From Celeribacter neptunius (GTDB taxonomy: Bacteria > Pseudomonadota > Alphaproteobacteria > Rhodobacterales > Rhodobacteraceae), in assembly GCF_900113955.1 (NCBI RefSeq), contig NZ_FORH01000001.1:922395-986394 (forward strand): a stretch of DNA of 64,000 nucleotides, written 5' to 3'. Under the pieces are notes generated by a model. That model was given only the letters and a program-made list of their open reading frames with translations, ran no database searches and was not told the DNA's origin. Positions 1-64,000 of the stretch are shown one piece after another; position 1 is the first letter of the stretch; every line of letters starts with the position of its first letter. The translations under genes were made by a program, and so were the position numbers.

Positions 1-447
1 ATGCGGAATTCCTTCCCCGAGAGCCCCCTCTCCGAGAACGATCAGGCCATTATCGCCGCCCTGCGCCATAATGCCCGCATGTCGATCACCGAACTGGCGC
101 AACAGACCGGCCTGTCGCGCAACACCGCCAAGGCCCGGCTCGAGACGCTTGTCGCCGACGGGCGGATCCGGCGGTTCACCATCGAGACTGATGTGGATGT
201 CGAGGGCGAGGTGCGGGCGATCACCCTGGTGGCGCTGCAAGGCAAGATGTCACGCCAGGTGATCCGCACCCTGACCCGCATTCCCGGTGTCTCCACCGTC
301 TATGCCACCAATGGCGCCTGGGACCTGGTCGTCGATATTCGCACAGATACGCTGGTCAATTTCGACCGGATTCTGCGCGACATCCGCGAGGTCCCCGGGG
401 TGGTGAATTCCGAAAGCTGCCTGCTTCTGGCGCATGTGGTGGGGTAA
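1..447 (+). CDS. Lrp/AsnC family transcriptional regulator
   Basis: A 148-residue protein with the two-part layout of the Lrp/AsnC family. An N-terminal winged helix-turn-helix (about residues 10-60, with the SITELAQQTGLSRNTAKARL recognition region) is followed by a RAM ligand-binding fold (about 70-145). These regulators bind DNA as dimers or octamers and usually respond to an amino acid, often controlling a neighbouring transport or catabolic gene; the effector cannot be read from the sequence. The ATG is the first base of the window, so the promoter and any divergent target gene lie outside it. Length is normal (AsnC-type proteins are about 150 residues). The following gene is a LuxR-type regulator 180 bases away with its own ribosome-binding site, so co-transcription is uncertain. 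Confidence 0.93.
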   Translation: MRNSFPESPLSENDQAIIAALRHNARMSITELAQQTGLSRNTAKARLETLVADGRIRRFTIETDVDVEGEVRAITLVALQGKMSRQVIRTLTRIPGVSTVYATNGAWDLVVDIRTDTLVNFDRILRDIREVPGVVNSESCLLLAHVVG

Positions 448-630
448 CTGAGCGCATTGGCACAGGGGCGGTGACAGATTGGGGCGGCGACAGATTCGAA
501 ATGGATCGCGCTTGCACCTCCCTCGCCTCAGGAGTAACCGCAATATATCGTGGCTTGAGCCGCGCCGCTATGGGGCATCTTGCGCCCGCCCGGCGTTGTT
601 CCTATTCTAAACGCAACGGGAGACAAGCGA

Positions 631-1365
631 GTGCAGGATCTGGTTCAACACATTCTTGCTACGACGGATGTGGAAACAGTGTGGGAAACCGTTTTGGAAC
701 GGCTGAAACAGGCCGGGTTTCATCATGCGCTCTATGGCTTCACCCGCTTTCACACCGACTCCGGTTTCGGCGACAACAATGACCATCTGTTCCTGACCAA
801 TTTCGGCCCGGAATACATGAAGGGCTATTTCCTCGAAGGCCGCTATCGCAATGGTCCGATGGTCCGTTGGGCGGTGGAGAACACCGGTGCCTGTTCCTGG
901 GGCTGGATCCGCGACAATCTGCACAACCTGAATGACAAGGAACGCGAAGTCGTGGATTTCAATCAGAAATCCGGCGTCACCGCGGGGTATACCCTGGCCT
1001 TTCCGCATTCCCTGAAACGGGCCAAGGGCGCGATCGGCATGTCGCTCGAACCGCACTCCGGGACACAGGAGGATGCCGATGCGATCTGGGCCGAACATGG
1101 CGCCGAGATCGAGCTGATCTGTGGCGTCGCGCATCTGAAGCTGATCAGCCTGCCCCTGCCGAAACGCATCCTGACCAAGCGCCAGCGCGAGGTGCTCGAA
1201 TGGATCGGCGATGGCAAGACGGTCGGCGATACCGCCCAGATCCTTGGTTTGAACAAGGCCACGGTCGAGAAACATCTGCGGCTGGCGCGCGAGTCGCTCA
1301 GCGTCGAAACCACGGCACAGGCGGTGCTGAAAGCCTCGTTCCACAATCAAATGTTCACCTTCTGA
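631..1365 (+). CDS. LuxR-type regulator with autoinducer-binding domain (orphan)
   Basis: A 244-residue protein with an N-terminal autoinducer-binding domain (about 1-165) and a C-terminal GerE/LuxR helix-turn-helix (about 175-240, LTKRQREVLEWIGDGKT then NKATVEKHLRLAR). I chose GTG 631 because GGGAG lies 8 bases upstream; the frame stays open upstream to TTG 580 but no ribosome-binding site supports that start. No luxI-type synthase is present nearby, so this is a LuxR 'solo' within the window. By alignment to TraR/LuxR, the position of the invariant Asp70 (in the DPVV motif) is Gly (RNGPMV) and that of Trp57 is Tyr, while Tyr61 and Trp85 equivalents are kept. This suggests a changed ligand pocket. 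DNA-binding residues look intact. Confidence 0.9.
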   Translation: MQDLVQHILATTDVETVWETVLERLKQAGFHHALYGFTRFHTDSGFGDNNDHLFLTNFGPEYMKGYFLEGRYRNGPMVRWAVENTGACSWGWIRDNLHNLNDKEREVVDFNQKSGVTAGYTLAFPHSLKRAKGAIGMSLEPHSGTQEDADAIWAEHGAEIELICGVAHLKLISLPLPKRILTKRQREVLEWIGDGKTVGDTAQILGLNKATVEKHLRLARESLSVETTAQAVLKASFHNQMFTF

Positions 1366-1544
1366 AGCGGTTCACGGGCAATCTCTAAAATTTGACGGAA
1401 TATTTCGCCCGAAAGTAAGGGATCGCGTACTTTCAAAATCGCGGCTCACGGAACACACTGATATTGTTCCGGCTTTCGAGGCTTAGCCTTTGGGACATTG
1501 AGTATGGGATCGCCAGAGTCATTGGGCTTACCATCGCTCTGTTC

Positions 1545-1584
1545 AAGGATCGCAGGTCTATAGTCGGCCTTGCGGTCCTTTTTT
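1545..1584 (+). terminator. Rho-independent terminator downstream of the LuxR gene
   Basis: A 10-bp stem (AAGGATCGCA 1545-1554 with TGCGGTCCTT 1571-1580, one G-T pair) is followed by a T run ending at 1584. It sits 180 bases after the luxR stop and points the same way, so it ends that transcript or that of a small RNA inside 1370-1584. The rest of the gap 1366-1722 is lower in GC than its surroundings and holds no convincing gene. Confidence 0.65.
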
Positions 1585-1722
1585 AGTTGCAAATTTAACC
1601 AGTTCATCCGGGCACGCCGTCGCTCTCCCGTGCGAAAATCGGCCAACTGTTGATGCGCGCGGTGCAAAACAAACGCATGCCAAAATGCGACAGGCCCACC
1701 AGCTTCCCCCCGCTCTCGCATC

Positions 1723-1750
1723 AAAAAAGGGCCGCCCCTGGGGCAGCCCT
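1723..1750 (-). terminator. Rho-independent terminator of rpsB-tsf
   Basis: Read on the minus strand, two 10-base arms (1740-1749 and 1729-1738, nearly perfect GC-rich complement) are followed by six T residues (1728-1723). It lies about 65 bases past the tsf stop codon, the expected end of the rpsB-tsf transcript. Confidence 0.9.
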
Positions 1751-1813
1751 CTCGATCTCATCTGGTGTCATCGGACCTTTGCCTGCGGTTCGCGAGAAAC
1801 GCTGGCTGTGGCC

Positions 1814-2689
1814 TTAGCCCTGAAGGGTTTTCGCAACTTCAGCCGCGAAATCTTCTTCGGCTTTCTCGATGCCTTCACCGACTTCGAGACGCACGAAGCC
1901 GAGGATTTCGGCACCGGCTTCCTTGGCGGCTTTCTCGACGGTCAGATCCGGGTTCACCACGAACGCCTGACCGAGCAGGGTCGACTCGGCGATGAATTTC
2001 GCCATGCGGCCCTTGATCATGTTCTCGATGATGTTCTCCGGCTTGCCGGACTCGCGGGCGATGTCGATCTGGATCTGACGCTCTTTCTCGACCACGGCCG
2101 GGTCAAGCGAAGCTTCGTTCAGGCCAGCCGGGTTGGCCGCTGCGATGTGCATGGCAACCTGTTTGCCAAAACCTTCGTCGCCGCCTTTGAGGGCCACGAG
2201 AACACCGATTTTGCCAAGACCGTCAGCGGCGGCGTTGTGCACGTAGTTCACAACCAGATCGCCTTCGATTTTCGCCATGCGGCGCACGGACATGTTTTCA
2301 CCGATAGTGGCGATCTTGTCGGTGATCACTTCGGAAACCGCTTTGCCGTTGATTTCGGCAGCCAGCAGGGCTTCGAGATCGGCGACGCCGAGAGCGGCAC
2401 CGGCGATGTCTTTCACCATGGCCTGGAATTCTGCGTTCTTACCAACGAAGTCGGTTTCGGAGTTCACCTCGACGGCGACGCCCACGCCACCATCGACGGC
2501 AACGGCCACGAGACCCTCGGCGGCGGTACGGCCGGATTTCTTGGCGGCTTTCGCCAGGCCTTTGGTGCGCAGCCAGTCCACAGCGGCTTCCATGTCGCCA
2601 TCGGTTTCGACCAGCGCTTTTTTCGCGTCCATCATGCCCGCGCCAGTGGATTCGCGCAGTTCTTTCACCTGAGCAGCAGTGATTGCCAT
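1814..2689 (-). CDS. tsf: Translation elongation factor Ts
   Basis: EF-Ts, the guanine nucleotide exchange factor that recycles EF-Tu-GDP to EF-Tu-GTP in the cytoplasm. The 291-residue product has the usual family length and the N-terminal UBA-like module with the hallmark region [18 protein letters not shown], followed by the TDFV-containing core ([12 protein letters not shown]) that inserts into EF-Tu. The start at 2689 has GGAGAG a few bases upstream. It follows rpsB at 161 bases on the same strand, the conserved bacterial rpsB-tsf order, and both share the promoter upstream of rpsB and the terminator at 1723-1750. Expected to be essential and highly expressed. Confidence 0.98.
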
Positions 2690-2850
2690 ATCGGCTCTCC
2701 TCGAATGTCTAAAGCGTCACGCCTCTGATCTGAGCCATCAGAGAAAGGCGAGGCGCGTGTAACGTTGGGATAAGTTCCGGGGGCGGGATTACCCTGCCCC
2801 CGTATCAATTTTGTAACGGCTGCTCCGCGAAATGGCGCAGCCGTGAAAGA

Positions 2851-3636
2851 TCAGGCCTCGGCCGGGGTCTCGGCAGCAGCTTCTTCCGCGATCGCTTCTT
2901 CGGCGATGGCTTCTTCGAAGGCACCGAGGTCAACGCCGGCAGCGCCCATCTGGGCGGTCATGCCGTCGAGCGCGGCACGGGCCACGAGATCGGTGTAGAG
3001 CGAGATGGCGCGCGACGCATCGTCATTGCCCGGGATGATGTAATCGACGCCGTTCGGCGAGCAGTTGGAGTCAACCACGGCCACAACCGGAATGCCCAGT
3101 TTCTTGGCTTCGAGGATGGCGAGATCTTCTTTCTTGACGTCGATGACGAAGAGAAGATCCGGCACGCCGCCCATTTCGCGGATGCCGCCCAGCGACGCCT
3201 GCAGCTTGGCCTGGTCGCGTTCCATGTTGAGACGCTCTTTCTTGGTCAGGCCTTCGGCGCCGGACGCAAGGGTCTCATCGATGGCGTTGAGACGCTGGAT
3301 CGACTGGGAAACGGTTTTCCAGTTGGTCAGCGTGCCGCCCAGCCAGCGGTGGTTCATGTAGTATTGCGCACATTTCTCGGCGGCTTCGGCAACCGGGCCA
3401 GCGGCCTGACGCTTGGTGCCGACGAAGAGAATGCGGCCGCCCTTGGCAGCAACGTCGCGCACGACCTGCAGAGCCTGGTCGAGCATCGGGACGGTCTGGG
3501 TCAGGTCGAAAATGTGGATGCCGTTACGCTCACCGTAGATGAACTCCTGCATACGCGGGTTCCAACGCTGAGTCTGGTGGCCATAGTGAACGCCAGCTTC
3601 CAAGAGCTGACGAATGGAGAAATCGGGAAGCGCCAT
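2851..3636 (-). CDS. rpsB: 30S ribosomal protein S2
   Basis: Ribosomal protein S2 of the small subunit, needed for binding S1 and for initiation. The N-terminus ([19 protein letters not shown]) and the central [19 protein letters not shown] region are diagnostic. At 261 residues it is slightly longer than the E. coli protein because of an acidic C-terminal tail carrying a short repeat of EEAIA units followed by Ala/Glu/Pro-rich sequence; such acidic tails are common in alphaproteobacterial S2. AAGGAAA precedes the ATG. It is the first gene of rpsB-tsf. The leader of about 110 nucleotides between the predicted start site and the ATG is long enough for the autogenous S2 control known in other bacteria, but I cannot identify a defined leader structure. 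Confidence 0.98.
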
Positions 3637-3753
3637 TCGTGTTTCCTTTCCGGTTTAACGCCTGAGCGGAGGGTCTCAGAGCCTATGCCCCAACCGGTGG
3701 ATCATTCAGGGATGTCTCCCCCGAGGACCCGCCTCCGCCTGTGAAGTGCCGCG

Positions 3754-3782
3754 CGTATAGAGCGGTTTTCGAAGTTTGGCAA
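3754..3782 (-). promoter_or_regulatory. Sigma-70-type promoter of rpsB-tsf
   Basis: On the minus strand a -35 TTGCCA (3782-3777) and a -10 TATACG (3759-3754) are separated by exactly 17 bases. Transcription would begin near 3747, about 110 bases upstream of the rpsB ATG. Both boxes are close to consensus, as expected for a ribosomal protein operon. Confidence 0.75.
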
Positions 3783-3836
3783 CCCCTGTGCGGCGTTTCC
3801 CGCGCGCCCGGGCTGCTGCAGATGGTTTTGCCAGCT

Positions 3837-5237
3837 TTACGGCCAGTTGGCAAAGGCCGACGGGTCGGAGATAGCCCCGGAGGTGCCCTGACAGGTGATC
3901 GTGCGCCCGCCCGAGACCTGACAGCTCACTTCTGTGCCGTCAAAGGTGAAACTCAGCACCCCGTTCGGACCGCCGGAATAGGTCCCCGTGGTGGTCGAGT
4001 TGATCACCGTCTCCTCGGGCCAGAGCTGTTTGAACTGGATATGCACCGCTGCGGCGCCATAGCCCTCTTCGAGCGCTCCGACGTTGTAGAATTCAAATCC
4101 GATGATCGCGGTGCCGATCTCGCTCTCTTCGACGATACTGGCGCGAACCTTGCGCACAGCGATCTCATCAAGAGATTTGCCTGGACCCTCCGTCGCCTCG
4201 GTCTCTTCGCCGTTTGCCATGTCTTCGGCCTGTTTGCGCATCTCTTCGGCCGCGTCGATCCGCGCGGCCGCGCCCTCGGGGTCCCATTGCGCAAACCGGT
4301 CATGCGCCGCGTAATCCGCAAACATCTTGTCGTAGCGCTCCTGGCTGATCTCACCATTCCTGAGCTGTTCGTGCAGCGCGCCCAGAGCCTGACGTTCCTT
4401 CCAGACCTGCTTGGCATGGGTTTCAAAGGCCTTTTGCGCCTCGGGCGAGCGGCGCTTGATCACCCCGGTGCCTTTCTCGACATAGAGATCGTCGTCCAGC
4501 ACCCGGGTCTTGCCATCCTTGTCCATCACCTCGACCGGTCGCAACCAGGGCTTGCCGAGATAGCGGTCGCGATATTCCTGATCACGGACCTCCTGTTCGC
4601 GTTTCGCCACCACGGGCGCGATCTTGTCCTGATAGAGCTTGTTGCCGGCATAGGCGCCAAAGGCGGAGCTGCCGGGCACCGGGAGAAACCCGCCAGCGGC
4701 CGCCCCTGCCCCTTCGGAGAGTTTCTTGGTCACATCCTGGGCGATCACACCGGCGGCCCCGGTGCTGTCGCCCTCGGCGAAATGGCCCGCCGCCTTGGCC
4801 GCCGTGCTCACGAAATCCATCAGGTTGAGCATGTTGCGGGCACCTTCCAACAGGCTCACCTTTTTGTCCGCTGCCGCCAGCCGGTCGGTCAGTTTCAGCC
4901 GCTTGATGTTCTTCGCCGCATCCTTTTGGACGGCGCGTTTAAGGCTCGGGTCATTTGCGCGCTGGGTGTAATAGTCGATGCTGTTCTGGATCTTGTCGGA
5001 CTGGCCCTGAAAGAGCCGGCTGTCCTGCAACTCTTCGAGCGCTTTGCCGAGATCGGCGCGCGTCGCCTGATCGCCGCCATAGATCAACCCGTCCTCGAGG
5101 TAATCGGTGATGTCATGGCCCTGTGTCGACAATTGTGCCGTGCCGCCCGCGACCTGCGCCAGGCCCGGCAGGCCACCGGCCAGGGCCAAAATCGAAGCCG
5201 ACAGGAGAAGCGGTGTGAAAGAGATGTGCCGGGTCAT
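3837..5237 (-). CDS. Exported protein of unknown function (466 aa), second gene of a secreted pair
   Basis: I do not recognise this family. The start at 5237 overlaps the upstream stop by four bases (ATGA), showing translational coupling. The first 27 residues form a classical signal peptide (hydrophobic LLLSASILALAGG, cleavage likely after GLA before QVAGG). The mature part has a charged, mainly helical N-terminal half with several Lys/Arg/Asp/Glu-rich stretches. Next come a Gly/Ala-rich segment around residues 155-185 (GAGAAAGGFLPVPGSSAFGA) that could insert in a membrane or pack as a glycine zipper, and a long helical stretch to about 345. The last 110 residues are a probable beta-sandwich rich in Thr, Ser and Gly with two cysteines (VSCQVSGGRTITCQG) that could form a disulfide. 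Periplasmic or extracellular location is inferred. Base composition matches neighbours. Confidence 0.82.
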   Translation of the reverse strand: MTRHISFTPLLLSASILALAGGLPGLAQVAGGTAQLSTQGHDITDYLEDGLIYGGDQATRADLGKALEELQDSRLFQGQSDKIQNSIDYYTQRANDPSLKRAVQKDAAKNIKRLKLTDRLAAADKKVSLLEGARNMLNLMDFVSTAAKAAGHFAEGDSTGAAGVIAQDVTKKLSEGAGAAAGGFLPVPGSSAFGAYAGNKLYQDKIAPVVAKREQEVRDQEYRDRYLGKPWLRPVEVMDKDGKTRVLDDDLYVEKGTGVIKRRSPEAQKAFETHAKQVWKERQALGALHEQLRNGEISQERYDKMFADYAAHDRFAQWDPEGAAARIDAAEEMRKQAEDMANGEETEATEGPGKSLDEIAVRKVRASIVEESEIGTAIIGFEFYNVGALEEGYGAAAVHIQFKQLWPEETVINSTTTGTYSGGPNGVLSFTFDGTEVSCQVSGGRTITCQGTSGAISDPSAFANWP

Positions 5238-6253
5238 TTCAGGGCCTCCCTCAAATCGTCCAGATGCGCCGGGAACGCGGAAAGCGCCAAGAGCCGCGCG
5301 GCGCGCAATTCCGGCGCCTCCTGCGCGTAATCCAGTGTCAGATAGAGATCCGGCGCGACCCGCGATTGCAGCATCACCTGCCCGGTTCCATCCTCGGCAG
5401 CGGTAAATCCGGCGGGGGCAAAGGCGTCCCAGGCTTCGGGCGCGATCATGCGAATCGGCGCGAGATCTGCCTCGGACAGGCCGCTGGCCCCGGCCTGTCC
5501 CAAGGCCAGCTCGCGATAGAGCCCCTGCCAGGCCGTCCATGCGGCACGGGCCTCGGGGCGATCATCGAGCACGGCGCCGGCCTGCGCCTCGCTTTGCAGC
5601 CAGCGCAGACTGGCAACCATCATGCGTTGGTCAAGCTCCTCATCGGTGAAACGGGACCAGAGACAGGCCGCGCCGATGTCGTCGCACTGCTCCGCAAGCG
5701 CCGCGTCCGTTTCCGCGGCCATGAGACCGACCGCAATCTCCCCGGGCAGTTCCAGCGCCTGCCACGGTGCGGTCAGGGTGAACGCCGCCGCCTCGCTCCG
5801 CCACAACTCGTTCGGCACCAGCGTGACCTCGACGAGCTCTCCCTGCGGCGCCAACTGCGCGACCAGCGCGACATCGGCAAAGGCATCGAGATAGATCGCC
5901 ATCGGCGCCGCGCTCTCGCTCCCGTAGAGATGCGTGCGCATGCCCGCCACCATGGCCGAGAACAGCGCCGCGCCTTCGTCCGCGCTCAACAGATCGGCGA
6001 TCTCGGCAAGATCGATCCGCGCCCGATCCGAGACACCGGAGACAACAGCCATGGGCAGGCTGTCCTGCGCCGATTGCCGAAAGCTTTCAGCTGCAACATA
6101 GAGCATCTCGCCACGATCCGTTGCGCCCTCCTGCGCCTGTGCCGCCATCACAGTTGCGACACCGAACCCGGTGCTGATCATGCCGGTGACCACACCAGAT
6201 ATTACATCAGAGATTACAGCGCGCCACAGGCGGTCAGCTTTAAACCTGAGCAT
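5234..6253 (-). CDS. Exported protein of unknown function (339 aa), first gene of a secreted pair
   Basis: No family recognised. The start at ATG 6253 is preceded by a GGAGGG-type ribosome-binding site; the open frame extends upstream but without one. Residues about 10-40 give a long hydrophobic segment ending in AAQAQ, consistent with a signal peptide cleaved before EGATD. The mature protein is acidic and Ala/Leu-rich, without cysteine-rich or catalytic motifs that I can name; two cysteines (CDDIGAACLW) sit in the middle. It is translationally coupled to the downstream 466-residue exported protein, so the two probably form one complex or pathway. Upstream is the divergent psuK gene, so the promoter lies in the 210 bases between them. 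Confidence 0.82.
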   Translation of the reverse strand: MLRFKADRLWRAVISDVISGVVTGMISTGFGVATVMAAQAQEGATDRGEMLYVAAESFRQSAQDSLPMAVVSGVSDRARIDLAEIADLLSADEGAALFSAMVAGMRTHLYGSESAAPMAIYLDAFADVALVAQLAPQGELVEVTLVPNELWRSEAAAFTLTAPWQALELPGEIAVGLMAAETDAALAEQCDDIGAACLWSRFTDEELDQRMMVASLRWLQSEAQAGAVLDDRPEARAAWTAWQGLYRELALGQAGASGLSEADLAPIRMIAPEAWDAFAPAGFTAAEDGTGQVMLQSRVAPDLYLTLDYAQEAPELRAARLLALSAFPAHLDDLREALK

Positions 6254-6465
6254 AACGTCCCCCTCCCTCGTATCGCCCTGTCCCCGCAGGCTCGGGACCG
6301 TCTCCGAGCAGGCCGGGCGATGCCCCGATTTGCACTCGACGCAGACCAGTCGTGCAATGACACCCGTCAAATTGGCGGGCAGTTTCGACAAAATTTTTAA
6401 CCGCTTGGGCGAAAATGACCGGAGTGCGCTTGCGAAACCCGGCGAAGCGGTGCACCAACACTGTC

Positions 6466-7371
6466 ATGAGTAAGACAGACCTGCCCCAGACTGACATTCT
6501 TTGCATCGGTTCCGTGCTTTGGGACATCATCGGCCGTACCGATCGCTCGATGCGCGTCGGCTCCGATGTGCCCGGACGGATCGTGCGTGTGCCGGGCGGT
6601 GTGGCGATGAACATCGCCATGGCGCTGGCGCGGTTTGGCCTCACGCCCGATCTTCTGACCGCCATCGGCCGTGATCCGGCAGGCGAAGAGCTGATCGATG
6701 CTGCCGCCGTGCGCGGCATCGGCACCGCCCATGTCTATCGTTCCGAAGACCTGCCCACCGATGCCTATATGGCGGTCGAAGGGGCGAACGGGCTGATTGC
6801 CGCCATCGCCGATGCGCATTCGCTCGAGGCCGCCGGGGACAAGATCCTGCGGCCCTTGCGCGATGGCCGGCTTGGCTCCGCCGAGGCGCCTTATTCAGGC
6901 CGGATCGCTTTGGACGGCAACCTGACGACACAGCTTCTGCGCGAGATTGCCGTCTCGCCGTTTTTCGCCGAGGCCGATCTCAGGGTGGCCCCGGCCAGCC
7001 CGGGCAAGGCCGAACGGCTCCTGCCACTGCTGAACCACCCGCGTGCCACGCTCTACGTCAATCTCGAAGAGGCGACGATCCTCGGTCACGCCAGCTACGC
7101 GAGCTCCTCCGAGGCGGCGCAGGCCCTGATCGGCAAAGGCGCGCATCGCGTGCTCGTCACAGATGGCGGCAAGGATGCCACCATGGCCCGCGACGGCCTC
7201 ACCCTCACCCACACACCGCCCGAGGTGCTGGTGGCCCGCGTGACCGGCGCGGGCGACACATTCATGGCGGCCCATATCGCGGCCGAGGTCAATGGCGCCT
7301 CCGAAGAGGAGGCGCTGATCAACGCACTCGATGCCGCTGCGCTCTATGTTTCCGGAGATACCCCCCTATGA
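6466..7371 (+). CDS. psuK: PfkB-family carbohydrate kinase, probable pseudouridine kinase
   Basis: A 301-residue ribokinase/PfkB-family kinase. The N-terminal lid region (ILCIGSVLWDIIGRTD), the GG motif (RVPGGVAMNIAMALARFG) and the C-terminal signature with catalytic Asp (VTGAGDTFMAAHIAA) are all visible. The downstream gene, overlapping by four bases, is pseudouridine-5'-phosphate glycosidase, so the substrate is most likely pseudouridine, phosphorylated to pseudouridine 5'-phosphate in the cytoplasm. I chose ATG 6466 because it begins the conserved domain; the frame is open back to 6415 but the extra residues look unrelated. No strong ribosome-binding site is seen. Other PfkB substrates (adenosine, ribose) are less likely given the operon. 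Confidence 0.9.
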   Translation: MSKTDLPQTDILCIGSVLWDIIGRTDRSMRVGSDVPGRIVRVPGGVAMNIAMALARFGLTPDLLTAIGRDPAGEELIDAAAVRGIGTAHVYRSEDLPTDAYMAVEGANGLIAAIADAHSLEAAGDKILRPLRDGRLGSAEAPYSGRIALDGNLTTQLLREIAVSPFFAEADLRVAPASPGKAERLLPLLNHPRATLYVNLEEATILGHASYASSSEAAQALIGKGAHRVLVTDGGKDATMARDGLTLTHTPPEVLVARVTGAGDTFMAAHIAAEVNGASEEEALINALDAAALYVSGDTPL

Positions 7372-8276
7372 CCTTCCCCAAGATGTTTTCGCCCGAAGTC
7401 GCCACCGCCCTCTCCGAGGGCAAGCCGGTCGTGGCGCTCGAATCCACCATCATCACCCATGGCATGCCCTACCCGCAAAACCTCGAGACCGCGCAGATGG
7501 TCGAGGAGGACGTGCGCCAGGCGGGCGCCGTGCCCGCCACCATCGCCGTGTTGGACGGGGTGCTGCATATCGGTCTGACCGAGACGCAATTGATCGCGCT
7601 GGCGCAGGCCAAGGATGTGATGAAAGTCTCGCGCGCCGATCTGCCGGTCTGTATCGCCCGCGGGGCCACCGGGGCGACCACCGTCGCCGCCACCATGATC
7701 GCCGCCGCGATCGCCGGGATCAGCGTCTTTGCCACCGGCGGCATCGGCGGGGTGCATCGCGGCGCCGAGGAGACCTTCGACATTTCCGCCGACCTGCTGG
7801 AACTGGGCGAGACCGCCGTCACCGTGGTGGCCGCCGGTCCGAAAGCCATTCTCGACATTCCGAAAACGCTTGAAGTGCTGGAAACCCATGGCGTGCCGGT
7901 GATTGCCTTCGGACAGGACGAGGTCCCGGCGTTTTGGTCGCGCAGCTCCGGGCTCACCGCGCCTTTACGGATGGACAGGGCCGAAGAGATCGCCGCAAGC
8001 GCCGCGACCCGCGCCGCAATGGGGCTCAAAGGCGGGCAATTGGTGGCCAATCCGATCCCGGCAGAGGACGAGATTCCGGCCGAGGTGATCCTGCCCTATA
8101 TCGAGACGGCCCTTGCCGAAGCCGAAGAAAAAGGCATTTCCGCCAAGGAGGTCACGCCCTTCCTGTTGCAGCGCATGTTCGAGCTGACCGAGGGCCGGTC
8201 TCTGGTGGCCAATATCGCGCTGGTGCGCAACAACGCCCGGCTCGCCGCCAAAATTGCCACGGCTTTGGGCAAATAA
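7368..8276 (+). CDS. psuG: Pseudouridine-5'-phosphate glycosidase
   Basis: A 302-residue PsuG that cleaves the C-C glycosidic bond of pseudouridine 5'-phosphate to uracil and ribose 5-phosphate. Family hallmarks are ALESTIITHGMPYPQN with the catalytic Glu at residue 25, Lys86 (MKVSRADLP), the FATGGIGGVHRGAE metal and phosphate region, and AGPKAILDIPKTLE with the lysine equivalent to the Schiff-base Lys166 of the E. coli enzyme. Length is normal. Its ATG overlaps the psuK stop (ATGA), so the two steps of pseudouridine breakdown are coupled. The pathway would salvage modified nucleoside from tRNA and rRNA turnover; no nucleoside transporter is next to it. Confidence 0.96.
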   Translation: MTFPKMFSPEVATALSEGKPVVALESTIITHGMPYPQNLETAQMVEEDVRQAGAVPATIAVLDGVLHIGLTETQLIALAQAKDVMKVSRADLPVCIARGATGATTVAATMIAAAIAGISVFATGGIGGVHRGAEETFDISADLLELGETAVTVVAAGPKAILDIPKTLEVLETHGVPVIAFGQDEVPAFWSRSSGLTAPLRMDRAEEIAASAATRAAMGLKGGQLVANPIPAEDEIPAEVILPYIETALAEAEEKGISAKEVTPFLLQRMFELTEGRSLVANIALVRNNARLAAKIATALGK

Positions 8277-8386
8277 CGCAGAACTGAAGAGTTTTCGCGC
8301 CCGCCTTATTGTCTCTTAACCCAACGGCACATAAGTTCGCCGAAAGCGAGAGCCGCACGCGCCGTCGCCCAAGACTGGACCCGAAA

Positions 8387-9133
8387 ATGACCAACCCGTT
8401 CGAAGAAGAGACCCACCCGCCGAAACCGCATCGCCCGGGCCTGTTCGCCCATCTGCGGGCGGCGTTTCTGACCGGTCTGGTGGTGGTCGCGCCGATTGGC
8501 CTGACCGCCTATGTGATCTGGACGGTGATCGGCTGGGTCGATGGCTGGGTCCTGACCTTCGTGCCCTCGGGCTATCATCCGGATGCGCTGATCAACCGGT
8601 TCCTCGGCTATACCGACCCGGGCGATCAGATTCATATCAACCTGCGCGGCGCAGGGGTGATCATTTTCCTGATCTTCACCGTGGTGGTCGGCTGGATCGC
8701 CAAGGGGCTGGTCGGTCGCTCGCTGATCCGCTGGGCCGAAAGCCTCGTGGACCGCACGCCCATCGTGCGCTCGATCTACAACGGCGTGAAACAGATCGCC
8801 GAGACGGTGTTTGCACAATCCGAAGCCTCGTTCGAGAAGGCCTGTCTGATCCAATACCCGCGCAAGGGGATCTGGGCCATCGGCTTTGTGTCGACCGAGG
8901 CCAAGGGCGAGGTGAAGAAACGCACCCCGACCCCGGACGGGCTGTTGTCGATCTTCGTCCCGACCACGCCGAACCCGACCTCGGGCTTTCTGCTGTTCTT
9001 CCCGAAAGAAGATGTGATCATCCTCGACATGACGGTCGAAGATGCCGCGAAACTGGTGATCTCCGCCGGTCTGGTCTACCCCAACCCGAAAGATCCGAAC
9101 CACCCGATCGCCTCTTCGGACTTGCCGGAATAA
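8387..9133 (+). CDS. DUF502 family membrane protein
   Basis: A 248-residue protein of the DUF502 family. Two membrane segments are visible (about 27-50, LTGLVVVAPIGLTAYVIWTV, and 85-110, GVIIFLIFTVVVGWIAKG). A soluble domain follows with the family motif RTPIVRSIYNGVKQIAETVF and the PTTPNPTSGFLLFFPKED region. Members are inner-membrane proteins of unknown mechanism. I start at ATG 8387 because the conserved part begins there; a TTG at 8309 is in frame but poorly supported. It lies 110 bases after psuG in the same direction, so it may be read through from the psu operon, but no functional link is evident. Confidence 0.9.
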   Translation: MTNPFEEETHPPKPHRPGLFAHLRAAFLTGLVVVAPIGLTAYVIWTVIGWVDGWVLTFVPSGYHPDALINRFLGYTDPGDQIHINLRGAGVIIFLIFTVVVGWIAKGLVGRSLIRWAESLVDRTPIVRSIYNGVKQIAETVFAQSEASFEKACLIQYPRKGIWAIGFVSTEAKGEVKKRTPTPDGLLSIFVPTTPNPTSGFLLFFPKEDVIILDMTVEDAAKLVISAGLVYPNPKDPNHPIASSDLPE

Positions 9134-9196
9134 TCTGGCCCCTTTTGCCATCGAAGGCGTTGCCCTTCGGGCTGAAAGGTGAAGATGTTTGCGCGA

Positions 9197-9225
9197 ACGG
9201 GGAAGACGCGCCATTTTTTCCCATG
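9197..9225. promoter_or_regulatory. Inverted-repeat motif shared with 41607-41634
   Basis: The core GGGGAA-N(12)-TTTTCCC (9199-9222) is about 88 percent identical (21 of 24 bases) to a motif upstream of the L,D-transpeptidase gene. Here it lies about 100 bases upstream of the small exported protein at 9324 and roughly 25 bases before a possible -35 (TTGACC near 9248). This placement suits a regulator binding site. No known regulator is assigned. Confidence 0.4.
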
Positions 9226-9323
9226 TGCAGCAGTCATCACATTTTCTTGACCCAAGCCTGAAAAAGGCGCCTGATAAGGAGGACGGGGGGCCCGTCGCCA
9301 ACGAGTAACAGGGGGTTTATCTC

Positions 9324-9548
9324 ATGAAAAAAATTCTCACGGGTGCAATGGCACTGACACTGCTCGCCTCGACCGCGTTCGCGGGGGGCTATTCGGAACC
9401 GATGATGGAAGAACCGGTCATCGTCGAAGAGGCTTCCACCTCCTCCGCCGGAGGCTGGGTGGTGCCGCTGCTCTTGATCGCGCTGGTGGCGGTTGCCGTC
9501 TCCGGCAGCAGCGACTCCGCAGCCGCTCCGGCTGTGATGGATTACTGA
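9324..9548 (+). CDS. Small exported membrane-anchored protein (74 aa)
   Basis: A 74-residue protein with a textbook signal peptide (MKKILTGAMALTLLASTAFA, cleavage before GGYSEP). A short acidic stretch (EEPVIVEEAS), a single hydrophobic segment (about 46-60, VVPLLLIALVAVAVSG) and an Ala-rich tail ending in MDY follow. Similar short proteins are widespread in Rhodobacteraceae but I know no function. The gene is isolated: it has its own ribosome-binding region (cagGGGGtt) and a strong terminator 40 bases after the stop, so it forms a single-gene unit. The orientation (periplasmic acidic part, one C-terminal membrane span) is inferred. Confidence 0.85.
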   Translation: MKKILTGAMALTLLASTAFAGGYSEPMMEEPVIVEEASTSSAGGWVVPLLLIALVAVAVSGSSDSAAAPAVMDY

Positions 9549-9588
9549 GCCGACACGGTCATCCGGACCACCATCCTGACGAGAAGGA

Positions 9589-9614
9589 ACGGCCCCACGC
9601 GGGCCGTTTTTTTT
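9589..9614 (+). terminator. Rho-independent terminator after the 74-aa exported protein
   Basis: A 7-bp stem ACGGCCC (9589-9595) and GGGCCGT (9601-9607) with a CACGC loop is followed by a run of eight T residues. The convergent patatin gene ends at 9624. Confidence 0.93.
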
Positions 9615-9623
9615 GTCTTAAGG

Positions 9624-10703
9624 CTAGCCGAACATCTGTTGCAGATCGACGCTCGCATTCGTACCGAGATCATCGAAATGCGCGGCGAGAAAGCGGTCAC
9701 AGGCGTCCCGCCCCGCCTCTTTCATCCGCGACAGCAACAAAGGTGAGGGCACCATTTTCGTTGTCGCCGAGAGCTCCCGCATCAGATCGTCATCGGCGAT
9801 CATATGCACCAACACGTCCTTCATCGCCCCTTCCGGCAAACGGTGTTCGGCGATCAGGTCGCGCACGAATTGCACCGCACGCAACTCCCGCAACAGCGAG
9901 GAGTTGAACGAGATCTCGTTGATCCGGTTCTGGATCTCTTCCGGGCTTTTCGGCGTGCCGGGACGTTCCAGAGGGTTGATATTGACGATCACCACATCCT
10001 GGGGAAACTGCGGCTCGAACAGCGGAAACAGCGCCGGGTTGCCGGTATAGCCGCCATCCCAATAGGGATCGGTGATGCCGGTCTCGGGATCGGTGATCTG
10101 CACCGCCTGAAACAGCTCCGGCAGGCAGGCCGATGCAAGGATGACATCGGTCGTCACATCGCCATCCGTGAACACCCGGATCTTGCCGGTGCGCACATTG
10201 GTGGTGGAGATGAACAGCGCCGGGCCGTCCGTGGCACAGAGCGCTTCATAGTCGAAATTCTCCACCACTGCTGCCAGCGGGTTCTGATAGAACGGCCCGT
10301 AGACATAGGGGCTGGTGAGGGTCGCGATCGAGTCGAGAAACGGCATCGAGGCGCGCATCATCCCCGCCACCACGGCGGTGGCCGGGCCGAACTGGCTCAT
10401 CCAAGCGTCGAGCCGCATGTCCGAGACCGCGCCCATGTCTTCCCAGAGCGCATCGAGCGTTTTCTTGGCCTCGTCGCGCCCGCCACGGGTCAACCCGGCG
10501 GCCAGCGCCGCGCCGTTCAGCGCGCCCGCTGATGTGCCGGAGATCGCGGCGATCTCGACCTCTTCATGTTCCAGGAGCCGGTCCAGAACACCCCAGGTGA
10601 AGGCGCCATGCGCGCCGCCACCCTGAAGCGCCAGGTTGATCCGCTTGACGTTCTTCCTTGTTTTCGGATGTGTCTTTGGATGTGTCTGCGGGCGTTTGGC
10701 CAT
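9624..10703 (-). CDS. Patatin-like phospholipase family protein
   Basis: A 359-residue patatin-fold serine hydrolase. It shows the oxyanion-hole motif LALQGGGAHGAF (about 24-35), the nucleophile elbow GTSAG with Ser58, and the DGG motif with catalytic Asp216 (YWDGGYTGNP), which together form the Ser-Asp dyad. The N-terminus before residue 20 is very basic (repeated TH-PK units). The start at 10703 has AGGGGAG upstream. The gene follows bdhA by 43 bases in the same direction. Because 3-hydroxybutyrate metabolism is next door, a role in polyhydroxybutyrate or lipid mobilisation is plausible, but substrate specificity is not readable from sequence. No signal peptide is seen, so it is probably cytoplasmic or membrane-associated. 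Confidence 0.93.
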   Translation of the reverse strand: MAKRPQTHPKTHPKTRKNVKRINLALQGGGAHGAFTWGVLDRLLEHEEVEIAAISGTSAGALNGAALAAGLTRGGRDEAKKTLDALWEDMGAVSDMRLDAWMSQFGPATAVVAGMMRASMPFLDSIATLTSPYVYGPFYQNPLAAVVENFDYEALCATDGPALFISTTNVRTGKIRVFTDGDVTTDVILASACLPELFQAVQITDPETGITDPYWDGGYTGNPALFPLFEPQFPQDVVIVNINPLERPGTPKSPEEIQNRINEISFNSSLLRELRAVQFVRDLIAEHRLPEGAMKDVLVHMIADDDLMRELSATTKMVPSPLLLSRMKEAGRDACDRFLAAHFDDLGTNASVDLQQMFG

Positions 10704-10746
10704 GACCGGCTCCCCTCGTCTGATGGATCTCCCTTGCGGCCTTGGC

Positions 10747-11520
10747 TCAGAGCGCGGTCCAGCCGCCGTCGACGGAGATCGTCGTGCCGGTGATCTGATT
10801 GGCCGCCGAAGACGCCAGGAAGACACAGGTGCCGCCCAATTCCTCGACCGTGGCGAATTGCTTTGACGGTTGCCGCTCCAGAAGCACCTCACGGATCACG
10901 GTCTCGCGGTCCATGTTGTATTTCTTCATCGTGTCGGGGATCTGTTTCTCGACCAGCGGCGTGAGCACATAGCCCGGGCAGATCGCGTTGCAGGTGATCG
11001 GTTCCTCGGCGGTCTCCAAAGCCGTCACCTTGGTCAGCCCGACGACGCCATGCTTGGCCGCCACATAGGCGGATTTAAAGGGCGAGGCGGTGAGGCCATG
11101 GGCGGAGGCGATGTTGATCACCCTGCCCCAGCCCGCCTTGCGCATCACCGGCAGCGCCGCCGCGGTGGTGTGAAAGGCCGAAGACAGGTTGATGGCGATG
11201 ATCGCATCCCATTTCTCGACCGGGAATTCATCGATCCCGGCGACATATTGGATGCCGGCATTGTTGACCAGAATATCGCAGGCACCGGCTTTCTCGATCA
11301 GGGCTCGGCATTCGTCGCCCTTCGACATATCGGCCTTGATATAGCGCGCGGTGACGCCGAATTCCTTGCCGATCTCCTCGGCCAGCGCGTGATCCTCGTC
11401 GCTGTCGGTGAAGGAGTTCAGCACCACATCGGCGCCGGCCTTGGCCAGTTCGCGCGCCACCCCAAGCCCGATCCCCGAGTTCGACCCGGTGATCACGGCG
11501 GTTTTCCCGTTCAATGTCAT
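10747..11520 (-). CDS. bdhA: 3-hydroxybutyrate dehydrogenase
   Basis: A 257-residue classical short-chain dehydrogenase. It has the nucleotide-binding TGSNSGIG motif (11-18), NNAG at 86-89, and catalytic Ser139, Tyr152 and Lys156 (YVAAK). The sequence CPGYVLTPLVEKQI and the NAGIQYVAGIDEFP region are typical of D-3-hydroxybutyrate dehydrogenase, which interconverts 3-hydroxybutyrate and acetoacetate with NAD in polyhydroxybutyrate turnover. The start at 11520 gives the normal family length; the upstream extension in the open frame is not conserved-looking. It is the first gene of a pair with the patatin-like hydrolase. Two GAGAATCGCT direct repeats lie 57-86 bases upstream. Confidence 0.93.
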   Translation of the reverse strand: MTLNGKTAVITGSNSGIGLGVARELAKAGADVVLNSFTDSDEDHALAEEIGKEFGVTARYIKADMSKGDECRALIEKAGACDILVNNAGIQYVAGIDEFPVEKWDAIIAINLSSAFHTTAAALPVMRKAGWGRVINIASAHGLTASPFKSAYVAAKHGVVGLTKVTALETAEEPITCNAICPGYVLTPLVEKQIPDTMKKYNMDRETVIREVLLERQPSKQFATVEELGGTCVFLASSAANQITGTTISVDGGWTAL

Positions 11521-11576
11521 GATAATCTCCTCTTCGCTATGCCCACAACTTAGATGCTGCGGCTGCAAATCAAAGA

Positions 11577-11606
11577 GAGAATCGCTTCACGAAGGCGAGA
11601 ATCGCT
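11577..11606. promoter_or_regulatory. Direct repeats upstream of bdhA
   Basis: The decamer GAGAATCGCT occurs at 11577-11586 and again at 11597-11606, exactly 20 bases apart, which puts both on the same DNA face. They lie 57-86 bases upstream of the bdhA ATG. A separate perfect 8-base inverted repeat (AGCCAAGC / GCTTGGCT, 11668-11685) lies further upstream. An operator for the bdhA-patatin pair is the simplest reading. Confidence 0.4.
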
Positions 11607-11704
11607 CTCACGATCCCATGATCGAGATCAGAGATGGTTTCCATTGTGACTGTTTGAAAGGCATTTGAGCCAAGCCTGCTTGGCTTTCCGCATGAAATTC
11701 AACC

Positions 11705-11780
11705 AAAAAAAACGCCCGCACAAGGCGGGCGCTGAGTTATTGAGGCAGGTTTCATACAGGCAAGAAACCTATCGAGCAGT
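11705..11780 (-). ncRNA. Candidate small RNA with its own promoter and terminator
   Basis: On the minus strand a -35 CTTGGA (11816-11811) and -10 TATAAA (11792-11787) are 18 bases apart, predicting a start near 11780. The transcript would fold a hairpin GAAACCT/AGGTTTC in mirrored order (arms 11770-11764 and 11753-11747). It ends in a strong terminator: 7-bp GC stem (11731-11725 with 11719-11713), ACAAG-complement loop and eight T residues (11712-11705). No protein gene on this strand explains the terminator. About 76 nucleotides; no family recognised. Confidence 0.55.
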
Positions 11781-11893
11781 GATTACTTTATACGCGCTTC
11801 CTTGCCGCACTCCAAGCTAAAAGTTTGAAAACACAGTTCCGTCGGCGTAGGTTCGGCAGAAATAACAAGATGGGCGGAGGCACCCTTTCGATC

Positions 11894-13708
11894 ATGGCAT
11901 ATCTGACTTCCCGGAGTTTCAAAAGAAGCGCTGCGACTTTGGCGCTTCTCATCGCCAGCAATGCCGCTTTTGCCGCGCCGCAATATGGCCTGGCCATGTA
12001 TGGCAATCCCGAACTTCCGGCCGATTTCACCGCCCTGCCCTATGTCAATCCGGAGGCCCCCAAGGGCGGTGCGATCGTCACCGGCGAAGGCGGCACATAT
12101 GACAGCCTCAACCCGTTCATCCAGAAAGGCAACGCCCCCTGGCAGCTGCGGTTTCTGATGGCCGAGGGACTGATGGGCCGGGCGTTTTCCGAACCTTTCT
12201 CCCTCTATTGCCTGCTCTGCGAGACGGTCGAGACCGATCCCGACCGCAGCTGGGTCGAGTTCACCCTGCGGCCGGAGGCGAAATTCTCCGACGGGACGCC
12301 GGTGACGGTCGAGGATGTGATCTGGTCATTCGAGACTCTGGGTACCGAGGGCCACGGCCGCTATGCCGCGCTCTGGGGACAGATCGAAACGCTGGAACAG
12401 ACCGGCCCGAACAAGGTCAAATTCAGCTTCAACGTGGAAAACCGCGAGCTGGCACTGCTCGTCGCGATGCGGCCGATCCTCAAGAAAGCCTATTGGGACG
12501 ACAAGGATTTTACCCAGTCCGGTATGGATCAGATCCCGGTCACTTCGGCCCCTTATGTCGTGAGCAAGACCGAACCGGGCATGTATCTCGAACTCACCCG
12601 CAATCCCGATTACTGGGGCAAGGATCTGCCCTTCATGCGTGGTCAGGCGAATTTCGACACCATCCGGTTCGAATATTTCGCTGATCCCTCGCTGGTGATC
12701 GAGGCGTTCAAGGCGGGCGAGCTGAATGCGCATCGCGAATTCAATGTCCAGACCTGGGAAGAGCAATATGACTTCCCCGCCGTGACCCGTGGCGACGTGA
12801 TCAAATCGGTGATCCCGCATCAACGCCCGACGGGCATGACCGGCTTTGCGATGAACGCCCGCCTGCCGCAATTCGCCGATTGGCGGGTGCGCCAAGCGAT
12901 GATCGAGGCGTTCAATTTCGATTATATCAACGAGGCCCAGACCGAGAACAAACAGACCCGGATCACCTCGTATTTCTCCAACTCGCCGCTGGGCATGCGC
13001 CCCGGCCCGGCCGAGGGCAAGGTGCTGGAGCTCTTGGCCCCCTATCGCGACCAGCTCCTGCCCGGTGTGCTCGAAGGCTATGAATTGCCGCAGACCTCGG
13101 GCCGCGAGCTGGACCGCGGCGCCATGCGCCGGGCCTTGAAACTGATGGAAGAGGCCGGTTGGACCGTGCAGGACGGGGCGATGAAAAACGCCGCCGGTGC
13201 GCCTTTCACCTTCGAAATCGTCCTCAAGGTCGGCGATGATGAAAATCAATCGATCATCGACACTTACACGCAGATGCTCAAGCAACTTGGCATCGATCCG
13301 AAGATCTCCGTCGTCGACAAGGCGCAATATACCCAGCGGATGGAAACATTCGATTTCGGCATGACCCCGGTGCGCTATGGCCTGTCCCTAAGCCCCGGCA
13401 ACGAGCAATATGCCTATTTCGGAGAGGCGGCCGCCGACACGCCCGGCTCGCGCAACATCGCGGGCGTCAAGGACCCGGTGGTGGATGCGATGATCGCCAG
13501 GATGCTGGATGCCACGGACCGCGAAGGCTCGCTGGCCGCCACCCGGGCGCTGGACCGCTTGCTCACCGCCGGGCGCTATGCCATTCCTCTCTACGCGTGG
13601 AATGAAAGCTTCGACGCGCATGTGAAAGAGCTGCATTATCCGACGCCCCTGCCGCTCTACGGCGATTGGATCATGTGGCGGGAAATGACCTGGTACTGGG
13701 AAGAATAA
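11894..13708 (+). CDS. Extracellular solute-binding protein family 5 (peptide/YejA type)
   Basis: A periplasmic binding protein of about 604 residues for an oligopeptide or similar ABC importer. The signal peptide (SAATLALLIASNAAFA, cleaved before APQYGL) is followed by the family-5 opening YGNPELPADFTALPYVNPEAPKGG in split form. Next come the typical core WVEFTLRPEAKFSDGTPVTVEDV and the lobe II region ending in PTPLPLYGDWIMW. The tandem YVNPEAPKGG opening resembles YejA, the binding protein of the YejABEF microcin-C/peptide importer. ATG 11894 is preferred because GGAGG lies upstream, although spaced about 13 bases; ATG 11870 is an alternative. No permease or ATPase genes follow: the next genes are two tiny lipoproteins, so this binding protein is an orphan or works with a transporter elsewhere. 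Confidence 0.92.
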   Translation: MAYLTSRSFKRSAATLALLIASNAAFAAPQYGLAMYGNPELPADFTALPYVNPEAPKGGAIVTGEGGTYDSLNPFIQKGNAPWQLRFLMAEGLMGRAFSEPFSLYCLLCETVETDPDRSWVEFTLRPEAKFSDGTPVTVEDVIWSFETLGTEGHGRYAALWGQIETLEQTGPNKVKFSFNVENRELALLVAMRPILKKAYWDDKDFTQSGMDQIPVTSAPYVVSKTEPGMYLELTRNPDYWGKDLPFMRGQANFDTIRFEYFADPSLVIEAFKAGELNAHREFNVQTWEEQYDFPAVTRGDVIKSVIPHQRPTGMTGFAMNARLPQFADWRVRQAMIEAFNFDYINEAQTENKQTRITSYFSNSPLGMRPGPAEGKVLELLAPYRDQLLPGVLEGYELPQTSGRELDRGAMRRALKLMEEAGWTVQDGAMKNAAGAPFTFEIVLKVGDDENQSIIDTYTQMLKQLGIDPKISVVDKAQYTQRMETFDFGMTPVRYGLSLSPGNEQYAYFGEAAADTPGSRNIAGVKDPVVDAMIARMLDATDREGSLAATRALDRLLTAGRYAIPLYAWNESFDAHVKELHYPTPLPLYGDWIMWREMTWYWEE

Positions 13709-13734
13709 CCCTTAAAGAAACGGGAAGAATGACC

Positions 13735-13863
13735 ATGAGAAAAGCAGCAGTCGCCCTCCTCCTCACCCTCGCCCTGACGTCCACTCTGGCCTCCTGCGGC
13801 ACCGTCGCAGGCGTTGGCGAAGACATCACCGGCGCGTCGCGCACGGTTCAGGGCTGGTTCTGA
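13735..13863 (+). CDS. Entericidin A/B family small lipoprotein
   Basis: A 42-residue lipoprotein: hydrophobic signal (AAVALLLTLALTSTLASC) with lipobox LASC, then the entericidin-type mature peptide (GTVAGVGEDITGASRTVQGW). Entericidins are small cell-envelope lipoproteins first described as a toxin/antidote pair in E. coli; in alphaproteobacteria their role is not established. ATG 13729 is an alternative start two codons upstream. It sits 26 bases after the solute-binding protein gene and four bases before a second tiny lipoprotein gene, suggesting a small operon. Confidence 0.85.
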   Translation: MRKAAVALLLTLALTSTLASCGTVAGVGEDITGASRTVQGWF

Positions 13864-13867
13864 GCCG

Positions 13868-13990
13868 ATGCTGACACGGCTCGCCCTGATCGGCCTCGTG
13901 AGCCTCGCGCTCACGGGCTGCGCCGTCGCCCGGACCGGGGTGAAAGCCACCACAGGTGTGGTCAAGACCACCGGCAAAGCGGTGTTCTGA
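13868..13990 (+). CDS. Tiny lipoprotein (40 aa), partner of the entericidin-like gene
   Basis: A 40-codon reading frame that begins 5 bases after the entericidin-like stop. It encodes a compact lipoprotein signal (LTRLALIGLVSLALTGC, lipobox LTGC with Cys18). A 22-residue basic mature peptide (AVARTGVKATTGVVKTTGKA) follows, with an imperfect GVKATT/GVVKTT repeat. The length, lipobox and tight spacing to the preceding lipoprotein make it a real gene although very short. The pair recalls the entericidin A/B arrangement; here the second member is basic and lacks acidic residues. Function unknown. Confidence 0.75.
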   Translation: MLTRLALIGLVSLALTGCAVARTGVKATTGVVKTTGKAVF

Positions 13991-14069
13991 GCAGGTTTCT
14001 CGGGGCGCGATGCATGCCGCCATATGCCGGCACAGAGTCTCTAGGGGACGTTCAGAACTTCGCGCATCC

Positions 14070-14218
14070 GCCCGGAATAGCAACGCAGTTGCCCGGGCGT
14101 GCGGTCATGCTGAAAGCATGCCTCCGGCATGACGCGTCCCCGCGGTCGGGCGCATTTGTCATCCCCGTGCAACGGATTGATCTTGATCGGCTTTGGCGAA
14201 CATAAATCGCCGACCACA
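14070..14218. repeat. Dispersed repeat copy A: hairpin module plus 'GGCGAACATAAA' module
   Basis: The intergenic stretch 13991-14319 holds repeats and no gene. Module 1 (14070-14103) folds as GCCCGG-AATA-GCAAC-GCA-GTTGC-CCGGGC and recurs at 33580-33613 with a compensatory change. Module 2 (14172-14218, from ACGGATTGATC through GGCGAACATAAA to GACCACA) recurs at about 36914-36960. Between them lies another inverted repeat (GTCATGC / GCATGAC, 14104-14131). Confidence 0.75.
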
Positions 14219-14319
14219 GAGATCGGATGCGCCAGCCCACGGTCCGGCGCACGCCCTCATGTCAGACATCGCCAAGGTTCCCTCCGCCCCGCAAACCGGC
14301 CCCGCACAGACCGCGCCGC

Positions 14320-14952
14320 TTATCCCAGCGACGTCACCCAGAGGATCGTCGCATCTTCGGCGCTGACCGAGATCACGTTATGGCCCATCGAGGCGTCATA
14401 ATAAGCGCTGTCGCCGCGGCGCATCTCGACCGGTTCGTAGAATTCGGTGATCAGCTTGATGACGCCCGTGAGCACATAGAGGAACTCCTCGCCATCATGG
14501 CGCACCCAGCCGTCGAATTCCTCGAAACTGCGGGCCCGGATCGTGGCGCGATAGGGAAGCATGGATTTCTTGGTCAAAGCGCCCGCGAGCATCTCGTGCT
14601 CATAGGTCGCCGTCGGATGGGCCGCGCCCTCGCCCGATTTCGTCACCGCCATCCGGCCGGAGATCTGCGCCTTTTTCGGCGGGGTGAACAACTGCGGCAC
14701 CGAGATTTCCAGACCCACGGCGAGCTTTTTCAGCGCATCATAGGTGGGCGACATCTGGCCGTTCTCGATCTTGGACAAAGTCGAACGCGCCAGCCCGGCC
14801 TGTGTCGCCGCCTGTTCCAGCGTCCAGCCGCGTGCCTTGCGCAAATCCCGCACCCTGAGGCCGAGATCGAGCGGCCGCGCCTCCTCTGGCGCGCCCTCGG
14901 CGCCTTCACGCGCCAGTCTGATCAGGCTGGGTGTCTTTTGATCCTCGTCCAT
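14320..14952 (-). CDS. XRE family regulator with C-terminal cupin domain
   Basis: A 210-residue regulator with an N-terminal HTH_3/XRE domain (about 30-85: LGLRVRDLRKARGWTLEQAA then STLSKIENGQMSPTYDALKKLA). A C-terminal cupin_2 domain follows (about 135-210, HDGEEFLYVLTGVIKLI). This HipB/PuuR-like layout is typical of regulators sensing a small metabolite through the cupin fold, often for amine, amino acid or sulfur-compound catabolism. I prefer ATG 14952; a second ATG 30 bases upstream is possible. The gene stands alone next to repeat copy A and a small membrane protein, so its target is not evident. Confidence 0.9.
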   Translation of the reverse strand: MDEDQKTPSLIRLAREGAEGAPEEARPLDLGLRVRDLRKARGWTLEQAATQAGLARSTLSKIENGQMSPTYDALKKLAVGLEISVPQLFTPPKKAQISGRMAVTKSGEGAAHPTATYEHEMLAGALTKKSMLPYRATIRARSFEEFDGWVRHDGEEFLYVLTGVIKLITEFYEPVEMRRGDSAYYDASMGHNVISVSAEDATILWVTSLG

Positions 14953-15133
14953 GCGCCCTTGTAGCGCGCAGTCCGGCGACATGAAAAGGCAAAAGAAAAC
15001 CCCCGGATGCTGTTCATCGCATCTTCGGGGGCTCTTTGGGGCAGGATGGGTCTGGGGGGACTGCTCGCAGGTGTGCCTGCCCTAATGCTGCGCCGGACCA
15101 CTGTCTTGGCCCGCGGCTTGTTTCAGTCGATCT

Positions 15134-15385
15134 TCATTCGACGGGCGGCAACTCGCCGGTAAGGAATTCCAGCTCGCTCAGCCCGCCGGTCACGGACTGT
15201 CCGACGACAAATCTGTCGAGCGCGCCACCGGCGATTGCCAGCGCGGCCACAAGCCCGAGACCCAAGGTCGCGATCGGAAGCCGCATGCGGTGACGGAAAC
15301 CGGCCGGATCGAGCGGCGCATGGGGGGCGCGCCCCTGATAGCTCGCCTGAAAGCTCGTAAGATGCGTTTTAACCTGTGTGGACAT
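15134..15385 (-). CDS. Small single-span membrane protein (83 aa)
   Basis: An 83-residue protein of unknown function. A polar N-terminal 35 residues (QASYQGRAPHAPLDPAGFRHR) lead into a basic stretch and one hydrophobic span (about 38-60, ATLGLGLVAALAIAGGALDRF), then an acidic C-terminus (ELEFLTGELPPVE). The start at 15385 has only a weak GGGT-type ribosome-binding site. The predicted topology is a single inner-membrane span with the N-terminus in the cytoplasm. It stands alone; confidence comes from coding-like composition and membrane pattern only. Confidence 0.6.
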   Translation of the reverse strand: MSTQVKTHLTSFQASYQGRAPHAPLDPAGFRHRMRLPIATLGLGLVAALAIAGGALDRFVVGQSVTGGLSELEFLTGELPPVE

Positions 15386-15541
15386 GGCGGTGACCCTATC
15401 GAAACTGAATAAATGACATCGTTGCAGTGATTTAACCACGGTTTTCCTGGCCCGTCACGGCGCGCGGCTTGCAACAATTCCAGCCCGATCTATGGGTGCA
15501 AAGCAGTGAATAAATGATGAACACAGCCAGAACACCCCGAA

Positions 15542-15558
15542 TTTGCAAACTTGCAAAC
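15542..15558. promoter_or_regulatory. TTTGCAAAC-TTGCAAAC direct repeat in an intergenic region
   Basis: The gap 15386-15756 contains no gene but this tandem repeat of TTGCAAAC. It recalls the TTTGCAAA half-sites recognised by PccR/ScfR-type XRE regulators of short-chain acyl metabolism in Rhodobacter, though the usual spacing (4 bases) differs. Candidate targets are the 83-aa protein (minus) or the DsbA-family gene (plus). The rest of the gap is AT-richer than average and shows nothing else. Confidence 0.3.
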
Positions 15559-15756
15559 CCAGGCAAAACACAAGATATGGGTCAATGAGAACATCGGGAT
15601 TATCCAAGAAAGTGAAGCAACGGAACGTTTTCCTTATTTCGCCCTTCCTGCTCCGCACACAGATCGGTTAGAAAACGCGACAATCTCATGTCACGACCGC
15701 TGATCGCGACACACCGATCACGACACAGCCGCCCAACGCACGCCCAGGAGACGCGC

Positions 15757-16395
15757 ATGATCACCCTCGACATTTTCCACGATCCGATCTGCCCCTGGTG
15801 CTACATTGGCAAGACCCGGCTCGATCGCGCATTGGAGGCCCGGCCGGATCATCCGTTCGCGATCCAATGGCACCCGTTCCAGCTCAACCCGAGCATGCCG
15901 CCGGAAGGCATGGAGCGGCTCGCCTATCTCGAGGCGAAATTTCATGGCACCGAAGGCGCGATGAAGGCCTATCAGCCGATCGTCGAGATCATGCATCGGG
16001 AAATGCCCGATGTAGACCTCGGCAAGATCACCCGCACGCCGAACACGCTTGACGCCCACCGGCTGATCCATTGGGCCGGCATCGAGGGGCGCCAGACCGC
16101 CGCCGTCTCCGCCCTGTTCCGCGCCTATTTCAAGGAAGGCCGTGACATCGGCTCCCGCGATGTTCTGGCCGAAATTGCCGGCACGCTCGACATGGACGCC
16201 GCCGCGATCCGCCGGGTGCTCGACACCTCTTCCGATGTCGATGAGATCCGCCGCCGCGACCGTCACGCCCGCGACCGCGGGGTGAATGCCGTGCCGCTGT
16301 TCATCATCGCCAACCAGCATGTGGTCGAGGGCGCGCAGCCGACCGAGCTCTGGCTCAATGTCATCGACGAGCTGAGCGGCCATAACCCGCTCTAG
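15757..16395 (+). CDS. DsbA family oxidoreductase (FrnE-like)
   Basis: A 212-residue DsbA-fold protein without a signal peptide, thus cytoplasmic. Residues 12-15 are CPWC, the active-site pair of the FrnE/2-hydroxychromene-2-carboxylate-isomerase-like branch. The cis-proline element is VPLF (NAVPLFII) near residue 183. The helical insertion between them (DVDLGKITRTPNTLDAHRLIHWA) is characteristic of FrnE-type proteins, which act in thiol-disulfide exchange and oxidative stress. The start was chosen at 15757 with AGGAG upstream. The MFS exporter follows after 149 bases in the same direction. Confidence 0.92.
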   Translation: MITLDIFHDPICPWCYIGKTRLDRALEARPDHPFAIQWHPFQLNPSMPPEGMERLAYLEAKFHGTEGAMKAYQPIVEIMHREMPDVDLGKITRTPNTLDAHRLIHWAGIEGRQTAAVSALFRAYFKEGRDIGSRDVLAEIAGTLDMDAAAIRRVLDTSSDVDEIRRRDRHARDRGVNAVPLFIIANQHVVEGAQPTELWLNVIDELSGHNPL

Positions 16396-16544
16396 AGCCG
16401 CGCCGCGAAAACCGCCGCCCCACCCGCCGGAACCAGGTCTCGCTCTGTGCATTCACGCAGAGGCGCTGCCCGCGACTGGCAACTGGTCAAACTCGCGCCC
16501 TGCCCCTAGGCTCGCCGCGCCTTCCTTATGAATGAGATTTCCCG

Positions 16545-17741
16545 ATGCCGCGCCGATTGCCGCAATTTGAATTTACCGTGCTTCTCGCCCTGCTCTTCGC
16601 CACGGTCGCCTTTTCGATCGATGCCATGTTGCCGGGCCTGCCGCAGATCGCCGCGGACCTGACCCCGGATGATGTCAATCGCGCCCAGCTCGTGCTGACT
16701 GCCTTTGTCTTTGGCATGGGGTTTGGCACGCTGATCTCCGGCCCGATCTCCGATCACTTCGGTCGCAAACCTATCATTTTGACCGGGCTTGGATTCTACA
16801 TCATTGGCGCAGTGGTCGCCGGCCTGTCGAATTCCATGGAAATGATGTTGCTCGGGCGCGCCATTCAGGGATTTGGCGGGGCCTTCCCCCGCACCGTCGG
16901 GATCGCCATGGTCCGGGACCTCTACGAAGGTCGGGAAATGGCGCGGATCACCTCTTTCGTCATGACCATCTTCATGCTCGCGCCAGCGGCCGCGCCCTCG
17001 ATTGGCGCACTGATCATTGCGCATTTCAGCTGGCACGGCATCTTCGGCGCCTTCGTCCTCGTTGGCCTCACCGGCGCCGCCTGGCTCGGCCTGCGCCAGG
17101 GCGAGACCCTGGACCCTGACAATCATCGACACCTCAACCGGGCCGACCTCTCCGCCGGGGTGCGCCAAGTACTCGGCAATTACAACGTGCGGATCTACAC
17201 GCTGATCCTGACCCTGGGCTTCGCCCAGATGTTCTCGATCCTCTCCTCGGTGCAGCAGATCTATGACGAGACCTACGGTCTGGGCGAAAGCTTCCCCTAT
17301 TGGTTCGGCGCCACCGCCCTCATTGCCGCGATCAGCGCCATTCTGAACGGCATGCTGGTGACCAGGCTCGGCATGCATTTCATGATCCGGCTGGGCTTCA
17401 GCATTTCGCTCATCGCCTCCACGCTCGCCGTCGCACTGAATCTCGCCGGCGTCGCCATTGGTCAGTTTGGATTTGTGGTGTTCTTTCTGTGGTCTGTGGC
17501 AATGTTCTTCATCAACGCTTTCACCTTTGGCAACCTCAACGCTCTGGCGCTGGTGCCACTCGGACGCCTGGCCGGGCTGGCCAATTCGGTGATCGGAGCG
17601 CTGTTCACCATGGGATCGGTGCTGATCGCCGCGCCGGTGGGGCTGGCCTTCAACGGCACGCCGATCCCGGTGATGACGGCGGGCATCATCTGTTCCGGTC
17701 TGGCATTGCTGCTGTTCCGACTGGAGCGCAAGGACGGCTGA
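16545..17741 (+). CDS. MFS transporter, Bcr/CflA-type drug exporter
   Basis: A 398-residue, 12-span major facilitator of the drug:H+ antiporter-1 (Bcr/CflA) type. The loop 2-3 signature is SGPISDHFGRKPIIL; the N-terminal FSIDAMLPGLPQIAADL and the motif-C-like LAPAAAPSIGALI in span 5 are typical. Bcr/CflA proteins export bicyclomycin, chloramphenicol and similar compounds; the actual substrate here is unknown. Location is the inner membrane. The ATG at 16545 lacks a good Shine-Dalgarno sequence. After the stop, the 125-base gap to mfd contains a fragment of the dispersed repeat. Confidence 0.92.
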   Translation: MPRRLPQFEFTVLLALLFATVAFSIDAMLPGLPQIAADLTPDDVNRAQLVLTAFVFGMGFGTLISGPISDHFGRKPIILTGLGFYIIGAVVAGLSNSMEMMLLGRAIQGFGGAFPRTVGIAMVRDLYEGREMARITSFVMTIFMLAPAAAPSIGALIIAHFSWHGIFGAFVLVGLTGAAWLGLRQGETLDPDNHRHLNRADLSAGVRQVLGNYNVRIYTLILTLGFAQMFSILSSVQQIYDETYGLGESFPYWFGATALIAAISAILNGMLVTRLGMHFMIRLGFSISLIASTLAVALNLAGVAIGQFGFVVFFLWSVAMFFINAFTFGNLNALALVPLGRLAGLANSVIGALFTMGSVLIAAPVGLAFNGTPIPVMTAGIICSGLALLLFRLERKDG

Positions 17742-17805
17742 CCTGGCGGCTCACCGAAGGTCCGGCTTGCGGGGTGAAGGGGGCGCCCGAACAAAGTGCC
17801 CTCGT

Positions 17806-17829
17806 GGCGTGAAACAAGGCGAAGCCGCC
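17806..17829 (-). repeat. Fragment of the dispersed repeat (copy B)
   Basis: The 24 bases GGCGTGAAACAAGGCGAAGC continuing to GCC match positions 36839-36862 with one difference and, reverse-complemented, the GGCGGCTTCGCCTTGT part of copies C and F. It lies between the convergent MFS and mfd genes, a typical repeat insertion site. Confidence 0.6.
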
Positions 17830-17866
17830 CCTACCCGACCCCACAAATCTTTGAATTAGGAGAGGC

Positions 17867-20800
17867 TTACGCGCCACTCTTCGCGTGCTTTGCGAGATCT
17901 TGCGCGACCGAATAGGCGCCCTTGATCCGATCCGAGCTTTTTTTCCAGTCCCGGCGGATGATGATCTTGTTGTCCTTCACCTTGGCCAGACCTTTCTGGC
18001 CATGGATAAACTCCACCAGCCCGGCCGGATTGGGGAATTTGTCGTTGTGGAACTGGATCGTGACGCCTTTCGGGCCACCGTCGAGCCGGGCAATGCCCGC
18101 TTCGCGACATTTCTCCTTGATCCGAACAACGAGCAGCAAGGTATTGACCTCTTTCGGCAATTTTCCGAACCGGTCGATCAGCTCGGCGGCAAAGCCTTCG
18201 AGCTCCACCTTGGTGTGAAGCCCCGAGAGCCGGCGATACAGGCCGAGCCGCACATCGAGATCAGGCACATAGGTCTCGGGGATCAGAACCGGCACGCCGA
18301 GATTGATCTGTGGCGCCCACTGCCCGTCATCCTCGAGCGTGACGGATTCTTCGCCGGATTTGATCCGGGCAATCGCCTCCTCGAGCATGCTCTGATAAAG
18401 TTCAAAACCGACCTCTTTGACATGGCCGGATTGCTCCTCGCCCACGAGATTACCCGCACCCCGGATGTCAAGATCTTGAGACGCAAGGGTAAACCCCGCC
18501 CCCAGGGTATCGAGAGAGCCCAGCACGCGCAGCCGCTTTTCCGCCTGCGGTGTCAGCGGCGCGCGGGGTTTCGTGGTCAGATAGGCATAGGCGCGAGTCT
18601 TGGCGCGCCCGACCCGGCCGCGGATCTGATAGAGTTGCGCCAGGCCGAACATATCGGCGCGATGCACCACCATAGTGTTGGCGGTCGGAATGTCGATGCC
18701 GCTCTCGACAATCGTGGTGGCCAGAAGCACATCGTATTTGCCGTCGTAAAAGGCGTTCATCCGATCATCGAGCTCGCCCGCCGCCATCTGGCCATGCGCC
18801 ACCACATGGCTGAGCTCCGGCACCTGATCCTTCAGGAATTCCTCGATCTCCGGAATGTCGCTGACACGCGGCACGACGAAGAAGCTCTGCCCGCCGCGAT
18901 AATGTTCGCGCAAAAGTGCCTCGCGGATGGTCACGCTATCGAATTCCGAGACATAGGTGCGGATCGACAGCCGATCGACCGGTGGCGTGCCGATGATGGA
19001 CAGATCCCGCACCCCGGTCAGAGACATCTGCAGCGTGCGCGGGATCGGCGTGGCGCTCAGCGTGAGCACATGAATGTTGGATTTGAGCGTCTTGAGGCGC
19101 TCTTTATGGGTCACGCCGAAACGCTGTTCCTCATCGACAATGAGCAGGCCGAGATTGTTGAACTTCACCGCCTTGGCGAGAAGCGCGTGGGTGCCGACGA
19201 CGATATCCACCGTACCTTCGGCCAGTTCCTCGCGGGTCTTCGCCATATCCTTTGCTGAAACAAAGCGCGACATCGGTCTGATATTGATCGGAAATCCACG
19301 GAAGCGCTCGGCGAAGCTGCGGAAGTGCTGGCGTGCCAGCAGCGTCGTCGGCGCAATCACCGCCACCTGCGCGCCGGAAAGCGCCGCGACAAAGGCCGCG
19401 CGCATCGCCACCTCGGTCTTGCCAAAGCCCACGTCGCCACAGACCAGCCGGTCCATCGGCATGCCGCGATCGAGATCGTCGAGACAATCCTCGATCGCCT
19501 TCAATTGATCCTCGGTCTCGGAATAGGGAAAGCGGGCGCAGAAGGCCTCCCACATATCGTCCGGCGGCTCCATGATCGGCGCCTTGCGGATATGGCGCTC
19601 CGCGGCGATGCGGATGAGCTTTTCCGCCACCTCGCGGATGCGTTCCTTCATCCGGGCTTTCTTGGCCTGCCAGGCGCCGCCGCCCAATTTGTCCAGGAGC
19701 CCTTCGTCATGGCCATAGCGGCTCAGAAGCTCGATATTCTCCACCGGCAGGTAGAGCCGGTCGCCCCCGGCATATTCCAGCAGCAGGCATTCATGCGCCG
19801 CACCGAGTGCTGTGACCACCTCGAGCCCGCGGAAAATCCCCACCCCATGTTCGACATGGACGATGAGATCGCCGGGGCTGAGCGAACTGTGCTCTGTGAG
19901 GAAATTTTCCGCCTTCTTGCGCCGCCCCGGGCGGCGGATGAGCCGGTCGCCCAGCACATCCTGTTCGGAGATCACCGTAACCGACTGGCCGTCGCCCATC
20001 GGCGCTTCAAATCCCTGATCCAGCGCCCAGACCGCGAGATAGGCGCCCCCCGCGCCCTCGGGCACGTCGCGCCAATCAGAGATCTCGGTCAGCCCGGTGA
20101 CGCCTTCGTCCTCGAGCAGCGATTTCAACCGGTCCCGCGCGCCCTCGGACCAGGACGCCAGAACCACCTGACCAAGCTCACGTCGCTTGCCAAGATGTCC
20201 GGCCAACTCTTCGAAAAGATTGACGCCTTCCATCTGGCGCTCTGGCGAGAAATTGCGTCCGACACGGCCGCCCGCGTCGAGAACGCCGGGGCCGGAGGCC
20301 TGTGGCAGCGGGTGGAAATGAATGACACGACGGTCGGCAATGGCTGCCTCCCAGGCGGCATCGTCGAGATAGAGCAGCTCCGGCGGACAGGGTTTGTAGA
20401 CCGAGTCCAGCCGCCCCTTGGCTTTCAGCGCTTCGCGCCGGGTCTCATATTGGTCGACGATCCCGTCCCAACGTGAGAGCCGCGCCGCAGTCGATTGATC
20501 ATCCAGAGAAATCACCGCTCCGGGAAGATAATCGAAAAGCGTGTCGAGCCGGGCATGGAAATACGGCAGCCAATGTTCGGCGCCGGCATGTTTGCGCCCG
20601 GCAGAGACCGCCTCGTAGAGCGGATCGTCGGTGCCCGCCGCGCCGAACTCGATCCGGTAATTCTGTCGGAACCGGGCAATCGACGCCTCGTCGAGAATGA
20701 CCTCGGAGACCGGGGTGAAACTCACCTCCTTGAGCGTGTCGACCGTCTTCTGGCTCGCCGGATCGAACCGGCGGATGCCATCCAGTTCATCGCCGAAGAA

Positions 20801-21331
20801 ATCCAGCCGCACCGGCAACGCCTGCCCCGGCGGAAAAACATCGATGATGCCGCCGCGAATGGCATAATCGCCATGCTCGACCACGGTCGGCGCCTGGGTA
20901 AAGCCCATGCGGACAAAAAACGCCCGCAGTTCCGCCTCGTTGACACGCTGGCCCTTGCTCAGTGTAAAAGCCGCCTCGGCGAGCACATCCTTGGCCGGAA
21001 TACGCTGGGTCGCGGCGGATAATGTGGTGAGCAAGACGAAATTTTTCGGAACCGTACCATGCGCCAGCGCAGCGAGCGTCGCCATGCGCGCGGCCGAAAG
21101 ATCGGCATTTGGCGACATCCGGTCAAAGGGCAGACAATCCCAGGCCGGGAACTCGATCACCGGCAGATCGGGGGCGAAAAACCGCAACCCGTCGCGCAAC
21201 GCCGCCAGACGTTTGTCGTCGCGCGCCACATGGACCACCGGCCCGTCGGCGCGGCGGACCTCACGGGCCAGCAAATGCGCGTCAAACCCCTCGGGCGCGC
21301 CGCCGAGTGTCAGATGCCCCGCCTGTGCCAT
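17867..21331 (-). CDS. mfd: Transcription-repair coupling factor
   Basis: Full-length Mfd (1154 residues). It displaces RNA polymerase stalled at lesions and recruits UvrA for transcription-coupled repair. An N-terminal UvrB-like domain (1-330) is followed by the RNA polymerase-interacting domain (about 480-555, [20 protein letters not shown]). The RecG-like translocase has Walker [10 protein letters not shown] at 632-640 and the DEEQRFGV Walker B/motif II, with the C-terminal D7 domain beyond residue 990. All motor motifs look intact. The ATG at 21331 is three bases from the stop of the upstream membrane protein gene, so the two are probably co-transcribed. Confidence 0.98.
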
Positions 21332-21334
21332 AGG

Positions 21335-23112
<1,778 letters not shown>

Positions 23113-23178
23113 CCGAAAACCGGGATGTCTGCTCTGAGGGACGGAGTAGACGTTCCTAATTTTCGGGGGGCTCAAGCC

Positions 23179-23361
23179 GCGACAAGTCTGCCCGTGGGAT
23201 GGCGCTTAAACTGCTGTACGCAGCACTTTATGCCTCAGAATACTTCTTATTTGTGAGGTCATTGCGCGGCTTGAGTGCGCCAGCCCGCCGGGACGGGCAG
23301 GCGCAGGCGCGGCGGCTTCGCCTTGTCCCGCGCCCAAAAAACGAACATCCCCAAAGGGCTC
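23179..23361 (+). repeat. Dispersed repeat copy C (about 180 bp)
   Basis: The 23113-23591 gap holds no gene but this element. It aligns along its whole length with copy F (42957-43139). Shared blocks are GACAAG-CTGCCCGTGGG-TGGCGCT, GTGAGGTCAT-GCGCGGCT, a GCGCCAGCCCGCCGGGACGG-GCAGGCGCAGGCGCGGCGGC core, and a terminal CCAAGGGCTC-type end. The core contains overlapping inverted repeats (GCCCGCCGGGACGGGC). Copy E at 36.8 kb carries the same core in reverse orientation. Confidence 0.85.
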
Positions 23362-23591
23362 TCTCGCGACTTTGCGCTGATTTTCATCAGCCTCAAATCG
23401 CTCTCGGCCCGATGTTCCAACGCGGCGCTCTGCCGAAACCCGCCAGTTCCGCCGCGCTGTCGCTTTCACGGTGACAGGGCTTGCGATATGCGGTTATAGT
23501 CCGTGCCAGATACGGGCCGTGACAGAGAGCCCGACAAATGAGGCAACGAAGGCGCCGGAGCGCGCCACAGCAGTAAAAGGGCTTTATCCCA

Positions 23592-24173
23592 ATGACAAAA
23601 CCCATGACGAAACCCAGGACGGTTTCCAATCGCCGGACCTTCATGATCGGTCTCGGGAGCGCCGGGCTTCTGGCCGCCTGTGACAATTCCATGCGCTCCA
23701 ATGGCGCGGCGACGATCGACGCGCGGGTCGATGCGACGCTCAATCATCTCTATAGCGAATATCCCGGCACCACGACGCTGCGCGACAAATCCGTCGGCAT
23801 GCTGGTGATGCCGCTGATCACCAAGGCGGGCTTCGGCGTCGGCGGTTCCTATGGCCGTGGCGCCCTGCGCGTCGGCGGCGTCACCGTCGATTACTATTCC
23901 TCGACCCAGGCCACCTTCGGCCTTCAGATCGGCGCCCAACAATATGCCCATGTGCTGTTCTTCATGACCAATGAGGCACTCGCGGGTTTCCGCAATTCGC
24001 CGGGCTGGTCCGCGGGCGCAGATCTCGAATATGCGATTTCCAACCGCGGGGAAAACCTCACCGCCGAGACCCTGACCTCGCTGTCGCCGGTGATCGCCGT
24101 GGTGTTCGGTCAGGCCGGTCTGATCGCGGGCGCCACCGTCGAAGGCACCAAATACAGCCGCATCATCCCCTGA
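23592..24173 (+). CDS. SYLF-domain (YSC84-related) lipoprotein
   Basis: A 193-residue protein with a basic N-terminus (RRTFMIGLGSAGLLAAC) giving both a Tat-like RR motif and a lipobox LAAC (Cys near residue 30). A SYLF/Ysc84 lipid-binding domain follows (about 60-190: LVMPLITKAGFGVGGSYGRG, then YYSSTQATFGLQIGAQQYAHV). Bacterial SYLF proteins are envelope lipoproteins whose domain binds phosphoinositide-like lipids in eukaryotic relatives; the bacterial role is unclear. ATG 23604 is an alternative start. Single-gene unit with a terminator right behind it. Confidence 0.9.
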   Translation: MTKPMTKPRTVSNRRTFMIGLGSAGLLAACDNSMRSNGAATIDARVDATLNHLYSEYPGTTTLRDKSVGMLVMPLITKAGFGVGGSYGRGALRVGGVTVDYYSSTQATFGLQIGAQQYAHVLFFMTNEALAGFRNSPGWSAGADLEYAISNRGENLTAETLTSLSPVIAVVFGQAGLIAGATVEGTKYSRIIP

Positions 24174-24201
24174 TGATTGCGCCATCAGGTAAAGAATAAG
24201 A

Positions 24202-24225
24202 AAAGCGGGGCAAGCCCCGCTTTTT
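24202..24225. terminator. Bidirectional terminator between the SYLF gene and ppx/gppA
   Basis: AAAAGCGGGGC-AA-GCCCCGCTTTTT is a near-perfect hairpin with A and T runs on both sides, so it can end both the plus-strand SYLF transcript and the convergent minus-strand phosphatase transcript. Confidence 0.9.
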
Positions 24226-24263
24226 ACTTGAGAATTTCGGACATGAAGGGGCGCACTCAGCCC

Positions 24264-25376
24264 CTAGGGCACCGCCTCTTCGAGCACCCCGTCCGCCGAC
24301 ATCTGGGCGTAGAGCAGCCCTTCGCGCAGCCCCCGATCCGCCACCGACAGACGATCGGTCGGCCAGACCCTGAGAAGCGCCTGCAGAATCGCGGCGCCCG
24401 ACATGATCAGCTCTTGCCGGTCGCGCCCGATGCGCGGGTCGCGCTTGCGCCCTTCGGGGCCCAGCGTGAGATAATCGCGGATCACCCGGTCGATCTGCTC
24501 GGAAGTCATCCGCAGACCATCGACCTTGTTCCGGTCATAGCGCCGCAAGCCCAGATGCGAGGCCGCCACCGTGGTCACCGTGCCGGAGGTGCCGATGATC
24601 TGGAACCCCTCGCGATTGGGCTCATTGGCATAGGGGGTGAAATCGGCGAGCTTCTCCTCGAAGAACCAGGACATCAGCGCGAAGCGCGCCGCGTCATCCT
24701 CGACATCCGAGAATTGCTCCATCAGCGTCGCGACCCCCAGCGGCACGGAGATCCAGTCGACCACCTTGGCGTGGGGAAACGGGCTGTCGGCATTCTTGAA
24801 CCCGGTGTGCAGCCGCATGATCGCGCGCGGTCGCTCGGCGCGCGGCACGTTCGAGAGATCGATCCAGACCAACTCGGTCGAGCCGCCACCGATATCCACC
24901 ACAAGAAGCTGTTCGGTCTTGGTGGACACCAGAGGGGCGCAGGAGATCACGGCGAGCCGCGCCTCTTCTTCGGGCTTGATGATCTCGAGCTTCAGCCCCG
25001 TCTCGCTTTGCACCCGGCGCAGGAAATCACGGGAATTGCGGGCCCGGCGACAGGCTTCGGTCGCCACCAGCCGCATATGTTTGACCTCGTGTTTCTCGAG
25101 TTTCCTCCGACAGACGCGCAGCGCCTGAATCGTCCGCGAGATCGAGCTGCGGCACAGCCGGCCAGAGGCCTCGAGCCCGTTGCCGAGCTGCACGGATTTG
25201 GAAAAACTGTCGATCACATGGAACTGGCTGCCCTTCGGCTGGGCAATCAACATGCGACACGAATTGGTACCGAGATCCAGCGCAGCGTAAAGCTCCGCCG
25301 GGTCGGCAAGTTTAGGCGCGGGGGGCTCGACCGCTTTCGGGAACGCGCCCGCACCTTTGGGACGCTTGGGCGCCAT
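24264..25376 (-). CDS. Ppx/GppA exopolyphosphatase family protein
   Basis: A 370-residue ASKHA-fold phosphatase. The N-terminal phosphate-binding loop (YAALDLGTNSCRMLIAQ, about 30-46) and the second loop VVDIGGGSTELVWIDL (about 165-180) mark the Ppx/GppA family. These enzymes hydrolyse inorganic polyphosphate and/or convert pppGpp to ppGpp. It is shorter than E. coli Ppx (about 510 residues) because it lacks the C-terminal HD-like domain; this short form is usual in alphaproteobacteria. GGAGG precedes the ATG. The lysine/proline-rich first 25 residues are probably disordered. In Rhodobacterales this gene is often followed by an RNA methyltransferase gene, which is not the case here. Confidence 0.93.
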   Translation of the reverse strand: MAPKRPKGAGAFPKAVEPPAPKLADPAELYAALDLGTNSCRMLIAQPKGSQFHVIDSFSKSVQLGNGLEASGRLCRSSISRTIQALRVCRRKLEKHEVKHMRLVATEACRRARNSRDFLRRVQSETGLKLEIIKPEEEARLAVISCAPLVSTKTEQLLVVDIGGGSTELVWIDLSNVPRAERPRAIMRLHTGFKNADSPFPHAKVVDWISVPLGVATLMEQFSDVEDDAARFALMSWFFEEKLADFTPYANEPNREGFQIIGTSGTVTTVAASHLGLRRYDRNKVDGLRMTSEQIDRVIRDYLTLGPEGRKRDPRIGRDRQELIMSGAAILQALLRVWPTDRLSVADRGLREGLLYAQMSADGVLEEAVP

Positions 25377-25638
25377 CAGTCACGCCCTCCATTTTCAAGT
25401 TATCCCCAACATAAGCGGAAACCCGCGCGTCCGGCAAGAGGGTCTGATTGCGCTCACGATCACCTTTCGCTGAACGCGGCCAATCCCCCGCGCCCGCGCG
25501 CTCGATCCGCAGTCCCGAGCCCCTGCGCAGGGCCAGGCGCTCATGATCTTGTTGAGAATTTTTCCAACTGCGCACCCTTCCCTGCGCCGGCCCTTTCTTT
25601 TATGCGTTCCGGGATGAATTTCCTGCTATGAGCGTGAC

Positions 25639-25938
25639 ATGTCCGAACTGACCATCATCTATTGGCGCGATATCCCGGCCCAGGTCCGGGTTGGCCGTGG
25701 CCGTCGCGCGGCGCGCGCGGTTCTGCCCGAACGGTTCGAACAGGCGATCGACCGGGTGGCGATGAAGATCGGCGCCACCGATGGCGATGCTTACATGGCC
25801 GAATGGCGCGACGTGGTGGAAGAGACCGGGCTTGCCGGGCAAGAGGCCGCCGATGCCCGCGCCGCCGCGCTCGACGCCGCCTATGACAAAGAGCGCCTGA
25901 TCGCGCTGGTGAACAATGAGGGCCGTGAGGCCGAATAA
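25639..25938 (+). CDS. Small protein of the 'virulence factor' family, first gene of the split-methionine-synthase operon
   Basis: A 99-residue soluble protein. The opening IIYWRDIPAQVRVGRGRRAARAVLPERFEQAIDRVA matches, in split form, the small family named 'virulence factor' (Pfam Virulence_fact). The name is historical; no function is established. It begins the operon and ends 12 bases before the pterin-binding methyltransferase gene. That association recurs in Rhodobacteraceae as I remember it, so a role in corrinoid methyl transfer is more likely than in virulence. Rich in Arg and Ala, with a helical C-terminal half; no cysteines. Confidence 0.85.
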   Translation: MSELTIIYWRDIPAQVRVGRGRRAARAVLPERFEQAIDRVAMKIGATDGDAYMAEWRDVVEETGLAGQEAADARAAALDAAYDKERLIALVNNEGREAE

Positions 25939-25950
25939 AGGACGAGATCC

Positions 25951-26940
25951 ATGACCCGTACCGTTATCGAGAGCAAAAGCAAGACCGTGGTGATCGGCTT
26001 TGACGAGCCGTTCTGCGTCATTGGCGAGCGGATCAACCCGACGGGCCGCAAGAAGCTCGCCGCCGAACTGGAGCTGGGCGATTTTTCCACCGTCGAGCGT
26101 GACGCGCTCGAACAGGTTGCCTGCGGCGCCAATGTGCTCGACATCAACTCCGGCGCGGTGTTTTCCAACAAGATGGCCGAGGACCCGCGCTACGCCGACA
26201 ACAATTTCGTCGAACCGCCTCTGATGGCCGAACTTGTGGCCCGGGTGCAGGCGATTGTCGACGTGCCGCTTTGCATCGACAGCTCGGTGCCCGATGCGCT
26301 GGAAAAAGGGCTTGAGATGGCCGAGGGCCGTCCGCTCCTGAACTCGGTCACCGGGGAAGAAGAGCGGCTCGAGCGCGTGTTGCCGCTGGTCAAAAAATAC
26401 AACGTGCCGGTGGTGGCGATCTCCAACGATGACAGCGGCATTTCCGAAGACCCGGATGTGCGCTTCGAAGTGGCGAAAAAGATCGTCCAGCGCGCGGCTG
26501 ACTTTGGTATTCCGGCGCATGACATCGTGGTCGACCCGCTGGTCATGCCGATCGGCGCCATGGCCACCGCCGGGCAGCAGGTCTTCACCCTCGTGCGGCG
26601 CCTGCGCGATGAGCTTGGCGTCAACACCACCTGCGGCGCCTCGAACGTCTCCTTCGGTCTGCCGCATCGTCACGGCATCAACGCCGCCTTCCTGCCGATG
26701 GCCATCGGCGCCGGCATGACTTCGGCGATCATGAACCCGGTACGGGTGCAAGAGATGGAGGCGATCCGCGCCGCCAACCTGCTGATGAACCATGACCCGG
26801 ACGGCACCAAATGGATCGGTTTCTCGCGCATCGCCGATGCCGTGGCCGAGGGTTCGACCTTTGCCGAGGCCGCGAAAGCTTCGCAATCGGCGGGCGCCGG
26901 GGGCGGTCGGCGTGGCGGCGGGCGTCGTCGTCGCGGTTGA
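25951..26940 (+). CDS. Methyltetrahydrofolate:corrinoid methyltransferase (pterin-binding), part of a split methionine synthase
   Basis: A 329-residue TIM-barrel of the DHPS-like pterin-binding family. Marks are VIGERINPTGRKKLAAEL, the ANVLDINSGAVF motif, PLCIDSSVPDAL, and VVDPLVMPIGA. Such proteins move a methyl group from 5-methyltetrahydrofolate to a corrinoid protein. In Phaeobacter and Dinoroseobacter, fitness genetics assigned related proteins as the folate-binding part of a methionine synthase split into separate polypeptides, with a RamA-like activator. The RamA-like gene is three genes downstream here, supporting that role. The last 20 residues are a Gly/Arg tail (GGRRGGGRRRRG). An alternative role in glycine betaine or dimethylamine demethylation cannot be excluded. 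Confidence 0.92.
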   Translation: MTRTVIESKSKTVVIGFDEPFCVIGERINPTGRKKLAAELELGDFSTVERDALEQVACGANVLDINSGAVFSNKMAEDPRYADNNFVEPPLMAELVARVQAIVDVPLCIDSSVPDALEKGLEMAEGRPLLNSVTGEEERLERVLPLVKKYNVPVVAISNDDSGISEDPDVRFEVAKKIVQRAADFGIPAHDIVVDPLVMPIGAMATAGQQVFTLVRRLRDELGVNTTCGASNVSFGLPHRHGINAAFLPMAIGAGMTSAIMNPVRVQEMEAIRAANLLMNHDPDGTKWIGFSRIADAVAEGSTFAEAAKASQSAGAGGGRRGGGRRRRG

Positions 26941-26973
26941 GCCGGAACCACACCTGAGTATAGGGAGCACGTC

Positions 26974-27567
26974 ATGGCGAAGCTGATCGCATTCAACAAG
27001 CCGTTCGACGTGCTCTCACAATTCACCGATAAGGGCACCGAAGGCTCGCCCCGGCGCACCTTGTCGGATTTCATTGACGTGCCAAAGGTCTACCCGGCGG
27101 GCCGTCTGGATCGCGACAGCGAGGGGCTTTTGCTGCTGACCGATGATGGCAAGCTGCAAGCCCGGATCGCCAATCCCCGTCACAAGATGGAAAAGACCTA
27201 TCTGGCGCAGGTTGAGGGCGATCTGACGGAAGAGGCTTTGGTCAAGCTTCGGCAAGGTGTCGAGCTGAAGGACGGCATGACCCGCCCTGCCCGCGCCCGC
27301 CGAGTTGACGAACCCGACTGGCTCTGGCCGCGCAATCCGCCGGTGCGCTACCGCAAATCGGTGCCGGAGAGCTGGCTGGAACTGGTGATTTCCGAAGGCC
27401 GCAACCGTCAGGTGCGCCGGATGACGGCCGCCGTGGGATTTCCGACCCTGCGGCTCATTCGCCTCTCGATCGGGCCCTGGAGCCTTGATGGGCTCGAGAA
27501 TGGTGCCTGGCGCGAGGACGATCCGAACAAAGCCCGCGATCCGCAGAGAGCGAGAAAACAGAGATGA
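26974..27567 (+). CDS. rluE: RluE-type rRNA pseudouridine synthase
   Basis: A 197-residue RsuA/RluE-family pseudouridine synthase. The catalytic Asp46 lies in the motif [19 protein letters not shown]. The KTYLAQVEG strand and the C-terminal [21 protein letters not shown] in two parts complete the fold. It lacks the N-terminal S4 domain found in RluB/RluF/RsuA, as RluE does, so position 2457 of 23S rRNA is the expected target. The C-terminal 20 residues are basic and probably disordered. It lies between the two corrinoid genes, 33 bases after the first; its stop overlaps the next start by four bases. Thus rRNA modification and methyl transfer are co-translated. Confidence 0.93.
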
Positions 27568-29606
27568 GCAGCGAAACCTCGGCAAAAGATCCTCTCGTCA
27601 TTTTCACCCCCTCCGGCAAACGTGGACATGTTTCTGCGGGCACGACCGTGTTGCAGGCCGCGCGTGATCTCGGTGTGGACGTGGACTCGGTCTGCGGTGG
27701 CCACGGGATCTGCTCGAAATGCATGGTGCGGCCCAGCTTTGGCGATCATTCGAAACATGGCATCCACGCCGACGCAGAAGCACTCAGCCCGGTGAATGCG
27801 GTGGAACGCGCCTTTGACGAGAAACGCGGCATCAAGCCCGGCCATCGCATGAGCTGTCAGGCGCGGGTTCTGGCCGATGTGGTCATCGATGTCCCGGCCG
27901 AAAGCCAGGTCCACAAGCAAGTGGTGCGCAAGGCCGCCACCACCCGTGTGATCGAGATGGATCCGGCGACCCGCGCGCTTTATGTCGAGGTGGTTCCCGC
28001 CGATATGCACACGCCCACAGGCGACTGGGAACGGGTGCAGGAGGAGCTGAAGACGAGCTGGCAGGTCGAGAATATCGCGATTTCTCTGGCCATGCTGACC
28101 AAGCTGCAAACCGCGCTGATCAATGGCAAGAATGCCATCACGCTTGCGCTGAACTCGGCGCATGACGGGGCTTCGAAAGTGGTGGGTGTCTGGCCGGGCT
28201 TCCACGAACCTGCACTTTACGGGCTGGCGGTCGATCTGGGCTCCACCACCGTCGCTGCCCATCTCACCGATCTCACCACCGGCGAGGTCAAGGCCTCAGG
28301 CGGGGTGATGAACCCGCAGATCCGCTTTGGCGAAGATCTGATGTCGCGCGTCTCCTATGCGATGATGAACCCGGATGGCGCCGCCGAGATGACCAAGGCG
28401 GTGCGCGAGGCGCTCAATCAATTGGCCGCGGAGCTGGCCGACGAAGCCGGGATCGCGCCCGAGGATATCTTTGAAATCGTGGTGGTGATGAACCCGGTGA
28501 TGCATCACCTGCTTCTGGGTCTCGATCCGGTGCCTTTGGGCCAGGCGCCCTTCGCACTCGCCACCAATGCGGCCCTAGATCTGCCCGCCTCCGACATCGG
28601 CCTGAGCCTCGCCGCCGAGGCGCAGGCCTATATCCTGCCGCTGATCGCCGGGCATGTGGGCGCGGATGCCGCTGCCGTCGCGCTCTCGGAGGCGCCGCAG
28701 AAGCAAGACCCGCTCACTCTGATCGTCGATGTCGGCACCAATGCCGAGATCCTTCTGGGCAACAAGGCCCGGGTTCTGGCCTGCTCTTCGCCCACCGGTC
28801 CGGCCTTTGAGGGAGCGCAGATCAGCTCCGGGCAGCGCGCGGCCAATGGTGCGATCGAGCGGATCGAGATCGACCCGGTGACCAAGGAGCCGCGGTTCCG
28901 GATCATTGGCGTCAAACAATGGTCGGATGAGCCGGGGTTCGACAGAAAGATCGGCCGCACCGGGGTCACCGGCATTTGCGGCTCCGGAATCATCGAGGCG
29001 GTGGCGGAAATGCGCATGGCCGGCGTGCTCGACGCAAACGGTCTCATCGGCGGGCCCGAGGCCACCGGCACGACACGCTGTCGCGCCACCGGACGGACCT
29101 ATGAATATGTGATCTATGATGGTTCGGCGCAGGGCGGGCCGGTCATCACCGTCACCCAGGGCGATATCCGCGCCATCCAGCTCGCCAAATCGGCGCTTTA
29201 TGCCGGCGCCCGGCTATTGATGGACGAATTCGGCGTCGATACGGTGGATCGCGTGGTGCTCGCCGGGGCCTTCGGGGCGCATATCTCGCCGAAACACGCC
29301 ATGGTTCTGGGCATGATCCCGGATTGCCCGCTGGAGCATGTGACAAGCGCCGGAAATGCCGCCGGCACGGGAGCGCAGATCGCGCTTCTGAACCGGGCCT
29401 CACGGCGCGAGATCGAGGCGCTCGTGCATGAGATCACCAAGGTCGAAACCGCCATCGAGCCGCGGTTTCAGGAGCATTTCGTCAATGCCAATGCCCTGCC
29501 CCATGCCACCGACCCGTTCACCGGGCTCAGGGAGCTCGTGCCTCTGCCGGAGGTGAATTTCAACGCCGGAGAGACCGGTGGCGGCGGGCGGCGGCGGCGG
29601 CGCTGA
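27564..29606 (+). CDS. RamA-like ASKHA corrinoid-activation protein with 2Fe-2S domain
   Basis: A 680-residue protein. The N-terminal ferredoxin-like domain carries Cys44, Cys50, Cys53 and a fourth at 98 ([12 protein letters not shown]...MSC), fitting one 2Fe-2S cluster. The rest is the DUF4445/ASKHA ATPase with phosphate loops [17 protein letters not shown] (about 213) and [14 protein letters not shown] (about 389). Relatives reduce inactive Co(II) corrinoid with ATP so methyl transfer can resume; in roseobacters a RamA-like protein serves the split methionine synthase. The C-terminus ends in GGGGRRRRR, resembling the tail of the methyltransferase in the same operon. The start overlaps the rluE stop (ATGA). 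Cytoplasmic. Confidence 0.92.
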
Positions 29607-29655
29607 GGCGCTTTTGCACCAGATCTCCGTATCCCGGATTTCCGCATCATGGTGC

Positions 29656-29684
29656 TTGACCTCCCGCGCAGCTTTGACTACCTA
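29656..29684 (+). promoter_or_regulatory. Promoter of tRNA-Gly
   Basis: TTGACC (29656-29661) and TACCTA (29679-29684) are separated by 17 bases and end 14 bases before the mature tRNA, a standard stable-RNA promoter position. Confidence 0.65.
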
Positions 29685-29698
29685 ATGCCTCACCCTGA

Positions 29699-29772
29699 GC
29701 GGGTATGGTGAAAAGGTATCACGGCAGCTTCCCAAGCTTTAGTTACGGGTTCGATTCCCGTTACCCGCTCCA
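29699..29772 (+). tRNA. tRNA-Gly (anticodon CCC)
   Basis: A 74-nucleotide cloverleaf: acceptor GCGGGTA pairing with TACCCGC, D arm with GGTATCAC, anticodon loop TTCCCAA (CCC at 29731-29733) reading GGG codons, T arm ACGGG-TTCGATT-CCCGT, discriminator T and encoded CCA. The anticodon stem contains one mismatch (C-T) and one wobble pair. There is no integrase or duplicated 3' end nearby, so no sign of use as an attachment site. Confidence 0.95.
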
Positions 29773-29833
29773 ATCAATCCAACAGTTTCGACCTCCGGAT
29801 GAAGCCTCTGGGCGCGATCGCCTGTCTGCACCG

Positions 29834-30256
29834 TCAGCGCGGCGCCTCGGGCATGGCGCGCGCCGGTTTGCGCCGTCGCGCCACCTTGAGCATACGTTGA
29901 AACTCTGGACAGGAGAAATGGTCCGCCTGCGGGCAATGCGCCGTATGCCGCACCATCTGGGCCAGAGACATCAACCGCGTCGCCAGGTTTTCGATTTCAT
30001 CGGCGCGCGCCTCCAACCTTTGCCGGTCGATCCGGATCTCTCCCTCCGGCGAGATCCAGTCGCGAATCTCATCAAGGCTGAACCCGGCCCATCGCGCGAG
30101 ACTGATGGCGTCGAGCGTGTCGAGCACCTGTCTCTCGAACAGGCGCCGCAACCCGCGTCGGCCGATCGAGTGGATCAGTCCCTTTTCTTCGTAATAGCGC
30201 AGCGTCGAGGCCGGCAGGCCGCTCTGTTTTGCGACCTCTGAAATATCGAGAAACAT
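29834..30256 (-). CDS. MerR-family regulator, divergent to a DUF2938 gene
   Basis: A 140-residue MerR-family protein. The N-terminal winged helix is FLDISEVAKQSGLPASTLRYYEEKGLI. A dimerisation helix follows, and the C-terminus carries a CPQADHFSCPEF motif whose two cysteines (with an earlier His) could bind a metal or sense redox. The start at 30256 was chosen because the family begins at this DISEVA region. The DUF2938 membrane-protein gene is divergent with 62 bases between start codons. The shared region contains a MerR-type promoter with a 19-base spacer, so this regulator most likely controls that gene and itself. Confidence 0.88.
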   Translation of the reverse strand: MFLDISEVAKQSGLPASTLRYYEEKGLIHSIGRRGLRRLFERQVLDTLDAISLARWAGFSLDEIRDWISPEGEIRIDRQRLEARADEIENLATRLMSLAQMVRHTAHCPQADHFSCPEFQRMLKVARRRKPARAMPEAPR

Positions 30257-30260
30257 GGGC

Positions 30261-30291
30261 TTGACCTCAAGTCGGCTTGAATTGGCAGGAT
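30261..30291 (+). promoter_or_regulatory. MerR-type promoter and operator with 19-bp spacer
   Basis: TTGACC (30261-30266) and CAGGAT (30286-30291) are 19 bases apart instead of 17, the signature of promoters untwisted by MerR-family activators. The spacer contains the dyad TCAAG-TCGG-CTTGA (30267-30280), resembling the SoxR/CueR-type operators. It reads toward the DUF2938 gene. Confidence 0.65.
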
Positions 30292-30318
30292 GGTCGCCCG
30301 AAACAACAGAAGAAAGCA

Positions 30319-30837
30319 ATGCAAATGATTGATCTGACATATGTGACCGATGCCGTACTGATCGGTGCGGGCGCGACTTTGGTCATGGATCTGGTGGCGC
30401 TGGTGCGCCGCCATGTCTGGGGGATTCCGGCGCTCGACTATGCGCTGGTCGGTCGCTGGGCGCTGGCGATGCGACAGGGACAGTTTGTCCATCGCACCAT
30501 TCTTGCCACCCCTCCGGCACGAGGCGAGATCCCGCTGGGCTGGGCCCTGCACTATCTGATCGGCATCGGCTTTGCCGCCGTTCTGCTCGAACTCCTCGGG
30601 ACCGGCTGGCGGGACCTGTCGGTCATTGATCTGCTCTGGCCCGCGCTACTCACCGGCGTCGCCTCGGTCCTGGCGCCCTATCTGATCCTGCAGCCGGGGT
30701 TCGGCTTTGGCATCGCCGCGGCGCACACCCCGAAACCCGCTCTGGCCCGTTGGCGCAGCCTGGTCGCGCATCTCTCCTTCGGTCTTGGCCTGTTCCTGAC
30801 CGCGCTGATCTGGCGACTGCTGCGCCCGGACATGTGA
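30319..30837 (+). CDS. DUF2938 family membrane protein
   Basis: A 172-residue protein with four hydrophobic spans (about 8-28, 75-97, 103-125 and 140-160). The DUF2938 signatures are GAGATLVMDLVALVRR near the N-terminus and the central PLGWALHYLIGIGFAA plus PYLILQPGFGFGIAAA. Function is unknown; members are inner-membrane proteins often under a MerR regulator. The divergent MerR gene and 19-base spacer promoter make induction by that regulator likely. ATG 30325 is an alternative start two codons on. It does not share a transcript unit clearly with the SCP2 gene 63 bases downstream, which has its own strong ribosome-binding site. Confidence 0.85.
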   Translation: MQMIDLTYVTDAVLIGAGATLVMDLVALVRRHVWGIPALDYALVGRWALAMRQGQFVHRTILATPPARGEIPLGWALHYLIGIGFAAVLLELLGTGWRDLSVIDLLWPALLTGVASVLAPYLILQPGFGFGIAAAHTPKPALARWRSLVAHLSFGLGLFLTALIWRLLRPDM

Positions 30838-30900
30838 CGCAGGGTTTCGCTGGGCTTGTCCCGTCCGAGCCACTAGGCCGGGGCCAAAGGGAGGGACATC

Positions 30901-31194
30901 ATGACCACAGATTTTCTGAGCATCGCGCAGGCGGCACTGGCCGACCGGCTCAAGGGCGAACACTTCGAGAAATCCGTCTCCTTGCGGATCAAGGAGGTCG
31001 GCAATCTGGTGATCAAAGGGGATACGGCCGAGATTTCCGACGACCGCGCCGATTGTGCCATCATCGCCGATCAGCCGACCTTCGAAAAGATCCTCAAAGG
31101 CGAGCTGAACCCGATCAAGGCGGCAATGTTCGGCAAGCTCAAGATCGCCGGCGACGCCAAGACGGCGATGAAATTCGGCGGCTTGTTCGGCTGA
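30901..31194 (+). CDS. SCP2 sterol-binding domain protein
   Basis: A 97-residue single-domain protein of the SCP2 fold (GNLVIKGDTAEISDDRADCA, then QPTFEKILKGELNPIKAAMFGKLKIAGD). SCP2 domains bind lipids or acyl-CoA in a hydrophobic tunnel; the bacterial one-domain forms have no defined role. The ribosome-binding site GGGAGGG lies 6 bases upstream of the ATG. Cytoplasmic, no signal peptide. Monocistronic or at the end of the DUF2938 transcript. Confidence 0.92.
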   Translation: MTTDFLSIAQAALADRLKGEHFEKSVSLRIKEVGNLVIKGDTAEISDDRADCAIIADQPTFEKILKGELNPIKAAMFGKLKIAGDAKTAMKFGGLFG

Positions 31195-31385
31195 GCGACG
31201 GGCCGCGCCCCCAAAAGGGCGCATTGCGGGACGGAACGAAAGGTCGCGGGGGCTGTCGCCAAAGGTGACAAAGCGGCCTGCAGGAGGGCTCCCGACGCCT
31301 CATCGGCGCCCCGAGCTGAATGATCTGTCCCCCGCAGGTCTGCCGCCTCTTGCGCTGGCGCCCCGGCGTCCCCATAACCTATCGC

Positions 31386-32729
31386 ATGACTGAGACCTCT
31401 CCCCTGCTCGACCCCGCTCTTCTGGATGCCGCATTCTGGATCACCGCCGCTGCGATTGCCGCATTGCTGATCCTGTCGGCGTTTTTCTCCGGCTCGGAAA
31501 CCGCCCTCACCGCCGCCTCGCGCGGCAAGCTGCGCTCCCAGGCCGACAAGGGGGAAAAAGGCGCCGAACGCGCGCTCAATGTCACCGAGGACAGCGAGCG
31601 GCTCATTGGGTCTGTGCTTCTGGGCAACAACCTCGTCAATATTCTCGCCACCTCGCTGGCCACCGCATTGTTCACCAAGCTCTTTGGTCAGAACGGCGTG
31701 GCTCTGGCGACATTGGCGATGACCGTGCTGGTGCTGATTTTCGCCGAGGTTCTGCCCAAGACCTACGCGATCACCAATCCCGAGACCGCCGCCGCGCGTG
31801 TCGCCGGGCCGATCTCGCTCGTGGTCACGGTGTTCGCCCCGGTGGTCGGTTTCGTGCGCCTTCTGGTGCGTGGTATTCTGCGGCTCTTTGGGGTCGAGAC
31901 CGATCCCGAGGCCGATGTTCTGGCGGTGCGCGACGAAATTGCCGGTGCCATTGCGCTGGGCCATGTCGAGGGCGTGGTGGAGAAGGAAGACCGCGACCGT
32001 TTGCTTGGGGCGCTCGATCTGGGCGACCGCACCGTCGAGGAAATCATGTTGCACCGCTCGCAGATCGAAATGGTCGATGTCGACCTCCCGGCTTCCGAGA
32101 TTCTCGAACGCTCGCTGAAAAGCCCCTATACCCGGCTGCCGCTCTATCGCGACGACCCGGAAAACATCGTCGGCGTGTTGCATTCCAAGGATCTCCTGCG
32201 CGGCATGCATGCCGAACGCACGGCGCATGAGCATGAGGCCCCGCATATGCTCGTGGATTTCCACGATTTCGACGTCATGGCCGTGGCGATGAAACCCTAT
32301 TTCGTGCCCGAGACCACCACGCTCGACGATCAGATGCGGCAATTCCTGAAACGCCATACCCATTTCGCCCTGGTGGTCGATGAATATGGCGCGCTTCAGG
32401 GGTTGATCACGCTCGAGGATATTCTCGAGGAGATCGTCGGCGAGATCACCGATGAGTTCGATCGCTCCGAGGCCGCGCCGAAGCAGTCGGGCGAGACCGG
32501 CGAATGGGAGGTCGACGGCGGCATGACGATCCGCGATTTCAACCGCTGGACCGACTGCTCCCTGCCCGATGAAGAGGCCAATACCATGGCCGGTCTGGTG
32601 ATCCACGAGGCCCAGACCATCCCCAATCCGGGCCAGGTGTTTTCCTTCCACGGCTATCGTTTCGAAGTGGTCTCGCGCAAGGACAACCGCATCACCAAAT
32701 TGAAAATCCGGCCGCTGACCGAAAGCTGA
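31386..32729 (+). CDS. CNNM/HlyC-CorC family transporter
   Basis: A 447-residue protein with a DUF21/CNNM membrane domain (about 15-195, with FFSGSETALTAASRGKL and VLIFAEVLPKTYAI), a CBS pair (about 215-345, including YTRLPLYRDDPENIVGVLHSKDLL and LVVDEYGALQGLITLEDILE), and a CorC_HlyC domain at the C-terminus (from about 360, WEVDGGMTIRDFNRW). Such proteins are linked to magnesium or cobalt efflux; 'hemolysin' is a legacy name. Inner membrane. The start at 31386 was chosen where conserved sequence begins. It ends 11 bases before rlmJ, so the two are co-transcribed. Confidence 0.94.
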   Translation: MTETSPLLDPALLDAAFWITAAAIAALLILSAFFSGSETALTAASRGKLRSQADKGEKGAERALNVTEDSERLIGSVLLGNNLVNILATSLATALFTKLFGQNGVALATLAMTVLVLIFAEVLPKTYAITNPETAAARVAGPISLVVTVFAPVVGFVRLLVRGILRLFGVETDPEADVLAVRDEIAGAIALGHVEGVVEKEDRDRLLGALDLGDRTVEEIMLHRSQIEMVDVDLPASEILERSLKSPYTRLPLYRDDPENIVGVLHSKDLLRGMHAERTAHEHEAPHMLVDFHDFDVMAVAMKPYFVPETTTLDDQMRQFLKRHTHFALVVDEYGALQGLITLEDILEEIVGEITDEFDRSEAAPKQSGETGEWEVDGGMTIRDFNRWTDCSLPDEEANTMAGLVIHEAQTIPNPGQVFSFHGYRFEVVSRKDNRITKLKIRPLTES

Positions 32730-32740
32730 AGGCGAACCCA

Positions 32741-33532
32741 ATGCTGTCTTACCAACACGGCTTTCACGCCGGAAACCTCGCAGATGTACAAAAGCACGCG
32801 CTTCTGGCCGTGATGCTCGATTACATGACGCGCAAGGACAAACCGATCTCCTATATCGAGACCCACGCAGGCCGTGCGCTCTATGATCTCGAGGGGTCAC
32901 AGGCGCAAAAGACCGGCGAATCGGCGCAGGGGATCAAGGCGGTTGATGCCTGGTTCAAACCGACGCACCCCTATACCCGAGCGCGCAAGGCGATTGCCGA
33001 GGCACATGGTCGAAATATCTACCCCGGTTCTCCGGCGATTGCACAGGCGCTGCTCAGAGACACAGATCACATGCACCTGGCGGAGCTGCACCCGACCGAA
33101 TTTGCCGAGCTCAAGGCCAACATGGCCGCCTCGCCGCGCTATGTCGGCCTGAACATCAAGCAGCAGGACGGGATAGAATTCGCCCAGTCGATCTGCCCGC
33201 CGGAGCCGAAACGCGGGTTGATGCTGATCGACCCGTCCTATGAGATCAAAACCGATTTCGAGACCCTGCCGAGCCAGATCTACAAGCTGCATCGCAAATG
33301 GAATGTCGGCGTCATCGCGCTCTGGTATCCGGTGTTGAAAAACGGCACGCATCTGCCCTTGGTCGAAGGCATGCTCTACGCCAATTTTCCCGGTTGCCTG
33401 CATCACGAAGTGCGGTTCAAACCGGCACAGAAGGGCCATGGCATGCATGGTTCCGGCATGTTCGTGATCAACGCCCCCTACGGGCTTTCGGATGAAGCGA
33501 ACCGGCTGACCGGGCTGTTCAAGCGCTTGTGA
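32741..33532 (+). CDS. rlmJ: 23S rRNA (adenine(2030)-N6)-methyltransferase
   Basis: A 263-residue RlmJ with the invariant opening MLSYQHGFHAGNLADVQKHA and the AdoMet-binding motif YIETHAGRALYDL. The catalytic motif is LIDPSYE, where E. coli RlmJ has DPPYE; the second Pro is Ser here, while the key Asp, first Pro and Tyr are kept. It methylates A2030 of 23S rRNA. Length is close to the E. coli enzyme (280). It lies 11 bases after the CorC-type gene. Repeat copy D follows. Confidence 0.95.
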   Translation: MLSYQHGFHAGNLADVQKHALLAVMLDYMTRKDKPISYIETHAGRALYDLEGSQAQKTGESAQGIKAVDAWFKPTHPYTRARKAIAEAHGRNIYPGSPAIAQALLRDTDHMHLAELHPTEFAELKANMAASPRYVGLNIKQQDGIEFAQSICPPEPKRGLMLIDPSYEIKTDFETLPSQIYKLHRKWNVGVIALWYPVLKNGTHLPLVEGMLYANFPGCLHHEVRFKPAQKGHGMHGSGMFVINAPYGLSDEANRLTGLFKRL

Positions 33533-33579
33533 GCCGGGGCATCGAAGCGGACGGAAGGCCATTGGGGCATTGGACACCG

Positions 33580-33639
33580 GCCCGGAATAGCAGCGTAGCT
33601 GCCCGGGCGTGCGCTCCGAATGTCCCCCCATGGGCTCGA
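33580..33639. repeat. Dispersed repeat copy D: hairpin module plus 'aatgtcccc...gggctc' end
   Basis: Module 1 (33580-33613) folds as GCCCGG-AATA-GCAGC-GTA-GCTGC-CCGGGC. Compared with copy A the inner stem has A-to-G and T-to-C changes that keep pairing. It is followed by TGCGCTCCGAATGTCCCCCC, a block also seen at about 36994-37020. It lies between the convergent rlmJ and HerA-like genes. Confidence 0.75.
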
Positions 33640-33665
33640 AGCTGCCCCTTGCCGTGACCTCCCCC

Positions 33666-35255
33666 TCACCGCGCCTTGAACAGGCCGCCGAGGATGCCGC
33701 GGACGATGCGTTTGCCGGTGGTGCCGGTGAGTTCCTTCATCACCATCTTGCCGAGCTGCTCACCGATGCTCTTCTCGGACGACTTGCGGCTCGAGCTGCG
33801 TGAGCTGGATGTGCGGCTGTAATTCTGACCGTCGTAACGCCGTGCCTTGCTGAATTCGCGCTCCAGCGCCTCGCGTCCAGAGACCTCTTTCGCGGCCTCC
33901 TCTTCGGCCTTCTCCGCCGCTTCGGCGGCCTTGGCGGCGGCTTCGGCCCGGGCTTTCAGCATTTCAAAGGCGCTTTCGCGGTCCAGCACCGCCTCGTATT
34001 TTCCGGCAATCGGCGAGGTGGCCATCACCTCGGCGCGCTCCGCCGCGGTGATCGGTCCGAGTTTCGACGAGGGCGGGCGGATCAAAGTGCGTTCGGCCAC
34101 GCCCGGCTCGCCCTTCTTGATCAGGAACGAGGTCACCGCCTCGCCGGTGCCGACCTGTTTGATCGCCTCTTCGATGTCAAACCGCGGATTGCTGCGATAG
34201 GTCTCGGCGGCCAGCCGCAGCGCCTTCTGATCGCGGGCGGTAAAGGCCCGGAGCGCGTGTTGCACCCGGTTGCCCAATTGGCCCAGGATATCCTCGGGGA
34301 TGTCATCCGGGTTCTGGGTGACGAAATAGACGCCCACGCCCTTGGAACGAATGAGCCGCGCCACCTGCTCCACCTTGTCGACCAGCGCTTTCGGCGCGTC
34401 GTCGAACAGGAGATGCGCCTCGTCGAAGAAGAACACGAGTTTCGGCTTGTCCGGGTTGCCGATCTCCGGCAGTTCCTCGAACAGTTCAGAGAGCAGCCAC
34501 AACAGGAAGGTGGCGTACAGCCCCGGCGCCGACATCAGCGTATCGGCGGCGAGGATGTTGATCCGGCCACGGCCATCCACATCCGTGCGAATAATGTCGG
34601 ACAGCTCCAGCGCCGGCTCGCCAAAGAGCTTGTCGCCCCCCTGGTTTTCCAGCACCAGAAGCCCGCGCTGGATCGCGCCGAGAGAGGATTTGGAAATATT
34701 GCCATAGCGCAGGGTCAACTCATCGGCATTCTCACCGCACCAGACCAGCAGCGCTTGCAGGTCCTTGAGATCGAGAAGCGGCAGACCCTGCTCATCGGCG
34801 ACCCGGAAGGCGACGTTGATCACCCCTTCCTGCGCTTCGGTCAGGCCCAGAAGCCGCGAGATCAACAGCGGGCCCATTTCGGCCACGGTGGTGCGGATCG
34901 GGTGGCCCTGTTCGCCGAACAGATCCCAGAAGGTGACCGGGAAGGCCTCGTATTTATATGCCTCAGCAAAACCGATGGTCTCGGCCCGCGACATGAAAGC
35001 CTCGTGGAGCTTGAAATCCGCAGAGCCAGATTTTGCCAGACCGGAAAGGTCGCCTTTGACGTCGGAGAGAAACACCGGCACGCCCTGGGCCGCGAAGCTC
35101 TCGGCGAGGATCTGCAAGGTCACGGTCTTGCCGGTGCCGGTGGCCCCGGCGATCAGCCCGTGGCGGTTGCCGTATTTCAACAACAACTCCTGCGCCTCGC
35201 CATAGGCTTCGCCACCTCCGCCGACGAAAATCCGGTCCAGTCCTGTCTCTGCCAT
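33666..35255 (-). CDS. HerA-like ATPase (DUF853 family)
   Basis: A 529-residue P-loop ATPase. Walker A is GATGTGKT (37-44) and Walker B is [16 protein letters not shown]; the arginine-finger region and the C-terminal helicase HerA-like domain continue to about 400. A long Ala/Glu coiled segment (about 440-475) and a Ser/Arg-rich linker ([15 protein letters not shown]) precede a short conserved end ([20 protein letters not shown]). The DUF853/YjgR family is related to DNA-translocating FtsK/HerA motors, but a DNA role has not been shown. No nuclease (NurA) gene is adjacent. Cytoplasmic. Confidence 0.92.
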
Positions 35256-35365
35256 GCGATCGCCCTTCTCTCATCTCGTCCGACGCCGCGTGTTGCGCCG
35301 TCACACCTTTGTGATTCGTCGTAAACGCCTGTTTTTTCAACAGCGTACGCTCATACAATACAAAT

Positions 35366-35476
35366 TTAACCAGTTCCTGCCACACTCGAATTGTCCGAAC
35401 CATGTCCTCTTCGGTTCGGATTGACTTCCTCCCTGTCAGACTGGCCGCCCGGGTCCTCCCGGCGCGGCCTTTTTTT
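35366..35476 (+). ncRNA. Candidate 'cuckoo'/CcsR-like small RNA with anti-Shine-Dalgarno loops
   Basis: Within the gene-free stretch 35256-36084. Three successive hairpins each show a CCTC-type loop. Hairpin 1 is TCCGAACC/GGTTCGGA (35394-35401, 35413-35420) with loop containing TCCTCT. Hairpin 2 is TGAC/GTCA (35422-35425, 35435-35438) with loop TTCCTCCCT. Hairpin 3 is a GC-rich terminator (35443-35453, 35458-35469) with TCCT loop next to CCC, followed by seven T residues (35470-35476). TACAAT (35354-35359) is a good -10; the -35 is poor. CcsR RNAs of Rhodobacter and NfeR1/alpha-r14 RNAs of Sinorhizobium share CCUCCUCCC loops that block ribosome-binding sites. Confidence 0.65.
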
Positions 35477-35669
35477 GTGCATCTGCGCGCGCAGACCCCG
35501 AGGGCAAGTGGCTCCCCGACAAGGCGGCTCTGCCGGCGGCGCGGGCTGATCTGAAGCGGCGCAGGCCGCCTTTGAGAGATTTTCCTTCAATTTCGGTGAT
35601 TTGGGGTAATTTTACCGTTTTTTCTTTGCAATTTTGACATTGACGATTGCAGGAACCTGTCATAGCGTT

Positions 35670-35779
35670 GTCGCAATTAAGTCGGCCAAGTCCGACAGGG
35701 AGAAAGTTCAGGATTAGCTAGGTCATCTGACCTGAAGATCCACAGAAGCCTCGGGTTCGCCCGGGGCTTCTGTCATTTT
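35670..35779 (+). ncRNA. Candidate structured small RNA with UUCG-capped terminator
   Basis: TTGACA (35634-35639) and TGTCAT (35658-35663), 18 bases apart, predict a start near 35670. The transcript folds GTCGG/CCGAC (35681-35685, 35692-35696) and TTCAGG/CCTGAA (35707-35712, 35731-35736). It ends with a 14-bp stem (35742-35755, 35760-35773) capped by TTCG and followed by CATTTT. No open frame with a ribosome-binding site is evident inside. The region 35780-36084 downstream holds nothing else I can support. Not assigned to a family. Confidence 0.55.
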
Positions 35780-36084
35780 GACGGTCCGGGGTTACGGTCG
35801 GGGTTCATCCGCCGTTTCGGCGATGAGCGTTTTTGCCGAACTCTGCGTCAACGCTCTGCCCATATACCCGCCCTATACACCCGGCCCATACGCCCTTCCC
35901 GGCCGCGCGTGTCAGACATCCGCCTGCGCGCATCGAACCGACCCCGGCAAAGCGCGCGCGCCCGAAACACCCCGAGGGTCAGCGCAGTTTGGCCCGTTCA
36001 CGATTTTTTTCTTTGCCGCCCCCTGACAGCTTGCCGATGGCGTGCTACAGCAAAGGCCAATTCTAACGAACATATGGATAGAAG

Positions 36085-36720
36085 ATGATCCCCATCTCCC
36101 GCAAATTGATTGCCCTTGCCAGCGCCACCGTTCTCTCTTTCGGCGCCGCGATGCCGCTGTCCGCCCAGGAGAGCGGGCTCTCCGCCGGGACGCCGGTCGA
36201 TGCCGAGGGCAACGCAACCGGCACCGCCGCGGACAATGTCGGTCGCGCCTATACGCTGGAAACCCAGGGCGATTGGGAAATCCGATGTATCAAGGCCCCC
36301 GAAGGCCAGGCCGACCCCTGTTCCATGTATCAGCTGCTGAAAGATGAACAGGACAATGACGTCGCCGAGGTGGCGCTGTTCCATATGGGCAAGGGCGATG
36401 TCGAGGCCGCCGCGACCTTCACCACGCCGCTTGAGACGCTTCTGACCGGGCAGCTGGCGCTGTTCGTCGATGGTCAGAACGGCCGCAAATACCCGTTCCA
36501 GTTCTGCAACAAGGTCGGCTGTTTCGTGCGCGCCGGTCTGACCGCCGCCGATGTCGATCTGCTGAAAAAAGGCAATGAAGGCATGGTGGGCATCGTGCCG
36601 ATGGGCCGTCCGGATCAACCGGTACAGCTTAAGCTGTCGCTGACCGGTTTCACCGCGGCCTATAGCCGCGTGACGGAGCTGAACGTCGCGGCCCAAGGCG
36701 ATGCGGCCCCGGCCGAATAA
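36085..36720 (+). CDS. Invasion-associated locus B (IalB) family protein
   Basis: A 211-residue exported protein. The signal peptide (KLIALASATVLSFGAAMPLSA, cleaved before QESG) is followed by the IalB domain (about 55-195). Its conserved parts are ETQGDWEIRCIKAPEGQADPC, a CSMYQLLKDE stretch, and FQFCNKVGCFVRAGL with paired cysteines likely forming disulfides. IalB proteins are periplasmic; the name comes from Bartonella but free-living alphaproteobacteria have them widely, with no defined activity. Single-gene unit ended by the terminator at 36747-36779. Confidence 0.94.
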   Translation: MIPISRKLIALASATVLSFGAAMPLSAQESGLSAGTPVDAEGNATGTAADNVGRAYTLETQGDWEIRCIKAPEGQADPCSMYQLLKDEQDNDVAEVALFHMGKGDVEAAATFTTPLETLLTGQLALFVDGQNGRKYPFQFCNKVGCFVRAGLTAADVDLLKKGNEGMVGIVPMGRPDQPVQLKLSLTGFTAAYSRVTELNVAAQGDAAPAE

Positions 36721-36746
36721 GCCACCCGCCATCGCGTAAAATCGAA

Positions 36747-36779
36747 AACGCCGCGTCGGGAGCCCCGCGCGGCGTTTTT
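36747..36779 (+). terminator. Rho-independent terminator of the IalB gene
   Basis: AACGCCGCG (36747-36755) pairs with CGCGGCGTT (36768-36776), a 9-bp stem with a 12-base loop, followed by T residues. It starts about 26 bases after the stop codon. Confidence 0.88.
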
Positions 36780-36794
36780 CGTTGCGTTGATGAA

Positions 36795-37024
36795 GGGCGG
36801 CTTGCGGGACTTAGCAGGCGTTCGAACGAAATACATCTGGCGCGAAACAAGGCGAAGCCGCCGCGCCTGCGCAGGCCCGTCCCGGCGGGCAAGCGCATTG
36901 CCAACCGCGCACAACGGATTGAACTTTCACGGATTTGGCGAACATAAAGTGACGACCACATCGGTCGGAGCGCTCACTCACGGGCCAGCGCAGGCGCTCC
37001 GTTCCAATGTCTCCAATGGGCTCA
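36795..37024 (-). repeat. Dispersed repeat copy E (composite)
   Basis: The gap between the IalB terminator and the ketosynthase gene is filled by repeat modules. Positions 36839-36910 carry, in reverse orientation, the GCCCGCCGGGACGGGC/GGCGGCTTCGCCTTGT core of copies C and F. Positions 36914-36960 match module 2 of copy A (ACGGATTGA, TTTGGCGAACATAAA, GACGACCACA). Positions 36994-37024 match the GCGCTCC-AATGTC-ATGGGCTC end of copy D. The first bases (CTTGCGGGACTTAGC) resemble sequence before copy F. Confidence 0.8.
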
Positions 37025-37038
37025 CAGCCCCGTTTCGA

Positions 37039-38250
37039 TCACGGCGCCTTGCGCAGCGCCAGAACCGCGTTCAGCCCGCCAAAGGCGAAGGCGTTGGAGA
37101 GCACCACATCGACATTGGCATCGCGCGCCTCATTGGGCACCACATCGAGCGCGCATTCCGGGTCCGCCTCTTCGTAATTGATCGTCGGCGCGATAATGCC
37201 GTCGCGCAAGGCCATGATACAGGCCAGAAGCTCCACCGCGCCGGTGCCGCCGATCAGGTGACCATGCATCGATTTCGTCGACGAGATCATGATGTCATCC
37301 GCATGCGCGCCCAGAGCATCCGCCACGGCGGCGCATTCGGTCTTGTCATTGGCGGCGGTGCCGGTGCCGTGGGCGTTGATATAGCCCACATCGGAAGCGT
37401 TGATCCGCGCGTCCTGCATGGCGCCGGAAATCGCCCGCGCCGCGCCCTGTTTCGAGGGCATGACAATGTCGGAGGCGTCCGAGGTCATGGCGAAACCGAT
37501 CACTTCGGCAAGGATCTCCGCGCCGCGCGCCTTGGCGTGCTCATAGTCTTCGAACACGAAAACGGCGGCGCCCTCGCCCTGCACCATGCCGTTGCGGTTC
37601 ATAGAGAACGGACGGCAGGCGTCCTTCGACATCACGCGCAGACCTTCCCAGGCTTTCACCCCGCCGAAACACAGCATGGATTCGGAGCCGCCCGTCACCA
37701 TGGCCGTCGCCACCCCGTGGCGCACCATGTTGAAGGCCTGCCCCATGGCATGGTTCGAACTGGCGCAAGCGGTGGAGACGGTGAAACACGGGCCCTTGAG
37801 GTTGTATTCCATCGACACATGGCTGGTCGCGGCATTGTTCATCAGTTTCGGCACGACAAAGGGGTGAACCCGGTTCTTCCCCTCTTCATAGACCATGCGG
37901 TAATTGTCGTCCTGGGTGGTCAGACCACCGCCCGAGGTGCCGAGCACGACACCGGAGCGGAGCGCCAGCTCGCCCACGAATTCGAGCCCCGACTGACCGA
38001 TCGCCTGTTGCGCGGCCACCAGAGTGAATTGCGTGAAACGGTCATAGAGCGCCATCTGCTGGCGGTTGAACCGGCCTTCGGCGTCCCAATCATGGATCTG
38101 CCCGCCGATCTTGATCGCCAGACGATCGACATCGCGGAAATTCAGCTCGGAAATGCCATTCTTGCCCTCGGCAAAGCCCGCGAGCGTCGAGGCAACGTCA
38201 AGACCGAGCGCATTGACCGTGCCGGCACCGGTGATTACGACGCGTTTCAT
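37039..38250 (-). CDS. Beta-ketoacyl-ACP synthase (FabF/NodE-like) of a dedicated ACP cluster
   Basis: A 403-residue thiolase-fold condensing enzyme with an intact catalytic triad: Cys162 (STACASSNHA), His294 (INAHGTGT) and His331 (KSMHGHLIGGTG). It elongates an acyl-ACP with malonyl-ACP. The start overlaps the stop of an acyl carrier protein gene by four bases, and lpxD lies just upstream. This is not the housekeeping fabF context (no fabD/fabG). Together these suggest a synthase making a special acyl chain, possibly for lipid A, comparable to the FabF-XL proteins of rhizobia that serve AcpXL. Repeat copy E follows the gene. Confidence 0.93.
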   Translation of the reverse strand: MKRVVITGAGTVNALGLDVASTLAGFAEGKNGISELNFRDVDRLAIKIGGQIHDWDAEGRFNRQQMALYDRFTQFTLVAAQQAIGQSGLEFVGELALRSGVVLGTSGGGLTTQDDNYRMVYEEGKNRVHPFVVPKLMNNAATSHVSMEYNLKGPCFTVSTACASSNHAMGQAFNMVRHGVATAMVTGGSESMLCFGGVKAWEGLRVMSKDACRPFSMNRNGMVQGEGAAVFVFEDYEHAKARGAEILAEVIGFAMTSDASDIVMPSKQGAARAISGAMQDARINASDVGYINAHGTGTAANDKTECAAVADALGAHADDIMISSTKSMHGHLIGGTGAVELLACIMALRDGIIAPTINYEEADPECALDVVPNEARDANVDVVLSNAFAFGGLNAVLALRKAP

Positions 38251-38513
38251 GCTTTCTGGTCTGCAATCAGCCCTTCGACCGCTTTCACGATGGCCGAGAC
38301 GGAAGAAATGTCGAAATCCGATTGATCGGGTTCGTTGGCATTGAACGGCACGGAAATGTCGAAAGCTTCTTCGATGGCGAAAATGCTTTCCACCAGGCCG
38401 AGACTGTCGATGCCCAGCTCTTCGAGAGATTGCTCAAGCGACACATCCGCCGGGTCCAGAACCGCCTGTTCCGCGATGATCTCAATGATTTTCTCTTTCA
38501 CGTCCTGCGACAT
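38247..38513 (-). CDS. Acyl carrier protein (dedicated, non-housekeeping)
   Basis: An 88-residue ACP. The 4'-phosphopantetheine attachment is Ser37 in ELGIDSLGLVES, with the four-helix ACP pattern around it (DVKEKIIEIIAEQAVLDPAD before, VESIFAIEEAFDISVPF after). It differs from housekeeping AcpP (about 77 residues, GADSLDTVE motif) in the IDSLGL sequence and in a longer acidic loop (NANEPDQSDFD). Translationally coupled to the ketosynthase (ATGA). A carrier for one dedicated condensing enzyme, perhaps for lipid A secondary or long acyl chains, is the most economical reading. Confidence 0.92.
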   Translation of the reverse strand: MSQDVKEKIIEIIAEQAVLDPADVSLEQSLEELGIDSLGLVESIFAIEEAFDISVPFNANEPDQSDFDISSVSAIVKAVEGLIADQKA

Positions 38514-38639
38514 TCCTGCCCCTCCGATCCAATCTCGCGCCTGATTTAGTCTGAATTGCCTGCCGAGAAAACAGGTTTTTGTAACCTTATCATATCAAAT
38601 GACGCAGCGATCCCTCAGATCTCGCGTATCAGCGACGGC

Positions 38640-39701
38640 TCAGTCCGCCTTGATCAGCTTGCTCATCACCCGCGGCAGGCGCCTCAGCGCCTTGTACATC
38701 TCGACATGGGTCTGCATCGCCACCGCCGGATAGCCCATCATCGCCTTGCCCTTGGGCACGTTCGAGAGCACGCCCGTGCCCGCGCCGATGATGGCGCCGG
38801 CACCGATCTTGAGATTGTCCGCAGCCCCGGCCTGACCGCCCATGACGCAGAAATCTCCGATCACGGTGGAGCCCGCCACCCCGACCTGACCGCACAAGAG
38901 ACAATGCCGACCGACCACGACATTATGGCCGATATGCACCTGATTATCGAGCTTGGTGCCGTCGCCGATCCGCGTCGCCCGAATAGTCCCCTGATCGATG
39001 GTGACATTGGCACCCAACTCCACGTCATCGCCGATCACCACGGAGCCGATCGAGGCGATGCGGAGCCAGGCCTGGCCCTCCGCCTCGACGGTTTCGCCCA
39101 GGCTCTCGCGCGCTTCTTCGACGGCGGATTTCTCGGCGGTGACGAAAGAGAACCCGTCGGCGCCGACGACCCCGCCCGGCTGGGCAATCAGCCGATCGCC
39201 GATCGTGGCCCCGGCACCGATTTTCACCCCGGCATGGATCAGCGCGTCATCGCCGATTCTGACATGGGCGCCGATCGAGACATGTTGCGCGATCCGGGCA
39301 TTCTTGCCGATCTTCGCCCCCTTGCCGATCACCACCAGCGGCCCGATGGCGGCGCCCTCGCCGATCTCGGCGGAAGGATCGATCACCGCCGTTGGATGAA
39401 CCCCAGGCTCAAGGCCCAGCCCGGCGTCGAAACTCGCGGTAATGCCGGCCATGGCGAGACGGCCGCGGCTCACCAGAATGGCGGCCTCGAGCCCGAGCCC
39501 GGCCCAGTCGGCGCCCTGCCAGAGCACGGCCGCGCGGGCCTCTCCCTTGGCGATATTCGGGGCAAAACGTGGATCCATCGCCAGCGCGAGATCCGTCGCG
39601 CCGGCGTCCTGCGGCTCCGCCGCGCCGGAGACGATAACCTCCCCGTTGCCCTCGAACGGCGCGTTCAGTCGCGTGGCAAGTTCCGCAATGGTGATGCTCA
39701 T
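38640..39701 (-). CDS. lpxD: UDP-3-O-acylglucosamine N-acyltransferase LpxD family
   Basis: A 353-residue left-handed beta-helix acyltransferase with hexapeptide repeats from about residue 100 to 320. The N-terminal uridine-binding domain (about 1-98) and the catalytic His259 (HIGHNVVVGRH) fit LpxD, which adds the 3-hydroxyacyl chain to UDP-3-O-acyl-glucosamine in lipid A synthesis. About 17 extra residues relative to E. coli occur near 190-212 (EEARESLGETVEAEGQ). It sits upstream of the ACP-ketosynthase pair (127-base gap, same strand), not in the usual bamA-lpxD-fabZ-lpxA-lpxB cluster. It could therefore be the sole lpxD or a second copy; this window cannot decide. Confidence 0.9.
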   Translation of the reverse strand: MSITIAELATRLNAPFEGNGEVIVSGAAEPQDAGATDLALAMDPRFAPNIAKGEARAAVLWQGADWAGLGLEAAILVSRGRLAMAGITASFDAGLGLEPGVHPTAVIDPSAEIGEGAAIGPLVVIGKGAKIGKNARIAQHVSIGAHVRIGDDALIHAGVKIGAGATIGDRLIAQPGGVVGADGFSFVTAEKSAVEEARESLGETVEAEGQAWLRIASIGSVVIGDDVELGANVTIDQGTIRATRIGDGTKLDNQVHIGHNVVVGRHCLLCGQVGVAGSTVIGDFCVMGGQAGAADNLKIGAGAIIGAGTGVLSNVPKGKAMMGYPAVAMQTHVEMYKALRRLPRVMSKLIKAD

Positions 39702-39754
39702 GTCAGTCTCCAGAAGTCCTGCCGAGAGACATAAGCGCTTTCACCGGCTTTGAA

Positions 39755-39790
39755 AAGCAAGGGCGCCGAAGGATCTCTCCCCGGCGCCTT
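39755..39790 (-). terminator. Probable terminator of the L,D-transpeptidase gene
   Basis: On the minus strand AAGGCGCCG (39790-39782) pairs with CGGCGCCCTT (39768-39759), followed by GCTTTTC. It lies about 50 bases after the transpeptidase stop and before lpxD, separating the two units; the T tract is short. Confidence 0.6.
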
Positions 39791-39837
39791 GATATTGTAA
39801 TTCTGTTTCAGTCGCGTGAGCGTTTCAGCCGTGCGGG

Positions 39838-41487
39838 TCACCCGCCGATGGCGCGCAGCTGCACACCGCTCTTCTGAAGGGCCGCCCAGATCTTGGCGTC
39901 ACGGCCATAGATATCGCGACGATATTCCATGCCGCCTTTCGGCTGGGTCACGGCGGTGCGGTAAACGAGATGCACCGGCACATGCTGTTCCAGCTCGATC
40001 ACGCTTTCCTGGCCGGTCTTCAGATGCGCCTGGAACACGCCAACCGGATCGTTGGTCTGTTTCGCCAGAAGCGCATAGGCAAAGTCGAAGGGCTGTTGCA
40101 GGCGGATACAGCCATGCGAGAAGGCCCGGACCTCGCGCCCGAACAGCGATTTCGACGGCGTGTCATGCAGGTAGATATTGTACTTGTTCGGGAACATGAA
40201 CTTCACCAACCCGAGCGCGTTGCGGTTCGACGGCGGCTGTTTCAGCGCGAAGGGGAAGCTGGATGTGGTGTATTGCGAGAAATCCACATTGGCGCGGTTC
40301 ACCGTGCGGCCCCGGCTGTCGACGAGGCGCAGATGGCCGGCGGCATTCGGGTTCTTCTTCATCATCGGCAGGTATTCTTTCACCGCGATGGAGCGTGGCA
40401 CGTTCCAGGTCGGGTTGATGACCATATGCTCCATCTCGTCGGAGAATTCCGGGCTGCGGCGATCGCTCTGGTTCATCCCCACGACGGAGCGGGTCTCGAA
40501 GGTGACCCGACCACTGTCGACGATCTTGGCCGAGAAATCGGTCAGGTTGACCCAGATATGGCGTTTGCCCAGCGGCATGTTGATCCAGCGCTCGCGCTCC
40601 AGCGCCACGAGGATCGAGGCCAGACGCTTTTCCGGGCTGACGTTGAGCTCTTCGATCGTCGAGGGACCGGCCACCCCATCGGCGGTCAGGCCGTGCTGCA
40701 TCTGAAACAGCTGAACGGCTTTCTGCATTTTGGCGTCATAGCTGGTGGTGGCGCTGCGCGGCAGGTAGCCCATGGCCATCAGCCGGTTGCGCAGGATGAT
40801 CACACCATTGCCGGACTGGCCGGGTTCGTATTTCTTGCCCGGCACCTCCTGGCCCCAGCCGCCCTGCCCCAGCACGCGTTCGAGCTTGGCCTTTTCCTTC
40901 AGCAACCGGGCATATTCCGGCGAGGTCGGCTCCAGCTGGCGCAGATAGGCCGCGGGCGAGGATTTCACGAAATTGGTGAGCGTCTGCAGCGCATCACGAT
41001 AGGGCACCTGGCGCACCAGCCCGCTGTCGATGCGCGAAGGCACGAGCTGGCCGGTCTGGATATCGCGGGCATAATCGAGAAACAGCTTGGCCATGGCCAC
41101 TTCGGCGCGACCGAGGTCACGATCGGATTTGATCGCGCGCAGGTTGGCCTCCAGAAGCGTGGTGTCATAGGGCGCAAGCCCCTTTTCCGGCGCCGCCTGA
41201 ACAGCGCGCAGCAAAGCCTGACGGCGCGCCTTGGCGCGGGCGGAATTGTCGGCGAAGATCGGCTTGTAGCCGGTGGCGCGATAATATTCGGACAGGGTTT
41301 TCGACGAGGACGCGGCTTCCGCCACGGCCTGCATGAACGCGCTGACCTCCTGTGCCGCAGCCGGGGCCGGGGCGATCACGGCAGGAACGCTGCCAAGCGA
41401 GAGGCTGAGCGCCAGCATGGCGGCCTTGAACGGCGAAAGCGAGCGGCGCGCGCCCGTGGCAAACCGGGAAGCCGGGGAAACAAACAT
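39838..41487 (-). CDS. L,D-transpeptidase (YcbB/LdtD-like)
   Basis: A 549-residue periplasmic peptidoglycan cross-linking enzyme. The signal peptide spans about 1-45 (KAAMLALSLSLGSVPAVIAP..AAA). A scaffold domain follows, then a peptidoglycan-binding domain (about 225-285: YLPRSATTSYDAKMQKAVQLF in parts, TADGVAGPSTIEELN) and the YkuD catalytic domain with His458 and Cys460 in the SHGCIRL motif plus His441. This architecture matches E. coli YcbB (LdtD), which makes 3-3 cross-links. GAGGA before ATG 41487 decided the start; ATG 41517 is possible. Divergent from the DUF882 peptidase gene. Confidence 0.94.
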   Translation of the reverse strand: MFVSPASRFATGARRSLSPFKAAMLALSLSLGSVPAVIAPAPAAAQEVSAFMQAVAEAASSSKTLSEYYRATGYKPIFADNSARAKARRQALLRAVQAAPEKGLAPYDTTLLEANLRAIKSDRDLGRAEVAMAKLFLDYARDIQTGQLVPSRIDSGLVRQVPYRDALQTLTNFVKSSPAAYLRQLEPTSPEYARLLKEKAKLERVLGQGGWGQEVPGKKYEPGQSGNGVIILRNRLMAMGYLPRSATTSYDAKMQKAVQLFQMQHGLTADGVAGPSTIEELNVSPEKRLASILVALERERWINMPLGKRHIWVNLTDFSAKIVDSGRVTFETRSVVGMNQSDRRSPEFSDEMEHMVINPTWNVPRSIAVKEYLPMMKKNPNAAGHLRLVDSRGRTVNRANVDFSQYTTSSFPFALKQPPSNRNALGLVKFMFPNKYNIYLHDTPSKSLFGREVRAFSHGCIRLQQPFDFAYALLAKQTNDPVGVFQAHLKTGQESVIELEQHVPVHLVYRTAVTQPKGGMEYRRDIYGRDAKIWAALQKSGVQLRAIGG

Positions 41488-42220
41488 GTCGGTCCTCGAA
41501 AGATATGCTGCAGTCATTCCCCCAAGATATAGAGTTTCTTCGACCGACGTCAGGGGGAAGAATACGCAAGCCCTGCTCTGTGCCAATTGCACAACAGGTG
41601 ACGCCGAAGGGGAACACGCGCCGTTTTTCCCCTTAAATTGCCAACGCGGATTTGCCGCAAACCGGCACCTCTGCCGAGCAGGAACCGGCAAGAACGCGCC
41701 GAAACGTGCCCCCTCCACCCCCTGAAAACTCAGGCGAATTTCGGTAAAAATGGTCGAAATCCCGCCATTGGTAAGGTTTCACCTACCATTTTGCGCAAGA
41801 ACCTGCCGATTTTACCGCTCCCTCAGGTCTCGGGCGAATCCGTGTCTTGGCCGAAGAATCACAATATGCCATAACCTGCCACACATGGCGCGTTGCCGTG
41901 TTTAAGAGGTGTTTCCGACATCTCACATTTGACTGGGGCAAGGATCACGGCCCGGATCGCACATGTTGTTTGCGATTTTGCCGGCGAAAAAATTCACGAT
42001 CCCCGCACCGCAAGGCAGGTCAGGCTGCCGAAACGAGATTTGGCGCTGAGGCCGCAGATTTTTCCATATCGGACGCTCTGATATGCGAAAAATGCTAGGA
42101 CAATCGCCGGTTTTCGGTCAAAGTGAAGTCGGAGACTTGGTTAAGAATGCCGCGAGAAGCGGCGCAGAAATCAATCACCGCATGAGGCGGGAACAGGTAA
42201 GCGACGGGACGCTTGAGAGT
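41488..42220. other. Long intergenic region between divergent envelope genes
   Basis: About 730 bases without a convincing gene between the L,D-transpeptidase (minus) and the DUF882 peptidase (plus). It contains a possible minus-strand promoter (CTGACG about 41547-41552, TATATC near 41525), the inverted-repeat motif at 41607-41634, and an imperfect hairpin TGGTAAGGT/ACCTACCA near 41768-41790. The middle is lower in GC. Plus-strand reading frames here lack ribosome-binding sites and family features. Confidence 0.5.
41607..41634. promoter_or_regulatory. Inverted-repeat motif shared with 9197-9225
   Basis: GGGGAA-N(12)-TTCCCC (41609-41632), 21 of 24 bases identical to the motif near 9.2 kb. It lies about 120 bases upstream of the L,D-transpeptidase start, upstream of the putative promoter. 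Both copies precede genes for exported envelope proteins, suggesting a shared regulator. Confidence 0.4.
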
Positions 42221-42790
42221 ATGACGAATAACGCAACGAGCGTGATTTCACGCCGCGGAGTTTTGCGCGGCTTTGCAGCAACAGCCATCAGTGCAGCACC
42301 AGTCTATGCCAATGCCGCAGGTTTCCTGCGTGGCTCTGGCGATGTCCGGCGGATTTCCATGTATTCGGGCCGCACCGGCGAAAGCATTGACACGATCTAC
42401 TGGGTCGATGGCGAATATATCCCCGAGGCACTGAAGGAAGTCACCTATTTCTTCCGCGACTGGCGCAACTCGAAACTGAAGGCCGTAGATGCGCGCACGG
42501 TCGACATCATGACCGCCGCGCACCGTCTGATGGAAACGGATGAGCCCTATATGCTGCTCTCCGGCTACCGCTCGCCGGAAACCAATGCAATGCTGCGTGC
42601 CCGCTCTTCGGGTGTGGCGAAAAACTCGCTGCACATGAAGGCACAGGCCGCCGACCTGCGGCTCAAATCGCGTTCGATCTATCAGATGGCCTCGGCCGCG
42701 AAATCCTGCTCTGCCGGTGGCGTGGGCACCTATCGCGGCTCCAACTTCGTGCATATGGATTGCGGCGTCGTCCGCACCTGGAACGGCTGA
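42221..42790 (+). CDS. DUF882 / M15-type peptidase with Tat signal
   Basis: A 189-residue exported protein. The twin-arginine signal (SRRGVLRGFAATAISAAPVYA, residues about 10-30) is followed by a DUF882 (peptidase M15_2/M15_3-like) domain. Its metal-site motifs are LLSGYRSPETN, SLHMKAQAADLRL (His and Asp ligands) and the final FVHMDCGVVRTW (His ligand). This is the MepA/YcbK-like murein endopeptidase fold. In E. coli, ycbB and ycbK are adjacent; the divergent L,D-transpeptidase here repeats that pairing, so both likely remodel peptidoglycan cross-links. ATG 42221 was chosen because the Tat signal begins there. A terminator follows at 42842. Confidence 0.92.
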   Translation: MTNNATSVISRRGVLRGFAATAISAAPVYANAAGFLRGSGDVRRISMYSGRTGESIDTIYWVDGEYIPEALKEVTYFFRDWRNSKLKAVDARTVDIMTAAHRLMETDEPYMLLSGYRSPETNAMLRARSSGVAKNSLHMKAQAADLRLKSRSIYQMASAAKSCSAGGVGTYRGSNFVHMDCGVVRTWNG

Positions 42791-42841
42791 GGCCAAGCCC
42801 GGCGCCACGGCACAGGACCTATCCCGACGGTCTGAGACATC

Positions 42842-42868
42842 AGCCGCCCCGTTTGAGGGCGGCTTTTT
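42842..42868 (+). terminator. Rho-independent terminator of the DUF882 gene
   Basis: AGCCGCCC (42842-42849) pairs with GGGCGGCT (42857-42864), loop CGTTTGA, then TTTTT. It lies 52 bases after the stop codon. Confidence 0.92.
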
Positions 42869-42956
42869 CATGTCGATCTCGGCGGTGCCAGGAAACCGAT
42901 TTGGAAAGTTCGCTTTGCGGGACTTTGCTGCCATTGGAGGTTTTGCGCAGAGCCGT

Positions 42957-43139
42957 GACAAGCCTGCCCGTGGGGTGGCGCTCTGACAAATGTGCGATGC
43001 ACTTTATGGTGTCAAATACATCTAAGATGTGAGGTCATCGCGCGGCTCCAATGCGCCAGCCCGCCGGGACGGGCAGGCGCAGGCGCGGCGGCCTTCGGCC
43101 TTGTTCCGCGCCCAGAACGCCAATATCCCCCAAGGGCTC
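42957..43139 (+). repeat. Dispersed repeat copy F (about 180 bp)
   Basis: Nearly full-length match to copy C (23179-23361), in the same orientation, with small differences spread evenly. It fills most of the gap 42869-43236 between a terminator and the cytochrome b gene. The GCCCGCCGGGACGGGC inverted repeat and the GCGCGGCGG-CCTTCGG-CCTTGTTCCGCGCC segment are intact. No open frame of note. Confidence 0.85.
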
Positions 43140-43236
43140 AAAACATCCGAACACGGTCTGCATGTCTGTCCAGACAAAGAAATGGCGCCCCGAATACCTC
43201 GGGACGCCAGTCCGGCTTTCATTCCATTGCGGCGCC

Positions 43237-43911
43237 CTATTCCGCTGGCTCCAGCGGTTTCAACCGATCCGGGGTATTGGCCTCGAAATAGGCTTCCTGT
43301 TCGGGGGTCAGATCGATTTCTTCATAGCCCGTCACCATCGGCTTCACATGTTCACGGAACCCGTGGCCGGTGGTCAGCAGATAGACATGGGCGATGACGA
43401 AGGCCATGACCACATAGGCGGCCAGGAGGTGGATGTTGCGCACCACTTCGAGCACGACTGTGCTGTCCGAGCCGCTGTCCCAGAAATTATAGCTCAGGTA
43501 GATGATGCCCGAGACCCAGATCGCCGGGAAGACAAACCATTTCAGACCAAAGTAAGTCGCGGCCTGAAGCGGGTTGTGCTTGCGCCAGTACTGTTTCTTA
43601 TAGGGCGGCTCCTCGCCCTTGAAGATGCCGAAGGCGTAATAGCGCGCGGTGGCGAGCATGCCCTCGACCTTGGGCAGGAATTGCCGCCAGACCCCGGTGG
43701 TGAAGAGCCAGAACGTGGCAAAGATCCAGACCACCAGCAGCGCCAGCGCCGCCAGCGTGTGCAGCATCACCGCCGGGCCGAAGGGGATCAGCGTATGCAC
43801 GCCGCTGACCCTGAGCCCGGTGAACATCAGCACCATGATCAGCAGGACCTGGGTCCAGTGCCAGAGACGCTCAAAACGCGGATAGACTTTGACGAGACGT
43901 TTCCCCATCAC
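43237..43911 (-). CDS. Membrane cytochrome b, partner of the octaheme cytochrome
   Basis: A 224-residue integral membrane protein of the cytochrome b561/FdhI-HyaC type. Four or five spans are visible, and His residues for two b hemes stand in RFERLWHWTQVLLIMV (span 1), AVMLHTLAALALL (span 2), and NIHLLAAYVVMAFVIAHVYLL (span 4). It would take electrons from quinol and pass them to the periplasmic octaheme subunit. The start overlaps the octaheme stop by four bases (ATGA), so the two are made together. The C-terminal acidic tail is probably cytoplasmic. Confidence 0.92.
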   Translation of the reverse strand: MMGKRLVKVYPRFERLWHWTQVLLIMVLMFTGLRVSGVHTLIPFGPAVMLHTLAALALLVVWIFATFWLFTTGVWRQFLPKVEGMLATARYYAFGIFKGEEPPYKKQYWRKHNPLQAATYFGLKWFVFPAIWVSGIIYLSYNFWDSGSDSTVVLEVVRNIHLLAAYVVMAFVIAHVYLLTTGHGFREHVKPMVTGYEEIDLTPEQEAYFEANTPDRLKPLEPAE

Positions 43912-45557
43912 GAATGCCCTCCTTTTTTACCGGCGATCAGACGCAGGGCACCGTGTCCGATGACGCCAAGCGCGGTCAGCAGCACCAGGATCTGTCCCAG
44001 CCGTCCGACGATGGAATTCGGGTTGGTCCCCGGCATCACCACGCCGGCAAGCCCGACGAGACGGCCATCCTCGGCATGGCATTCGACGCAATCCATCGCC
44101 TCGGACGCCGGCGCAACCATATGGGTGATCGGCCAGTACATGTAAGTGTCGATGAAACCGTATTCGCCGGAATACTCCGATCCCGCGGCCTTCATCCCCG
44201 CCTCGATCGCCTTGCCCCAATCGAAATTGGTCCAGAACGCGGTGTCGGTCGTCGGGCCCCAGACATGGCTGTAGGCCAGCTTGTTGTTGCCGGCGTCATA
44301 GGATTGACGCCCCTCCATGCGTTTGAACGGCCAGATCCGGCTGTCGTCGCCATCGGGCGTGCCCAGGACCTTGTTGATCTCGACCACCTGGCTCGGATCG
44401 ATTTCTTCTTCCGGCAGGGTGTATTCCACCGCGCCGTTGAACCAGGCGTAATACGGGGTGACGTTCTCGCCCCAGTCGAAATCGCCCTTGGTCGAGAGAT
44501 AGGTATGAAGCTCCTTGCCGTCGCTCTGGGTGAAATTATGCTCGGCGATCGGTTGCCCGACCTCATTGAGACGTCCCGCCGTCGACCAGTCCCACCAGGT
44601 CTTGGTCGCCACGCCGCCGCGGGCGAATTCCGGGATGTGACAGGTCTGGCAGGCCACCTTGTCCGTGTGATCGTTGAGCTTGATCGACATCAGCGAGCCT
44701 TCATGCGGCGCGGTGCTGTGGCAGCTCTCGCAGGAGGCGGTGAACCGCTCCTCGCCCGGATGGCCCAGCCCGATCTCATCCTTGGCATCCAGCAGATAGC
44801 GCGAGCCGGCCCAGTTGTGGCTGTCTTCCGTATGGCAATCGGAACAGACCATATTGGCGCCGTCTTTCGACATATGCACATCGGTGTGGATGTCCGGATC
44901 ATAGAGCGCGGAGCTGAGATCGCCGTGTTTCACATTGTCGCCGCCGCCACCGTAGAAATGGCACTGGCCACAATTGTCGCGGGTCGGCATGCCCACGCTT
45001 TGCGCCGATTTCATCAGATCGACCGCCCAGGCCGGTTCGCCGGTGATGGTCTGGCCCTTCACCGGCTCGCCCGGCACCTCGCCCAGAGGCGGGTGCCCTG
45101 CCCCGGTGGCGAGCTTGGCATATTGCCCGGATTGGTCGTGACAGACGAGACAATCGACCGCCGAGGATTGTTGCGGCGGCGGGCTCGCCATGTCGTCCCA
45201 GCCATAGCCCGCGTGGCACGAGGTACAGCGCGGCTCATTGCCGGCGACATTGCCGCAAAACGCGTTGATCACCTTGGATTTGCCAAGCACCTGACCGGTG
45301 GCGCCATTCTCGAATTCCCATTCGAAATGGATCGAATGCATCACCTGATCGTCGGCCTCGGTGTGACAGCTGAGACAGGCCTCGGTCACCTCCGGGCCGG
45401 AGGTGAATTGCTTTTGCAGGATCTCGAATTTCGAGTGATCGGCGGTCGAGCCGCTGCCCGGCACCATCGGGGCGGCACTTTCCTGCGCGAACGCGGGAAA
45501 GGCGGTAAGCCCGATGGCGATGCTGGCGAGCGCGGCGAAATGGCGTCTGGCGTGCAT
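43908..45557 (-). CDS. Octaheme c-type cytochrome, tetrathionate reductase family (OTR-like)
   Basis: A 549-residue periplasmic multiheme protein with signal peptide (about 1-24, ends FPAFA) and exactly eight CXXCH sites: CLSCH (61-65), CTSCH, CLVCH, CGQCH, CSDCH, CESCH, CQTCH and CVECH. The C-terminus has a membrane anchor (LGQILVLLTALGVIGHGALRL). Shewanella OTR reduces tetrathionate, nitrite and hydroxylamine; which of these is physiological here is open. The coupled cytochrome b implies a quinol-linked respiratory system rather than a soluble detoxifier. GGAGGAC before ATG 45557 fixes the start. An FNR/NnrR-type site lies about 90 bases upstream. Confidence 0.93.
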   Translation of the reverse strand: MHARRHFAALASIAIGLTAFPAFAQESAAPMVPGSGSTADHSKFEILQKQFTSGPEVTEACLSCHTEADDQVMHSIHFEWEFENGATGQVLGKSKVINAFCGNVAGNEPRCTSCHAGYGWDDMASPPPQQSSAVDCLVCHDQSGQYAKLATGAGHPPLGEVPGEPVKGQTITGEPAWAVDLMKSAQSVGMPTRDNCGQCHFYGGGGDNVKHGDLSSALYDPDIHTDVHMSKDGANMVCSDCHTEDSHNWAGSRYLLDAKDEIGLGHPGEERFTASCESCHSTAPHEGSLMSIKLNDHTDKVACQTCHIPEFARGGVATKTWWDWSTAGRLNEVGQPIAEHNFTQSDGKELHTYLSTKGDFDWGENVTPYYAWFNGAVEYTLPEEEIDPSQVVEINKVLGTPDGDDSRIWPFKRMEGRQSYDAGNNKLAYSHVWGPTTDTAFWTNFDWGKAIEAGMKAAGSEYSGEYGFIDTYMYWPITHMVAPASEAMDCVECHAEDGRLVGLAGVVMPGTNPNSIVGRLGQILVLLTALGVIGHGALRLIAGKKGGHS

Positions 45558-45640
45558 GATGTCCTCCCGAATGCACGCAGGATGGACTCCGCGCGCATAT
45601 TGCATTCACTTACTTGAATGCCATCACGGCAATGCGAGCA

Positions 45641-45654
45641 TTGATCTATCGCAA
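45641..45654 (-). promoter_or_regulatory. FNR/NnrR-like operator upstream of the octaheme operon
   Basis: TTGAT-CTAT-CGCAA fits the TTG-N8-CAA pattern of the FNR/CRP superfamily (FnrL consensus TTGAT-N4-ATCAA; NnrR-type TTG-N8-CAA). Its centre is about 90 bases upstream of the octaheme ATG, allowing a -41.5 activator position with a leader of about 50 bases. Activation in low oxygen or by nitrogen oxides is inferred. Confidence 0.5.
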
Positions 45655-46420
45655 ATACATCTTTGGAATCCGCTTGACCGCGACATTATGTTGCGCCGGC
45701 ATGTTCCGCCAGCATGCTACGCCAGCAACGTCGCGGCGCGCCCTGCCCTCACCGGACCCGAGCGGACCGGACCGATGACACTAGGCGCCCGTCGGGGCAA
45801 ACGTCTGAGCAATATCGAAGTGCCCATGTCCCACAAGCTTGCGGGCCCTTCAGATCCGATTTTGTTCAGCTGGTGAAAACGGCTTACAAACAGTAGCTTA
45901 ATGGCGATCGTTTTTTGACAGGGACATAACCTTGCACACCGCGTACATATGCATGCTCAGATCGGATATTTGAGGACATTCGTCATGTCGGTCGAGATTG
46001 GCCGCTCCGCGGGACATAGCAGACGTTTGAGTATTTGGCGCAAGCCGCACGTCGATGACGCGGGCGGTGGCGATCCTGACCTGCGTGCTTCTCACTTTAT
46101 CTCATTCAAATCCGAAGAAGTTCAACACGTTGCGCTTCCCAGACAAAATCGCCGCCGCGCGGGACGCGTCAGCGATGTGCGGCGGCCTGAGGCCTTGATT
46201 CCGCACGAGGTGCTAAGTTCTGAATGTCCCCAAAGGCCTCGCTCCCGCCCTTCGCGGCGCCGACCGCCAACGGCAGCTTTATGCAATCCGTCTCAGGCCT
46301 ATTCAGCCAGGTTGACCTGGGTTTCGATTTCCCGGGTCCCCAACAAATAGGCGCGACAGGGGCTGCGCAGGAAAACGGCCGAACTGTGCAAACCTATGGG
46401 GCATTGGCAGAAAGGGGAAA
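45655..46420. other. Gene-free region between the octaheme operon and tRNA-Arg
   Basis: No gene I can support. A plus-strand frame at 45949-46350 has low-complexity, Arg/Ser/Pro-rich translation typical of spurious high-GC frames. The segment 46219-46240 (GAATGTCCCCAAAGGCCTCG) resembles the end module of repeat copies D and E, so this may hold a degraded repeat copy. A TTGACA at 45915-45920 has no matching -10. Confidence 0.4.
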
Positions 46421-46497
<77 letters not shown>

Positions 46498-46580
46498 GCA
46501 ACCTGATGTTTCAGGTGAGACGTCTATAGGCCATGCAAAAGGGGCGTGCAATCGGTTTTCGCGCATCCGCCCCCTTTGGT

Positions 46581-47075
46581 TCAGGGACCGGCATAGCGAT
46601 GGATGACCCGGGTATTGACCGCGCAGGGCGCATCGGTCGCGAGCATCTTCGCCAGAGCTGGCGGAAAGGTGACCCGAAGCGATGAGACCTGTTCGAGCTC
46701 CGTTTCCGAGAGCACCTTGAGATCGATCTGATGATCCGTCACCAGCGCCCCCATGGCACTGTCCTTGATGTCCTGAAACTCCGCCCGCCACAGGTTTTCA
46801 CCGAGCTGCGTCCAGGTAAAATCACCTGCCAGGCTCTCCGGCTCAAAGGGCGCGGGAAAGGCGATATGTTTCGGTCCATATCCGGCCTCACGCGCGAAAG
46901 CCTCCGACATCTGCGCCACCAGATCCGGCGGGCAGCCGCTCTGGCCGAGAAGCTCGGCCTGCCCCTGCCAGAGACCGGTTTTGGGCTGGATCTCCGCCGC
47001 CGACGCAAAAGCCGCCGCGCCGAACAGCCCCGCCAGCCCTGCCCGCTTCGCATTCCGAAAGACACTGTTCACCAT
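46581..47075 (-). CDS. Exported protein of unknown function (164 aa)
   Basis: A 164-residue protein with a short signal peptide (AKRAGLAGLFGAAAFASA, cleavage before AEIQP). The mature part starts with PKTGLWQGQAELLGQSGCP, reminiscent of DUF3617-like periplasmic proteins, in which a 'PGLW' opening is followed by conserved cysteines; two cysteines (GCPPD and APCAVN) could form a disulfide. GGAGG five bases before ATG 47075 fixes the start; the TTG further upstream is rejected. It lies 94 bases after sufS on the same strand and could be the last gene of the suf transcript, but no functional link is visible. Confidence 0.72.
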   Translation of the reverse strand: MVNSVFRNAKRAGLAGLFGAAAFASAAEIQPKTGLWQGQAELLGQSGCPPDLVAQMSEAFAREAGYGPKHIAFPAPFEPESLAGDFTWTQLGENLWRAEFQDIKDSAMGALVTDHQIDLKVLSETELEQVSSLRVTFPPALAKMLATDAPCAVNTRVIHRYAGP

Positions 47076-47169
47076 AATCACCTCCAAACACTTCGGATGC
47101 TCTCAGGGTGACATGGCGATACCGGGTCTGACAAGGCCGGGAGGGAATTGACGCCCGGGCGGCGCGATC

Positions 47170-48387
47170 TCAGCCGAAGAATTCTCGGCAGAGTTCGAGT
47201 GCCTCGACCAGACGGTCCACCTCTTCCTCGGTGTTGTACATGGCGAAAGATGCCCGGCAGGTGGCAGTGACCCCCAGATGCTGCATCAGCGGCATGGCAC
47301 AATGCGAGCCGGCGCGCACGGCGACGCCCTTCTTGTCCAGAACCGTCGAAATGTCATGGGCATGTGCCCCTTCCATGGTGAAGGAGAAGATCGCGCCCTT
47401 GCCCGGCGCCGTCCCCTGCACATTGAGCCAGTTCAGCCCCTGCAGCCGTTCCGTGGCATAGGCGGTGAGACGGGCCTCATGGGCGGCGATGGTCTCCATG
47501 CCGATCTCCATCAGGTAATCGAGCGCCACCCCCATGCCGATGGTCTGGACGATCCCCGGCGTGCCGGCTTCGAATTTCAGTGGCGCTTTCGCGTAGCTCA
47601 CCTCATCCTTGGTGACCGTGTCGATCATGTCGCCACCGCCCAGGAACGGCCGCATCTCGGCCTGACGCTCGGCCCGGATATAGATCGCACCGGAGCCGGA
47701 CGGCCCGTAGAGCTTGTGCCCGGTGATCGGATAGAAATCGCACCCGATGTCCTGCACATCCACCGGGCCATGTACCGCGGCCTGCGAGCCATCGACCAGC
47801 GTGGCGATGCCACGTTCGCGGGCGGCGGTGCAGATCGATTTCACATCGACGCGCGTGCCGGTGACGTTGGACATCTGGGTGATCGCGACCAGTTTGGTCT
47901 TCGGTCCCATGGCATCAATCACCGCCTGCGGATCGAGCGATCCATCGGGGGCACAATCGACCCATTTGATCACCACGCCCTGACGTTCGCGCAGGAAATT
48001 CCACGGCACGATATTGGCGTGATGCTCCAGAACAGAGAGCAGGATCTCATCGCCCGGCTGCAACAGCGGCGCGGCCCAGCCGTAGGACACGAGATTGATC
48101 CCCTCGGTGGTGCCGGAGGTAAAGACGATCTCATCCTCATGGCCCGCGTTCAGGAACCGCGCCACCTTGGCCCGCACGCTCTCGTATTTGTCGGTCGCCA
48201 GATTGGACAGGTAATGAAGGCCACGGTGCACATTGGCGTATTCCTCGGAATAGGCCTTGGTGATCGCATCGATCACCACCTGCGGCTTCTGCGCCGAGGC
48301 GCCATTGTCGAGATAGGTCAGCGGCTGGCCGTTGACCTGGCGTGAGAGGATCGGGAAATCGGCCCGGATGGCAGCGACATCAAACAT
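47170..48387 (-). CDS. sufS: Cysteine desulfurase SufS
   Basis: A 405-residue group II cysteine desulfurase, a PLP enzyme releasing sulfur from cysteine for iron-sulfur assembly. The PLP lysine is in ITGHKLYGPSG and the catalytic Cys363 in AGSHCAMPLM. The opening YLDNGASAQKP and GTTEGINLVSYGWA are typical. SufS usually passes persulfide to SufE or SufU; neither gene is next to it here, so the partner lies outside the window or the following genes. It ends the identifiable suf genes; the YIP1-like gene precedes it by one base. Confidence 0.97.
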   Translation of the reverse strand: MFDVAAIRADFPILSRQVNGQPLTYLDNGASAQKPQVVIDAITKAYSEEYANVHRGLHYLSNLATDKYESVRAKVARFLNAGHEDEIVFTSGTTEGINLVSYGWAAPLLQPGDEILLSVLEHHANIVPWNFLRERQGVVIKWVDCAPDGSLDPQAVIDAMGPKTKLVAITQMSNVTGTRVDVKSICTAARERGIATLVDGSQAAVHGPVDVQDIGCDFYPITGHKLYGPSGSGAIYIRAERQAEMRPFLGGGDMIDTVTKDEVSYAKAPLKFEAGTPGIVQTIGMGVALDYLMEIGMETIAAHEARLTAYATERLQGLNWLNVQGTAPGKGAIFSFTMEGAHAHDISTVLDKKGVAVRAGSHCAMPLMQHLGVTATCRASFAMYNTEEEVDRLVEALELCREFFG

Positions 48388-48388
48388 G

Positions 48389-48904
48389 TCAGGTCTCTTT
48401 CTTGGAAACTTCGGGCTTGGCCGCGGCCGGCCTGGCGACTTCGGAGAGGTTGATGCCCCAGAAGAGGATCAACACGAGGAGCGCCAGCGCGCCCACGAGC
48501 GAGGTGGTCGGACCGGGACCGACAAAGCCGGCCGTCAGCCCCCAGAGCAGCCACAGGGGCGCAGCACAGAGCAGACCCCAGAACAGCGCCAGACGGGTCT
48601 CATACCCGGTCGCCGCACTGCCGGTCAGGCGCAGGGCAAGGCCGATCACACCGGCGAGGATGTAGAAGATCAGCGGCATGATGAAGAGCCAGCTCAGCAG
48701 CGTCGCCCCCATCAGCATCTGCACCTCCCGGCCGGTCTCGAAGGCAAGCCGCGAGAGCCGCGGCCATTGCGCCACGAAAATCAACCCGCAGGCGAGGATC
48801 AGCGTGACCAAGGCCCCGCCCTCGTTCTCGCCTGCGCCGAGACGATGCCGAAGCACCACACGTGGGGCGCGGTAGCTCCGGACGATATCGGTGACCACTC
48901 CCAT
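48389..48904 (-). CDS. YIP1-family membrane protein in the suf operon
   Basis: A 171-residue protein with four or five hydrophobic spans from about residue 30 to 150 (LVTLILACGLIFVAQ, LLSWLFIMPLIFYILAGVIG, LALFWGLLCAAPLWLLWG, LVGALALLVLILFWGIN). The pattern and the VVTDIVRSYRAPRVVLR N-terminus suit the YIP1-like family found between sufD and sufS in Rhodobacteraceae. It is packed between these genes (8-base gap to sufD, 1-base gap to sufS). A membrane role in iron-sulfur assembly is only guessed from position. Confidence 0.82.
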   Translation of the reverse strand: MGVVTDIVRSYRAPRVVLRHRLGAGENEGGALVTLILACGLIFVAQWPRLSRLAFETGREVQMLMGATLLSWLFIMPLIFYILAGVIGLALRLTGSAATGYETRLALFWGLLCAAPLWLLWGLTAGFVGPGPTTSLVGALALLVLILFWGINLSEVARPAAAKPEVSKKET

Positions 48905-48912
48905 GACCGGGC

Positions 48913-50213
48913 TTAGCCTGCGGCCCGGCGGCGCATCAGCCAGCCTTCGAGACGATGCAGGATGTCTTCGGCGATCTCCGGGTTCTCGATCTCTTCGATG
49001 GCTTCCGCGAGGAAGGCCAGCGTCAGAAGATCGGTGGCATCCGCCGCCGGCACACCACGCGAGCGCAGGTAGAACAGCGCCTCATCGTCGATCGCCCCCA
49101 CCGTCGAGCCATGCGAACAGGCCACGTCATCGGCGTAGATCTCGAGCTCCGGCTTGGCGAGGAACTGGCTGTCATCATCAAGCAGCAAGCCCTGGCTGAT
49201 CTGATAGCCATCGGTCTTTTGTGCGCCGGGTTTCACGAGGATCTTGCCCTGGAAAATACCTTTGGCGCCATTGCGCAGGACTTTCTTGAACACCTGACGG
49301 CTTTCGCAGCGCTCCGCGTCATGGGTGATGAACACCGTGTCATCGTGATGGAAATCGCCATCCCCCATCGCCGCGCCGGCGACATGGGCGATGGAATCGT
49401 CCCCCATGATGTCGATCACGACCTCGTTGCGGGTCAGCACACCATTGGCGGTCATGGTGAAGCTCTTGAACGACGCCTCCTGCCCGACCGTGGCAAAGAG
49501 ATGCGTCACCGCGCGGCGTTCATGATCGCGGCCCTGGGCCCGGACATGGTGGAAGGCGGCCTTGTCAGAGACTTCGACCTCCATCACCTTGTTGAACCGC
49601 GCGGCGGCGGGACCGTTTTCGAGCACGGTGAGATCGGCGCCCTCCTCGACCCGCACCACATGGTGCAGCACCGCATCGGAGCTCTCGCTCTGATGCAGAT
49701 AGACCAGCGAGACGGGCTTGGCGACCTTACCCGTGGCGCGGATCACCACGCCATCGGTGGCAAAAGCGGTGTTGAGCGTGGCGAGCGGACGTTCGACCGG
49801 ATCTTGCGCCTTTTTCTCCTGCACGCCGTAAGCGTCTTTCGCCCAGTGGATATCGGCAGAAAGCGCGTCGGAGAGCCGCATGATCTCGAGGTTCTCACCC
49901 TCGAGCGCGTCAGAGGCCTCGGCATCGAAGACACCGTCGACAAACACCAGTTTCAGCCGGTCGATACCGGAAAACACCGGCGCCTCCTCGGCCACGAAAA
50001 CTTCGGCGGGCGTGGGCGTCTCGGCGATCAGGCTGTCCGGACGGGTCCAGCGCCAATATTCGTCACGCCCCTGCGGCAGGCCCATGGCCAGAAGCCGCGT
50101 GAGCGCATCCTGACGCAGCGCCTCGGCCCAGGGTGCCCCGGTCGGAAGGCTCATGGCGTCGACGCGGGTGGCGGTCGTGTCCAGTTTGCGTTGTTTCAAT
50201 TCGGCACGTTTCA

Positions 50214-50214
<1 letters not shown>
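48913..50214 (-). CDS. sufD: Fe-S cluster assembly protein SufD
   Basis: A 433-residue SufD. The beta-helical core contains the FNKVMEVEVSDKAAFHHVRAQ region and the C-terminal family mark (SQGLLLDDDSQFLAKPELEI, then DVACSHGSTVGAIDDEALFYLRSRGV). Like SufB it is a scaffold subunit of the SufBC2D complex and supports iron acquisition. The conserved His of SufD lies in ACSHGSTVG. The ATG overlaps the sufC stop by one base (TGATG), so the first 20 residues (basic, Thr-rich) are included. Essential iron-sulfur pathway in this group, which has no isc scaffold genes here. Confidence 0.96.
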
Positions 50215-50975
<761 letters not shown>

Positions 50976-51137
50976 ATTATTGTCCTTTCACGGAATAGAA
51001 CCCGCGCGGGCGTTTGGTCCCGGCAGGCATCAGTGCGTTGGTGATATGTGAAATGGCGCCAGCCGAACGCCCAAAGACGTTCAGCTCAGCGCCGATGTGT
51101 GTGGAGGGTTGTTGAAGCTTTGGATAAAAAGCTTCGC

Positions 51138-51407
51138 TCAACCCGCGAAAAACGTGAGAAACAGGGCCAGCGTGGCTCCCGCCACCGCAAGCCTCAACAG
51201 CGCTGATCGGACGCCCTGACGCAGCAGGTTGCGCGCCGATTGCGGGTCCTCGGCGGTTTTGGAGAGATGCGTGACACCGGAGACGCGTTTGCTGCGCGGC
51301 GTCGCGGTCTCCTGCAGCCCGGTGTAGACGGTGGCAAAGGTGTTGGGCCCGCCGCGTTCGATCCGGTTGATCCGCTCCGCGAACTGCTCCATTTGCGTAT
51401 GTTTCAT
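51138..51407 (-). CDS. Small membrane-anchored protein in the suf operon (89 aa)
   Basis: An 89-residue protein. A polar helical N-terminus (QMEQFAERINRIERGGPNTFA) is followed by a Thr/Ser-rich middle and a C-terminal membrane span (about 70-87, LAVAGATLALFLTFFAG). Tail-anchored topology with the N-terminus in the cytoplasm is likely. ATG 51407 has GGGGACAGGGTG upstream. Directly after the stop is the inverted repeat GAAGCTTT/AAAGCTTC (51114-51135). No family recognised; occurs between sufB and sufC. Confidence 0.72.
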   Translation of the reverse strand: MKHTQMEQFAERINRIERGGPNTFATVYTGLQETATPRSKRVSGVTHLSKTAEDPQSARNLLRQGVRSALLRLAVAGATLALFLTFFAG

Positions 51408-51560
51408 CACCCTGTCCCCGCCGCTGTTCTGCCTCTTTGCCAGATGCAAGCTCTTCCCCAAAAAGGGAAAGATCGTGGCAGCTCCGGGACATTCTCGGGG
51501 TCGAAACGGATGACGTAGCGTTAGCTTTTCCGGCCCCGCCGATGCGCCCCGCAGACGGGA

Positions 51561-52109
51561 TCAGATATGATAGCTCTCGCCACGAAAATACAGCGTGCCG
51601 GGCTCCGTCGTGGCGCGCACATGCTGCACCCATTCCGGAGAAAAGAGCTTGGAGAACAGGTCCGGCATTTCGTAGACGACATTGTGCATGGTCACGATGG
51701 CCAGCAGGATGCCGGCGAATTGCGTGCCCATGCGTTTGACCGCCGAAAGCGACACCGCCTCGCGCAACAAGAACGCCACGGCCACCGCAAAGATCACGTC
51801 GAGCGCGAGATCGAAGTCGCCGGTCATCTGCGCCACATTGCCGGTGATCTGAAACCTGAGCGCCCGGGCGATCAGAGCGGCCATGCCCCCCATGCCAAAG
51901 GCGATCACAAAGGACAGGATTTCCGTCAGCTTCAGCCGCGACTGGTTGAGCGAATTGCGGTAGGAACGGCTCTGCCGTGCGAGCATTTCCGCCAACCGTC
52001 GGTTGCGTCCGGCCGCGCGTGTCTCCGCCGGCCCGATGATTTGCATCCCGTTCTGAGGCGCGTAGGAGACGCGGTTCAGGCGATCCAGAAAGTCCTGACG
52101 CTGTTGCAT
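51561..52109 (-). CDS. Membrane protein of unknown function in the suf operon (182 aa)
   Basis: A 182-residue protein. The N-terminal 55 residues are polar and rich in Arg/Gln/Asn (a likely coiled or amphipathic stretch). Three hydrophobic spans follow (about 62-85 LSFVIAFGMGGMAALIARAL, 100-118 ALDVIFAVAVAFLLREA, 128-145 QFAGILLAIVTMHNVVY). A short C-terminal domain ends the protein. No motif identifies a function. Ribosome-binding site weak. The 153-base gap to the next gene shows nothing. Confidence 0.75.
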   Translation of the reverse strand: MQQRQDFLDRLNRVSYAPQNGMQIIGPAETRAAGRNRRLAEMLARQSRSYRNSLNQSRLKLTEILSFVIAFGMGGMAALIARALRFQITGNVAQMTGDFDLALDVIFAVAVAFLLREAVSLSAVKRMGTQFAGILLAIVTMHNVVYEMPDLFSKLFSPEWVQHVRATTEPGTLYFRGESYHI

Positions 52110-52226
52110 TTTGAAACCCGTGATACTGGTGCGTAAGCCCGATGTTTACCATGCTATCGTGGCAAAATTCGGGCAGCCCCTTCCGGGCAATCTGCGCGGC
52201 GCTGGAGAAGGTGGTGAAATCAGCCA

Positions 52227-52850
52227 TCATGCCTTCCCCTGAAATGTCTTCAAAAGCGTATAAAGCGCGCTGGCCGGGAAGCTGTCGCGCGGGCTGAGCT
52301 CGAACACGGCCATGCGGCCGTGAAAGGCGCTCGGGCGGACGAATTCCTCGATCACCCCGTATTTCTCCTCGCGCCCGACATAGTCATCCAGGAGCACCCG
52401 GGTCGGCCGGTTGATCGAGGCCCAGGTGGCAAAGAAACAGCCGGGGCGGAACCGCCCGTCGATCAACACCAGATCCGGCGCGATCAGATCCGCGCGCTGC
52501 CAGATCCCGAAACAGTAATCCGGGTAGCGGTGCCATTTGCCGTTGCCCTTGGGCCAGGACCAATCGCCGGTCTGACCGATATCGGCATGGATGAGATGGA
52601 GATCGGCCTTGGGCGGATGGGTGTCGAAATGCGCCTGCATGGCCGCGTGCCAGGCCTTGTCGCCCTCGACGGAATAGAGCACCTTGCCCGCCTGCGCCGC
52701 GCCATAGGCGGTCGAACCGCCGGAGCCATATTCGACGATCACATTGGCCGCATCATATGCGGCACAGACGAAATCCCTGACCTCCTCCGGGAAGGTCAGT
52801 TCCGGCCCGTCGGGACCGAATGCGGGGATATGTGTCTGGACCGTGGTCAT
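52227..52850 (-). CDS. Putative SAM-dependent methyltransferase-like protein in the suf operon
   Basis: A 207-residue soluble protein. The sequence NVIVEYGSGGSTAYGAAQAG resembles the glycine-rich AdoMet motif I of class I methyltransferases, with KVLYSVEGDKAWHAAM as the acidic-loop strand and LIAPDLVLIDGRFRPGCF as a motif IV-like strand. This is close to the fold of small Rossmann methyltransferases, but I cannot name a substrate. No Shine-Dalgarno is evident before ATG 52850; the frame is open 11 codons upstream to a TTG. Its presence among suf genes is unexplained. Confidence 0.75.
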   Translation of the reverse strand: MTTVQTHIPAFGPDGPELTFPEEVRDFVCAAYDAANVIVEYGSGGSTAYGAAQAGKVLYSVEGDKAWHAAMQAHFDTHPPKADLHLIHADIGQTGDWSWPKGNGKWHRYPDYCFGIWQRADLIAPDLVLIDGRFRPGCFFATWASINRPTRVLLDDYVGREEKYGVIEEFVRPSAFHGRMAVFELSPRDSFPASALYTLLKTFQGKA

Positions 52851-52863
52851 CTGTGTCTGTGTT

Positions 52864-53079
52864 TCAGCCGGAGAAGGTGACAAGTCTGATCGCAGCGGAG
52901 ATCACCAGCGCCGCGACCGAGGCGAGAAAGGCGGTGGCCGCCACGGAGTTCATGATCAGCCCCTCGCGTTTGCCGTTCTTGACCCGGATCACCAGACCGA
53001 TGAAGACGCCGATAAAGACGCCAAGGCCGATGCCGGCGGATTGTGCGAGAAAGACGGGAAAGAGATCAAAACGCATCAT
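52864..53079 (-). CDS. Two-span small membrane protein in the suf operon (71 aa)
   Basis: A 71-residue, very hydrophobic protein with two spans (about 9-32, AQSAGIGLGVFIGVFIGLVI, and 43-66, AATAFLASVAALVISAAIRLV) joined by a basic loop (RVKNGKREG), predicting both ends outside and the loop in the cytoplasm. The glycine pattern of span 1 suggests tight packing. ATG 53076 is an alternative start. Seven bases separate it from the YbjQ gene upstream. Unknown function. Confidence 0.72.
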   Translation of the reverse strand: MMRFDLFPVFLAQSAGIGLGVFIGVFIGLVIRVKNGKREGLIMNSVAATAFLASVAALVISAAIRLVTFSG

Positions 53080-53086
53080 CTGGTCC

Positions 53087-53398
53087 TTAGGCGAGTGTCA
53101 CGGCGGTGCCGGAGGCGGAGACCATGAGCATCTGGCCGATCACCTCGTAATCGAGATCGACGCCGACGACGGCATTGGCGCCCATGGCCCGGGCCTTGTC
53201 CTCCATCTCGCTCAGCGCGGTGTCACGGCCTTCTGCGAGCTTGGATTCATAGGAGCCGGCACGCCCACCGATGATATCGGTGACCTGGGCGAAGAGATCC
53301 CGGACAATGTTTGCCCCCATGATCGCCTCGCCGGTGACGATCCCGTGGTAGGTCGCGATAGAGCGGCCTTCGACATTGGGTGTGGTGGTGACAATCAT
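53087..53398 (-). CDS. YbjQ family (UPF0145) protein
   Basis: A 103-residue protein of the YbjQ/UPF0145 heavy-metal-binding-domain family. Marks are [21 protein letters not shown] at the start, the [21 protein letters not shown] helix and [18 protein letters not shown]. The family forms pentameric rings; metal binding is suggested but not proven. Its ATG overlaps the stop of the 81-aa gene (ATGA), so the two are co-translated. A metal-related role would suit the iron-sulfur operon, but that is inference. Confidence 0.93.
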
Positions 53399-53640
53399 GA
53401 TTTGCCCTCCTTGAGGATCTTTCCGCCGATCAGCCCTTTGCCGGTCAGCGTACCGCCATTGAGATAGACATCGCGCTGCACCATGCCGGTCAGCTCCGCC
53501 GCGACGCCCGGGGCGAGGATCAGATCGCGATTGATCACCGCCGAGATCACGGTTTTGGCGCCCGGTTTCACCCGCAGGCTGCCACCGATCATCCCAGAAA
53601 TCTCCGGCGCATCGCTTTCATGATCAGAGGCGATCATCAT
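53395..53640 (-). CDS. Small bactofilin-like beta protein directly after sufB (81 aa)
   Basis: An 81-residue protein. Its regular alternation of hydrophobic residues and Gly/Asn turns ([20 protein letters not shown], then [19 protein letters not shown]) looks like a short right-handed beta-helix similar to bactofilins or other polymer-forming proteins, but the similarity is by eye only. It is tightly coupled: its ATG overlaps the sufB stop by one base (TGATG), and its stop overlaps the YbjQ start by four. Cytoplasmic. Unknown function. Confidence 0.75.
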
Positions 53641-55181
53641 CAGCCCACGGACCCCTCGAGCGAGATCGCCACCAGTTGCTGTGCTTCCATGGCGAATTCC
53701 ATCGGCAGGGCTTGCAGCACTTCCTTGGCGAAGCCGTTGACGATCAGGGCGACGGCCTCTTCTTCGTCCATACCACGCTGGCGGCAGTAGAACATTTGCT
53801 CGTCATCCACCTTCGACGTGGTGGCCTCGTGTTCGACGCGCGAAGAATTGTTCTTCACCTCGATGTAAGGCACGGTATGGGCGCCGCATTTGTCACCGAT
53901 CAGCAAGCTGTCACACTGCGTGTAATTGCGCGAATTCTTCGCTTTCGGGTGCATCGAGACCTGACCGCGATAGGTGTTCTGCGCCACGCCCGCCGAGATA
54001 CCCTTCGACACGATGCGCGAGCGGGTGTTCTTGCCCAAGTGGATCATCTTGGTGCCAGTATCGGCCTGCTGATGATTGTTGGTGATGGCGATCGAGTAGA
54101 ACTCACCCTGGGCATCGTCGCCGCGCAGGATACAGGACGGGTATTTCCAGGTGACGGAGGAGCCGGTCTCGACCTGGGTCCACATCACCTTGGCCCGGTC
54201 GCCACGGCAATCGGCGCGTTTGGTGACAAAGTTATAGATGCCGCCCTTGCCCTCTTCGTCGCCGGGGAACCAGTTCTGCACCGTCGAGTATTTCACCTCG
54301 GCGTCTTCCTCGATGATGATTTCCACCACGGCGGCATGGAGCTGCGCGGTGTCGCGCTGGGGCGCGGTGCAGCCTTCGAGATAGGACACATAGCTGCCCT
54401 TGTCGGCGATGATCAGCGTGCGTTCGAACTGGCCGGTGTTTTCCGCGTTGATGCGGAAATAGGTCGACAGTTCCATCGGGCAGCGGGTGTTCGGCGGGAT
54501 ATAGACAAAGGAGCCGTCGGAGAAGACCGCCGAGTTCAGCGTCGCATAGTAATTGTCGGAGATCGGCACCACGGAGGCGAGGTATTTCTTCACCAGCTCC
54601 GGGTGATCCTTGATCGCTTCCGAGATCGAGCAGAAGATCACCCCGGCTTTCTCAAGTTCCTTCTTGAAGGTCGTGCCGACGGAAACGCTATCGAACACCG
54701 CATCCACGGCCACTTTGCGCTCCGAGTTGTCGCCATCGGCCGGCACGTCGCCCGCGCCCTCGACACCGGCAAGGATCATCTGTTCCTTCAGCGAAATGCC
54801 GAGTTTTTCGTAGGTTGCGAGGAGTTTCGGGTCGACCTCGTCCAGCGACTTCGGCTTGTGCTCCATCGATTTCGGACGGGCATAGTAATACTGGTCCTGA
54901 AAATCGATTTCCGGGTAATCGATCATCGCCCAATCGGGTTCCTCGAGCGTGAGCCAGCGGCGATAGGCCTCGAGCCGCCATTCGGTCATCCATTCCGGCT
55001 CTTCGTTCTTGGCCGAGATCAGCCGCACGATGTCCTCGGAGAGGCCTTTCGGCGCGTAATCCATCTCGATCTCGGTGTCCCAGCCGTATTTATACTTGCC
55101 GGCCAGGGCCTGAACGGCGGCGACGGTCTCTTCCTCGACGCCTTCCTTCACCTGATCTTTCAACTGTACGTCATCCACCAT
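53640..55181 (-). CDS. sufB: Fe-S cluster assembly protein SufB
   Basis: A 513-residue SufB, the main scaffold on which the cluster is built in SufBC2D. The family features are intact: the core helix with [20 protein letters not shown], the [20 protein letters not shown] region, and the C-terminal [20 protein letters not shown] with the cysteine region important for cluster assembly. The [17 protein letters not shown] end is typical. It lies 63 bases after the cysteine desulfurase gene and is coupled to the 81-residue gene behind it. Confidence 0.98.
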
Positions 55182-55244
55182 GGGATCACTCCTTACCGTG
55201 CTGTGCGGGGCGCGCTTCTTGGGCCCTCTGTTTCATTTCCATTC

Positions 55245-56294
55245 TCAAGCCGCGCGTTTTTTGTGACGCGCGTAGGCGGCCAGCCAGGCTTTGGCGAACC
55301 GCTCTAAATCTTCTTTGCTCACGTCCGGGCCGATCGAGACCCGCAGAGCAGAGGCCGCCTCGAGATCGCTGTAGCCCATGGCGGTCAGGACTTTCGAGGC
55401 CTTGACCTTGCCCGAGGAACAGGCCGAGCCGGCCGAGACCGCAAACCCCGCCAGATCCATCTGCATCACCTGGGTCTCGCCCTTCCAGCCGGGCGTGATC
55501 AGGTTCATCGTATTCGGCAGGCGATCTTCGCCCCTCCCGACAAAGATGGGGTCTTCGAGACCATCGGCCAACAGGTCTTCGAGATAATCACGCTTTTGAG
55601 CGACCTCATCCCATATGCCATCGGCCAGAGCCTTTGCCGCCGCGTCCGCCGCGGCGCCAAAACCGGCGATGCCAATGAGGTTCTCGGTGCCGCTTCTGCG
55701 CCCCATCTCCTGACCGCCGCCCTTGATCGTCGCGGCCACATCGAGGCCCTGTTTCAACACCAGCGCGCCAACGCCTTTCGGCCCGCCGAGCTTGTGCGCC
55801 GAGACCAGCGCCATGTCGCAGCCGAGCCAGTTGAAGGCTACGGGCACCTTTCCAAACCCCTGCGTCGCATCGACCACGGCGAGTCCTTCGGGCAAGTCCT
55901 GAATCACCCCGGTCTCGGAATTGGCGAGCTGAAGCGTGCTCTGCGCCGGATCGGAGATCGCCACATGGCCTTGCCGGTCCACCGGCAGATCGAGCTGACA
56001 CCACGAGGCCACCGCATCATGCTCGACCGCGCCACAGTGCAGATCCCGGCCGGAAAATGCCAACGCCGCCGCTTCGGTCGCCCCGGAGGTAAAAACGATA
56101 TCCGCCCCCTGCGCCCCGAACGCCTCGGCGACCTGTGCCCGCGCCCGTTCCATCAGGCCCTTCGCCGCCCGCCCCTCGGCATGGACCGACGACGGATTGC
56201 CAACGATATCCATCGCCGCGATCATCGCCGCACGCGCCGCCTGCCCCAGGGGCGCGGTGGCGTTCCAATCGAGATATGTGCGGGTCATGGCCAT
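55245..56294 (-). CDS. IscS/NifS-type cysteine desulfurase
   Basis: A 349-residue group I cysteine desulfurase. The PLP-binding Lys is in VSAHKLGGPKG and the mobile-loop Cys in AGSACSSGKVKAS, with YLDWNATAPLG at the start and GGGQEMGRRSGTENL near residue 200. It is shorter than IscS (404 residues) because the C-terminal extension that contacts IscU is reduced. This compact form sits between iscR and sufB in Rhodobacteraceae. The operon thus has two desulfurases (this and SufS). MTRT at 56288 is an alternative start. Confidence 0.95.
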   Translation of the reverse strand: MAMTRTYLDWNATAPLGQAARAAMIAAMDIVGNPSSVHAEGRAAKGLMERARAQVAEAFGAQGADIVFTSGATEAAALAFSGRDLHCGAVEHDAVASWCQLDLPVDRQGHVAISDPAQSTLQLANSETGVIQDLPEGLAVVDATQGFGKVPVAFNWLGCDMALVSAHKLGGPKGVGALVLKQGLDVAATIKGGGQEMGRRSGTENLIGIAGFGAAADAAAKALADGIWDEVAQKRDYLEDLLADGLEDPIFVGRGEDRLPNTMNLITPGWKGETQVMQMDLAGFAVSAGSACSSGKVKASKVLTAMGYSDLEAASALRVSIGPDVSKEDLERFAKAWLAAYARHKKRAA

Positions 56295-56333
56295 TCGGGT
56301 CTTTCAGTATGTTTGCGCCGGAGCAGCAAAGGC

Positions 56334-56804
56334 TCAGGCGTCGGTCTCTTCATCCACCACGGAAAACAGCGTCGGCACCGCCGGGCATGGGCGGAGCTCG
56401 TTGCGGATCACATCCGACAACCGGGTCTGGTGCAGGAAGACATAGACATGGGCCGAGAGCCCTTCCCACAGCCGGTTGGTCATCGATTGCGCCCGCGAGC
56501 CGGAAATCCCGCCCGACGCGCCGGCGCCGGTGTGCATGGCGGACACGGTCTCATCCACCGCGCCCAAGATATCGGAGACCCGCATTTCGGAGGCGGGCTT
56601 GGCGAGTTTGTAGCCGCCGCCGGGGCCGCGCACCGAGGTGACGAGTTCGGCCCGGCGCAGCTTGACGAAAAGCTGTTCGAGATACGGGAGCGAAATATCC
56701 TGACGTTTGGAAATCTCCGCCAGCGACAGGAGGCTCCCCTCCGGCTGCAATGCCAGATCTGCCAGAGCGACCATGGCGTAACGCCCTTTTGTCGACAGTT
56801 TCAT
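56334..56804 (-). CDS. iscR: Rrf2-family regulator IscR, Rhodobacter type without classical cluster ligands
   Basis: A 156-residue Rrf2/IscR regulator with the winged helix MKLSTKGRYAMVALADLALQ and the wing RGPGGGYKLAKP. The E. coli cluster ligands Cys92, Cys98, Cys104 and His107 are all replaced in the aligned stretch (AMHTGAGASGGISGSRAQS, then TNRLW). The only cysteine in the protein is Cys140 near the C-terminus. Rhodobacter sphaeroides IscR is reported to use a single cysteine, so this protein is of the same type and probably still senses iron or redox. First gene of the iscR-suf operon, 39 bases before the desulfurase gene; its promoter carries an Irr box. Confidence 0.95.
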   Translation of the reverse strand: MKLSTKGRYAMVALADLALQPEGSLLSLAEISKRQDISLPYLEQLFVKLRRAELVTSVRGPGGGYKLAKPASEMRVSDILGAVDETVSAMHTGAGASGGISGSRAQSMTNRLWEGLSAHVYVFLHQTRLSDVIRNELRPCPAVPTLFSVVDEETDA

Positions 56805-56995
56805 TTGCTTTCCCCTTTGCCTTGCGGGTGCCTCTCGGCATGTGTCTGCGCGATGAGCCGCCCTGTTCTACGCCCGCTCACCTGTGCCTCCGCCGATTCC
56901 TTGGCTGAAGCGCAGGAAAACCGGCGCAAAAACATTGACGTGCGCGTGTCAGAGCCTTACGTCCATACCACCCGCGTGCGCTTTGCGCTCAGACA

Positions 56996-57034
56996 ATTTA
57001 GAAGCTTTCTAAATAGCCTGAGAAATTTCGTCAA
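56996..57034 (-). promoter_or_regulatory. iscR-suf promoter overlapped by an Irr box (ICE)
   Basis: On the minus strand TTGACG (57034-57029) and TAGAAA (57011-57006) are 17 bases apart. The -10 lies inside a perfect dyad ATTTAGAA-GCT-TTCTAAAT (56996-57014), which matches the iron control element TTTAGAA-N3-TTCTAAA bound by Irr. Transcription would start near 56999, leaving a leader of about 195 bases before iscR. Irr bound here would block RNA polymerase, so repression in low iron is predicted. The other bases of the gap 56805-57171 show nothing else. Confidence 0.75.
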
Positions 57035-57171
57035 CTATAAAGCCGCACGCCACGGATATGAGCGCATCAGCGCCGTTCTCGACAGAGGGCGCGCCTTGCC
57101 AGACAAAGCGACGCGATACCGGGCCCTGGTATGTCCGGCCCGGACCGCGACATGAGGAGACAGGGACGACT

Positions 57172-57825
57172 ATGCCCGAAGTGATTTTTCCCGGCCCCGA
57201 GGGCCGGCTCGAAGGCCGCTACCACCCGCAGCCGCAAAAAGACGCCCCCATCGCCATCATTCTTCATCCGCATCCGCAATTCGGCGGCACGATGAACAAC
57301 CGCGTGGTCTACAACCTGCATTATGCGTTCCATAACATGGGGTTCACCGTGCTGCGGTTCAATTTCCGCGGCGTCGGGCGTAGCCAGGGCGAATACGATC
57401 AGGGCGTGGGTGAGCTGTCCGATGCGGCCTCCGCGCTCGACTATCTGCAGTCGATGAACCCGAACGCGAAACATTGCTGGGTCGCGGGCTTTTCCTTCGG
57501 CGCCTGGATCGGCATGCAGCTTCTGATGCGTCGTCCGGAGATCACCGGGTTCATCTCGGTTGCCCCGCCCGCGAACATGTATGATTTCTCCTTCCTCGCG
57601 CCCTGCCCCTCCTCGGGTCTGATCATCAACGGCACTGCCGACCGCGTGGCGCCGCCGAAGGACACCCATACGCTGGTCAACAAGCTGCACGAGCAGAAGG
57701 GCATCACCATCACCCACGAGGAAATCGAGGGCGCCGGCCATTTCTTCGAAGATCCGCATATGGAAGAGATGATCGGCACGGTCGATCAATATGTCCGCCG
57801 CCGCCTGACCGAGAACACCCGCTAA
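57172..57825 (+). CDS. Alpha/beta hydrolase family protein
   Basis: A 217-residue alpha/beta hydrolase without signal peptide. Nucleophile elbow GFSFG with Ser108, Asp in NGTADRVAPP and His in GAGHFFED complete the triad. The early HPHPQFGGTMNN motif is typical of the family named after Xanthomonas/Rhodobacter dienelactone-like hydrolases (often annotated 'alpha/beta hydrolase, HPHPxxGG type'). Substrate unknown. GGGA precedes the ATG. It is divergent from iscR, with the Irr box between them about 160 bases upstream, and begins a three-gene operon with the 89-aa and tandem-HD genes. Confidence 0.93.
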   Translation: MPEVIFPGPEGRLEGRYHPQPQKDAPIAIILHPHPQFGGTMNNRVVYNLHYAFHNMGFTVLRFNFRGVGRSQGEYDQGVGELSDAASALDYLQSMNPNAKHCWVAGFSFGAWIGMQLLMRRPEITGFISVAPPANMYDFSFLAPCPSSGLIINGTADRVAPPKDTHTLVNKLHEQKGITITHEEIEGAGHFFEDPHMEEMIGTVDQYVRRRLTENTR

Positions 57826-57837
57826 GGAGCGCCTGTC

Positions 57838-58107
57838 ATGGGGATCATGGAAGATCTCGCCGACGATCTGGCGAAAGACACGATTGACGCGCTTGACGTG
57901 GTGGGCTCCGAGGATCTCATCCAGGATGTCGCGCGCGTCATCGGCGCGTCCTCGATCACCACGCAGGAAGCCTTCATGACCGCGGCCCGGGTGCGGCTTT
58001 CGGAAAAGCGCGCCCGGGAATATCTCAACAAACGCATCGCCGAGGCCAAGGCTGGCCTCGCAGCTTCGGCGCCGCCTCCGGGCGCCGAGGATGACATCGA
58101 ATACTAG
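57838..58107 (+). CDS. Small acidic helical protein of unknown function (89 aa)
   Basis: An 89-residue soluble protein. It is mostly helical with an acidic N-terminus (MEDLADDLAKDTIDALDVVG), a basic central helix (ARVRLSEKRAREYLNKRIAE) and a Pro/Ala-rich tail ending in acidic residues. No motif or cysteine. It lies 12 bases after the hydrolase gene and 17 before the tandem-HD gene, so it is part of that operon. Unrecognised family. Confidence 0.8.
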   Translation: MGIMEDLADDLAKDTIDALDVVGSEDLIQDVARVIGASSITTQEAFMTAARVRLSEKRAREYLNKRIAEAKAGLAASAPPPGAEDDIEY

Positions 58108-58124
58108 CACGCCCCAAGGACCAC

Positions 58125-59303
58125 ATGCCCAGAGACAGCGCCTCCCCCCGCCTAGATGCCCAATATGCCTTTCTGATGGAGGCGGATCGGCTCAAGACGG
58201 TGGAGCGCGCCAATCAGCTGATGGATCGCTCGCGGTTCGAGAACTCCGCCGAACACAGCTGGCATGCCTGCCTTTTGGCGCTCTTGTGCGCGCCGCTGGC
58301 CGGCGCCGACGTGGACATCGACCGCGTGATCGAGATGCTCATGCTGCATGACATTGTCGAGGTCGACGCCGGCGATCACCCGATCCATATCCTGTATGAC
58401 ACCGACGAGATCGTCGCGCGCGAAAAGGCGGCGGCGGATCGCATCTACGGGCTTCTGCCCGAGGATCTTGCGGTGAGCTTCCGGGCGACATGGGAAGAAT
58501 TCGAGGCGATGCAAAGCCCGACGGCGCGTTTCGCCAAGGCGATCGATTACCTTGCGCCTGCGCTGCAGAGCATCGGCGCGCCCGAACAGCTCGAGGAAGA
58601 GCGCGAGATCGTCGGAGGCAATCTGCGCCGTGGCCGGGCGGTGAAGACGAAAGACATCCTGCCGGAACTGTTCGAGTTCACCAAAGCGGCGTTCGAGGGC
58701 GAGGTCCCGGAAGGCGATCTGGCCCGGCGTTTTGCTTTCTGGTGCGAATCCGACCGGCTCAAAAGCATCTATCGCGCCACGCCAATTGCCGATGGGTCGC
58801 GCAAGGAAAACACCGGCGAGCACAGCTGGCACATCATGCTCTACGCGCTGGTGATGGCCGATCATGCCGCCCCAGGTGTCGACATTGCGCTGGCGATCAA
58901 GATGCTGCTTTTGCACGACATTGTCGAAGTGGACGCAGGCGACACGCCGATCCATGGCGCAGTGACACCCGAGGCGGTGAAAGCTCAGGAAGAGGCGGAG
59001 ATCAAGGCCGCCGAGCGGCTGTTCGGCCTGTTGCCCGCCGATCAGGGCGCGATGTTCCGGGCGATCTGGGATGAATTCGAGGCGGCTGAGACGCCGACCG
59101 CGATCTATGCCAAATCGATCGACCGGATTCAGCCGGTGCTGCACAACCTCTCGGACGATGGCGGCTCCTGGCGCACCTATGACGTGAAGCTGCACCAGCT
59201 TGATACCCGCGTCGGCACCAAGATCGCCCAGGGCTGTCCACAGCTCTGGCCCTATATCCGCGCCAAATGCGAACCCTGGTTCGTCGCGCGCGGCGCGCTG
59301 TAA
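58125..59303 (+). CDS. Tandem HD-domain phosphohydrolase
   Basis: A 392-residue protein made of two copies of a YfbR/HDDC2-like HD domain. The first has His44 (ENSAEHSWH), His75-Asp76 (MLHDIVEVDAGD); the second has His233 (ENTGEHSWH), His264-Asp265 (LLHDIVEVDAGD). The repeated LPEDL/LPADQ and FEAM/FEAAETPTA segments confirm an internal duplication of about 190 residues. Single-domain relatives are metal-dependent 5'-nucleotidases acting on deoxyribonucleoside monophosphates. Both metal sites look intact, so a fused dimer with two active sites is likely. Third gene of the hydrolase operon. Confidence 0.92.
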   Translation: MPRDSASPRLDAQYAFLMEADRLKTVERANQLMDRSRFENSAEHSWHACLLALLCAPLAGADVDIDRVIEMLMLHDIVEVDAGDHPIHILYDTDEIVAREKAAADRIYGLLPEDLAVSFRATWEEFEAMQSPTARFAKAIDYLAPALQSIGAPEQLEEEREIVGGNLRRGRAVKTKDILPELFEFTKAAFEGEVPEGDLARRFAFWCESDRLKSIYRATPIADGSRKENTGEHSWHIMLYALVMADHAAPGVDIALAIKMLLLHDIVEVDAGDTPIHGAVTPEAVKAQEEAEIKAAERLFGLLPADQGAMFRAIWDEFEAAETPTAIYAKSIDRIQPVLHNLSDDGGSWRTYDVKLHQLDTRVGTKIAQGCPQLWPYIRAKCEPWFVARGAL

Positions 59304-59311
59304 AACGGCGT

Positions 59312-59734
59312 TCAGCGGTTCGGCGGTATCGAATAGGTCATCTGCGCCTGGGCCAAAACCCTGTCGGCTCCGGGATTGCGGATCGCCACCGTGCCGGTCG
59401 CGAGCGTTTTGCCGAGTTTCAGCACCCGCGCCTCACCCAGTAGCGGCACTCCGGCCTCGGGTTTGCGCAGGAAGTCGATATGGGCATTGGTGGTGACCGC
59501 CAATGCCACCGGCCCCAGTTGCGAGAGGATCGCAAAGTAAATCGCCACATCTGCCAGGAGGAACATCGAGGGGCCGGAGACCGTGCCGCCGGGGCGCAGA
59601 TGTCGCGCATCGGGCGTGAGCCGCAGGGTCACCGCCTCGTCACGAACCTCCTCGAAGCCGAGCACATCCGCGACCTCGCCGAAATCCCGCGCCAGAAAGG
59701 CCTCCAGCGCGGATCTGTCCATCGCGAGCGCCAT
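59312..59734 (-). CDS. PaaI-type hotdog thioesterase
   Basis: A 140-residue hotdog-fold protein of the PaaI/YbgC acyl-CoA thioesterase family. The region RPGGTVSGPSMFLLADVAIY holds the HGG-like loop (here SGP) and the catalytic-position Asp of the central helix; AVTTNAHIDFLRKPEAG and LGKTLATGTVAI complete the sheet. Substrate unknown. The ATG at 59734 overlaps the stop of the carboxypeptidase gene (TGATG), so the genes are co-translated. Confidence 0.9.
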   Translation of the reverse strand: MALAMDRSALEAFLARDFGEVADVLGFEEVRDEAVTLRLTPDARHLRPGGTVSGPSMFLLADVAIYFAILSQLGPVALAVTTNAHIDFLRKPEAGVPLLGEARVLKLGKTLATGTVAIRNPGADRVLAQAQMTYSIPPNR

Positions 59735-61215
59735 CAGAAACCGTAGATGCCGGCAAACTTCTCTTCGAGATAGTCGAGAAGCGGCGCTTCCGACGGCTCG
59801 AAGCCACAGGCATGCACGATGGTGTCGCGCGGTTCGCGAAGGCCGCCGAATTGCTGGAGATGCTCGCCGAGCCAGGCGGTGGCAGAGCCGGTGTTGCCCT
59901 TGGCCAGTTCCGCATCCAGTTCCGGGATATCGGCGCGCAGCGCCTTGTGCAGGCAGCCGGCGTAGACATTGCCCAGGCTGTAGGTCGGGAAATACCCGAA
60001 CAGCCCCACCGGCCAATGCACGTCCTGCAGGCAACCGTTCGAGATCTTGTCGACCTTGACGCCGAAATCCGCCTCGAACCGCGTGTCCCAGGCCTCTGGC
60101 AGGTCCATGACATCGAGCGTGCCGTTGATGATCTGGCGTTCGAGATCAAAGCGCAGCAACACATGCAGGTTGTATTGCACCTCATCGGATTCGGTGCGGA
60201 TATAGCCCGGGGTGACGCGGTTGACGGCGGCGTAGAACTCTTCGGCGCTGTTCACGCCAATCTCACCGAACATGCCGCGCATCTGGCCATAGAGATATTC
60301 GGTGAAGGCGCGCGAGCGGCCCAGCTGGTTCTCATAGATCCGCGACTGGCTTTCGTGCACCCCCATGGAGACCCCCTCGCCCAGCGGCGTCAGCAGGTAG
60401 TCGCGGGAGATGTTCTGCTCATAGCAGGCGTGACCCGTCTCATGGATGGTGGAATAGATCGAATTGAGCGGGTCTTCCGGATTGGTCCGCGTGGTGATGC
60501 GGACATCGAGCCCGGCGCCCGAAGAGAACGGGTGCACCGCCTTGTCGATCCGGCCCCGGTCGAAATCATAGCCGAACGCCCCGGCGAGAATTCCGGTGAG
60601 GGCCATTTGCTCGTCTTCGTCATAGGTGCCGGAGAGGCCCTTGGGCTGATCGGCGCCCATGATCTTGTCACGAAGCGCCACGAGACGCGGGCGCAGCGCG
60701 CCGAACATCTCGGAAAGCACCGCCCCCGAGGAACCCGGCTCGTAATCCTGATGCAGCGCATCCCATAGATCGGAATGATCCGTGCCCTCTTTCAGCGCCG
60801 CCGCCTCTTCGCGGCGCAGTTTCACCACCTCTTCGAAGGTGGGCGCGAAATGGTTGAAATCGTCGCGCGCACGGGCCTCGGCCCAGATGCCTTGCGCGAC
60901 CGAGGTCACCCGCGCCAGCTCTGATGCCAGATCGGCGGGCACCTTGGTGTTGCGCTCATAAGACCGGCGGGTGTGGCGCAGCACCGCCTGTCCGAAAGGA
61001 TCGAGGGTGCTCTCGTCGATCGTCGCCAGCCAGTCGCCGAGTTTGGGATCGACCTTGCGGGCGTGCAGCACACTCTCGATGGCAGCGAATTCCTCGCCAC
61101 GCTGTTCCATCGCCCCGCGCGGCATCATCGTCTCCTGATCCCAGGACAGCCGCCCGGCGATCTGGCCCAGAGCCGTGGTCGTTTTCACATGGGAAAAAAG
61201 CGCGTCAAATGACAT
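59734..61215 (-). CDS. Carboxypeptidase M32 (Taq type)
   Basis: A 493-residue M32 metallocarboxypeptidase. The zinc motif is HETGH (His258, Glu259, His262) within STIHETGHACYEQN; the third ligand Glu is in the MGVHESQSRIYEN helix. The opening ALGQIAGRLSWDQETMMP and PGYIRTESDEVQYNLHVLLR are family signatures. It removes C-terminal residues from peptides in the cytoplasm. Full length (E. coli has no orthologue; Thermus enzyme about 500). It lies 15 bases after the heme A synthase gene and is coupled to a thioesterase gene. Confidence 0.96.
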   Translation of the reverse strand: MSFDALFSHVKTTTALGQIAGRLSWDQETMMPRGAMEQRGEEFAAIESVLHARKVDPKLGDWLATIDESTLDPFGQAVLRHTRRSYERNTKVPADLASELARVTSVAQGIWAEARARDDFNHFAPTFEEVVKLRREEAAALKEGTDHSDLWDALHQDYEPGSSGAVLSEMFGALRPRLVALRDKIMGADQPKGLSGTYDEDEQMALTGILAGAFGYDFDRGRIDKAVHPFSSGAGLDVRITTRTNPEDPLNSIYSTIHETGHACYEQNISRDYLLTPLGEGVSMGVHESQSRIYENQLGRSRAFTEYLYGQMRGMFGEIGVNSAEEFYAAVNRVTPGYIRTESDEVQYNLHVLLRFDLERQIINGTLDVMDLPEAWDTRFEADFGVKVDKISNGCLQDVHWPVGLFGYFPTYSLGNVYAGCLHKALRADIPELDAELAKGNTGSATAWLGEHLQQFGGLREPRDTIVHACGFEPSEAPLLDYLEEKFAGIYGF

Positions 61216-61230
61216 GTCATACCTCAGAGA

Positions 61231-62373
61231 TTACGCCGCACGGACGGATTGGGGTTTCGGATAATTGGACAGGAAGCGCGCCCGCGAGATCGCCACGAAG
61301 AGCGCCACGGCGCCGACCTGATGAGAGAGGCCCAAAGCCAGTGGCGCGCCATGCAGGAGCGTGACAATGCCCAGGACCACTTGCAGGAACAGGAGCGCGA
61401 ACATCAGGTTGAAAGCCCCCACGGTGGCCTTGTTGGCCGATTTGCGCCCCTTGAGCCAGGCCACAATGCCGAAAATGAACAGCAGGTAGCCAACCATACG
61501 GTGGATGAATTGCACCAGCGCCGGGTTCTCGAAAAAATTGCGCCAAGCCGGCGTGATATAGAACGGATCGGGCGGCAGCACCTGCCCGCCCATCAGCGGC
61601 CAGTCGGTATAACCGCGGCCCGCATCAATCCCGGCGACGAGCGCGCCCAGCAGAATCTGCAGGAACGCCAGATGCAACATGCCAGTCGACAGCCCGTAGA
61701 GTTTGGCGTCTTTCGAACGGCGCGCCTGCATCAACTCCCCTTCGGTCCGACCAAGCAGGAACACATACCAGGCGATGAACCCGAGGATGATGAAGGCCAA
61801 GCCCAGATGCGTCGCCAGCCGGTAGGAGGCCACATCGAGCCTCTCGCCCACCAGCCCGGAGGAGACCATCCACCAGCCGATCGCGCCCTGAAGCCCGCCA
61901 AGCGCGCCGATGAAGATCAGGCGTTTGTGCCAGCCGGTGGGAACCTTGCGCGCCACGGCAAAGCCGATATAGCCCACGGCCCAAACGAGGCCGATGAAAC
62001 GGCCGAGGAAACGATGGCCCCATTCCCACCAATAGATGGATTTGAACTCCGACAGGCTCATGCCCTCGTTTTGCAGCTGATACTCCGGGATCTGCTGGTA
62101 TTTCTCGAACTCGGAGGTCCAGTCGGCTTCGGACATCGGCGGGATGGCGCCCGTGACCGGCTTCCATTCGGTGATCGACAGGCCGGAATCCGTCAACCGT
62201 GTCAGACCACCGACGGCGATCATCGCCATCACCAGCGCGAAAATCACGATGAGCCAGGCGCGGATGCCCTTGCGCGCGCCACCGCGCCCCTTTTCGATCA
62301 ACCCGCCCTGCGGGGCGGCCTTCGGCTTTTCATCCGTTGCCACCTCTTCGAAAATGCTGCGTTTTTGCGCCAT
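61231..62373 (-). CDS. ctaA: Heme A synthase (COX15/CtaA)
   Basis: A 380-residue membrane protein of the type-2 COX15 family, which oxidises the C8 methyl group of heme O to the formyl group of heme A for aa3-type cytochrome oxidase. Eight spans start at about residue 33 (AWLIVIFALVMAMIAVGGLTRLTDSG). Heme-ligand histidines lie in WWEWGHRFLGRFIGL, RLATHLGLAFIILG, QFIHRMVGYLLFI and LGLSHQVGAVALFV. ATG 62373 gives the normal length; upstream codons in the open frame are not membrane-like. The gene is alone with the carboxypeptidase downstream; ctaB/ctaC are not in this window. Confidence 0.96.
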   Translation of the reverse strand: MAQKRSIFEEVATDEKPKAAPQGGLIEKGRGGARKGIRAWLIVIFALVMAMIAVGGLTRLTDSGLSITEWKPVTGAIPPMSEADWTSEFEKYQQIPEYQLQNEGMSLSEFKSIYWWEWGHRFLGRFIGLVWAVGYIGFAVARKVPTGWHKRLIFIGALGGLQGAIGWWMVSSGLVGERLDVASYRLATHLGLAFIILGFIAWYVFLLGRTEGELMQARRSKDAKLYGLSTGMLHLAFLQILLGALVAGIDAGRGYTDWPLMGGQVLPPDPFYITPAWRNFFENPALVQFIHRMVGYLLFIFGIVAWLKGRKSANKATVGAFNLMFALLFLQVVLGIVTLLHGAPLALGLSHQVGAVALFVAISRARFLSNYPKPQSVRAA

Positions 62374-62635
62374 CTGCCGCCCTCTCCTCTGTCTTGCCAG
62401 AAACCTAGGCAGCGCGGGCCGGAAGGGCAAGCGGTCAAACCGTTCAAAAACACTCAGGGGCTGATCCCAGTGCCGGAAATCATGCCGGAAATCATCTTGG
62501 ATTTCGCACCGGATATCGTGCCGGCGCAGCGACGGAAACCGGTTTGACAGTCGTACAATGATCAGTTGCCCCGAAAGGCACGCCCCCAAGAGTAAAGAGG
62601 ACGCGAAACAGGGGCCGGACGAAGAGGAGGCATCG

Positions 62636-63010
62636 ATGAAACACAGTCTTCGCAAACTCACCACATTCCTGCTGATCACCACCATGGCGGCGGCGCCGAT
62701 GGTCGCTTTCGCGCAAAGCGGGCCGCGCCCGATTCAGCAGCAAAGACAAATGCAAGTGCAGGTTCAGGATCGGTATTGCGTCCGTCAGGGCGTGACACTG
62801 AATGGCCGGGCGGGTCCGGGCACCCAGTATCATAAAATGCTGACCCTGAGATCCGGCACACAGCTCAAACTGTTGAACCAACAACGGGGTTGGGCACAGG
62901 TTGAAACGCCGCAAGGCGAACGGGTCTGGGTGTCCAGCCGTTACCTGATGTGCGACGGCACCTGTGGCCTGCAACTCGGCACACCACGCGGTCCGGCCTA
63001 TAACCGCTAG
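62636..63010 (+). CDS. Exported SH3-domain protein
   Basis: A 124-residue exported protein. The signal peptide (KLTTFLLITTMAAAPMVAFA) is followed by a Gln-rich stretch (QQQRQMQVQVQ). A bacterial SH3_3 domain follows (about 55-110: RQGVTLNGRAGPGTQYHKML, TLRSGTQLKLLNQQRGWAQV). A CDGTCG end adds two of its three mature cysteines. Periplasmic SH3 proteins of this size often bind peptidoglycan. GGAGG lies upstream of ATG 62636. Single-gene unit with its own terminator. Confidence 0.9.
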   Translation: MKHSLRKLTTFLLITTMAAAPMVAFAQSGPRPIQQQRQMQVQVQDRYCVRQGVTLNGRAGPGTQYHKMLTLRSGTQLKLLNQQRGWAQVETPQGERVWVSSRYLMCDGTCGLQLGTPRGPAYNR

Positions 63011-63087
63011 GGCTCAGGCCCCGAACCGCAAGAGGATGCTTGAGGCCCGTGCATCCCCTCCCCGATGACACGCGCGCCTCGCATATG

Positions 63088-63113
63088 GCCCCCGCTCCGG
63101 CGGGGGCTTTTTT
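63088..63113 (+). terminator. Rho-independent terminator of the SH3-protein gene
   Basis: GCCCCCGC (63088-63095) pairs with GCGGGGGC (63100-63107), loop TCCG, then six T residues. The convergent trmJ gene ends at 63136. Confidence 0.93.
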
Positions 63114-63135
63114 CTGCGCCTGAGGAGCGTCTGGC

Positions 63136-63903
63136 TCAGCCGCGCTCTTTCCAGCGCTTCATCTGCCGCATCACCCCGTGCAGCATCTGCACATCGGCGC
63201 GGGTGAGCGGCATGCGCGACCAGAGGTTGCGCAGGTTGAGCTTCATATTCTCGGCCTTGTGATCCGGGAAGAAGAACCCGGCCTCTTCCATCACGTCTTC
63301 ATAGTGATCGCCGAGTTTTTCCACCTCGATATGACCGGCCCAGTCGGTCTTGGCGAGATCCATCACCTCGGGGGCGACATCCGTGGTCTGGCGGCCCCAT
63401 TCGTAGGACATCAGGAGCACGGCCTGCGCCAGATTGAGCGAGGCAAACACCGGGTTCACCGGCACGGTGACGATGGCATTGGCCTCGACCACGTCCTCAT
63501 TTTCAAGCCCTGCGCGTTCCGGGCCGAACATTACGCCGATCTTCTTGCCTTCGGCCACCATGGCGCGGGCCTGTTCCATGGCGCGCTCGGGCGTCACCAC
63601 CGGTTTGGTGATGCCGCGCATCCGTGCCGTGGTGGCAAAGACATAGTCGCAATCCGCGACCGCCGCGCGCACCGTGTCGAAATGCCCGGCCTCGTCCAAA
63701 AGACGCCCGGCGCCGGAGGCCATGGCCACGGCTTTCGGATTGGGCCAGCCGTCGCGCGGGGCGACGACCCGCATCCGGTCGAGCCCGAAATTCCACATGG
63801 CGCGTGCCGCCCCACCGATATTCTCGCCCATCTGCGGACGCACGAGGATGATCGCGGGGGTGATCATCGCCGGGGTTGGGCCAGTTTGGGCAGTATCGGA
63901 CAT
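63136..63903 (-). CDS. trmJ: tRNA (cytidine/uridine-2'-O-)-methyltransferase TrmJ
   Basis: A 255-residue SPOUT methyltransferase of the TrmJ/LasT type that methylates the ribose of nucleotide 32 in tRNA. Motifs: IILVRPQMGENIGGAARAMWNFGL at the start (in two parts), GVMFGPERAGLENEDV (motif II) and VPVNPVFASLNLAQAVLL (motif III) forming the trefoil knot. The C-terminal 90 residues form the RNA-binding extension. The start at 63903 was kept; a later ATG (residue 13) would drop only non-conserved residues. The remaining 97 bases of the window hold only its upstream region. Confidence 0.95.
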   Translation of the reverse strand: MSDTAQTGPTPAMITPAIILVRPQMGENIGGAARAMWNFGLDRMRVVAPRDGWPNPKAVAMASGAGRLLDEAGHFDTVRAAVADCDYVFATTARMRGITKPVVTPERAMEQARAMVAEGKKIGVMFGPERAGLENEDVVEANAIVTVPVNPVFASLNLAQAVLLMSYEWGRQTTDVAPEVMDLAKTDWAGHIEVEKLGDHYEDVMEEAGFFFPDHKAENMKLNLRNLWSRMPLTRADVQMLHGVMRQMKRWKERG

Positions 63904-64000
63904 GAGACGGACCTGTTTTGGAAGATTTGGCGCGTGATAGGCGGATTTGACCGCACTCGCAAGGCTTCCGCCCGCCCACGGCTTGCGCTATAGGGGGCGA

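Follow-up and report, generated by a model that had tools for sequence, protein, structure and literature searches.

The question raised by positions 35366-35476 of the window (the whole stretch of 64,000 nucleotides of Celeribacter neptunius DNA analysed here) is what kind of small RNA, if any, is encoded there. The initial annotation proposed an anti-Shine-Dalgarno (anti-SD) RNA of the cuckoo/CcsR type. Sequence comparison indicates two small-RNA genes in tandem on the same strand, sRNA1 at the flagged stretch and sRNA2 about 200 nt downstream, and we describe each in turn before considering how they may act on one another.

Putative promoter, hairpins and conserved core of sRNA1

The sRNA1 stretch is flanked by a minus-strand HerA-like gene and a plus-strand IalB gene (Table 1), which are found near sRNA1 in 53 and 55, respectively, of 56 distinct 2-3 kb loci. 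BLASTN finds the stretch in 18 of the 19 other genomes of the genus, in 29 of the 61 genomes searched (its own included), and in 113 of 198 genomes of the family; a covariance model (R1), built from 54 loci and spanning sRNA1 and part of its promoter, raises the last count to 160 of 198. Both R1 and the corresponding model for sRNA2 (R2) contain promoter columns, and therefore detect the gene rather than the RNA alone. A search of the plasmid database gave no match. Duplicates (L030, L048, L059-L062, L068, L083, L086) were removed before counting; counts over 117 loci exclude L022, L029, L117 and L159, which do not contain the 28-nt core string, alignment A1 excludes L028 and L029, and the core/sRNA2 association test also excludes L028 and L160.

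Table 1. Features of the sRNA1-sRNA2 locus, in window coordinates.
Feature	Position	Strand	Basis
HerA-like ATPase gene (PF05872)	33666..35255	-	Pfam, 722.7 bits
sRNA1 putative promoter region: box AATACAAATTTAACC (35357-35371) and extended -10 TGC-CACACT (35378-35386)	35357..35386	+	column conservation, 117 loci
sRNA1, predicted 84-nt anti-Shine-Dalgarno RNA	35393..35476	+	fold, conservation, predicted 5' end
sRNA1 hairpin 1, loop AUGUCCUCUUC	35393..35421 (stem 35393-35401/35413-35421)	+	covariation
sRNA1 core (seed) UUCCUCCCUGUCAGACUGGCCG	35426..35447	+	conservation
sRNA1 intrinsic terminator, stem GGCCGC...GCGGCC and T7	35443..35476	+	98.1% of cells paired (54 sequences)
sRNA2 putative promoter, TTGACG, 17-nt spacer, TAGCGT	35640..35668	+	conservation, 121 loci
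sRNA2, predicted sponge/anti-sRNA	about 35675..35779	+	covariance model R2, fold; 5' end predicted
sRNA2 5' hairpin, GUCGG-CCAAGU-CCGAC	35681..35696	+	97.7% of cells paired (62 sequences)
sRNA2 antisense segment GGCCAAGUCCGACAGGGAG	35684..35702	+	exact opposite-strand match to sibling-core pattern CTCCCTGTYRGACTNGSCC
sRNA2 terminator hairpin	35742..35779	+	14-bp stem
IalB family gene (PF06776)	36085..36720	+	Pfam, 120.1 bits

The stretch as first delimited folds with -42.8 kcal/mol (z -5.5), and none of 200 shuffled sequences equals it, bearing out the earlier prediction of a stable structure. It corresponds to a small-RNA gene, as proposed, although probably not to a transcript that begins at 35366, as the first 21 nucleotides (35366-35386) are promoter-like. 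The consensus upstream of sRNA1 in 117 loci is AATACAA-N2-TTAACC-N6-TGCCAnnnT, in which the -10 element has A at its second position in all 117 and T at its sixth in 107; no -35 consensus was found in the same loci. A conserved box, AATACAAnnTTAACC, sits at the -35 place (35357-35371) and resembles an activator site. This upstream region would act as a promoter, and the 5' end is placed near 35393 because of the conserved extended -10 and the usual 7-nt offset, such that the transcript probably runs from there to the end of the T run; the 84 nt fold with -40.5 kcal/mol (z -6.3; 0/200 shuffles equal). A long-range helix joining the upstream TGCCAGTCT to AGACTGGC in the core was also considered and rejected after alignment, because TGCCAnnnT behaves as an extended -10, with middle letters that vary, whereas AGACTGG hardly does. 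A simple scan for sigma-70 promoters and terminators reported nothing in 35200-36100 and listed neither terminator of the tandem, and for this reason the promoters and terminators of both genes are assigned here by comparison between loci.

Three consecutive hairpins had been described, of which comparison upholds the first and the last. Hairpin 1 has changes on both sides in eight of nine pairs, with 81.1% of cells paired (54 sequences), and the strong GC stem followed by seven T residues is confirmed as a terminator. Hairpin 2 (TGAC/GTCA) is present in the predicted fold, but none of its pairs shows changes on both sides in the 54 sequences, and two of the four are broken, in 20 and 14 of them respectively; as judged from this alignment, the conserved feature at this place is the sequence itself and not a helix. 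The CCUC-type motifs that were noted in or at each loop are all present in this strain, although the only one that is invariant lies in the core, where CCTCCCTG occurs in 117/117 loci. TCCTC is enriched in the hairpin-1 region (48/117 loci, against 8 when shuffled), and its occurrence in the terminator is a peculiarity of the strain (2/117, against 11 when shuffled). Where the flanking genes are kept, the core loop is kept with them, but hairpin 2 and the third loop are not.

The core is the most conserved part of sRNA1 and consists of CCUCCCUGU-GACUGGCC (also written UUCCUCCCUGU-GACUGGCC), with UCCUCCCUG invariant in the alignment of 54. Within the window CTCCCTGTC occurs once on each strand, the minus-strand match being an antisense copy inside sRNA2, and the element is accordingly a single-copy one, as the initial annotation had it. 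Taken together, the assignment of sRNA1 as a small anti-SD RNA is well supported by these comparisons.

Relatives of sRNA1

Cuckoo RNAs are defined by several hairpins that each have CCUCCUCCC in their unpaired part (PMC10746234, PMC3927594, in the passages available), and cuckoo/CcsR RNAs are described as often associated with a DUF1127 gene, at the CIN1 locus (passages of PMC10253847). The motif CCUCCUCCC is present in none of 117 sRNA1 loci, and none of them has CCTCCTCCC in the 60 nt to the left or right of the core. In a search with the Rfam models, which the initial annotation had suggested as a check, sRNA1 scores 19.3 bits with ar14 (cut-off 58.8, E 0.31), and CcsR1 gives no match at sRNA1 up to E = 5. 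The immediate neighbours are the HerA-like and IalB genes, with no DUF1127 gene beside sRNA1. Membership in the cuckoo/CcsR/alpha-r14 group, as distinct from an anti-SD nature, is rejected on these three observations.

The same genome has RNAs of that type outside the window. A CcsR/cuckoo-type array with seven copies of CCTCCTCCC is located at C9:393346-393718 (L071, L073), and a second ar14-like RNA at C5:676085-676204 (L074); L073 and L074 follow directly after DUF1127 genes (Pfam 43.2 and 28.4 bits). The array reaches up to 50.1 bits with ar14 and up to 46 with CcsR1, below the cut-offs of 58.8 and 65.3, and since a CcsR-type array of this genome itself stays under the Rfam cut-offs, the motif test is stronger than the score test. 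It is possible that sRNA1 and the cuckoo/CcsR RNAs have targets in common.

At gathering level Rfam has no match at the flagged stretch. The best relaxed matches are SorX (24.1 bits, E 0.0023) and suhB/MmgR (25.0 bits, E 0.0083), with cut-offs of 46.6 (RF02784) and 41 bits (RF00519), and with SorY (RF02651) sRNA1 scores 15.6 bits, the best SorY locus of the genome, at C5:367693-367770, scoring 62.4. Reaching the cut-off of no family, sRNA1 is filed under none. In the alignments, SorX, SorY, suhB and sRNA1 all have the core, placed ahead of the terminator, and we therefore read sRNA1 as an anti-SD sRNA of the SorX/SorY/alphaR8 kind; by this measure its closest relatives are SorX, SorY and MmgR/alphaR8. 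The internal unpaired 10-mer of alphaR8, UUUCCUCCCU, has the counterpart CUUCCUCCCU in the window (9/10 bases), with no conserved helix around it, and a rho-independent terminator follows the core as in alphaR8 RNAs (98.1% of cells paired, and a T run of at least 5 in 112/117 loci).

Several related loci were noted outside the window. The SorY ortholog (L063, minus strand) lies, by reading, between a LysR-type gene and purL. SorY-like genes are present at E <= 1e-6 in 242 of 295 family genomes, and one of the 295 exceeds the Rfam cut-off of 111 bits, a threshold that leaves out almost the whole family. In 19 of 20 SorY loci inspected the core could be located, and it reads ACCTCCCTGTTGGACTT in 18 of these. 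That sole above-cut-off match, at C4:1632645, agrees with the 5' end of 1,632,642 published for R. sphaeroides 2.4.1 (passages of PMC6238624), and we therefore take the genome to be that strain. A third sibling candidate at C5:131460-131529 (L080, minus strand) has the core CTCCCTGTTGGACTTGG and a terminator-like hairpin and is, by reading, upstream of a metG-like gene. SorX-like RNAs with CCUCCCUGU-N-N-ACU are seen in other alphaproteobacterial families (L178, L181, L182, L183, L185, L186), where GACGUGAA is immediately 5' of the core in 6/6 and the SorX model gives 34-42 bits, under its cut-off. Paracoccus sRNA-29 was considered as the same locus and rejected, as it is described as antisense to an ABC transporter gene (passages of PMC6686037).

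A second predicted gene, complementary in part to the core

The pattern of the sibling cores, CTCCCTGTYRGACTNGSCC, occurs at 42 places genome-wide with up to three mismatches, and the sole exact one is on the opposite strand, just downstream of sRNA1. The plus strand at 35684-35702, 258 nt past the start of the core, reads GGCCAAGTCCGACAGGGAG, and falls within a second predicted gene, sRNA2, with a putative promoter and terminator of its own. Among 121 loci the promoter has TTGAC in 121, a 17-nt spacer in 118, TA in 121 and the final T in 118; scored against a consensus drawn from the same loci, 98 of the 121 reach 10 or 11 of 12, and shuffled upstream regions reach at most 9. sRNA2 is about 100 nt long here; in most other genera its length, judged by eye, is roughly 60-75 nt. 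The fold of 35667-35775 has a z of -4.8, three of five pairs in the 5' hairpin show changes on both sides (62 sequences), and a T run of at least 4 follows in 109/117 loci. Rfam gives no match to the antisense part, and its BSnc120 match spans the terminator hairpin only. The possibility that sRNA2 encodes a small protein was rejected, with ATG in the expected window after the SD-like GGGAG in 17/117.

In 122 of 127 sRNA1 loci (121 and L163) a nucleotide profile places sRNA2 next to sRNA1, downstream and on the same strand, with a start-to-start distance of 80 to 455 nt (median 128, profile matches); among loci fetched later (L095-L174), none of which is in the profile seed, it is found in 67/71. 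The profile has no match in L021, L101, L141, L166 and L172. Two of these, L141 and L172, resemble additional core-like copies, and their genomes (G161, G194) have the tandem elsewhere. The covariance model R2, comprising the promoter and the 5' part of sRNA2, finds it in 173/198 family genomes, and by hand tally 154 of the 198 have both genes, 19 sRNA2 only, 6 sRNA1 only and 19 neither (Fisher p 2e-11, in a test that ignores phylogeny). In a 289-genome sample of the class R2 reaches four genomes within the family and four outside it, the latter at E 0.004-0.008 only. The tandem is present in the R. sphaeroides genome, both genes on the minus strand (sRNA2, 66.7 bits, C4:1426570-1426642; sRNA1, 47.1 bits, C4:1426668-1426787), upstream of IalB and beside FabF. 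At this locus (L223, by inference) no HerA-like match is present in the 5-kb stretch. One or other of the two R. sphaeroides RNAs may conceivably be a numbered RSs RNA.

Complementarity to the sRNA1 core extends over about 19 nt in the 5' part of sRNA2, which is nearly the mirror complement of that core, and for this reason sRNA2 is probably an off-switch for sRNA1 and its relatives. The predicted duplexes of sRNA2 in this genome have energies of -35.1 kcal/mol with sRNA1, -41.9 with the SorY ortholog and -42.2 with the C5:131460 sibling, against a shuffled mean of about -15; with one CcsR loop the value is -14.9, near the shuffled mean of -13.4. As expected of a sponge, sRNA2 is thus complementary to the seeds of sRNAs of the same cell (-35 to -42 kcal/mol). 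sRNA2 of R. sphaeroides gives -38.6 with the Rfam consensus core of SorY and -39.3 with that of SorX. In five of the six genomes in which both were compared, the duplex with SorY is stronger than that with sRNA1, and in the sixth it is 0.3 kcal/mol weaker.

There are also signs that the two partners have changed together. When each sRNA2 is paired with its own sRNA1 none of 2000 permutations of partners is as good (n=117, ignoring phylogeny), although the gain is small, with -36.9 against -36.5 kcal/mol and a mean of 0.4. A core with ACUU is accompanied by AAGU in sRNA2 in 6/7 cases, compared with 6/92 otherwise (p 5e-6, one locus per genus, ignoring phylogeny), and in 7/8 versus 19/107 when all loci are counted. 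In a genome of another family (G441, L184/L224) the tandem lies beside other genes, with a core of UGUUCAACU and a downstream AGUUGAACA, both partners having changed. Such a tandem, kept with matching changes in both partners, is the reason for thinking that the arrangement may predate the order, although the 13-nt complement at L184 is suggestive only, since shuffling its downstream region 100 times gave an equal match at least once; a search within the order to which G441 belongs covered two genomes and one match, already known. In ten other loci from the search of the class, of which two belong to the family, the exact complementary run is no longer than chance, a measure that fails for family loci because of an A-C mismatch.

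Further observations count in the other direction. The A-C mismatch is present between core and complement in most loci, with a bulge in addition in Celeribacter; the sRNA1 core of R. sphaeroides has diverged (CCUGAACUGGACUGG) and its sRNA2 has not; sRNA2 is seen with no detected sRNA1 in 19 genomes, and the converse in 6; and the antisense segment is partly taken up in the 5' hairpin of sRNA2 itself.

Proposed function and comparison with known systems

One could account for the complementarity with two independent small RNAs, both of them tied to ribosome-binding-site-like sequence, without functional pairing. That complementarity of CUCCC with GGGAG is by itself common, and that the mismatch and the R. 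sphaeroides divergence stay unrepaired, would agree with this, but the complementarity extends past the SD part (GACUGGCCG), the duplex energy is 20 kcal/mol better than the shuffled mean, core and sRNA2 show joint changes, and the tandem is kept in 122/127 loci; we regard independence as rather unlikely. It seems unlikely, too, that sRNA2 is an ialB 5' leader carrying a conditional terminator, to which the siblings bind so as to alter read-through, in which case it would be their target and not an antagonist. In 55 of the 56 loci compared ialB follows on the same strand, and UpsM of R. sphaeroides is described as a leader-derived RNA that is cleaved after pairing with another sRNA (passages of PMC8625941). 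Against this, the sRNA2 terminator and the ialB start are about 300 nt apart in the window (less in R. sphaeroides, where the choice of start codon puts the gap at about 110 to 310 nt), L224 of G441 has no IalB match in the 5 kb read, and the antisense part comes first in the predicted RNA, just behind the promoter.

Two further readings concern family membership. sRNA1 could be a marginal true member of alphaR8 (MmgR/suhB), in which case sRNA2 would be a homologue of CrfA and not an analogue. CrfA is reported to antagonise alphaR8 RNAs (passages of PMC12559287), CUUCCUCCCU is one base off the alphaR8 10-mer and the suhB match has an E of 0.0083, but sRNA1 falls below the suhB cut-off, the antisense part of sRNA2 has no Rfam match, and outside the family the sRNA2 model reaches only those four marginal genomes of the class sample; we hold this to be quite unlikely. 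For a cuckoo/CcsR-type RNA, as first proposed, speak the anti-SD motifs in the loops and the fact that the ar14 model aligns at all; given CCUCCUCCC in none of the 117 loci, no Rfam support and arrays of this type beside DUF1127 genes elsewhere in the same genome, it is highly improbable.

The reading that we favour, and consider fairly probable from the sequence comparisons, is that the locus comprises an anti-SD RNA, sRNA1, and a sponge for it and its siblings, sRNA2, each with a separate promoter. The promoters, terminators, conservation, adjacency and complementarity of the two genes are read directly from the sequence, and from them we infer that the two RNAs are made and form a duplex in the cell, with sRNA1 as a repressor of mRNAs and sRNA2 as an antagonist of the siblings, as well as any conditions of their expression. 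The unpaired core of sRNA1 (UUCCUCCCUGU-GACUGGCC) would, in the manner of SisA, occlude the sites at which ribosomes bind target mRNAs. The 5' end of sRNA2 would display the complement of the core, including the SD-like GGGAG, and so mimic a ribosome-binding site; it could then pair with sRNA1, SorY, SorX and the third copy, probably on Hfq, and its binding would free the mRNAs bound by the siblings and relieve repression. That the tandem represents a family-wide RNA-only module, an anti-SD RNA with its own sponge that also titrates SorX and SorY and acts as a shared regulator of the network of singlet-oxygen and transporter sRNAs in Rhodobacterales, is a broader proposal to which we would give an even chance.

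Both SorX and SorY have been studied as stress RNAs in R. sphaeroides, a model organism. SorX is described as acting on the mRNA of a spermidine transporter subunit (passages of PMC8625941) and SorY as influencing the stability of takP mRNA (passages of PMC6238624). If sRNA2 exists as an RNA, the two would have a common antagonist on which our searches found no paper; a search of the open-access literature returned none describing sRNA2, or the tandem with a family-wide sponge, by title, start of abstract or passages. The tandem layout makes the co-evolution of an sRNA and its sponge directly testable over some 150 genera.

Among the known systems, the cuckoo/CcsR/alpha-r14 RNAs (RF02344, RF02791) are like sRNA1 in their anti-SD loops, but sRNA1 has neither CCUCCUCCC nor a DUF1127 neighbour, and the CcsR-type copies sit elsewhere. 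SorY of R. sphaeroides has the core CCUCCCUGU-N-GGACU followed by a GC terminator in about 83 nt (Rfam alignment) and its own promoter (passages of PMC6238624), in both of which it resembles sRNA1, whereas hairpin 1 and the gene neighbourhood of sRNA1 are different and the SorY ortholog is a separate gene in the same genome. SorX of R. sphaeroides has the same 3' module as sRNA1; it is described as cut from the 3' UTR of ompR-1 (passages of PMC8625941), while sRNA1 has a conserved promoter-like region of its own. With MmgR and SisA-D (alphaR8) sRNA1 shares the near-identity of CUUCCUCCCU and UUUCCUCCCU, a hairpin before and a terminator after, but its neighbours are the HerA-like and IalB genes and not an N-formylglutamate amidohydrolase gene.

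The closest parallel to sRNA2 is CrfA of Caulobacter, which is described as sponging the alphaR8 RNAs SisA-D and is likewise a small RNA complementary to the anti-SD core of several sibling sRNAs (passages of PMC12559287). The two differ in that sRNA2 is in tandem with one of its partners and would pair through its 5' end, whereas CrfA, compared here by its description, uses its second stem-loop (same source), and in that the complementarity of sRNA2 covers about 19 nt, including a part downstream of the SD-like stretch. If the arrangement proposed here is correct, the CrfA-SisA circuit of Caulobacter would be an instance of a rule and not an isolated oddity.
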